A DNA stretch of 32,201 nucleotides from an uncultured Acidimicrobiales bacterium. GTDB lineage: Bacteria > Actinomycetota > Acidimicrobiia > Acidimicrobiales > SHLQ01. This document shows, piece by piece, positions 1-32,201 of this stretch. Every line of letters starts with the position of its first letter. Position 1 is the stretch's first letter. Made by a program: the position numbers and the translations under genes. The stretch spans positions 1-32,201 of the forward strand of contig CALGZB010000234.1 in NCBI GenBank assembly GCA_937934655.1, in the 5' to 3' direction. The notes below the pieces were generated by a model that had not been told where the DNA came from, did no database searches, and saw only the letters and a program-made list of their open reading frames with translations.

Positions 1-333
1 CGGGGCAACTGGGTCGACCTGGGGCCCAGCTTCGATTGGGTCCGCCTGCTCGTACCGGTGTTTCCCGATGTCGCAATCTCACCGTTGGTTCGGGTCGCCG
101 CAGCCGCCGACTTCGGCAACGGCGTGTCGGGTCCACTGCCATTCGACAACTGGCTCTTCATCAATCCTGACGTCACCATCCATCTCCACCGGATGCCAGC
201 CGGCGAATGGGTTGCCATCGACACGCACTGCTACGTCGAACCCAACGGAATCGGCCAGTCCAACACCGAGCTATTCGATGAAGGCGGCCGCGTCGGCCAC
301 GCCAACCAGAGCCTGCTGCTCGACTCGCGGTAA
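1..333 (+). CDS. Acyl-CoA thioesterase-like protein, C-terminal part (partial at 5' end)
   Basis: The frame is open from base 1 to a TAA at 331-333, giving the last 110 residues of a longer protein whose start lies outside the window. The sequence reads like the C-terminal hot-dog half of the TesB/4HBT_3 thioesterase-like superfamily: a 'AAADFGNGVS' helix, 'DNWLFINPDVTIHLHR', 'GEWVAIDTHCYV', then 'GIGQSNTELFDEGGRVGHA' and 'QSLLL'. Family members of this type hydrolyse acyl-CoA thioesters in the cytoplasm; the substrate cannot be told from this fragment. The gene ends 29 bp before the stop of the convergent SDR gene. Family assignment is from remembered motif order, so moderately sure. Confidence 0.75.
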   Translation, partial: RGNWVDLGPSFDWVRLLVPVFPDVAISPLVRVAAAADFGNGVSGPLPFDNWLFINPDVTIHLHRMPAGEWVAIDTHCYVEPNGIGQSNTELFDEGGRVGHANQSLLLDSR

Positions 334-362
334 CGCGCAGTCTCGGCACGCACGCAGGGCTG

Positions 363-1211
363 TCAGTCGACCGCAGCCGTAGCGGGAAGTTGCCGTTCGT
401 ATAGCGCATCGAACCGCACCTTGAGTTGGTCGCGATAACTGGGCTTTGTGGCGATCAGAAAATCACCTGCGGCGATGCCATCGAACGTGACGCCGGCGGC
501 ATCAGCCGGATCCATGCTGTCGGTGAGCATGGCGTCGAGAGCATCGGCCACGAACTCGGCGTCGGCTCCATCGGACACGCCTCGAGTCGCTGGTCGAACG
601 GCGTTGGTGCGAGCGATGTTGGTATCGATAGAACTCGGGCACAACACCGACACACCGATGTCGGCCCCCTCGGATCGAAGGTCGTGGGCCAAACATTCCG
701 TCAACGAGAAAGCCGCACACTTCGACACCACATAAGGGCTCGAATACTGGCCGGCAACGAAGGCTGCAACCGACGCCGTGTTGACAATATGACCGCGGGT
801 TCCCTGCGCAATCATGCGCGGCACGAACGACTTCACGGCGTGAATAATGCCAAAGACGTTGACGTCGAAGGTCCACTTCCAATCATCGAGACTGCGCTGC
901 CACATGACGCCGCCTTGAAAGACCCCGGCGTTGTTCATGAGCAGGTCAACCGACCCCAGTTGCTCGAACGACGCGTCGGCGAGCGCCGCAACCGAGTCAG
1001 CATCACCAACGTCGACCGCGTGGGCGGTAACCCGGCCCGCACCTTCGGCACCTTCGGCTCTGAGAAGCTCGACGGCCTCCTCAACACCCGCCGCATCGAT
1101 ATCGGCAGCCATCACCCGCATCCCCCGTTTGAGGGCTTCCCCGGTCAACGCTCGGCCGATACCGCTCGCGGCGCCGGTGATCACTGCGGTGCGATTCGTG
1201 AAGTCATTCAT
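363..1211 (-). CDS. SDR family NAD(P)-dependent oxidoreductase
   Basis: A 282-residue classical short-chain dehydrogenase/reductase. Visible motifs in order: TGAASGIG nucleotide-binding loop (residues 12-19), acidic D37 after strand beta2 (AADID), which favours NAD(H), NNAG (93-96), N118, S147, and the catalytic Y160-VVS-K164. It would oxidise an alcohol or reduce a carbonyl in the cytoplasm; the substrate is not evident. The start is the ATG at 1211, because a TAGTCT -10-like hexamer ends 6 nt before it. It is divergent from the aldo-keto reductase, with only 22 bp between the two start codons, so the two oxidoreductases probably share one promoter. Length is slightly above the usual 250 residues, with an extended C-terminus. 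Confidence 0.93.
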   Translation of the reverse strand: MNDFTNRTAVITGAASGIGRALTGEALKRGMRVMAADIDAAGVEEAVELLRAEGAEGAGRVTAHAVDVGDADSVAALADASFEQLGSVDLLMNNAGVFQGGVMWQRSLDDWKWTFDVNVFGIIHAVKSFVPRMIAQGTRGHIVNTASVAAFVAGQYSSPYVVSKCAAFSLTECLAHDLRSEGADIGVSVLCPSSIDTNIARTNAVRPATRGVSDGADAEFVADALDAMLTDSMDPADAAGVTFDGIAAGDFLIATKPSYRDQLKVRFDALYERQLPATAAVD

Positions 1212-1217
1212 ACCGTC

Positions 1218-1227
1218 AGACTAAGTT
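1218..1227. promoter_or_regulatory. Symmetric bidirectional -10 element for SDR and AKR genes
   Basis: On the plus strand TAAGTT (1222-1227) ends 6 nt before the ATG at 1234. On the minus strand TAGTCT (1223-1218) ends 6 nt before the ATG at 1211. The two hexamers share the central TA at 1222-1223. Both fit a TANNNT sigma70-type -10 box with transcription starting at or next to the start codon. No clear -35 box is seen in either direction. Confidence 0.6.
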
Positions 1228-1233
1228 CCGGGG

Positions 1234-2175
1234 ATGACCGTTGCGAAACCTCTCGGAGATCCCATCGACAAGCCCCTCGGAAGACGGAGGCTAGGCCGCA
1301 CCGAACACAAGTCGAGTCTCGCCGTCCTCGGCGGTGCGATGTTCTGGCAAGGTGATCCTGCAGAGACCGAAGAAGGGTTTCGACTCGCCGCCGAACACGG
1401 CATCAACCACCTCGACGTGGCGCCGCAATACGGCGAGGCCGAGGTGCAGTGCGGGCCCTACCTCGAACCGGTTCGCGACGACTGGTTCGTCGCGGGCAAG
1501 ACCATGCGGGCAAACCCTGACGGGGTCCGGTCGCAGCTCGCCACCACTCTTGAACGACTCCGCACCGACCATCTCGATCTGTACCAGGCGCATGCGGTCA
1601 CCAGTCTCGAAGAGCTCGATCGTCGATCGCCGGCGCTCGAAGCGATCTGTCAGGCCCGAGATGAAGGACTCACCCGATTCGTCGGCACGACCGGCCATGA
1701 CCTCGGCACACCAAAGGCCCAGCTCGAAGCCATCCGCCGATTCGACATCGACACCGTGATGTTCCCCATCTACCCGCGCCTGTGGTGCGAGCCGCAGTAC
1801 CGCGCCGACGCCCAGGAGCTTCTGGCCGAAGCGCAACAGCGCGACGTGGGCGTGATGATCATCAAGTCGGTGGCCCACAAACCGTGGGGCAACGACGAAA
1901 AAACCGAGCTGCCCTGGTACCGACCCTGGACAACACCATCGATGATCGAACGCGGCATTCGCTTTGCGCTTTCAACTCCAGGTGTCACCGCAATTTGCAC
2001 ACCGGGCGATGTCTCGTTGCTGCCAATGGTGATCGAAGCGGTCGCTGGGTTCACGCCGATGACCGACATCGAACGCGACGAAGCAGCTCAGTCGCAAGCC
2101 GACGCTCCACTCATCTTCCCGCTCGCCGAGAACGTCAACAACGACCCGCCTGAGGTTGTGGAACCACGGGTGTAG
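1234..2175 (+). CDS. Aldo/keto reductase
   Basis: A 313-residue member of the aldo/keto reductase superfamily, NAD(P)H-dependent carbonyl reductases with a TIM-barrel fold. The catalytic tetrad is visible: D61 and Y66 in 'HLDVAPQYGEAE', K89 in 'VAGKT' and H120 in 'DLYQAHAV'. A later 'STPGVTAICTPGD' resembles the cofactor-binding segment of the family. Residues after about 275 form a short, acidic, probably flexible tail. The ATG at 1234 is preceded by TAAGTT ending 6 nt upstream and no Shine-Dalgarno, so translation is likely leaderless. It may be co-regulated with the divergent SDR. Substrate unknown. Confidence 0.92.
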   Translation: MTVAKPLGDPIDKPLGRRRLGRTEHKSSLAVLGGAMFWQGDPAETEEGFRLAAEHGINHLDVAPQYGEAEVQCGPYLEPVRDDWFVAGKTMRANPDGVRSQLATTLERLRTDHLDLYQAHAVTSLEELDRRSPALEAICQARDEGLTRFVGTTGHDLGTPKAQLEAIRRFDIDTVMFPIYPRLWCEPQYRADAQELLAEAQQRDVGVMIIKSVAHKPWGNDEKTELPWYRPWTTPSMIERGIRFALSTPGVTAICTPGDVSLLPMVIEAVAGFTPMTDIERDEAAQSQADAPLIFPLAENVNNDPPEVVEPRV

Positions 2176-2251
2176 GTCGTCCGCCTCATAAACCCGATTC
2201 TCAGCACTTCGCCACTCAGGCCGACCGTCATTGCGGTCGATGCTTTCGGGG

Positions 2252-2788
2252 ATGATGGTCGTCGAAAAACTCCGAAGCAGCAGCGAAGTTTTGCTCTCAA
2301 ACAGCACGCTTGTGCGCACCCAGCTGATCTTCCTTTCGGTCCTGACCACGATTTCGTGGATCGGCGTCGCACTCACTCCGCTGCTCCTCGATCACCCCAT
2401 TGTTCTTGTCGGCTTCAGCCCAAGGCTTGTCTTTTTGACCATCGCCGCTCCAGTCACCTCGCTGCCGATGTTTCTCCTCGTGGGGACGTTCCGACTCTGT
2501 GTGGCCGATCCGGTGAATTTTTCGGTCGGCAAGGTTCTTGGCCCCAAGGTTCACGAACGGATGAAACGCAGAAAACGCGTCCCCGAATGGCTCACGGCTC
2601 GCTTATCGCAAACCAGGCTGTTCCGGAAATACGCCATGGGTGCATTGATCTTCTTTCGCCCAACCGGCATCACCATGAACATCGCTGGCGCCAACGGCGT
2701 CTCCGGGAAACAGGCCAGCGTCCTCGCACTCGCCGGCACCATGGTTTACCTCTTCACCCTTCACGCCGGGGTCGGATATATCGCGTAA
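2252..2788 (+). CDS. Small VTT/DedA-like integral membrane protein
   Basis: About 178 residues with roughly four hydrophobic segments: residues ~18-40, ~48-80 and a C-terminal pair around 'FFRPTGITMNIAGANG' and 'VLALAGTMVYLFTLHAGVGYI'. The order 'VLVGFSPRLVFLTIAAPV', 'FLLVGTFRLCVADPVNFSVGKVLG' and 'RPTG' recalls short actinobacterial membrane proteins distantly related to the VTT/DedA (SNARE-associated Golgi) family, proposed to move or scramble lipids; this likeness is weak and from memory. The start is uncertain: TTG 2231, ATG 2240, 2252 and 2255 are all in frame with no clear ribosome-binding site. The last codons and the TAA stop lie inside the first unit of a 27-bp tandem repeat, so the C-terminus may have been set by the repeat expansion. 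Confidence 0.7.
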   Translation: MMVVEKLRSSSEVLLSNSTLVRTQLIFLSVLTTISWIGVALTPLLLDHPIVLVGFSPRLVFLTIAAPVTSLPMFLLVGTFRLCVADPVNFSVGKVLGPKVHERMKRRKRVPEWLTARLSQTRLFRKYAMGALIFFRPTGITMNIAGANGVSGKQASVLALAGTMVYLFTLHAGVGYIA

Positions 2789-2849
2789 GAATTGCGCGTG
2801 AGATATATAGCGTAAGAATTGCGCGTGAGATATATCGCGTAAGAATTGC
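2775..2849. repeat. 27-bp tandem repeat, 2.8 copies
   Basis: Units begin at 2775, 2802 and 2829; each starts GATATAT and contains GCGTAAGAATTGC. Units 1 and 2 differ at a single base (C to A at 2809) and unit 3 is cut after 21 bases. The array is AT-rich in a GC-rich context and begins within the last codons of the upstream membrane-protein gene, whose TAA falls in unit 1. At each unit junction TATATC and GATATA form an imperfect inverted repeat around GCG/CGC. It lies 31 bp before the enoyl-CoA hydratase start. Slipped-strand duplication explains its origin; any regulatory role is unproven. Confidence 0.9.
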
Positions 2850-2880
2850 TGAGTCGGTTGGCCTCGGCCATGCTCCCGAG

Positions 2881-3768
2881 ATGGACTTTGAACAGATTCA
2901 GCTCGATGTCGTCGACGGCGTTGCCACGCTTACCCTCAACCGCCCCGACAAGCTCAATGCGTTCACTGCACGCATGATGCACGAGGTGATCGCAGCCTTC
3001 GACCACACCGATGCAAACGACGACGTACGAGCCGTGATCGTTACTGGCGCTGGTCGCGGATTTTGCGCTGGCGCCGACCTGTCCAGCGGCACCGACACCT
3101 TCGACTACGAATCACACGGCGAAGGCGACGACGAGCGCCAGGCGCTTCCCGACGACGAACTCGAACGAATTCGTGACGGCGGCGGGCGGACCACACTGCG
3201 GATCTTCGAGTCGACCAAGCCGGTCATCGCCGCCATCAACGGCCCAGCCGTTGGCGTGGGCGTCACCATGACGCTGCCAATGGACATCCGCCTCGCCTCG
3301 ACCACCGCCAAAATCGGGTTCGTCTTCGCCCGACGTGGCCTGGTTCCCGAGGCCGCCTCGAGCTGGTTTCTCCCCCGGCTTGTCGGCATCAGCCAGGCCC
3401 TCGAGTGGACCTACACCGGCCGGGTATTCCCGGCCCAAGAGGCGCTCGATGGAGGCCTCATCCGCAGCCTCCACGAACCCGAAGATCTCCTTCCAGCGGC
3501 CAACAAACTGGCCCGCGAGATCGCCGACAACACCTCGGCCGTTTCGGTTTCGACCACTAGAGCATTGCTTTGGCGCATGCTCGGCGCCGACCAGCCAATG
3601 GAAGCCCACAAGATCGATAGTCGACTTATCTATCAACTCGGCAAAGGCGCCGATGTACGCGAAGGCGTCTCGAGCTTCCTCGAGAAGCGCGAACCCAACT
3701 TCCCGATGAAGCCCTCGACCGACATGCCCGAGGTCTATCCGTGGTGGGAAGACCGTCCGTTTACCTAA
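2881..3768 (+). CDS. Enoyl-CoA hydratase/isomerase (crotonase) family protein
   Basis: A 295-residue crotonase-fold protein acting on acyl-CoA thioesters, typically hydrating or isomerising trans-2-enoyl-CoA in fatty-acid or aromatic-acid breakdown. Seen in the sequence: the N-terminal 'LNRPDKLNAFT', the oxyanion-hole segment GRGFCAGADLS (residues 59-68), 'NGPAVGVGVTM' (120-130) and 'RRGLVPEAASSW', where E157 sits at a catalytic glutamate position of the family. An acidic insert at about residues 70-100 is longer than usual. The ATG at 2881 is chosen because it gives the canonical N-terminus; the frame stays open far upstream through the tandem repeat but with no supporting homology. Thioesterase and SDR genes nearby fit a loose acyl-CoA theme. 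Confidence 0.92.
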   Translation: MDFEQIQLDVVDGVATLTLNRPDKLNAFTARMMHEVIAAFDHTDANDDVRAVIVTGAGRGFCAGADLSSGTDTFDYESHGEGDDERQALPDDELERIRDGGGRTTLRIFESTKPVIAAINGPAVGVGVTMTLPMDIRLASTTAKIGFVFARRGLVPEAASSWFLPRLVGISQALEWTYTGRVFPAQEALDGGLIRSLHEPEDLLPAANKLAREIADNTSAVSVSTTRALLWRMLGADQPMEAHKIDSRLIYQLGKGADVREGVSSFLEKREPNFPMKPSTDMPEVYPWWEDRPFT

Positions 3769-3781
3769 CCGCCAACAACCA

Positions 3782-3840
3782 GCCACCAAATAGCCACCTC
3801 GTCCTCAGCAAATAGCCACCCGGAAAATGCTTTGGGTGGC
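3782..3840. repeat. Repeated GCCACC motifs and short hairpin upstream of surE
   Basis: CAAATAGCCACC occurs twice with a 22-bp period (3787-3798 and 3809-3820), preceded by another GCCACC at 3782. The last copy, GCCACCC (3815-3821), pairs perfectly with GGGTGGC (3834-3840) across a 12-nt loop. No T-run follows, so it is not a convincing intrinsic terminator for the enoyl-CoA hydratase gene. It could be an operator-like array, since it lies just upstream of the surE -10. Confidence 0.4.
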
Positions 3841-3851
3841 GGCCATCCAGC

Positions 3852-3857
3852 TACGGT
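3852..3857 (+). promoter_or_regulatory. -10 element of surE (leaderless)
   Basis: TACGGT ends 6 nt before the surE ATG, so the predicted transcript would start at or next to the start codon. The same hexamer precedes two other genes of the window at 6-9 nt. No clear -35 box. Confidence 0.5.
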
Positions 3858-3863
3858 CGAGGC

Positions 3864-4694
3864 ATGAACATTTTGGTGACTAACGACGACGGAATCGATT
3901 CAATCGGGCTCCATATTTTGGCTCGGGCAATGCGGGCACACGGCGACGTCACCATCGTGGCTCCGCACACCGAGTACTCGGGCGCCGGGTGTTCGGTGGG
4001 CGCACTCCATCTTTCGAAACCCGACGCCCACAAGGCCCACGTCGAAGGTATCGATGAAGCATGGTCGGTCACCGGCCCGCCAGCGCTCTGTGTGATGTTC
4101 TCCCGCCTTGGCGCATTCGGCAAGACCTTCGACCTTGTGGTGTCGGGCATCAATCCTGGCGCCAACGTCGGCCGGGCCGTCTATATGTCGGGCACCATTG
4201 GCGCAACCCTGTCCGGACGGATGGGCGGCCTTAGCGGTGTCGCCGTAAGCCAGGCCACCGAGGACTGGGGAATCATGGGCCAGGGGTACGAAGAAATGCT
4301 CGAACATCAGAAGTGGGACACGGCAGCCGACGTTGCTGCTGCCGCCGTTGGGTCGCTGGTGGCCGACATGCCCGAAACCGCAACCGTCCTCAACATCAAC
4401 CTCCCGAATGTCGAGATCGCCGATCTCAAAGGGGTGACTCGCACCTACGTTGGGGCTGCTCCGCCCCGCAAGGCCTCGGGAGTTTCGCTTCGACCGCAAC
4501 CCGGCCACGAGGGCGCATTCCATATCGACATGGAGTGGGGCGAACCAACCGATGCCGAGCTCGATCCGAAGAGCGACGTCGGCGCCGTCAGCCACGGTTA
4601 CGTATCGATCACCGCACTCAGCCACCTCAAAGAAACCGACGAATCCCAAACCGACACTGCAGTTGCCGGGATGGAAGCCTTCCTGTCCTCCTAG
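3864..4694 (+). CDS. surE: 5'/3'-nucleotidase SurE
   Basis: A 276-residue SurE-family phosphatase: metal-dependent hydrolysis of nucleoside 5'- and 3'-monophosphates in the cytoplasm. The N-terminal MNILVTNDDG carries the metal-binding D8-D9 pair; 'EYSGAGCSV' (S39) and 'VSGINPGANVG' (the conserved Asn) supply the other metal ligands, followed by 'MSGTIGAT'. The C-terminal part, with 'GYVSITAL', is the usual SurE dimerisation region. Length is normal for the family. The ATG at 3864 is supported by the family N-terminus and by the TACGGT -10. It converges with rarD, whose stop lies 18 bp away. Confidence 0.96.
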   Translation: MNILVTNDDGIDSIGLHILARAMRAHGDVTIVAPHTEYSGAGCSVGALHLSKPDAHKAHVEGIDEAWSVTGPPALCVMFSRLGAFGKTFDLVVSGINPGANVGRAVYMSGTIGATLSGRMGGLSGVAVSQATEDWGIMGQGYEEMLEHQKWDTAADVAAAAVGSLVADMPETATVLNINLPNVEIADLKGVTRTYVGAAPPRKASGVSLRPQPGHEGAFHIDMEWGEPTDAELDPKSDVGAVSHGYVSITALSHLKETDESQTDTAVAGMEAFLSS

Positions 4695-4712
4695 TTACGC
4701 CTTCGGCGGGTC

Positions 4713-5645
4713 CTAGCTGGGTTTGCGGTTGCCGATGTGGGTTCGGCGCGCATGGCGGGAAGACTCTGCCGCGAAGATCGCTACGGCCACCCAGATGATC
4801 GAGTAGCCGAGCACCTGGCCGCCTTCGAAGGCTTCGTTATAGAGCACAACCCCCACCAGAAATTGCAACGTCGGGTTGAGGTACTGGATGATCCCCACGA
4901 CCGATAACGGCACGAGTCGCACGGCACGGGCGAACGCAACCAACGGCACGGTCGTGACCACCGACGTGAGAAGCAAGAACACGACGACGCGGGGCTCGGC
5001 AAAGTCGACAGTCGGAGCGTCGCCCAACTGTTGAACGAACAGATACAAAAGCAGCGGCACCACGAGGAACCCGACCTCGAGACTCAGCCCGTCGAGGGCT
5101 TCGAAGGCAGCGCTCTTCCGAATCGCCCCGTAAATCCCAAACGACACGCCAAGCGACAGCGCCACCCAAGGCAATGTCCCGACGTCGACCGTGAGCCAGA
5201 CCACACCAATGGCTGCGAGCACTACCGATACCAGCTGCACCGGTCGGAGCTTTTCGGCGAACACCACTCGCCCAAGGAGGACCGAAACGAGCGGATTAAG
5301 AAAGTAACCAAGGGCCGATTCGATGACCCGGCCCTCCCCCACTGCCCAAACAAAGATCGACCAATTCGCGAACAGCATCATCGAAGAAGCAGCCCCGACC
5401 CCTAGGTTCCGTGGCTTACGGGCCACCGCGAGAAACTCTGACCAGCGCCCTCGCAGCGTGTGCACGAGCGCTAGCAGCACCGCCGACCAGACAACCCGGT
5501 GAGCGACGGCATCAAAGGCGGCCACGCTCGACAGCTGCTTCCAGAAAATCGGGGACATGCCCCACCAGCCATTGGCCGCTATGGCCAGACCCAAACCCAG
5601 TCCCGAGACAGTCTGGCCAACGGCCTTCGGCGAACCCTTACCCAC
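4713..5645 (-). CDS. rarD: EamA-family transporter, RarD-like
   Basis: A 310-residue polytopic membrane protein, about ten transmembrane helices, of the EamA/DMT superfamily. The N-terminal 'GWWGMSPIFWKQLSSVAAFDAVAHRVVWS' is the RarD signature (classically 'G..P.y.k.l....a.e.l.hR..WS'), and 'VPLSVVGIIQYLNPTLQFLVGV' repeats the family pattern in the second half. RarD proteins are putative drug/metabolite permeases with no firm substrate. The GTG at 5645 is preceded at 6 nt by TAGCGT, supporting a leaderless start. The last ~20 residues are a basic cytoplasmic tail. It is divergent from the TPP-enzyme operon, 129 bp apart. Confidence 0.9.
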   Translation of the reverse strand: MGKGSPKAVGQTVSGLGLGLAIAANGWWGMSPIFWKQLSSVAAFDAVAHRVVWSAVLLALVHTLRGRWSEFLAVARKPRNLGVGAASSMMLFANWSIFVWAVGEGRVIESALGYFLNPLVSVLLGRVVFAEKLRPVQLVSVVLAAIGVVWLTVDVGTLPWVALSLGVSFGIYGAIRKSAAFEALDGLSLEVGFLVVPLLLYLFVQQLGDAPTVDFAEPRVVVFLLLTSVVTTVPLVAFARAVRLVPLSVVGIIQYLNPTLQFLVGVVLYNEAFEGGQVLGYSIIWVAVAIFAAESSRHARRTHIGNRKPS

Positions 5646-5651
5646 GCTCGC

Positions 5652-5657
5652 ACGCTA
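5652..5657 (-). promoter_or_regulatory. -10 element of rarD (leaderless)
   Basis: On the minus strand TAGCGT ends 6 nt before the GTG start. The identical hexamer and spacing are found before the NERD-kinase gene at 18297. Confidence 0.5.
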
Positions 5658-5761
5658 CGCCCCATCGTCGACATCGCCGGTGTTGGGTTGTTTGAACCAT
5701 CGAGATCCGGCCAGGATCCTCATCCGTGTGCTGCTGGGCCAGCCGGTTCACGCCCATGCGG

Positions 5762-5767
5762 TAAATT
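5762..5767 (+). promoter_or_regulatory. -10 element of the TPP-enzyme operon (leaderless)
   Basis: TAAATT ends 7 nt before the ATG at 5775. It supports this ATG rather than the long in-frame extension that starts further upstream. Confidence 0.5.
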
Positions 5768-5774
5768 GGCGCGA

Positions 5775-7418
5775 ATGACCAATCTTCCCGACGACCCTGC
5801 TTCGAACGGCCCTGCTTCAAACGGCCCTGCGGCCGACGATCTGCCCGACAGCAGCCGCCCGGCCGCCGCAAGCCTCGCTGCCGCCTTTGCCGCCCATGGC
5901 ACCGATATATGTTTCGGGCTCCCCGGCGGCGGGCCAAACCTCGACGTCATCGGCGCCTTCGACGAGCTCGGCATCCGCTTCGTCCTCGCGCACACCGAAA
6001 CCGCCGCATGCATCATGGCCAGCACGTACGGGTACATCCGGGACCAAGTGGTACCAGTTGTTGTTACCCGAGGACCCGGAGCGGCGTCGGCGGTAAACGG
6101 CGCGGCGCAAGCCACACTCGACCGACAACCCCTCGCCCTCATCACCGATACCGTGCCCGCATCGCTCGCCGAACGGGTCCCTCATCAACGACTTAATCAA
6201 CGGGCCATGATCAACCCAGTCAGTAAGGCATCGGTGACCTTCGGGGCAACCAGCACCGCCGACGAACTCGAAGCACTCCTGAGTTTCGCCCAACGCACGC
6301 CGGCGGGGGCCATCCATCTCAACTACGACGACATCGGCACCCCATCAGGCTTTGAGCCTCCTGAACCGGCAAAGGCCCTTCACTCCAGAAAGAACGTCAC
6401 CAACCGGATTCTCGAAGCCGATCGCCCAGTAGTGATCTGCGGACTCGGCGCTGCACAAGCCGAACCGGAGCTTGCCACCTCGCTGCTCGAATTCGCCGCA
6501 CCCGTCCTCATGACGTATCAGGGCATCGGCACGATTTCGACCGAGAACTCAATCGCCGCCGGACTCTTCACCAACGGAGCTGCCGAGCGACCGCTCCTCG
6601 AACAGGCCGACCTGATCATCACCGTCGGCCTTGACCCCGTCGAGCCCATACCAGCATCGTGGTCCTACACGGCACCGGTGATTTCCTTCGCCACGCATCC
6701 GACCGCCGACCCCTACTTCCCCATCAACGCCGAACTGATTGGCGACCTCGCCGATCTCTGCCACCAACATCTCCTGGCATCGCACACCTGGCCCGCAAAC
6801 ACCGGTGCCGACTACCGAACCACCGTGCGAAACTTTCTGACGCCCGAACGCGACGAGGTCGGCTTCTTTGGTCCGGTCGAACTCGTAACGACGACTGCCG
6901 CAAGCGCCCCGAGCCCGATCACAGTAACCGTCGACGCCGGAGCCCACTTTCTTGCGGTGATGCCCTTCTGGCCAGCCGACCAGCCCAAACGAGTTCTCAT
7001 CTCGAACGGACTCGCCACCATGGGCTACGCCGTGCCTGCCGCAATCGGCGCGGCGCTCGCCCGACCCGGCGAACCAGTGGTGGCCTTCGTTGGTGACGGC
7101 GGGCTCGGCATGACCTTGGCCGAACTCGAGACCATCGTGCGGCTCGAACTCCCAATCACCGTCGTGGTGTTCAACGACTCGTCGCTCAGCCTTATAGGTA
7201 TCAAACAGCGCGACGGCCACGGCGGCCCAGCAGCCGTGAGCTACAACGGCATCGACTTCGCCACCGTGGCACGCGGCATGGGCATGGAAGCCGAAGTTGT
7301 TTCGACGCCCGTTCATCTCGAAGGGGTCCTCACCCAAAGTTGGACCACGCCGCGCCTCATCGATGCCCGTATCGATCCCTCCGATTACCCCCACCTCATT
7401 CAGATCACGCGGGGCTAA
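5775..7418 (+). CDS. Thiamine pyrophosphate-dependent enzyme, acetolactate synthase-like
   Basis: A 547-residue member of the acetolactate synthase / benzoylformate decarboxylase family. Catalytic E75 lies in 'LAHTETAACIMAS', the glutamate that activates TPP. 'VTRGPGAASAVNGAAQA' and the central domain follow. The TPP/Mg motif GDGGLG (440-445) ends about 25 residues later at N467 in 'VVVFND', the classic GDG-(N) motif. Substrate unknown: it is not the canonical biosynthetic IlvB, since no IlvN follows and the N-terminal linker (residues ~8-30) is a low-complexity DPASNGPASNGPA stretch made by a 15-bp duplication. The stop is followed 4 bp later by a TetR gene, suggesting a self-contained, locally regulated operon. 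A 2-hydroxyacyl-CoA lyase or decarboxylase role is also possible. Confidence 0.88.
   Translation: MTNLPDDPASNGPASNGPAADDLPDSSRPAAASLAAAFAAHGTDICFGLPGGGPNLDVIGAFDELGIRFVLAHTETAACIMASTYGYIRDQVVPVVVTRGPGAASAVNGAAQATLDRQPLALITDTVPASLAERVPHQRLNQRAMINPVSKASVTFGATSTADELEALLSFAQRTPAGAIHLNYDDIGTPSGFEPPEPAKALHSRKNVTNRILEADRPVVICGLGAAQAEPELATSLLEFAAPVLMTYQGIGTISTENSIAAGLFTNGAAERPLLEQADLIITVGLDPVEPIPASWSYTAPVISFATHPTADPYFPINAELIGDLADLCHQHLLASHTWPANTGADYRTTVRNFLTPERDEVGFFGPVELVTTTAASAPSPITVTVDAGAHFLAVMPFWPADQPKRVLISNGLATMGYAVPAAIGAALARPGEPVVAFVGDGGLGMTLAELETIVRLELPITVVVFNDSSLSLIGIKQRDGHGGPAAVSYNGIDFATVARGMGMEAEVVSTPVHLEGVLTQSWTTPRLIDARIDPSDYPHLIQITRG
5795..5824 (+). repeat. 15-bp tandem duplication inside the TPP-enzyme gene
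   Basis: Two near-identical 15-bp units starting CCCTGCTTC lie at 5795-5809 and 5810-5824 (one mismatch), with a third partial unit after them. They encode the repeated pentapeptide of the disordered N-terminus. Being a multiple of three, the change keeps the frame. Confidence 0.8.
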
Positions 7419-7422
7419 CCAC

Positions 7423-8010
7423 GTGTCCGATTTACGCCAGCGACGTCACCAACAAACGAAACAAGCACTGTTCGACGCCGCCTTCGCTCTCCTCCGGAAG
7501 CACGGATTCGATGGCGTAACCATGGACCAGATTGCCGAGCACGCCGGGGTGTCACGCTCGACCGCCTATCGGCGGTACGCCAGCAAAGAAGACATCATCC
7601 TCGATGTACCGCGCCAGTTCGTCGCCGCCTGGGACGAAGCGCTGGCAGAGAGCCATGGCGCCCCCTCTAGCCCGCCACCCAGTCTCTCGCATCTCATGAA
7701 GGTCGGTTGTCTTGGTGTGGCCAGCTGGATTGACGCCAACAGCGGCAACGTGCTCCTCGCCTATAAGGCGCTCGCCGCCGCTCCCACGCTGCAGGCATCA
7801 GACACCAGCGACTGGGTCAAACGAATGATCGCCCTCATTCTCGAACAGCGGCCAGATGTCAACGTTGCTGAAGCCGCCACCATCGCCGGCGCCTACATGG
7901 GCGCACTCGACACCATGATGATGCTGTGGGTCGAGAGCGAGGGCACCACGTCGGTGAAGACATCCACCCAGCAGGTTCTCAAGCTGTTGGCCCCAATCCT
8001 TCCCCGGTGA
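7423..8010 (+). CDS. TetR/AcrR family transcriptional regulator
   Basis: A 195-residue one-component repressor-type regulator. The N-terminal helix-turn-helix is typical: 'TKQALFDAAFALLRKHGFDGVTMDQIAEHAGVSRSTAYRRYASKEDII' spans about residues 13-60 (quoted in parts from the family pattern), and the C-terminal helical domain binds an unknown ligand. The GTG at 7423 follows the TPP-enzyme stop by 4 bp, and the gene's TGA overlaps the next start in GTGA, so it is translationally coupled on both sides. Location inside the operon suggests it controls this operon, but no operator palindrome is evident at the promoter near 5762. Confidence 0.92.
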   Translation: MSDLRQRRHQQTKQALFDAAFALLRKHGFDGVTMDQIAEHAGVSRSTAYRRYASKEDIILDVPRQFVAAWDEALAESHGAPSSPPPSLSHLMKVGCLGVASWIDANSGNVLLAYKALAAAPTLQASDTSDWVKRMIALILEQRPDVNVAEAATIAGAYMGALDTMMMLWVESEGTTSVKTSTQQVLKLLAPILPR

Positions 8011-8594
8011 CCCGTCTTGACCGGCCCGTTTGGTACGTAGCGTTCGGCTCCAATCTGTACCGGCCCAGACTTCTCGCCTACCTGCAAGGCACCAAAACCC
8101 CAGGTTCGCCTGCCGGCCTCCGAGAAGCCGGAGCACGCGACACCTCCCCGCCAGCGGCCGACAGCTACCACGCACTTCCCTATCAGCTCTACTTCGCAAA
8201 CCAATCGAAGAAGTGGGGCGGCGGCGTTGCGTTCGTCGACCAGGCAAGCCAGGTAGTCACCCCAACGATCGGTCGGCGATATCTCATCACCTGGGGGCAG
8301 CTCGAAGACCTGTTTCGCCAAGAAAATGGGGCCAGCGAAACACTCGCGATGAGCGAGGACGAACTTCGCACCAATGGCCACGTATCGGGCTACGGCGGCT
8401 GGTACTCCACCCTCCTGCACTGCGGCGACACATCTGGGGTTCCCCTGGCCACTATCACCAGCACGACGCGCCATCCCACCAACCCGCCCTCGCCCGCATA
8501 CCTCGAGGTGATCTCGAAGGGTCTCGGCCAACTCGGCTACGACGACGCACCGATCAACGAGTATCTCGGGAAACACCGCTCCGCGGCGTTCTGA
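8007..8594 (+). CDS. Gamma-glutamylcyclotransferase-like (AIG2/GGCT fold) protein
   Basis: A 195-residue protein whose N-terminus 'VWYVAFGSNLYRPRLLAYL' contains the YVAFGSN motif (residues 10-16) typical of the GGCT/AIG2-like fold, where the YGSN loop binds the gamma-glutamyl or amide group. The middle, with 'YQLYFAN' and 'WGGGVAFVD', fits the beta-barrel of that fold. It may be a cyclotransferase or a hydrolase of an amino-acid conjugate; the substrate cannot be read. The GTG start at 8007 overlaps the TetR stop (GTGA), so it is the third gene of the TPP-enzyme operon. The last ~30 residues hold no recognisable domain. Confidence 0.78.
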   Translation: MTRLDRPVWYVAFGSNLYRPRLLAYLQGTKTPGSPAGLREAGARDTSPPAADSYHALPYQLYFANQSKKWGGGVAFVDQASQVVTPTIGRRYLITWGQLEDLFRQENGASETLAMSEDELRTNGHVSGYGGWYSTLLHCGDTSGVPLATITSTTRHPTNPPSPAYLEVISKGLGQLGYDDAPINEYLGKHRSAAF

Positions 8595-8601
8595 GCAAAC
8601 C

Positions 8602-8663
8602 CGCCCATTCACGCCCATTCACGACACAGCGAAGCAAGAGAGCTGAATGAGACAGCTGAATGA
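8602..8663. repeat. Two short direct repeats that are inverted relative to each other
   Basis: CGCCCATTCA occurs in tandem (8602-8611, 8612-8621); AGCTGAATGA occurs twice with a 13-bp period (8641-8650, 8654-8663). CATTCA in the first pair is the reverse complement of TGAATG in the second, so the two pairs can form alternative stems. They fill the 106-bp gap before the gene at 8701. An operator array or a weak terminator for the preceding operon is possible. Confidence 0.5.
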
Positions 8664-8685
8664 CCCGACCGTCCGCTGAAAGCGA

Positions 8686-8691
8686 TACGGT
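8686..8691 (+). promoter_or_regulatory. -10 element of the gene at 8701
   Basis: TACGGT ends 9 nt before the ATG at 8701, consistent with a leaderless or nearly leaderless transcript for the three-gene group 8701-10568. Confidence 0.45.
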
Positions 8692-8700
8692 TTACCCTGC

Positions 8701-9117
8701 ATGGCAAGAGAATTTGATCCCTCAGCACCACTAAAGCCGCACACCAAGGTCCGGTCGGTTATCGATCTTCCTAACGTGGCGAAATACAGCAACGGCAAAG
8801 TCGAACTCGCAAACGGCGTCACCTGGGTTCGCTACTGGGTCCGGTTCGAGAATGGCGAGTCAATCGGCCACATCTCGCACGGCGACGTCATCCCCGTGAA
8901 GTTCTGGGATCAATACCTCGTTCACAAAGAACAAACCGAACGCGAAGCAGCCGAAGCCGAGGCTCGTGCTGCCGCTGCAGCCGAGGCCGGCGTCGATGCC
9001 GCAGCGTCAGGTGGCGGCGAAGCTGCCGCTGGTGGCGGCTCGGTCATCAATGGTGTGTCGATTCCACCACACCTGCTCGAGCGCTCAGCCGCCGCACGTA
9101 CTCGCCTCGGCGGGTAA
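8701..9117 (+). CDS. Uncharacterised small protein with Ala/Glu/Gly-rich linker
   Basis: 138 residues, function not recognised. Residues 1-75 look like a small folded domain with alternating hydrophobic and polar residues ('GVTWVRYWVRFENGESIGHISHGDVIPVKFWDQYLVH'). Residues ~78-115 are a low-complexity helical then Gly-rich linker (EAAEAEARAAAAAEAG, GGGEAAAGGG), and the C-terminus 'INGVSIPPHLLERSAAARTRLGG' could be a short docking segment. No signal peptide or membrane segment, so probably cytoplasmic. It heads a probable operon with two methyltransferase-like genes (15 bp to the next). The linker-plus-tail layout suggests a small adaptor, but this is only inference. Confidence 0.75.
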   Translation: MAREFDPSAPLKPHTKVRSVIDLPNVAKYSNGKVELANGVTWVRYWVRFENGESIGHISHGDVIPVKFWDQYLVHKEQTEREAAEAEARAAAAAEAGVDAAASGGGEAAAGGGSVINGVSIPPHLLERSAAARTRLGG

Positions 9118-9132
9118 CTCGCTCACTGCTAT

Positions 9133-9969
9133 ATGACGCAGGGAACATCCCACGCTGCCGAGCGCTACCTCGACATTCTCACCGGTTGCCTCACACGAGA
9201 ACTCTTTCTCGATGAAGAAGCCCGCAACCTCGACCTCAACATCTGGGTTGACGAAGTTGGCGGCGATATCGACAAGCTGCGCGATGCACTGCGCTCCAAT
9301 AACTGGCGCATTGTGCACCGAGGCGGCGATGCCGCCATTCGCGAGGTAGGCCACGATTGGCCGCCCACTGCCGAAACCATGGTGGGTCGGGCTCGTCTAG
9401 ACAATGCTCGGGCACTCGCTACGCAGGCCATTCTCGAAGGTGTCCCCGGTGATTTCATCGAGACCGGGGTCTGGCGCGGTGGTGTGACCATCTTGTTCCG
9501 CGGGATCCTCGATGCCTACGGCGACAACGACCGCACCGTCTGGGTCGCCGACAGTTTCGAAGGCCTCCCGGCACCCAACGCCGATCTGTACCCCGCCGAC
9601 GAAGGGTTCGACCTCTCGGCCATTGAAGCGTTGAAGATCGGTGTCGATGCCGTCAAAGCAAACTTTGAACGGTACGGGCTCCTCGACGATCAGGTGCAGT
9701 TCCTGCCCGGTTGGTTCTCCGACACCTTGCACGCCGCCCCTATCGAACAACTCGCCGTCCTACGACTCGACGGCGATCTGTACGAGTCGACCATGGATGC
9801 AATCACGGTTCTCGAACCGAAGGTCGCACCGGGCGGCTATGTCATCGTCGACGACTACGGGGCCTTCGAACCGTGCCGCAAGGCGGTCGACGAATACCGC
9901 GAGGCCAACGGCATCACCGACCCGATCACCACCGTCGACTGGACCGGCGTATGGTGGAAAAAGTCATGA
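9133..9969 (+). CDS. TylF/MycF-family O-methyltransferase
   Basis: A 278-residue S-adenosylmethionine-dependent methyltransferase of the TylF/MycF (macrocin O-methyltransferase) family, which methylates sugar hydroxyls in a metal-dependent way in the characterised members. The SAM-binding loop 'GDFIETGVWRGG' is at residues 106-117, 'WVADSFEGLP' at 137-145, and the metal-site region is seen in 'VLRLDGDLYESTMDAI' and 'YVIVDDYGAF'. The ~100 residues before the core are longer than a minimal domain, as in TylF. The acceptor here is unknown: cell-surface glycan or glycolipid are reasonable guesses. The next gene starts inside its stop codon (ATGA). Confidence 0.9.
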   Translation: MTQGTSHAAERYLDILTGCLTRELFLDEEARNLDLNIWVDEVGGDIDKLRDALRSNNWRIVHRGGDAAIREVGHDWPPTAETMVGRARLDNARALATQAILEGVPGDFIETGVWRGGVTILFRGILDAYGDNDRTVWVADSFEGLPAPNADLYPADEGFDLSAIEALKIGVDAVKANFERYGLLDDQVQFLPGWFSDTLHAAPIEQLAVLRLDGDLYESTMDAITVLEPKVAPGGYVIVDDYGAFEPCRKAVDEYREANGITDPITTVDWTGVWWKKS

Positions 9970-10568
9970 GTGAATTTCCCACCTATTACCACCTACTCGC
10001 CGACCTCCATATCCGTCGATCGCCGAACACGTATCTCGAGATCGGCGTCCACGAGGGCCACTCGCTCGGTCTTGTCGGTGCAACGACCCAAGTCGTTGGC
10101 ATCGACCCTGAGCCAAAGATCACCAGCCAACTCGGCGACAACATCACCGTTGTTACATCGACCTCCGACGACTACTTCGCCTCCGAATCTGGTCAAGCCC
10201 CGTTCGGCGACGCCCCCATCGAGATGGCCTTTATCGACGGCATGCATCACGTCGAGTTTGCGCTCCGTGACTTCATCAACATTGAGGCTCGCAGTGCGAC
10301 AACCTCCACCGTGCTCGTTCACGATTGCGTCCCGATCGACGAAGAGACCGCCAAACGCGAACGGTCGACCGTGATCTGGAGCGGAGACATCTGGAAACTG
10401 ATTCCATTCCTGCGCACCCACCGACCCGATCTCGAGATCACGGTGCATGACGTCGAACCCACCGGATTGGCCGAAATCACCAACCTCGACCCAACAAATA
10501 CCACGCTGGCCGATCGATACGACGAACTCGTCGATGAGCTCATCGCCACCCCGTGGGCGGGTCGCTAA
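9966..10568 (+). CDS. Class I SAM-dependent methyltransferase-like protein
   Basis: A 200-residue protein with a Rossmann-type SAM motif 'TYLEIGVHEGHSLG' (residues 22-35), an acidic end of strand 2 in 'VVGIDPEP' (43-50), and 'IEMAFIDGMHHVEFALRDFIN', the pattern of Methyltransf_24 / cephalosporin-hydroxylase-like proteins. After the core comes 'LVHDCVPIDEETAKRE', with acidic residues where metal or substrate could bind. It starts at the ATG at 9966, overlapping the TylF-like stop by 4 bp, so the two are translationally coupled and may work on the same acceptor. Its TAA overlaps the TAG of the convergent flavoprotein gene by 4 bp. Confidence 0.82.
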   Translation: MSEFPTYYHLLADLHIRRSPNTYLEIGVHEGHSLGLVGATTQVVGIDPEPKITSQLGDNITVVTSTSDDYFASESGQAPFGDAPIEMAFIDGMHHVEFALRDFINIEARSATTSTVLVHDCVPIDEETAKRERSTVIWSGDIWKLIPFLRTHRPDLEITVHDVEPTGLAEITNLDPTNTTLADRYDELVDELIATPWAGR

Positions 10569-11506
10569 CCCTTCACGTACTGGGTAGCGAGCTGATCGAG
10601 CAGTTCGAGACAATCGGCGGCGGTCTCGGAGAGTATGTCGGCGACCGGACGGATCGACTCGATGCGCCCCGCTACTTCGCCGCACAAGGCAAGCGCCGCA
10701 TTCATGTCACCACCGAAGTACAGATCGGCCATACCGGCCATCGCGGTCATCGCGTTGGTGTCGGTATCGAACTTCAGCGCCTCTGACGTGTCGGTCTTCA
10801 GTGCTCGGAGCGCCGGCGAGGTGTGACCGTTGAGGAACACGGTGTCGGTTTCGGCGGCGTTCACGATGGCGTCTTTCCAGTTGGTGTGAATCGGCGATTC
10901 AGCTGCCGAGACCATTCGAGTTCCCATCTGGATTGCCTCGGCACCCAACGCAAACGCTGCTGCCATTGTGGGCCCATCGACAAACCCACCGGCGGCAACG
11001 ATTGGCACGTCGACCTTCGACCGAACCAGTGGCAGGAGCACCATGCTGGCGACCGGCGTCGGGTTCTTAAAACCGCCACCTTCGCCGCCTTCGACGACCA
11101 ACCCATCAACGCCGGCCTCCACTGCTTTCAGAGCGCCTCGAAGCGTCGGCACCACGTGGAAGACCGTGAGGTCGGCTTCTTTCAGCTGGCTCGTGTACTT
11201 CAGTGGGTTTCCCGCAGAGGTCGTTACAAACTTCACTCCCTGATCGACGACAAAGTCGACGATTCCTGGATCCTTCACAAATGCTTGGGCAATATTGACG
11301 CCGAACGGCTTGTCGGTGAGGTCACGCATCTTACGAATCTCTTCTTTCACCGCATCGAGTTCGCCCGAAGACGTCTCGATGATTCCGAGCCCTCCAGCCT
11401 CAGAAACCGCCGACGCCAGCTGGCTTCGGGCGATCCAGCCCATCGGTGCCTGGATGATCGGCAGTTCGATTCCGAGGAGGTCGGTGATTCGGTTCTGAAA
11501 GCTCAT
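10565..11506 (-). CDS. Nitronate monooxygenase-like FMN-dependent TIM-barrel protein
   Basis: A 313-residue member of the NMO / 2-nitropropane dioxygenase family (FMN-binding TIM barrel, also including FabK-type enoyl reductases). Seen: 'LGIELPIIQAPMGW' (11-24), 'PFGVNIAQAF', 'GVDGLVVEGGEGGGF' (132-146), 'VPIVAAGGFVDG' and 'GAEAIQMGTRMV' for phosphate binding. At the position where class I NMO and FabK have the catalytic His (EGGGH-type motif) there is F146, so ordinary nitronate oxidation is doubtful. The ATG at 11506 is preferred over the GTG at 11515 because TACCGT ends 7 nt before it. Divergent from the flavodoxin gene, 25 bp between start codons. Confidence 0.88.
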   Translation of the reverse strand: MSFQNRITDLLGIELPIIQAPMGWIARSQLASAVSEAGGLGIIETSSGELDAVKEEIRKMRDLTDKPFGVNIAQAFVKDPGIVDFVVDQGVKFVTTSAGNPLKYTSQLKEADLTVFHVVPTLRGALKAVEAGVDGLVVEGGEGGGFKNPTPVASMVLLPLVRSKVDVPIVAAGGFVDGPTMAAAFALGAEAIQMGTRMVSAAESPIHTNWKDAIVNAAETDTVFLNGHTSPALRALKTDTSEALKFDTDTNAMTAMAGMADLYFGGDMNAALALCGEVAGRIESIRPVADILSETAADCLELLDQLATQYVKG

Positions 11507-11513
11507 GCGCCGC

Positions 11514-11523
11514 ACGGTAGTGT
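11514..11523. promoter_or_regulatory. Symmetric bidirectional -10 element for NMO-like and flavodoxin genes
   Basis: On the minus strand TACCGT (11519-11514) ends 7 nt before the ATG at 11506; on the plus strand TAGTGT (11518-11523) ends 8 nt before the ATG at 11532. The two hexamers overlap by the central TA at 11518-11519, the same geometry as at 1218-1227. Confidence 0.6.
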
Positions 11524-11531
11524 CGTTTGTG

Positions 11532-11948
11532 ATGAACGTTGTAGTTATCTATGAAAGTCGATCCGGCAACACCAAGCGTGCGGCCGAGCTCATTGCCTCC
11601 GGAGTTATCCGCGATGGCGGAACCGCGGCTGCGTATCCATCGACGGCTGTCGATCTCGCCGCGGTATCTGCAGCTGACCTGGTCGTCGTTGGCACCTGGA
11701 CCGATGGACTGTTCTTCTTTGGTCAGCGTCCCGGAGGTTCGATGCGTTTGTGGGAGATGCCCGACATCCATCACAAACGCGCCGCGGTGTTCTGCACCTA
11801 CGCCAAGAATCCAGGCAACACCGTTACGAAACTGGCGAAGCTCGTGGAAGGAAAGGGCGCAACCGTTATTGGCGGCGACTCTTTCCATCGCAACAACCTC
11901 GTCGAAGAAACCGATCACTTCGTCAACGGCCTTCTCGCTCTCGTCTAA
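11532..11948 (+). CDS. Flavodoxin-like domain protein
   Basis: A 138-residue single-domain protein. The N-terminal 'VVVIYESRSGNTKRAAELIA' contains the FMN phosphate-binding loop SRSGNT (about residues 9-14), and 'DLVVVGTWTDGLFFFGQRPGG' matches the second flavin-contact region of flavodoxins. 'RAAVFCTYAKNPGNTVTKLAKLV' is the third strand/helix element. It may carry electrons or act as a small FMN reductase. Its neighbours are an FMN-binding NMO-like protein on the other side of the shared promoter and a DNA ligase 8 bp downstream; the first could be a redox partner, the second is likely just co-transcribed. A CT-Y pair of aromatic residues around position 90 is typical of the family. Confidence 0.85.
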   Translation: MNVVVIYESRSGNTKRAAELIASGVIRDGGTAAAYPSTAVDLAAVSAADLVVVGTWTDGLFFFGQRPGGSMRLWEMPDIHHKRAAVFCTYAKNPGNTVTKLAKLVEGKGATVIGGDSFHRNNLVEETDHFVNGLLALV

Positions 11949-11956
11949 CGGGCGTC

Positions 11957-13558
11957 GTGGCGACCAGCGATCATCCGGTTGGCTCGTTCGCTGCTCTCGT
12001 CGAAGCATCAGGTCGCGTTGGTGCGACGAGTAAGCGGAAAGAAAAGATCGAGACGCTCGGCGAGCTGCTAGCTCCCCTCGAGCCACACGACGCCAAGATT
12101 GCCATTGGCCTGCTCGTCGGCGAACCGCGTCAGGGACGCATCGGTGTTGGTTGGTCGGCGGTAACAAATGTCGCATACGACCCTGCGCGATCGAGCGATC
12201 TACAACTCACCGACATCGATGAGGCCATCGAGAACCTTCAGGCCACCAGTGGAGCTGGGTCGGTCGCACGGCGCTCCGAGCAACTCTCCCAACTCTTCGG
12301 TGCTGCGACCGAGACCGAAGTCGACTTTCTCAAACGACTCTTTGTGGGCGAGATTCGCCAAGGAGCTCTTGGCGGACTCTTGGCCGACGCAGTCGCGAAG
12401 GCCCACGGCATCCCCGCAACCGTGGTTCGGCGGGCGGCAATGCTCTCTGGCGATCTTGGCCACGCGGCATCGGTTGCGGCAGCCGACGGCCGAAAGGGCC
12501 TCGAAGCAATCGGGCTCGCGGTACTCACCGGAGTACAACCAATGCTGGCGGCCACCTCGACCGACGTCAACGACGCTCTCGAAGCCACCGGAGAGGCATC
12601 GGTCGAGTGGAAACTCGATGGCGCTCGTATACAGGTCCACCGGTCCGGCCAAGACGTTCGTATCTTCACCCGCAATCTCAACGACATCACCGAGCGGCTT
12701 CCCGAGACCGTAGCGCTCGTCCGCTCGCTGCCATGCGAATCAGTGGTCCTCGACGGCGAAGTCCTGTTTCTCAACGCCGATGGACGCCCGGAGGCGTTCC
12801 AGGACTCGATGTCGAAGCTCAGCCAGGACGACCGCGACGGGCCAACAACATCTGAAGGTCTGCAGTCGTCATTCTTCGACATCTTGCACATCGACGGCCG
12901 GGATCTGATCGACCTCCCACTCTCGGACCGCCTTGCCGAACTCGAACGCGTCGCGGGGTCCCATCGAATCCCGGCGGTCATCACCTCGAACCCCGAGGTC
13001 GCAGCGAAGGCCCTCAAAAAGGCACTAGCAAGCGGTCATGAAGGCGTGATGGTCAAAGGCGTCGATGCTCCGTATCAGGCAGGCCGACGCGGGAAGTCGT
13101 GGCGAAAGGTCAAGCCGGTCCACACCCTCGACCTCGTCGTGCTCGCCGCCGAATGGGGCCATGGCCGACGCACGGGGTGGCTCTCGAACCTTCATCTCGG
13201 TGCTCGGAGAGATACCCCGGTTTCCGAAGAACCCGACCCAGGCGAGCCGGAGTTTGTGATGGTCGGCAAGACCTTTAAGGGTCTCACCGACGAGCTCCTT
13301 CGCTGGCAAACCGAGTCGTTCCCGACGCAGATGCGCCACCACGACGGCCCGGCATGGGATGGAGACAAACCACCTCCCTACGGAACCTTGCACCTCCACC
13401 CACACTTCATCGTCGAGATCGCGCTCGATGGAGCGCAAGCATCAACCAAATACCCCGGAGGAGTAGCCCTGCGCTTCGCCCGAGTTCGGTCGTATCGAAC
13501 CGACAAAACACTTGCCGAGGTCGACACGCTCAGCGCAGTGCGTTTGCTGCTCAAATAG
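11957..13558 (+). CDS. lig: ATP-dependent DNA ligase (LigB type)
   Basis: A 533-residue ATP-dependent DNA ligase of the archaeal/actinobacterial type. An N-terminal helical DNA-binding domain (~1-200) is followed by the nucleotidyltransferase core: motif I 'EWKLDGARIQVHR', where K219 is the adenylated lysine, motif III 'VVLDGEVLF', motif IV 'EGVMVKG' near residues 362-368, motif V 'WRKVKP', and the OB-fold C-terminus with 'ALRFARVRSYRTDK'. It seals nicks in DNA using ATP; most bacteria rely on NAD-dependent LigA for replication, so this is an accessory, repair-type ligase. The GTG at 11957 follows the flavodoxin stop by 8 bp. The stop overlaps the galK stop by 8 bp in convergent orientation. 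Symbol is generic. Confidence 0.95.
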   Translation: MATSDHPVGSFAALVEASGRVGATSKRKEKIETLGELLAPLEPHDAKIAIGLLVGEPRQGRIGVGWSAVTNVAYDPARSSDLQLTDIDEAIENLQATSGAGSVARRSEQLSQLFGAATETEVDFLKRLFVGEIRQGALGGLLADAVAKAHGIPATVVRRAAMLSGDLGHAASVAAADGRKGLEAIGLAVLTGVQPMLAATSTDVNDALEATGEASVEWKLDGARIQVHRSGQDVRIFTRNLNDITERLPETVALVRSLPCESVVLDGEVLFLNADGRPEAFQDSMSKLSQDDRDGPTTSEGLQSSFFDILHIDGRDLIDLPLSDRLAELERVAGSHRIPAVITSNPEVAAKALKKALASGHEGVMVKGVDAPYQAGRRGKSWRKVKPVHTLDLVVLAAEWGHGRRTGWLSNLHLGARRDTPVSEEPDPGEPEFVMVGKTFKGLTDELLRWQTESFPTQMRHHDGPAWDGDKPPPYGTLHLHPHFIVEIALDGAQASTKYPGGVALRFARVRSYRTDKTLAEVDTLSAVRLLLK

Positions 13559-14678
13559 GGTCGACGAGATGGGTGCCCTTGGCCGGGCGGCTCGGAATAA
13601 TCTGGGGAACTGCGTCATAGCGTTGCCGGTACGCAGCATCGATTGTGGCTGCAGCCTTGTCGGCGTGCTCCTCGGCAACGAGCGCCACACAAGCTCCAGC
13701 AAACCCTGCGCCGGTCAGGCGGGCGCCGTGCACCCCCTCAACATCGAGAGCAACGTCGACCATGACGTCGAGTGCCGGACCGGAGACTTCGAAATCATCG
13801 CGGAGAGACTCGTGACTCGCAACCATGAGCCGGCCCGCTTCCGACCAATCGCCTGAAGCGGCCGCCCTTCCCCAAGCGAGGACCCGGTCGTTCTCGCTGA
13901 TCACGTGCCGTGCGCGACGCCGGGCGAGATCATCGACCCCTGATGCATCGAGCATGTCCATCGTTGCGTATCGGAGCGACTTCACTCCTAACTCCACAGA
14001 CGCTCGCTCGCAGGTCGAGCGTCGCTCGTTGTACTCCGAGTCAACCAATCCCCGTTTGGTGCCCGAGTGAAGGATCAAAACAACAACACCACCGGGAAGT
14101 TCAACGGGATAGGTCGAGTAATCAGCGCAATCGATTCGGCTGACCGCCCGTTCGACCGCCGTCGCACAGATGAGTTGGTCCATCACCCCGCATGCCACAC
14201 CCACCCACTCGTTCTCGGCACGAACGCACCGAAGCGCCATATCAGTGGCGTCCCACTCGCCCTCGGTGACCGCAGTAAGCGTTCGCGCCACGGCGAGCTC
14301 AAGCGCCGCCGAAGACGACAACCCGGACCCCGAAGGAATAGTGCTACTAAAAACGGCATCGAACCCGCGAACCTCAAGGCCGTCCTGGGCAAAATGCCTG
14401 ATCACACCCTGGGGGTAAATGCCCCACCCGTGCACCGGATCGACACTATCGATATCGATCACGAACGGATTCGGGTCGGCGCCCGTGTACAAAACCGCTC
14501 TGCGGTCCTCGCGAGGTCGGAACGCCATTTCAATGTGGCGTTCGATACCCATTGGGCTGACGAAACCATCGTTGTAATCGGTGTGTTCACCAATCAGGTT
14601 CACCCGTCCTGGCGAGATGACGCTACCAACTGGAGCGTTATCGAAGCGCTGGACGAACAGTTCTTGAAGTTGAGCCAT
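13551..14678 (-). CDS. galK: Galactokinase
   Basis: A 375-residue GHMP-family kinase. The galactokinase signature 'GRVNLIGEHTDYNDGF' is at residues 24-39, the ATP-binding 'IPSGSGLSSSAALELA' follows near 113-128, and GHMP motif 3 'RLTGAGFAGACVALV' is near the C-terminus. It phosphorylates D-galactose at C1 with ATP, the first step of the Leloir pathway. No galT or galE is adjacent. The gene is the last of a minus-strand series, 58 bp after the NERD-kinase gene. An AGAGGG segment a few bases before the ATG could serve as ribosome-binding site, unlike the leaderless genes around it. Length is normal (about 380). Confidence 0.95.
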   Translation of the reverse strand: MAQLQELFVQRFDNAPVGSVISPGRVNLIGEHTDYNDGFVSPMGIERHIEMAFRPREDRRAVLYTGADPNPFVIDIDSVDPVHGWGIYPQGVIRHFAQDGLEVRGFDAVFSSTIPSGSGLSSSAALELAVARTLTAVTEGEWDATDMALRCVRAENEWVGVACGVMDQLICATAVERAVSRIDCADYSTYPVELPGGVVVLILHSGTKRGLVDSEYNERRSTCERASVELGVKSLRYATMDMLDASGVDDLARRRARHVISENDRVLAWGRAAASGDWSEAGRLMVASHESLRDDFEVSGPALDVMVDVALDVEGVHGARLTGAGFAGACVALVAEEHADKAAATIDAAYRQRYDAVPQIIPSRPAKGTHLVDPI

Positions 14679-14736
14679 AAGCCCTCTAGGACAATCGACG
14701 GAACTAGTAACTATGCCGCATCACTTCGGGCTTTGC

Positions 14737-17700
14737 CTACTGCAATTCGTCAGCTACGACACCGAGTTCCGCGGCAACCACGAAGGCGGACCGTCGAGTA
14801 ATCAATGGGATGTCGTCGACCAACACACCGAGTCTCGATGCCTCCGACAGCACATCGTCAACCGACCGCACCAAGACTTCGCTTACCCATGTCGCACTCA
14901 TGATGTCTTCGCTCGGTTGCGTATCGATCTGGCGAATGATCCAGTCGATGATCTGGTTGAGTTCGGCGGCCGCACTTTCACTGGCCGGCCAGGTCAGCTT
15001 TGCGGCAACCGGCGAGGTCAACCCCATCCAGTCGGTCTCGACGAAGTTGGCCAACCGGTGCCGGAGCGTGCGTAGCGCACGACGAGAATCGAAAGGCTGA
15101 AGCGATGCGAGAAGATCGGTACGCATCGTGATGCCATCGGCATCGATAAGCAAGAGCGGCAGCGGCTGTGATCGTTCCCGAACAGCCCACGCCAGGACGA
15201 GTCGACTGTTCGGATCGTTGGCCACTGCACCGCCGAGGATTCGAGTGGTGGCAATCAATGAGTCGACCAACTCGTTCTGGGAGAGCGAGAGGTCTTCAAG
15301 CCATTGCGACTCGATCTTCGCAATTCCCTCTTCGGTGAGGTCGATCATTTGTGGCTCGTCGGGACCAGACTCAACGGGAGAGACACCGGAACCCTCGTCG
15401 TCGAGGTTCCGATCTTCGTCGAGCGCCGCTTCGAGGCTGGCAGCCTCAAGATCGCTTCGGTTCACCCGATGAAGCGTTTCATCATCACCATCGCTGGTCG
15501 ATAGCACCCAACGATCAGAGACAACTCGCGCATCGCTGGCTTCGACACGAGGCGGAGCCGGCGCCGAACCGGTCGTCGCCGATTCCTCGGCACTTTCGGT
15601 CGAGGCCTCGATCGTAAAACCGCCTACCTCTGACGCTGCGGCCAGGAGTCGAACCGCCTGATCGGCGACCGCCGAGCCGAGTCGGCTACGGCTACCCGCT
15701 TCGTGGACAAACCCGTCGATCGAAACCAATACCTGCCGGAAGTCATCATCGAAGACCACTTCGGAGCCGGCGAGATCAGCAAGTCGCGCCTGCTCGGCGC
15801 GCAGCATTTGGAACGTACTGTCCTGCTCAATAGGGAACTCAAGGATCGTCTCGACTCGGTGCCGAAGAACCCGACCGCCGAGCGCAATCCCCGAGTCGAG
15901 GGTGCGGAATCGAACGGCCCATTCCTCGGGTACCGATGTAGACGAGAACCAACTCTCGTTGTGGATCTCCGCGCGATCGCGCACTGACGTCCAGAAGCTG
16001 CGATAGATGGCGTTATGAGCGAGGACATCGCGATCGACCACCATTTGCGTGGTCTGAAGCATCTCGCGCCGCATCTCGGGGGCATCGACAAACCGGTCCG
16101 AGCGACGCGGCGCACAGGCCTTGAGGAGCAAGGAACGAAGGTCGCCGCTGAGAGCTGGGGCAAAGATTGATGGGTCCTGCGGTTGCTCGCCGAGGTTCGG
16201 GATTCCCGAAGCGAAAGGGTGCGCACCGCAAACCATCTCGTAGAACAACACGCCTACCGCAAAGAGATCGGGCCCAACGTCCCAACGATGGACGCCCGAC
16301 TCCGGATCGGGATCGATATAGCCATGTTCCGGGGCCGGTAGTTCGGCATGGTCGAACCGCAAAAGGGGATCGACCAGCATCACGCCACCGGGGACCCGAA
16401 TAATGCTTGACGGCTTCAGGTCGCCGTGGACAACACCATCGGTGCGCAGCTTGCGAAGCGTCGAGCGCTCCTCTGGACGAAGGAGTCCGGCTGTCCCCCA
16501 CTTCGTGAGCTCGGCAATACGTTGCGCATCGGGGTGGATTTCGCTCAAGACTTGAAGCAACGCATCGATGAGAGCGACGGCCTCGGCGGGCACCAGCTTG
16601 TCGCCCGAATCAATGAGCTCCGAAAGCGGCGTGCCATCGATGAAATCAACGATCATCCACAAACGGTCGGAGCTATCGGTGACCATCGTTGGTTGCGGAA
16701 GTTTGGAGCCAGCGGGGCTGCGACGGGCAAGTCGCTCGAGGCCGCCCGGGCCGATGACTGGATCGAAGACCTTGCCGACCTTTGCCGACCCGTCAGCGCC
16801 ATCGTGAAGAAGGAACGTGGCCCAAGCATGGCCGATACCGAGCCGCCGCTTCACCTCATAGCGGTTGTCAATAATTTCGTTCGACCGGACCTGCGGAACA
16901 CCGCTGAGATCAAGGCTGCGTCGTTGCGATGCGATGAGGTCGTCGAGTGCGTCGAGGAGTGGCTCGAGCGTCGTCACCCGGTCCGATGCTTCGAGTTCGA
17001 GCATTGAGGGCAGCAGCTCGCGGAGCTGTTCGGGACATTCTTTCGGAGCGGCATAGGAACCGGATCTGATCGAATCGGTTTCGCCGGCATAAAGAAAGTG
17101 CAGCGATGCGCCCAGACCAAAGATGTCGGTGCGGCCATCAATTTCGCCTAACTGAGCCTCGCTGACTTCGGGGGCAACGAACGCCGGGTCAACGAAATCC
17201 GATACACCCGGCGCGACCGAACGAGCAAGGAACTCGGCCGGAAGCGGCGGCGTGGCGATGTGGTTCACTCCATGGTCGAACGGAAGGGGTAGCGGAGCGG
17301 GCGCAACGAGACGAGCGCGAGTATCGGCGGCGATGACGATGTTCTCGGGAGCGACACGACCATGGACGATGCCATGGTTTCCGAGGAGAACGAGCGCTTC
17401 TGCGCAATCACGGAACCATCCGAGCACAACCGCTTCGCTCGACTCGATTCCTTGATGCAGAAGCATCCGAAGTGTCCGGCCCGCCGGCTCGCGGTAGACG
17501 ATGCACGCCCCCAGTTGCTCGTCTTCAAAAAGATCGAGAACAGCGACGAGACCAGAATTGGGCGGTACTTCAGACCACGCTTCGTGGCGGCTGCGCAGGT
17601 GGGCGACATCGGCCCCCCGGTCAGCACGGAGGAAGAGAGGCCCGGTGGCGTTCTTCGAAAGCTCGAAGTCAGACGGGTCGGCCGGAATAACGCGGAACAG

Positions 17701-18297
17701 ATCGTGGGTGGATGATGCTTCGAGGTGGTCGACGACCCGATAGTTTCCGAACACGAGCGGCTCGGTCGAGGTCTTTGCTACCCGCTCGAGGGCCAGCGCA
17801 ACCTGCTCTGCCGCCAACCCATCGCGGGCCCGCAACGGAATTTTCGTCGAATCAGCGACCAACGTGGCCAATGCTTTCGGCCCGAGGATCCCGGGGCGTC
17901 CATCCGAAGAGATGTCGAGCGCAGCGGGTGACTGGGTGAGGACCGTAACGGGCTCGAACCACAGCGGCAACAAGCGAGGGTCGCGCCCAACCAGAATATC
18001 GCGCAGTGCATTCGCTTTCGCTTGCGCCATAGATTGGGGGACCCAGCGGGCTTCACCGTCGACGGACCACTGAAACCCGTCGCCATGGATACGGCCGGTC
18101 CAGTGGCAAAGTTCGACGACATAGGTCCCGTGGGGCGCAAGGATAAGCAGGTCGAACTGCCAGAGGCGTCCGTAGCTATCGCTGAGCGAGACATCCGGGA
18201 CGAGATACGTCGTGTCAGGCAGGCGCGCTGCCAGAACGTCCAACACAACCCTTGAGGAAGCAGACGGATATCCGCCGAAAGTCTTTACCTGAGCCAC
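14737..18297 (-). CDS. NERD domain protein with tandem kinase-like domains
   Basis: A 1186-residue multidomain protein. Residues ~10-110 form a NERD (nuclease-related) domain: 'LWQFDLLILAPHGTYVVELCHWTG', with D49 and E62 kept but the usual Lys of the ExK motif replaced by C64. Residues ~182-455 form a first kinase fold: the HRD motif is H312-G-R314, so the catalytic Asp is lost, and no DFG is seen, so a pseudokinase. Residues ~477-745 form a second kinase fold with G-loop 'LGIGHAW' (486-492), candidate Lys 506/509, H624-G-D626-L-K628 kept, and D643-P-L in place of DFG; the usual Asn is S631, so activity is uncertain. Residues 750-1186 are unrecognised and end in a helical acidic region. No membrane segment. 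TAGCGT ends 6 nt before the GTG start. NERD plus kinase recalls PglW of BREX, but no PglX/PglZ is near. Confidence 0.85.
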   Translation of the reverse strand: MAQVKTFGGYPSASSRVVLDVLAARLPDTTYLVPDVSLSDSYGRLWQFDLLILAPHGTYVVELCHWTGRIHGDGFQWSVDGEARWVPQSMAQAKANALRDILVGRDPRLLPLWFEPVTVLTQSPAALDISSDGRPGILGPKALATLVADSTKIPLRARDGLAAEQVALALERVAKTSTEPLVFGNYRVVDHLEASSTHDLFRVIPADPSDFELSKNATGPLFLRADRGADVAHLRSRHEAWSEVPPNSGLVAVLDLFEDEQLGACIVYREPAGRTLRMLLHQGIESSEAVVLGWFRDCAEALVLLGNHGIVHGRVAPENIVIAADTRARLVAPAPLPLPFDHGVNHIATPPLPAEFLARSVAPGVSDFVDPAFVAPEVSEAQLGEIDGRTDIFGLGASLHFLYAGETDSIRSGSYAAPKECPEQLRELLPSMLELEASDRVTTLEPLLDALDDLIASQRRSLDLSGVPQVRSNEIIDNRYEVKRRLGIGHAWATFLLHDGADGSAKVGKVFDPVIGPGGLERLARRSPAGSKLPQPTMVTDSSDRLWMIVDFIDGTPLSELIDSGDKLVPAEAVALIDALLQVLSEIHPDAQRIAELTKWGTAGLLRPEERSTLRKLRTDGVVHGDLKPSSIIRVPGGVMLVDPLLRFDHAELPAPEHGYIDPDPESGVHRWDVGPDLFAVGVLFYEMVCGAHPFASGIPNLGEQPQDPSIFAPALSGDLRSLLLKACAPRRSDRFVDAPEMRREMLQTTQMVVDRDVLAHNAIYRSFWTSVRDRAEIHNESWFSSTSVPEEWAVRFRTLDSGIALGGRVLRHRVETILEFPIEQDSTFQMLRAEQARLADLAGSEVVFDDDFRQVLVSIDGFVHEAGSRSRLGSAVADQAVRLLAAASEVGGFTIEASTESAEESATTGSAPAPPRVEASDARVVSDRWVLSTSDGDDETLHRVNRSDLEAASLEAALDEDRNLDDEGSGVSPVESGPDEPQMIDLTEEGIAKIESQWLEDLSLSQNELVDSLIATTRILGGAVANDPNSRLVLAWAVRERSQPLPLLLIDADGITMRTDLLASLQPFDSRRALRTLRHRLANFVETDWMGLTSPVAAKLTWPASESAAAELNQIIDWIIRQIDTQPSEDIMSATWVSEVLVRSVDDVLSEASRLGVLVDDIPLITRRSAFVVAAELGVVADELQ

Positions 18298-18303
18298 ACG
18301 ACC

Positions 18304-18309
18304 ACGCTA
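18304..18309 (-). promoter_or_regulatory. -10 element of the NERD-kinase gene (leaderless)
   Basis: On the minus strand TAGCGT ends 6 nt before the GTG at 18297, within the 48-bp gap after the upstream membrane-protein gene. The kinase can therefore probably be transcribed on its own as well as from the upstream promoter. Confidence 0.45.
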
Positions 18310-18345
18310 GGCAGTGCGACCCCTCAGGTGGTGGTTCCTCGAAAG

Positions 18346-19281
18346 CTAGTGGGCGTTTGGGCAGAGAAGTTGGGTACCGGACCGAAGCCAAGACCGGATC
18401 GGACCTGCTGAAATGCCCGATCGAGAGGAGGCGACGGACACGGCCTCGCCCAACGTTCGAGCGCTGCATGCCTCGCCAGCCATCGCAACAAGCTGACTAC
18501 GAGAGAGTGCGGCGAGTTCGGCGTGGGCCTGGCGAGCTCGCAAGGCTGCTTGGTCGATAGCGGGCACATCGACTCGATCGTCGAGTGACGGACCGCCATC
18601 GGTGCTTGGATCCAAGCCGCTACCCGGTTCGGCGGGCTGAGACGGTGCTGAAGGTGCGACCGGCTGATCAGCTGCAGGAAGCGGCGTTGACCCGGCGGGC
18701 GTGCTGCCGTCGGTGTCCGCAGGAGAAGACGGCGAGGAGGATGCTGAGCCTGAAGACGACGAAGACGATGAAGTCGATGAAGACGGAGCGAGGTCATCAG
18801 CCGCCGCGTCAGTGCCGGTGTTCTCTTGCCCACTACCGACATCGGCGATGACCTTTTCGGCCGGAGCGGACACATCGGCTCCGCCAGAAGCGACGAACGG
18901 GCCGTCTACCGACACGGGCAGCTCGGCCGACTGAAGTTCTCGGTCAGAAGGTTGGGGCGAAAGTGCGACATCGACTTCCTGTCCGCTGCCTGTGCCCCCA
19001 AATCCCCCGATGCCCGCGGCAACAAGACCGACCAGCATGATCGCGGCAGCAACCGCGAGCACGACGTTTCGACCTTCGCCGTTGGCCGGAATCAATCGCG
19101 GCTCGTGAAGGTGCTCGGACTCGACCGCTGGCACCCACGAGCTCGACGCCTGCTGCGACCAGGCAGGCCGCTCGGAATCGCCGGAAACCCAAACATCGGC
19201 TGCGGCGGAACCCCAAAGAGGGCCGCGTTGGCGAAACGACTCGTCGCCTTCGTCGCGTTGCCCCGGTTCTCCGCTCGACAT
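18346..19281 (-). CDS. Single-pass membrane protein with DUF732-like extracytoplasmic tail
   Basis: 311 residues. An N-terminal cytoplasmic part (1-70, polar, Trp-containing) is followed by one membrane segment at ~72-93 ('VVLAVAAAIMLVGLVAAGIGG'), then an extracytoplasmic low-complexity stretch rich in Ser, Pro, Asp and Ala, including a run of Ser (~165-190). The C-terminal ~60 residues, with 'LVAMAGEACSARTLGEAV' and ending 'SGTQLLCPNAH', carry two Cys spaced as in actinobacterial DUF732 domains (small secreted disulfide-linked helical domains); the match is by eye. Type II-like topology is inferred. It lies 48 bp upstream of the NERD-kinase gene, so it could act as its membrane anchor or sensor. 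TACTCT ends 7 nt before the ATG. Confidence 0.78.
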   Translation of the reverse strand: MSSGEPGQRDEGDESFRQRGPLWGSAAADVWVSGDSERPAWSQQASSSWVPAVESEHLHEPRLIPANGEGRNVVLAVAAAIMLVGLVAAGIGGFGGTGSGQEVDVALSPQPSDRELQSAELPVSVDGPFVASGGADVSAPAEKVIADVGSGQENTGTDAAADDLAPSSSTSSSSSSSGSASSSPSSPADTDGSTPAGSTPLPAADQPVAPSAPSQPAEPGSGLDPSTDGGPSLDDRVDVPAIDQAALRARQAHAELAALSRSQLVAMAGEACSARTLGEAVSVASSRSGISAGPIRSWLRSGTQLLCPNAH

Positions 19282-19288
19282 GATGCCG

Positions 19289-19294
19289 AGAGTA
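19289..19294 (-). promoter_or_regulatory. -10 element of the DUF732-like membrane-protein gene
   Basis: On the minus strand TACTCT ends 7 nt before the ATG at 19281, after the terminator that closes the upstream operon. This is the likely main promoter for 19281-14737 and perhaps galK. Confidence 0.5.
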
Positions 19295-19378
19295 CCGCAT
19301 CACCGATGGTCACCAAAGGCCACATTGTGGGGTGCCCAAACGCCCCGACCCAGCGCAGGTTCCCCCGAAAAGAAAGCC

Positions 19379-19410
19379 AAGCGTCACAGAGCCGAAGCTC
19401 TGTGACGCTT
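19379..19410 (-). terminator. Intrinsic terminator with UUCG tetraloop
   Basis: Read on the minus strand, AAGCGTCACAGAGC pairs perfectly over 14 bp with GCTCTGTGACGCTT around the loop TTCG, a C(UUCG)G tetraloop, and is followed by GGCTTTCTTTTC, a T-rich tract. It lies 124 bp after the stop of the PAP2-type gene, so it ends the glycosyltransferase operon. Just before it, GGAAC-TTCG-GTTCC (19428-19415) forms a second, shorter UUCG hairpin. The 124-bp stretch between the stop and the terminator holds no convincing gene. Confidence 0.8.
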
Positions 19411-19533
19411 GAGCGGAACCGAAGTTCCTGTCGCTGTTCGTCCCAACAGCAGTGCCATCGTAAACGAAGTTTTCCCGTCTCGAAACAGTCAGACTGTGGG
19501 TTACTGACACGGTTTGTGACATCACCTGCACCT

Positions 19534-20355
19534 TCACCCAGGGTGAAGATTGTTCACGGATTCCCGCCGCCCTTGTTCGACGATTCGCCGCACGATGCCT
19601 TCCAAGGGAACGAACACCGCCAAAAACGCACCGGCGACGATCCCGTCGACCCAGTAATGGTTCCCGGTCACGACAACCACAAAGATTGTTGCGATGGCAT
19701 GACTTGGGCCAAGAAATCGCCACCGCCCTCGAACCAGACGAAACCCGAACCAGCCAATGAGCAGTGCCCATGCGACATGAATCGACGGCATGGCTTGAAG
19801 CTGCCCGGCGGTTTGGTAGCCAAGCGTCGCGTAGACCGACTGTCCATAGAGGGCGGGAGTGTCGACCACCCCAAACTCCTCAACGAACCGAGGCGGAGCC
19901 ACCGCCCAAAGCTGCATGATCAAACACGCACCCGTGGTGAGGGCCAAGACATTACGGAAGCCGTTGTAGTGCTCTCGGTGGCGCACCCACATCCAAATCA
20001 GGCCAGCGATCATCGCTGGTACGTGGACGAGCGCGTAGTACCCGTTGTTGAACTGGATAAACCATCCGGCAGGAAGGAAGAACTCCTGCAGCCGCGCTTC
20101 GTCGGGCAAGAAGACATCCCGTTCGAGGTCCCACCACCAGCGGGCGCGATCGAATGCCCCCTCGACATCGATAAGCGACAGGCGCCCGGCCACGATCCAA
20201 AGGGCATAGAGCACCATCACCACGGCCGCTTCGCGTGCGAAGGCAGACAATGCCGACCAGGTCGACGCCCGCGGGCCGTCGACTCGCCGGGCGCCGAGAG
20301 AAAACGCAACAAAGGCTGCGGCGATTCCTAATGCATAGGTCCAGGGAAGCCACAT
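19534..20355 (-). CDS. PAP2-superfamily membrane phosphatase (PAP2_3 type)
   Basis: About 273 residues with five or six membrane helices. The motifs are those of the PAP2_3 / inositol-phosphorylceramide synthase-like group: 'AVAPPRF', then 'MPSIHVAWAL' (phosphatase motif with His) and 'TGNHYWVDGIVAGA' (catalytic His and Asp) on the membrane face. Such proteins remove phosphate from lipid phosphates or transfer phospho-head groups at the membrane surface. The ATG at 20355 is preferred over the one at 20424, since the latter would overlap the upstream oxidoreductase by 52 bp. It is the third gene of the glycosyltransferase operon, 16 bp after the oxidoreductase, so recycling a lipid carrier or linking phosphate to the polymer are possible roles. 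Confidence 0.88.
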   Translation of the reverse strand: MWLPWTYALGIAAAFVAFSLGARRVDGPRASTWSALSAFAREAAVVMVLYALWIVAGRLSLIDVEGAFDRARWWWDLERDVFLPDEARLQEFFLPAGWFIQFNNGYYALVHVPAMIAGLIWMWVRHREHYNGFRNVLALTTGACLIMQLWAVAPPRFVEEFGVVDTPALYGQSVYATLGYQTAGQLQAMPSIHVAWALLIGWFGFRLVRGRWRFLGPSHAIATIFVVVVTGNHYWVDGIVAGAFLAVFVPLEGIVRRIVEQGRRESVNNLHPG

Positions 20356-20371
20356 GGCTACGAAACCAACG

Positions 20372-21424
20372 TCATGGGGCCAGTTCGACCCAGCGCTTGG
20401 TTTGAGCGCTCTCGACCAAGGCATCGAGAACGGTCATGTTCTCGATTGCATCGGTCAAAGGTGTGGGCGCCCCGCTTTTGTCTGCGACCGCCCGAGCAAA
20501 GGCATCGGCCTGAAGGGTGTACTGATCACAGGGATCAAACAACACCTCTTCGTTACCTGATGCTGTCGACAACCAAGCCTTCGTGGTCTGATTTGCCGGG
20601 GCGTTGAACGGAATTTCCAGCTCATAGCGTCCGCGTTCGAAGACCAGATTTGCCCGCTGGTACGGATGGGTTTGCATCGAGGCCGTGAAGTCGCAACGCC
20701 CTCCCTCGAACTCGAGGATCGCCGACACCAGCCGGTCGACCCCGAATTCGGCATCGATATCGAAAGCAGCAACCACACGCTGGGGTTGTCCATCGAAGAG
20801 CCACCGGGCATGAGAGACCGGATAGCAACCAACATCGAAGAGGGCCCCGCCGCCCATTTGTGCGTTGTGGCGAATGTTTGCGGGGTCATCGGTGAAGTAG
20901 CTGAACCAACTCTGAATACCGCGAAGGTCCCCCAACTCGCCCGAATCGACGAGTTCTTTCGCCCGTACCCACTGTGGATGAAACCGGTACATGAATGCTT
21001 CCATGACCACCAGGTCCGGATGAGCCGCGGCCACGTCGGCTAACCGCTGAGCCTCGTCGGCGGTCAGTGCGATGGGTTTTTCACACAACACGTGTTTGCC
21101 CGCTTCGAGCGCCTTGATCGTCCACGGGACGTGAAGGTGATTTGGCAACGGGTTATAGACCGCGTCGACGTTTGGATCAGCGAGGAGTTCTTCGTACGTG
21201 CCATACGCCGTGCCGACTGGCGCCATATTTGGATGGTCGAGCGCCGAGGCTGCATGGAGCGCCGGCTCGAGCGTGCGCGAACAGATCGCAACAACCTCGC
21301 TGAACTCTGAGCCCTGTATCGCAGGAATGACCTTGTTCGTGGCAATGCGTGCCGTCGACAACACACCCCAACGAAGCCGGTTCGCAGGCGGGTTGGTAGA
21401 GCGCTCGTCAGGAGTTGCCGTCAT
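20372..21424 (-). CDS. Gfo/Idh/MocA family oxidoreductase
   Basis: A 350-residue NAD(P)-dependent oxidoreductase. The Rossmann N-terminus 'LRWGVLSTARIATNKVIPAI' is at ~18-37, 'VDAVYNPLPNHLH' follows, and the signature 'GKHVLCEKPIALTADEAQ' carries the catalytic-region Lys of 'EKP'. The C-terminal alpha/beta domain has 'GGGALFDVGCYPVSHARWLF', with the conserved D-x-G and H positions. Members oxidise or reduce sugars and sugar acids, usually nucleotide-bound or free. It sits 17 bp after the glycosyltransferase stop and before the PAP2-type gene, so a sugar-modifying role in the same pathway is likely. TATCCT ends 7 nt before its ATG, so it may also have its own promoter. Confidence 0.93.
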   Translation of the reverse strand: MTATPDERSTNPPANRLRWGVLSTARIATNKVIPAIQGSEFSEVVAICSRTLEPALHAASALDHPNMAPVGTAYGTYEELLADPNVDAVYNPLPNHLHVPWTIKALEAGKHVLCEKPIALTADEAQRLADVAAAHPDLVVMEAFMYRFHPQWVRAKELVDSGELGDLRGIQSWFSYFTDDPANIRHNAQMGGGALFDVGCYPVSHARWLFDGQPQRVVAAFDIDAEFGVDRLVSAILEFEGGRCDFTASMQTHPYQRANLVFERGRYELEIPFNAPANQTTKAWLSTASGNEEVLFDPCDQYTLQADAFARAVADKSGAPTPLTDAIENMTVLDALVESAQTKRWVELAP

Positions 21425-21431
21425 CCTCGAA

Positions 21432-21437
21432 AGGATA
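21432..21437 (-). promoter_or_regulatory. -10-like element of the Gfo/Idh/MocA gene
   Basis: On the minus strand TATCCT ends 7 nt before the ATG at 21424. It lies in the 17-bp gap after the glycosyltransferase gene, so it would be an internal promoter of the operon. Confidence 0.4.
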
Positions 21438-21441
21438 GGCG

Positions 21442-23409
21442 TCAGGCAGCGGCTCTCTGGGTCGTCGCGGAAGACTCTTCGTATCGGAACAGCTCGGAGA
21501 ATGACACCACCATTCCGGCGGACTCGAAACTCTCAGGAATCGTGGCGAGCTGTGCGGTGAACAGCGCCTGAGAAAGTGCGCCTTGTTCGGCCCACTGGCC
21601 GGGGGTGAACCCAATGGCATAACCGTCGTCGGTGTTCTTCTTGACCACACCGGTGAGGGTATGGATGAGGCCGCCCTGTTTGAAGGTGACCGACACTTCT
21701 TGGCCGGCATGCAGCCGAAGCGGTGGGTCATCGATCGAGTGCGGGATTGCATCGGCGTTGATGAGTCCGCCGTTCATCGAGGGGCGATGCAGCATCGCAC
21801 GGTGACCGCCGACCTGGACCGAAAATGGCAGATTGAAACGCTGGGCGCCACGACGCTCGGCGGCAAAGCGCCACGAGATAGCTCGACCGAGTGCGGCAAA
21901 GAGGACGCCGATGTTGAGAACGAGGAAGAAAAGGGCGATCGCTACGACACTGAACTGCTTGTACAGCGTTGGCGTGTACCCGAGGACACTGGCGATGAAG
22001 TATCCCCACACACCCAGACCGATGACGGTCAGGAACATCAGCGAGGAGGGAAGATGGCCGACGTCGCGCTCAGATCCCGAACGACCCTTGGGCGTCACCA
22101 GGAACTTCGCCCCTTTGGGGAAGATCAAACGACCAAGAGCACGGACGCTCGCCGGCACCCGAAAGAAGTCGAACATGATTCCGGCACCGAGACTGTGGCG
22201 TCCTCTCGACAGCATCAACATGGCAAATTGCTGGCTCAGGAATACCGCTGCATAGAGGGGCACAAAGATTGAAAGAGGTGCGTCGACCGGTGCCTGGCCG
22301 GTACTTACGACCGCCAACGACAGTGCGAAGTAGCCCAGAGTACGGATGCCCTCGAACCAGCCGCTCAGGGTGGCGGCATAGGAGACTCGCTGAGCCATCG
22401 TGAGGCCCCGTTTAAAGAACGGGGTGTCCGAGCGGATGATCTGCATCGCGCCGGCGCCCCAGCGTCGGCGCTGTACGGCGTATTCGAGATAGTTGGCCGG
22501 GGCGAGACCGCGAGCCAGCACCTCGTTGTGGAACATCGTTTTCCAACCATTGCAATGGAATCGCATGGTGGTGTGAAGGTCTTCAGTCAGGCTTTCAGTT
22601 GCGACGCCCCCGACCGAACGGAGCGCCGCGGTGCGCAACACGGCACTGGTTCCGCACCAGAAGGCTGCGTTGTGTTTGTTCTTACCCGGCTGAATCACCC
22701 GGTAAAACATTGCCTCTTCTTGATACGGGCCAACGTGTTCGAAAGAATCGACGTTGTAGAAGTCCTGCGGTGTTTGCACCAGCGCGAGTTGCTCGTCTTC
22801 GAAGTAACCCAGCGTGTTCGTGAGAAATCCGGGCGACGGCACATGGTCGGCGTCGAGAATCCCAACCAGGTCGACGTCGATGATGCCGAGCGCGTGGTTG
22901 AGGTTGCCGGCTTTGGCGTGGCTGTTGTCGGGACGGTTGAGGTAGTGCGCGCCCAGACTCTCGGCCATTTCCCGAACCCATTCCCGATTGCCGTCGTCGA
23001 GCACCCAGGTTTCGTGGGCCGGCTCGAGGGCTACTGCCGCGCTGACGGTTGGGAGCAGGACTTCGGGGTCTTCGTTATAGGTAGGGATGAGCATCGCGAT
23101 GGTGTGATGGGTTTCCGACACCGGGTCAGGGATCGTCGACGAGTCGATATCCCAGACCGAGAACACAAAGAGCCCAAGGCTTATCGCACCGTGAACCTCG
23201 AGGAGGAAGAACGGCACGGCCATCCAGAGCGCGTCAGGCGCAAGGGTGAAGGCCAACCGCCACCCGAGGTAGATGAGGGTGACGACGATCGAGATAACGG
23301 CAAGGAGTCGCATAGTCCGAAGCTTGCGATCGGCTACGCCACCGTTTGAACCGTCGTTGAAGACGGTGGGCTCATCAGTCTGAGCAGCGGGAGAGGTCGG
23401 TTTCGCCAT
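21442..23409 (-). CDS. BcsA-like processive glycosyltransferase (GT2) with PilZ domain
   Basis: 655 residues, inner-membrane enzyme. Two or three N-terminal membrane helices (~33-90), then the GT2 core: 'LIPTYNEDPEV', D138-D139-G, HAKAGNLN (164-171), D186-A-D188-H, T275-E-D277 (TED, catalytic base) and Q313-RR-R-W317, the processive-synthase QxxRW motif. Further helices follow, with 'AKFLVTPKG' (434-442), the gating-loop-type motif of cellulose synthases. A C-terminal PilZ domain (~518-625) has R520-xxx-R524 (RGAQR), but the [DN]xSxxG motif is only partly kept ('RPSMNGG'), so c-di-GMP binding is plausible but not certain. It would polymerise a UDP- or GDP-sugar and export the chain. First gene of the operon with Gfo/Idh/MocA and PAP2 genes. 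Confidence 0.93.
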   Translation of the reverse strand: MAKPTSPAAQTDEPTVFNDGSNGGVADRKLRTMRLLAVISIVVTLIYLGWRLAFTLAPDALWMAVPFFLLEVHGAISLGLFVFSVWDIDSSTIPDPVSETHHTIAMLIPTYNEDPEVLLPTVSAAVALEPAHETWVLDDGNREWVREMAESLGAHYLNRPDNSHAKAGNLNHALGIIDVDLVGILDADHVPSPGFLTNTLGYFEDEQLALVQTPQDFYNVDSFEHVGPYQEEAMFYRVIQPGKNKHNAAFWCGTSAVLRTAALRSVGGVATESLTEDLHTTMRFHCNGWKTMFHNEVLARGLAPANYLEYAVQRRRWGAGAMQIIRSDTPFFKRGLTMAQRVSYAATLSGWFEGIRTLGYFALSLAVVSTGQAPVDAPLSIFVPLYAAVFLSQQFAMLMLSRGRHSLGAGIMFDFFRVPASVRALGRLIFPKGAKFLVTPKGRSGSERDVGHLPSSLMFLTVIGLGVWGYFIASVLGYTPTLYKQFSVVAIALFFLVLNIGVLFAALGRAISWRFAAERRGAQRFNLPFSVQVGGHRAMLHRPSMNGGLINADAIPHSIDDPPLRLHAGQEVSVTFKQGGLIHTLTGVVKKNTDDGYAIGFTPGQWAEQGALSQALFTAQLATIPESFESAGMVVSFSELFRYEESSATTQRAAA

Positions 23410-23498
23410 GACTCTTGTGTTTTCGACCTCTCAGGCCGTCGACCTGATGAGTCGAATAGCCCATTCGTTCGCCCGACGAACTCGCCGATGTTCAGGGT

Positions 23499-24707
23499 GT
23501 GCGACAACGCTTCACGCTCGGAATTTTGATGGCCATCGCGGCAGTTCTTCTTGCCACGTCGATGGTCGCTATCGCGGTTCGACCCGAGGTCGACCTCACC
23601 GAACCTGCTTTCACGGTCACTTCACCCCGCCTTGTCGGCGCCGACCCCATCATCATCGAAGTCCCCGAGGGCGGATTCGCCTTGGGCGATCCATCCAGCG
23701 ACACCGACGATACCGACGGAACCGACTCGGAAGATCCAAACCTCGCCCTTCCCGCCGTGTACGACTACGAATTCCTCGATGGCTTTCCCAACTTTCCCGA
23801 AGGAAAGGTATTCGGGGTAAACACCAGCCGAGGTCTCGATACCGAGTTAGACAAGTTCGCTGTGTCTGCGGGCCGCCTGCCAAACCTCATCCAGGTGACC
23901 GCTGGCTGGGAAGGCGATAACTATCAGCCGTGGTTCACCGAACGCATTGCCAACCGCGGCGCAATGCCCTTGATCTCCTGGGAGCCGTGGGACGCAGCTC
24001 AAGAGAGCACCATCGATCAGCAGCGAAGCGAACAACCCAAGTACTCGCTGAAGAAGATCATCGCCGGCGAGTTCGACGACTACATCGACGACTGGGCTGA
24101 CAACCTGGCCGAGTGGAACGAACCGGTTGCCCTTCGCTTCGCTCACGAAATGAACGGGTATTGGTACCCATGGGCCGAAGGCAGAAACGGAAACGCCGAA
24201 GGCGACTACGTCGATGCGTGGCGCTACGTTCACGACCGGTTCACCGCCGCCGGAGCCGACAACGTCCTTTGGGTCTGGTCACCAAACGTCACCTACGAAG
24301 GCTCAACCCCGATTAGCCCGCTTTACCCAGGCGACGACTACGTCGACTGGATCGGAATGGTCGGTTACTTCGGACACGGCGACGTCGAGCCGGTGGCATA
24401 CCCGACATTCGATCAACTCTTCGGCAATACCCTCGAGCAGTTGGACGAAATTTCCTCCAAGCCGGTTCTGATCACCGAAACCGGCGCCACCGAACGCGGC
24501 GGGTTTAAAGCCGAGTGGATCGAACACACCCTTGAAGAGATCGCCTCAAACGATCGCGTTCTCGGGTTCATCTGGTTCGATGTCGACAAAGAGACCGACT
24601 GGCGAGTTACGAGCTCGCCCGAGTCGGCGGAGGCGTTCCGTGAGGCCGCAACCGATCCTCGTTGGGCGCCCGCCGGCCCAGTGATTCAAACCGTCGAAGC
24701 CGACTAA
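23499..24707 (+). CDS. Secreted or membrane-anchored GH26 glycoside hydrolase
   Basis: A 402-residue protein of the GH26 family (beta-mannanase / beta-glucanase clan GH-A). An N-terminal signal or anchor (MRQRFTLGILMAIAAVLLATSMVAIAV, ~1-27, shown in two parts of the family pattern) precedes an acidic linker (~65-80, DTDDTDGTDSED). The catalytic acid/base is E217 in 'RFAHEMNGYWYPW' and the nucleophile E327 in 'VLITETGAT', each in its expected place. It hydrolyses beta-1,4-linked mannan, or possibly mixed glucan. The GTG at 23499 is preferred since it keeps the positive charges before the hydrophobic stretch. It is divergent from the BcsA-like gene (89 bp between starts). Confidence 0.92.
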   Translation: MRQRFTLGILMAIAAVLLATSMVAIAVRPEVDLTEPAFTVTSPRLVGADPIIIEVPEGGFALGDPSSDTDDTDGTDSEDPNLALPAVYDYEFLDGFPNFPEGKVFGVNTSRGLDTELDKFAVSAGRLPNLIQVTAGWEGDNYQPWFTERIANRGAMPLISWEPWDAAQESTIDQQRSEQPKYSLKKIIAGEFDDYIDDWADNLAEWNEPVALRFAHEMNGYWYPWAEGRNGNAEGDYVDAWRYVHDRFTAAGADNVLWVWSPNVTYEGSTPISPLYPGDDYVDWIGMVGYFGHGDVEPVAYPTFDQLFGNTLEQLDEISSKPVLITETGATERGGFKAEWIEHTLEEIASNDRVLGFIWFDVDKETDWRVTSSPESAEAFREAATDPRWAPAGPVIQTVEAD

Positions 24708-24738
24708 CACCCACAACTGTCAGAGCGAGTGGTCAGCG

Positions 24739-26757
24739 CTAGTCGACGCGACGACTGCCTCGGATAAACGCGCCTCTCGATGCGCCTGAGGAGTCGAATC
24801 GCCAGTCGACTTCTCCCTGGTTGGCCTTGTCGACCTGGAACCAAAGCACCGCAGACACGTCGCGTCGGCCGTCGAGGAACTTAAACATGTTCGAGATCCA
24901 TGCCGCTTTGTCGCCGCCGCTCTCGGCACTGCCGGTCTCGGCAATCATGACTGGTCGGTCGGTAAGACGTGCGACCTCATCGAGCGAGTCTTCGAAAATT
25001 TCACGAAAGCTCTTCCAGCCACCGAAACGAGGAAGCGCGTCGCCGCCGTTGTAGCCGTCGAGTCCAACGATGTCGACATACTGGTCACCCGGGTAGAGGG
25101 CGGCATAGCGAACCCCTGCGGGTGCACCCGTGTTCGGTGACCATACCCACTGAACATCGGTAGCGCCCTCTTCTTGAAACACCTGCCAGGCGTGGCGGTA
25201 AGCGCTAACGACATGAGCAGCGGTGTTGCCGCGGTGTCCGACCGACCAGGGGTACCAGTTGCCGTTCATTTCATGCATGAAGCGCAGAAGGACTGGTTGA
25301 TCGAGCCGATCGAGCTGGCGGGCCCAACGACGGAGATCCGCATCGATATCGCCGATGATAATGCTGTAGGCCGGGTTGTATGAGTCCTCGACGCCGTAGG
25401 GCTCGAGGGTGAGCATGACGACATGACCGGCGTCTTGAGCCGCACGAATCTGGTTCAGAGGCACCTTGGACTCGGGATTGAGGAAGCCGTGCACGATATC
25501 GGCTTTGCGACCTACGGCGGCTTCGAAGGTTGGCGCTTCGTCAAGATCCCACGGAATCGCATCGCCGGTGACTCCCACGAGGAGCTTGCTCGACAGCCCG
25601 CCAAGCGTCGGACGGGTAGGTTTCGGAACGGAGCTACCCACGGGTGTTACCACCGATACTTTGCCGTCGAATCCGGCCGGGCCCCGGAAGATCAGTTGGA
25701 GCTGGTTGACGCCCTTTGTCGCGAGCGACACATTCGCTACTTCGCCCGGTTCGTTGAGTCGCCACGTTTTTAGCGCAACGCCGTCGCCCACTGCGGTAAC
25801 AACCACTGGCGATGAGCCGAGCGTTGCGAAAGGGTCGAGATGCAGGCCCGTGGCAAAGTGTCGGTAGTCGCGGCCGAGTCGATAGGTGACCGATGCGCTA
25901 CCGGCGGTCAGCTTGCACGAGTTCGATGCGCCAATCACTCGACCGCCCGAGGAGATGCGGCCGGCCGACCATACTGCGCCCGATGATGGGCAGTTGGAAG
26001 TCGACGTCTTGTAGGCGAGCCAGTACGGCTCACATGCGACGGCATTTGCGTCGTCTTGGCAACCGTCGAATCCTGAACCGCCGGTGAGCTGGTCGTCGCC
26101 GTAACCGCCATCGAGAAAGTCATCGCCGCGACCGCCACTGAGTCGATCGGTATCGATGTCGCCGTGGAGTTCATCGACGCCCTCGCCGCCATTGAGTGCG
26201 TCGTTTCCAGCACCCCCGCGAATGATGTCGTTGCCGCCTCCGCCGAGAAGCGCGTCGTTTCCGTTGCCGCCTTCGATGAGGTCAGAGCCAACGCCGCCAT
26301 CGATGTAGTCGTTGCCGGTGCCCCCAACGATGCGATCGTCGCCGGGGCCGCCACAGATCAGGTCGTTGCCTCCGCCGCCGGCGATCTTGTCGGCGCCGCC
26401 TCGTCCGACGATGATGTCGTTGCCGGCCGTGCCTACCAATACGTCGGGCCCACTGCCACCGAGAATCGTTGCGTTTTGCCCGCGGCACGTGGTGGCCGCA
26501 ACCCGCTGCGCCACGACGTCGTCGGCGTCGAGTTCGAGCAAATCGCTCTCGAGCGCAGACAGATCGAGGCCGGCATCAAGGCTGGTATCGAGGCTGGTAT
26601 CGAACGCTTCGGGTCCCGATTGGGCAATGGCCTGGGCACCAGAAAGCGGTTCGGTTACTGAGGCGACGAGGGCCACGGCAAGCAGCGCGACAACAAGGAA
26701 AAGGCGTTTCACAGGGAGGTTCCAACTACAAACAGTGGCGGGGGGTGACAGCGACAT
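24739..26757 (-). CDS. Secreted RTX-repeat, NPCBM-like, GH26 multidomain hydrolase
   Basis: About 672 residues. A Sec-type signal peptide (residues ~16-45, LFLVVALLAVALVASV, cleavage near AQAIA) precedes an acidic segment. About 15 nonapeptide repeats of the GGxGxDxUx type (residues ~98-234) follow, typical of RTX calcium-binding beta-rolls. Next is a beta-rich domain (~250-365, 'YRHFATGLHLDPFATLG', 'VVVTAVGDGVALKTW', 'VNQLQLIF') resembling NPCBM carbohydrate-binding modules, and then a GH26 catalytic domain with acid/base E496 ('RFMHEMNGNWYPW') and nucleophile E607 ('MIAETGSAE'). The start is uncertain: ATG 26757 lies 12 nt after a TATACT -10, GTG 26712 is also possible, and GTG 26877 is unlikely. 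It converges with the other GH26 gene 31 bp away and is probably extracellular. Confidence 0.9.
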   Translation of the reverse strand: MSLSPPATVCSWNLPVKRLFLVVALLAVALVASVTEPLSGAQAIAQSGPEAFDTSLDTSLDAGLDLSALESDLLELDADDVVAQRVAATTCRGQNATILGGSGPDVLVGTAGNDIIVGRGGADKIAGGGGNDLICGGPGDDRIVGGTGNDYIDGGVGSDLIEGGNGNDALLGGGGNDIIRGGAGNDALNGGEGVDELHGDIDTDRLSGGRGDDFLDGGYGDDQLTGGSGFDGCQDDANAVACEPYWLAYKTSTSNCPSSGAVWSAGRISSGGRVIGASNSCKLTAGSASVTYRLGRDYRHFATGLHLDPFATLGSSPVVVTAVGDGVALKTWRLNEPGEVANVSLATKGVNQLQLIFRGPAGFDGKVSVVTPVGSSVPKPTRPTLGGLSSKLLVGVTGDAIPWDLDEAPTFEAAVGRKADIVHGFLNPESKVPLNQIRAAQDAGHVVMLTLEPYGVEDSYNPAYSIIIGDIDADLRRWARQLDRLDQPVLLRFMHEMNGNWYPWSVGHRGNTAAHVVSAYRHAWQVFQEEGATDVQWVWSPNTGAPAGVRYAALYPGDQYVDIVGLDGYNGGDALPRFGGWKSFREIFEDSLDEVARLTDRPVMIAETGSAESGGDKAAWISNMFKFLDGRRDVSAVLWFQVDKANQGEVDWRFDSSGASRGAFIRGSRRVD
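26056..26463 (-). repeat. DNA segment encoding ~15 RTX nonapeptide repeats
   Basis: Successive 27-bp units on the minus strand encode GGSGPDVLV, GTAGNDIIV, GRGGADKIA, GGGGNDLIC and so on, to GGYGDDQLT and GGSGFDGC. The Asp and Gly positions are strongly conserved while the other bases vary, so selection acts on the protein (calcium-binding beta-roll), not on the DNA sequence. Confidence 0.85.
26567..26602. repeat. 12-bp tandem repeat in the RTX-GH26 gene
   Basis: Three 12-bp units lie head to tail: AGGCCGGCATCA, AGGCTGGTATCG and AGGCTGGTATCG, encoding the DTSLDTSLDAGLD segment just after the signal peptide. The third copy is identical to the second, suggesting a recent slippage. Confidence 0.7.
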
Positions 26758-26769
26758 GGCGTTAGCGAA

Positions 26770-26775
26770 AGTATA
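26770..26775 (-). promoter_or_regulatory. -10 element of the RTX-GH26 gene
   Basis: On the minus strand TATACT lies in an AT-rich stretch, with TTGGTT 18 bp upstream as a possible -35. It would give a short 5' leader before the ATG at 26757 or about 50 nt before the GTG at 26712. Confidence 0.45.
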
Positions 26776-26882
26776 CGAAAGGCATTGAAACCCAACCAAA
26801 CCCACGAAAAACCACAACAAGTGAGAATATAGGCCAAAAACACTACAAATGACAGTCTTTGGGCCGATAACTCCCACCAGCT

Positions 26883-27665
26883 CTAGAGAACTACGCGTTG
26901 AGCAGCCAATTCGTTATAGATATCGAGTGCCTCCTCGGCAATCGGCCGAACCCCTGGACCGAGATCATCGATGGACGGCAACGGACCAGACTGTTCCCCA
27001 AACCGCGTCGACACCGCCACCGAGTCGTACCAATGCTTGGCCCAAACGCCATCGGATTCTCGAAGACCCGCAGGCCAGTCGAGCATTGCCGTGGAGAGGT
27101 CTTCGGTAAACGGCACCTCGAACGCTTCGCATATCGCTTCGAGGTACGCCGGTGGGTTGATGAGAAAATCGTCTGAGTCCACCACCACCGCAGCCCGGCC
27201 GAGAAGCTCAAGCTGTTGAGGAAGCCCGGTCTCGACGAGTGGCATCACTTCCCACTTTTGCTCATAGGAACGAAGCACCCGAAATGGATGCCGAAGCAAC
27301 AACCCGTGCGTGAGTTGATCGAGCCAGCGCTCACCTTGGCTTCCTGCCTTCGCTTCAGCGACACCGGGGCCCGGAAGGTGCGCACTCATGTGCTTTTGGT
27401 ACGACACGGTGGCGTCGCCTGAAAGCGGCGCCAAACATTTGGAGATCGCACCCGCCAGGTCAGCCGGGCCGGCTGCGACTACTTCCTCGCGCATCGGGTG
27501 ATCCATCCCGGTCTCTGCGAGATGCCAGGCATAGAGCGGTTCGTCGAGCACGACACAGTCCGGCCGGTTCTCCCAACTCCTCATCATTGCGGTCGACAGG
27601 TTTCTCGGACCCGACCACATTGCAATACGTCTCACCGAATCCGCGACCACCCCGACACCATCCAT
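26883..27665 (-). CDS. Sulfotransferase-like family protein
   Basis: A 260-residue protein with the sulfotransferase-like PAPS 5'-phosphosulfate-binding pattern at its N-terminus: 'RIAMWSGPRNLSTAMMRSW' (residues ~13-31), then 'VVLDEPLYAWHLAETG'. A later 'LLLRHPFRVLRSYEQKW' corresponds to the 3'-phosphate-binding region of the fold. It is the size of small bacterial stand-alone members, whose acceptors are mostly unknown; a cofactor other than PAPS is possible. The ATG at 27665 is chosen because TACCAT ends 6 nt upstream of it; the frame extends further but through an 11-bp repeat that gives low-complexity Arg-Gly-Ala sequence. Divergent from the helicase gene. Confidence 0.8.
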   Translation of the reverse strand: MDGVGVVADSVRRIAMWSGPRNLSTAMMRSWENRPDCVVLDEPLYAWHLAETGMDHPMREEVVAAGPADLAGAISKCLAPLSGDATVSYQKHMSAHLPGPGVAEAKAGSQGERWLDQLTHGLLLRHPFRVLRSYEQKWEVMPLVETGLPQQLELLGRAAVVVDSDDFLINPPAYLEAICEAFEVPFTEDLSTAMLDWPAGLRESDGVWAKHWYDSVAVSTRFGEQSGPLPSIDDLGPGVRPIAEEALDIYNELAAQRVVL

Positions 27666-27671
27666 GGCTGG

Positions 27672-27677
27672 ATGGTA
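27672..27677 (-). promoter_or_regulatory. -10 element of the sulfotransferase-like gene (leaderless)
   Basis: On the minus strand TACCAT ends 6 nt before the ATG at 27665. Confidence 0.5.
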
Positions 27678-27690
27678 GTCCCGCGGAACA

Positions 27691-27745
27691 CTCTCGCCCG
27701 CCTCTCCCCGGGCTCTCGCTGCCTCTCCCCTAGCTCTCCCCCGGG
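27691..27745. repeat. Degenerate ~11-bp tandem repeat, five units
   Basis: Five consecutive units each start with CTCTC and are 11, 11, 10, 11 and 12 bp long (27691, 27702, 27713, 27723 and 27734), for example CTCTCGCCCGC and CTCTCCCCGGG. The period is close to one helical turn, and the block lies between two divergent promoters, 14 bp upstream of the sulfotransferase -10 and 65 bp upstream of the helicase -10. A binding array for a protein, or a slippage product, are both possible. Confidence 0.7.
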
Positions 27746-27810
27746 TTGGCCGGGCCAATCCTCGGATCTGCCAATTCTGGCCCGAGCACACGTTTGGACC
27801 GTAGCGTCGG

Positions 27811-27816
27811 TACGGT
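27811..27816 (+). promoter_or_regulatory. -10 element of the helicase gene (leaderless)
   Basis: TACGGT ends 7 nt before the TTG at 27824, which is the main reason for choosing that rare start. Confidence 0.45.
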
Positions 27817-27823
27817 AGTTGGC

Positions 27824-29653
27824 TTGAGTTCCACAGCGGATACCGCCCCCACACCTCCGCCACGGTTTCTATACCGATGGCAACTCGATGCACTCGAGGC
27901 CTGGCTCTCCGTCGGCCGCCGAGGTGTCATCGAAGCCGTTACCGGCAGCGGAAAAACCAACCTTGCGATGGCCGCCGTCATCGACGCACACCGGCGAGGA
28001 CTCTTCGTCCTTATCGTCGTACCGTCGCGAGTGCTCATCGAGCAGTGGCATGAGCGGCTGAGCGAAACGCTCCCCCATTGCGTCATCGGGCGCCTGGGTG
28101 ACAACCACACCGACAAGCCGCCCGACTGCGACATCCTCATCACCACTCGCCACTCGGCAGCCTCGCATCAACCGAAGCCGCCCGAAGGCGAAGGCGGACT
28201 CCTCGTCGCCGATGAGTGCCACGGGTTCGGCGGCGGCGTTCTGCGCCGATCACTGATCGCTGACTACAACGAACGACTCGGCCTCACCGCCACACTCGAA
28301 CGGTCCGACGACGCCGTCGACAAAATTCTTCTGCCCTTCTTCGGAGGCGTGTGCTTCCGGTACCGCTTTGCTGCCGCCATCAACGATGGCGTTTGCGCCC
28401 AGCCCCGAGTGGCGTTTGTTTCGGTACCCCTTTCCAAAGAGGAACGCCAGGACTACGTAACTACCGAAGCCAAGCTCGTCGAATCGCGACGCACCCTTCG
28501 CGGTATCCCCGGAATGCCCATCGATCACTTCGGCGAATTCCTCGCGGCAACCAACCATCTCGCGGCCAATGACGCTGGACCTCACGGTCGCGCCGCCAAC
28601 GAGTACCTCAAGGCATTCGCAAAACGGCGCGAGATCGTCGCGACGAGCACCGCCAAATACGAGGCGCTCGGAAACTTCTCCAACAGCATCAAGGCCGCCG
28701 CCGGCGCCCTGATCTTCACCGAGACCGTCCGCGCAGCAAACCACGCGGTCAACCGACTCGACCCTTTCGTATCGATTGAGGTCATCACCGGCTCGACCCC
28801 CAAGGGCGAACGCGAAAAGATTCTTGGCAACCTCCGCAACGGCAACCTCGACGCCGTGGCCGCACCTCGCGTGCTCGACGAAGGCGTCGACGTACCCGAC
28901 GCAAACCTCGGCATCGTGGTCAGCGCCAGTCGGACCCGCCGGCAGATGATCCAGCGAATGGGCCGAATCCTTCGACGCAAGACTGAAGGTAGCGGCGCCA
29001 AGTTCGTCATCATCTTCGCCCGCGATACCGCCGAAGACCCCACCGCCAGCGAGGACCGCGACGGATTCCTCGACGAAATCGAAGAGATCTCCGAATCGAC
29101 GGCGGTCTTTCACCCCACCGACTTCGACAAGCTCGAATCCTTCCTCGACTACAGCGGACCCGAGACCATCATCGAACCCAACCGGGTTGGGCCGCTTACC
29201 GCCGACCCCGAGGAAAAGAGCCCCAAGCTCACCAAGGCCAACGTCGAACTTCTTGTCAATGCAGACCTCGATGCCTGGGCGGGTGCCATCAACGGCGATG
29301 TCGACGCACTCTGGGACTCGTTAGGCAAAGAGCGTCTTTACGCCCGGTTGTCGTACCTTCACTGGGATGCCGTCACCCCGGTACATGAAAAAGTCTGGGC
29401 ACGTTACGCCGATGAACCACCGGTCGAGGCGGACGAATTCGACTACCTCGAAGTCGACAAACTCGAAGCACCCAAAATCGACAAACCAAAAGCCAAACCG
29501 AAGCGCCTCTCAACCGGCGAACTTCCGGTCATGCTGGCTCAGGTCGGCAAGGAATGGGTCGTGAAGTGCAGCGGTTGCGGCACCGCCTCAAAACCAACTC
29601 CCTACAAATGGCAAGCCCTCGACCAAACCGTCGAGTGCGACTGCTGGGGGTAG
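27824..29653 (+). CDS. Superfamily 2 DEAD/DEAH-type helicase (XPB/SSL2-like)
   Basis: About 609 residues. RecA-like domain 1 has Q-motif-like 'YRWQLDALEAW' (~17-27), Walker A 'AVTGSGKT' (38-45), motif II D130-E-C-H133 (DECH box) and motif III-like 'GLTATLERSDD'. Domain 2 has 'VLDEGVDVPDANLGIV' and motif VI Q377-RMGRILRR. This order, and the short domain 1, resemble XPB/SSL2-type ATP-dependent DNA translocases used in repair or restriction. The C-terminal ~200 residues are acidic, then Lys-rich (KIDKPKAKPK), and end in four Cys ('CSGCG...CDCWG'), a likely zinc-binding site. It stands alone, without an adjacent methylase or nuclease gene. The TTG start is tentative: the upstream TTG at 27746 is also in frame. 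Confidence 0.88.
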   Translation: MSSTADTAPTPPPRFLYRWQLDALEAWLSVGRRGVIEAVTGSGKTNLAMAAVIDAHRRGLFVLIVVPSRVLIEQWHERLSETLPHCVIGRLGDNHTDKPPDCDILITTRHSAASHQPKPPEGEGGLLVADECHGFGGGVLRRSLIADYNERLGLTATLERSDDAVDKILLPFFGGVCFRYRFAAAINDGVCAQPRVAFVSVPLSKEERQDYVTTEAKLVESRRTLRGIPGMPIDHFGEFLAATNHLAANDAGPHGRAANEYLKAFAKRREIVATSTAKYEALGNFSNSIKAAAGALIFTETVRAANHAVNRLDPFVSIEVITGSTPKGEREKILGNLRNGNLDAVAAPRVLDEGVDVPDANLGIVVSASRTRRQMIQRMGRILRRKTEGSGAKFVIIFARDTAEDPTASEDRDGFLDEIEEISESTAVFHPTDFDKLESFLDYSGPETIIEPNRVGPLTADPEEKSPKLTKANVELLVNADLDAWAGAINGDVDALWDSLGKERLYARLSYLHWDAVTPVHEKVWARYADEPPVEADEFDYLEVDKLEAPKIDKPKAKPKRLSTGELPVMLAQVGKEWVVKCSGCGTASKPTPYKWQALDQTVECDCWG

Positions 29654-29739
29654 TTCCCCGGCCACGCAGGCCGCCGGTCTCGACCTTCGAGCTGGCGCTC
29701 TCCGGCCTACAGGTTTCCAGGAACCGCCAGCGCCCTCTG

Positions 29740-31137
29740 CTAGGCGTTGTTGAGTAGCCAGAGGCCTAGGCAGCTGTAAACGACCATTACGAGCAACATG
29801 ACGTATTGGCTGCGCAGTGCGTTGCCTCGGCCGCTCCCGTCCGTGCCGTGATCGACCAGTTCCATCGAACGGTCATGAGCAACCAGCACGGCGCCGATGT
29901 GACCAAAGAGAATAGCCAGCACCTGCATCCACGCAATGGAGGTGGGGCTCAACCAGGTGAGGTTGGCACTGGCGTCAGCCTGTCCGAACACGTCCCAGCC
30001 GAGTCCAGCTGGATCCGATAGGCGGAACCAAAATGTCTGGACCTCGTCGACGAGCAATTGGGCGTAATGCGCAATGGCGTAGCCGAACACGATCGGCACT
30101 AACGACGGCGTGAAACTGTCGGTGACCCCAGCGGGCTCCAGGCCAGTCACCGAACACGTCCACTTGATTCCCACACCAAACAATGCGGTTACCAACAGAA
30201 TCGAAAGCACGAGTCCGATCGTGAGGGTGAAGGCCCCATCCCAACCGCTCGGGCGGCCAAACAGGTCGCGACCAGCTTCGCTCTCGACAAATCCGTCGAA
30301 GGTGGTGCCGCCAAGGACCACCAGCAACGTTGCAAGGGTTCCCCGCACCACCGGCATCGTGGACAAGCCCGACATCGGCGCACGGAGCTTCAGCCCTGCC
30401 GCACCATCGCCGGCACCGGGCGAATAGCGGCCGACTGCTTTCGATGCCGACGAAGCGACAACGCCCATTGCGCCAATCATGGAGACCAGCGCTCCAAACG
30501 GTTCATGTTCGGTAATCCAGGCCGCACCCCAACGAAGCGTGAGCACAACGATGACCGCGATGTGGATCGCTAGCGCCCAAGCCAGGATCCGAGGCGAGCT
30601 ACCGGACGGGTGAGCAAGTTCGATGAAAAGGAACACGAACATGCCAAAGGCTGCTGGTAGATGCCCAACGTCGGCGGGAGCTTCAGACACCGCCAGACCA
30701 AGCTTGCTTCCAATCGCCTCAACGCCACGAGCGATGGTCGCAAACGGACTAACCGCGCCCCAAAGGTCGCCAAGGAGTCCGGCCACCAGCTGTGCCCCGA
30801 CCCAGGCCACCACATAGAAGGTCACCGGCAGCACGTTCTCCGCATCGGTGTCGGCGCCGAAGAACCCGGCCCACAAACACAACGCCAGAAGCCCGAGAGC
30901 AACGGTTTGGCCAAACCCACGGAGGCCTCGGAGCATCGCCGGCACCCGGTCGCCGAAGAGCGGACGACCAATCGACGCCTGCGCCAGGCGGGGCTCCTTC
31001 CAGAGCACGCCGAGCGCAACGAAGGAGAGTCCGAGCGCAATCGCTGCTCCCCACGTGAACATCCATAGGGGCAGCGGGAGATCGCCTCGACTTCCTACGC
31101 CATGCGCAAAGAGCCGGCTGTCGAGAGCAGCAAACAT
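29740..31137 (-). CDS. Polytopic membrane protein of unknown function
   Basis: A 465-residue protein with about ten or more membrane helices. The N-terminal 'LFAHGVGSRGDLPLPLWMFTWGAAIALGLSFVALGVLW' (shown as the family pattern in parts) is typical of a group of actinobacterial membrane proteins sometimes named 'fenitrothion hydrolase'; that label has no support in this sequence. A GGAG segment 5 nt before the ATG is one of the few clear Shine-Dalgarno sites in the window. The gene starts 8 bp after the stop of the His-rich cupredoxin-like gene, so the two form an operon and may act together, perhaps in metal handling at the membrane. An 86-bp gap separates its stop from the convergent helicase stop; nothing recognisable is in it. 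Confidence 0.8.
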   Translation of the reverse strand: MFAALDSRLFAHGVGSRGDLPLPLWMFTWGAAIALGLSFVALGVLWKEPRLAQASIGRPLFGDRVPAMLRGLRGFGQTVALGLLALCLWAGFFGADTDAENVLPVTFYVVAWVGAQLVAGLLGDLWGAVSPFATIARGVEAIGSKLGLAVSEAPADVGHLPAAFGMFVFLFIELAHPSGSSPRILAWALAIHIAVIVVLTLRWGAAWITEHEPFGALVSMIGAMGVVASSASKAVGRYSPGAGDGAAGLKLRAPMSGLSTMPVVRGTLATLLVVLGGTTFDGFVESEAGRDLFGRPSGWDGAFTLTIGLVLSILLVTALFGVGIKWTCSVTGLEPAGVTDSFTPSLVPIVFGYAIAHYAQLLVDEVQTFWFRLSDPAGLGWDVFGQADASANLTWLSPTSIAWMQVLAILFGHIGAVLVAHDRSMELVDHGTDGSGRGNALRSQYVMLLVMVVYSCLGLWLLNNA

Positions 31138-31145
31138 GCCCGCTC

Positions 31146-32201
31146 CTACTTCGTGCTCAGCTCGAACAAAAACGTGCCGCTGTCTTCAAGCTCGACTTCG
31201 ACAAGTCCTGGGATTTCGGCCACAAACTCGAGGATGGCTGTATCGCCGGGCACGAGATCGACAAAGAGGTCATAACCATGCACGTGGACGTGCTCGGCGA
31301 CATCGGTGGTGATCATCAGTCGCACCGTCGACCCGAGGGGAGCGTCGACGCGGTCACTGCTCGATCCGTTGGCATCGAGCGCGACGTTACCGTCGGCGTA
31401 GTCGACCATCACCATCAACGTGTCGGCAGATACTTCATCGTCAGCGTCGCTCTCGGTGGACCCTTCATTGGCAACCCCGACGAGCGTGTCGAGCTCGGCC
31501 ACCATGTCGCCGACGGCGTAGTCGCGATGATCGTTGGTGCTCATGCCAACCGTAATGGTGTGCTCACCTTCGCCCTGGTCGGCGACGTAGAACCACGGAC
31601 CGTACAGGCGACCCTGACGAACACCATCGATGTACCAGTGCAGATGGCCCTCACCGTCGACGTGTTCGGTGCTGGCGTTCTCTGGCGCAAAGGTGAAACC
31701 TGCAGCCGTGTCGACCTGGAAATTCCAGCCACCCTTTGGATCGTCCAGAAACGAAACCCCAAGTACTCCGCGCTCAGCGTCGAGCTGTACTTGCCCTTGC
31801 TCGCCATGGCCATGTTCGCCCGGCTCTTCGACGGTAATCACCTGCGAGGCGGCGACTCTTTCGCCCTCGACTGCATAGGCGGCGTGCGTGTTGGCGTTGA
31901 GTTCGACCTCGATGGTGTGTTCGCCTTCGTCGAGCCCATCAACATGGATCCAATCGTTGTAGAATCGAAGCTGCTTTTCGCCGTCGATGATGAGGTGCAT
32001 ATGACCCTCACCTTCGACGTGTTCGGTGCTGGCGTTCTCCGGTGCCACGGTGAAATTGGCCGTGGTGACCTTGACGTTGTGCCCCGACTTCGGGTCGGCG
32101 ATGACCTCGATAGCCACCGATGGCGCCGAAGCCGCGTCGACCTCGAGCATCTCGTCACCATGTTCGTGGGAAGCGCCATGCTCCTCGTCAGCCATGTCGG
32201 A
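31146..32201 (-). CDS. His-rich protein with duplicated domain and cupredoxin-like tail (partial at 5' end)
   Basis: At least 350 residues; the N-terminus probably lies beyond the window, since the frame is open to its edge and no signal peptide is seen after the in-frame ATG at 32195. After a His/Glu-rich start ('EEHGASHEHGDE'), two homologous domains follow, each with 'F.FAPENASTEHV.GEGH.H..IDG' and 'EGEHTI.V', separated by a second His-rich linker (EPGEHGHGEQG). The C-terminal ~80 residues ('EHVHVHGYDLFVDLVPGDTAILEF...VELEDSGTFLFEL') look like a cupredoxin fold with His but no Cys/Met copper-site set. Metal (copper or zinc) binding outside the cytoplasm is likely, and export is inferred. 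First gene of the operon with the polytopic membrane protein. Confidence 0.78.
   Translation of the reverse strand, partial: SDMADEEHGASHEHGDEMLEVDAASAPSVAIEVIADPKSGHNVKVTTANFTVAPENASTEHVEGEGHMHLIIDGEKQLRFYNDWIHVDGLDEGEHTIEVELNANTHAAYAVEGERVAASQVITVEEPGEHGHGEQGQVQLDAERGVLGVSFLDDPKGGWNFQVDTAAGFTFAPENASTEHVDGEGHLHWYIDGVRQGRLYGPWFYVADQGEGEHTITVGMSTNDHRDYAVGDMVAELDTLVGVANEGSTESDADDEVSADTLMVMVDYADGNVALDANGSSSDRVDAPLGSTVRLMITTDVAEHVHVHGYDLFVDLVPGDTAILEFVAEIPGLVEVELEDSGTFLFELSTK
31648..31682. repeat. 35-bp direct repeat, copy A (paired with 32005-32039)
   Basis: 31648-31682 and 32005-32039 are 35-bp direct copies with one mismatch, 357 bp (119 codons) apart, within the two homologous domains of the His-rich protein. 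The identity is higher than that of the flanking domain sequence, so recent duplication or gene conversion is likely. Confidence 0.8.
32005..32039. repeat. 35-bp direct repeat, copy B (paired with 31648-31682)
   Basis: Second copy of the repeat; encodes the 'ENASTEHVEGEG' segment of the first domain, matching 'ENASTEHVDGEG' of the second. Confidence 0.8.

Follow-up and report, generated by a model that had tools for sequence, protein, structure and literature searches.

The window analyzed here is a stretch of 32,201 nt of a contig from an uncultured bacterium of the order Acidimicrobiales. On its minus strand, an open reading frame that runs from a GTG start codon at position 18297 to a stop codon at position 14737 (14737–18297) encodes a protein of 1186 amino acids. 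Six segments can be distinguished, all on the minus strand: (i) a NERD domain (residues 1–125; 17923–18297), matched by Pfam PF08378 over residues 16–121 (E = 8.6e-11); (ii) a first kinase fold, a pseudokinase (residues 185–460; 16918–17745), matched by PF00069 over residues 250–443 (E = 1.5e-11); (iii) a second kinase fold (residues 470–755; 16033–16890), recognized by NCBIfam and PADLOC models and by PDB kinases; (iv) C-terminal domain 1 (residues 756–896; 15610–16032), defined by predicted structure and Foldseek; (v) a variable, probably disordered linker (residues 897–983; 15349–15609); and (vi) C-terminal domain 2 (residues 984–1186; 14740–15348), defined by sequence identity and the structural model. 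We refer to the two kinase folds as kinase 1 and kinase 2. The initial annotation had described a giant NERD-pseudokinase-kinase protein, and the Pfam, NCBIfam, PADLOC and PDB kinase matches, together with a residue-by-residue check, bear out that description and every motif it named. The start codon is supported by a conserved TAGCGT sequence resembling a −10 box (18304–18309, minus strand), which lies 6 nt 5′ of the GTG in the window and 6–7 nt from it across all four species of the genus. The position of the box fits a leaderless transcript, if it does act as a promoter.

Gene order around this frame is the same in all four species: DNA ligase, galK, the gene for the 1186-aa protein, PAP2, a glycosyltransferase and a GH26 gene. 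The gene had been placed between galK and a single-pass membrane protein; galK is its neighbor in 4/4 species, while the membrane-protein ORF (311 aa; 18346–19281, minus strand) has no match there in any of the three remaining species. This ORF appears to contain a single membrane segment, along with a stretch rich in Ser, Pro and Thr, and it has a weak PADLOC match to PD-T4-6 (E = 2e-4). At 21442–26877, a cellulose-synthase-like glycosyltransferase is adjoined by a GH26 protein and an RTX-repeat/GH26 protein. The GC content of the region is level with that of the rest of the window.

The interval between the PAP2 gene and the gene for the 1186-aa protein contains several conserved elements. 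An 18-nt dyad, GCTGTTGGGACGAACAGC (19433–19450, minus strand), is identical in the four species, occurs once per genus genome and is absent from the three genomes of the family that were tested. After it come another small hairpin and then one that resembles an intrinsic terminator, 3′ of the PAP2 gene (19377–19412, minus strand); a strong hairpin is found at this place in 4/4 species. Neither the window nor the dyad matched an Rfam family at gathering score. A terminator scan found no more sites in the region overall than in shuffled sequences, and the case for a terminator here is the 16-pair stem and its conservation. Because a conserved terminator-like hairpin follows PAP2, the gene for the 1186-aa protein is probably its own transcription unit, perhaps together with galK.

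The arrangement of NERD domain, pseudokinase and kinase, in that order, is the arrangement of PglW of type-2 BREX (NF033442; PADLOC PglW). A NERD domain, an inactive kinase and an active kinase have been described for PglW and for a subset of DndF proteins (PMC12839542), and the same order has been described for DndF (PMC10853773). In a profile-profile comparison with hhalign, using four sequences on each side, residues 16–752 of the 1186-aa protein aligned with PglW at 99.95% probability (E = 1.2e-38), an alignment that spans the NERD domain and both kinases. A match to PglW is thus convincing over residues 16–752 and is not full length. The PglW-type C-terminus, with its wHTH modules and inactive STAND domain, was not found in the 1186-aa protein (hhalign E = 0.39 against four PglW sequences, with four-sequence profiles), and the protein scores 84.1 bits with the NCBIfam PglW model, for which the cut-off is 990. 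PglW autophosphorylates, and the VAIK Lys of its second kinase is required (PMC4365076).

The best family match is to MAD6 (NF047741), with 217 bits and E = 3.9e-64 over residues 1–588; this is below the curated cut-off of 460 bits. The MAD6-like proteins compared have a P-loop-like GxxGxGKT motif in their C-terminus, unlike the 1186-aa protein, and two plasmid-borne MAD6-like proteins follow N-6 methylase genes. DndF kinase fusions are described as having the same successive domains (PMC10853773), but no Dnd gene was recognized beside the 1186-aa protein. Proteins of 944 aa (genome G078) and 991 aa (G135) from the same class have the same three domains, with only 28% and 23% identity. A profile of kinase 2 scores 154–160 bits on kinases fused to BrxL in three genomes (loci L042, L043 and L109) and 156 bits on a tandem-kinase protein of genome G048, its nearest relatives outside the genus; no other domain scores above about 58 bits. 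These BrxL proteins, with a fused C-terminal Ser/Thr kinase, are found in actinobacterial genomes (L042, 7425–10418, plus strand; L043, 9343–11802, minus strand; L109); those of L042 and L043 consist of BrxL plus kinase. In a tree of kinase domains, the fork that sets PglW apart together with ordinary kinases is weak, and the branching of the kinase 2 of the genus is left open.

Kinship to these proteins is accompanied by loss of catalytic residues. The E-x-K position of the NERD domain reads E62-L63-C64 (18106–18114, minus strand), and residue 64 is Cys, His, Cys and His across the four orthologues; none of the four has the E-x-K with Lys expected of an active NERD nuclease. The Lys is kept in all ten aligned relatives (two proteins of the same class, one from Nonomuraea, three MAD6-like proteins and four PglW). 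In kinase 1, H312-G313-R314 (17356–17364, minus strand) replaces HRD, an Arg is found at or near the place of the VAIK Lys, and residue-by-residue inspection found no DFG. The initial annotation had counted this first kinase among the eroded catalytic sites. Its erosion is not peculiar to the 1186-aa protein: the HRD Asp is missing from 9 of the same 10 relatives, the exception being a MAD6-like protein of Hymenobacter, and the protein of G078 shares the HGR. Kinase 1 is therefore the pseudokinase already described for the NERD-pseudokinase-kinase module (PMC12839542, PMC10853773).

Kinase 2 is partly preserved. Three residues expected of active kinases, the VAIK Lys (K509), the HRD Asp (D626) and the DFG Asp (D643), are invariant in the four orthologues, and the catalytic-loop Lys (K628) is kept as well. 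The catalytic loop reads HGDLKPSS (residues 624–631; 16405–16428, minus strand), with Ser631 in place of Asn; DPL (residues 643–645; 16363–16371, minus strand) stands in place of DFG; and the position of the αC Glu is taken by Ser527 (16717–16719, minus strand), in an RR-S/T context in the orthologues versus Glu in the relatives compared. HGR, Ser631 and DPL are common to 4/4 orthologues, all of which have Ser or Thr at position 527. Because these losses are shared by all four, they are not assembly errors. The initial annotation had named homologues with intact motifs as grounds for refuting it, and this applies by half: distant relatives carry an intact ExK in NERD and intact HRD and D-F-x in their second kinase, but the orthologues do not. 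The aligned relatives retain the αC Glu, loop Asn and D-F-x of kinase 2: the proteins of G078 and G135 have ExK, HRD or HND in kinase 2, and DF motifs, and the BrxL-fused kinases have HRD, Asn and DFN. Since the aligned relatives keep these residues of NERD and kinase 2, their loss is, among the sequences compared, particular to the genus. By this alignment, the dead first kinase is ancestral.

Full-length orthologues were found in all four genomes of the genus, all of them metagenome-assembled and each from a different species, with identities of 77, 60 and 51% to the protein in the window. No full-length member was found outside the genus among 395 genomes of the class or 397 of the phylum, and a search of genome contigs returned no full-length member beyond the same three other species. 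The suggestion of a broadly conserved actinobacterial system thus gives way to a distribution confined to one genus. The regions around galK in five genomes of other genera are not syntenic, so an empty site cannot be demonstrated. Between the window and one other species (G003), the gene as a whole has a dN/dS of about 0.08, and the individual domains for which it could be computed have 0.04–0.10 (NERD 0.08, kinase 2 0.07, C-terminal domain 2 0.04), similar to the neighbors galK (0.07) and the ligase (0.11); all of these ratios are rough, because dS is near saturation. Judged from these codon comparisons, the gene is under purifying selection, and the strongest constraint in the protein falls on C-terminal domain 2. 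A decaying PglW or MAD6 remnant on its way to becoming a pseudogene would account for the lost catalytic residues, and no partner genes were found. It is disfavored by this constraint, greatest in C-terminal domain 2, and by reading frames that are intact in four species, at 1175–1206 aa; we regard it as very improbable.

As the initial annotation held, the gene lies outside any recognized defense operon. None of PglX, PglZ or BrxC was found among the scanned neighbors, nor was any other gene of BREX, MADS or Dnd type recognized there. No MADS gene is adjacent; the neighbors are the ligase, galK, PAP2, Gfo/Idh and glycosyltransferase genes. Across the four genomes of the genus, nothing convincing was found for PglZ, the candidates being three ORFs of about 400 aa, one of them of 402 aa, with E-values of at least 1.5e-4.

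Gene neighborhoods outside the genus were read for the proteins of G078, G135 and G048, the BrxL-kinase fusions of L042 and L043 and the two plasmid-borne MAD6-like proteins; most of these relatives lie in BREX, MADS-like or restriction loci, unlike the 1186-aa protein. The 944-aa protein of G078 has GmrSD, a C5-cytosine methylase, Vsr and AbiEii as neighbors; genes for a sigma factor and a type IIG enzyme come after that of the 991-aa protein of G135; the tandem-kinase protein of G048 adjoins a SIR2-like gene; and the BrxL-kinase loci L042 and L043 contain BrxC and PglX, one of them also PglZ. The company kept by these relatives, and the retention of the key Lys and Asp residues of kinase 2, would suit a stand-alone anti-phage sensor or effector with atypical chemistry, that is, a kinase 2 that works without the canonical Asn and αC Glu, or a NERD domain with a migrated basic residue. 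Synteny that is fixed in four species and ordinary constraint are unlike the patchy occurrence of mobile defense genes, however, and the NERD and kinase 2 sites have been lost together, beside neighbors among which no defense gene was recognized. We consider an anti-phage role of this kind unlikely.

Predicted structures offer a lead on the C-terminus. A full-length AlphaFold2 model from four sequences had a pLDDT of 43.5 and was set aside. A model of the C-terminus, also from four sequences, had a mean pLDDT of 60.8, with values of about 75–92 for the greater part of the domain 1 core and about 50–78 over most of domain 2. Domain 1 is predicted to have the order α-β3-α-β2-α, as in CesT and YbjN, and the best PDB matches of the C-terminus by Foldseek are CesT, ExsC, SicP, SigE and YbjN (E = 0.009–0.3, none below 0.001). 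With domain 1 taken as the matched domain from its secondary structure, these predictions are a lead to, not a proof of, a peptide-binding chaperone-like fold. A match of domain 1 to DUF4268 (E = 0.09, in one of the four members only) is a hint. Foldseek against viral proteins, a PDB profile search, PHROGs and Pfam gave no convincing match for the C-terminus. The linker (residues 897–983) is 47, 32 and 26% identical among orthologues and has low pLDDT; C-terminal domain 2 is 85, 71 and 50% identical and may end in a helix-turn-helix-like tail.

A different role is suggested by the genes alongside: the protein could be a scaffold, non-catalytic or with weak kinase activity, that regulates the adjoining envelope-polysaccharide locus (glycosyltransferase, PAP2 and GH26). 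The genus has retained the flanking genes, and the synthase-like gene, like the gene for the 1186-aa protein, was found in all four genus genomes and in 0 of 26 other relatives searched. There is also a precedent for a NERD protein in wall synthesis. SmdA of Staphylococcus, whose NERD domain is missing several conserved residues, acts outside defense, in cell division and wall synthesis (PMC9040797), although it is a membrane protein without kinase domains. Against such a role, the terminator-like hairpin and the promoter-like box, both conserved, part the gene from that operon; the window, G003 and G002 have Gfo/Idh in the interval from PAP2 to the synthase-like gene, where G001 shows no match to it (L033, 11757–14576); and adjacency is the whole of the argument. 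A regulator of the polysaccharide locus strikes us as doubtful. We are similarly skeptical that a defense sensor-kinase was domesticated into a triple pseudo-enzyme that serves purely as a non-catalytic regulator of a genus-specific envelope-polysaccharide locus.

We favor, with a probability of roughly 0.55, the reading that the 1186-aa protein branched off as a pseudo-enzyme from the anti-phage NERD-pseudokinase-kinase module (PglW, MAD6 and DndF type), is now fixed in one Acidimicrobiales genus as a core protein passed on vertically, and acts as a non-catalytic scaffold or switch. The scaffold or sensor originally proposed fits this reading, and all four orthologues share the lost catalytic residues. 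In its favor are the alignment of residues 16–752 with PglW, the MAD6 match, the loss of the NERD Lys and of the kinase 2 residues in 4/4 orthologues, constraint on a par with that of the neighbors, the shared place in four species and the even GC content, with PglW and SmdA as precedents. Against it, loss of canonical residues is no proof of inactivity: some pseudokinases keep atypical activity, and the Lys of a PD-(D/E)XK site can be replaced from elsewhere. Kinase 2 also retains its key Lys and Asp residues, and the comparison covers four species, all from metagenome-assembled genomes. In a mechanism of this type, the NERD domain and kinase 1 would be non-catalytic folded platforms for docking or ligand binding. 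In kinase 2, the VAIK Lys, the HRD Asp, the catalytic-loop Lys and the first DFG Asp remain and the αC Glu and the Mg-binding Asn are gone; it could still bind nucleotide, and it may switch conformation instead of phosphorylating efficiently. The chaperone-like C-terminal domain or domains might then hold a partner protein, to which the signal would pass.

In the current view of PglW-type proteins, kinase 2 carries the signal and NERD perhaps cuts. If both sites are dead in the 1186-aa protein, along with the pseudokinase, and the protein is nonetheless under selection, then the module would have a non-catalytic role, and a protein of conflict systems would have been recruited into core cell biology. 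The orthologues would also be natural mutants with which to test the importance of individual residues in PglW and MAD6.
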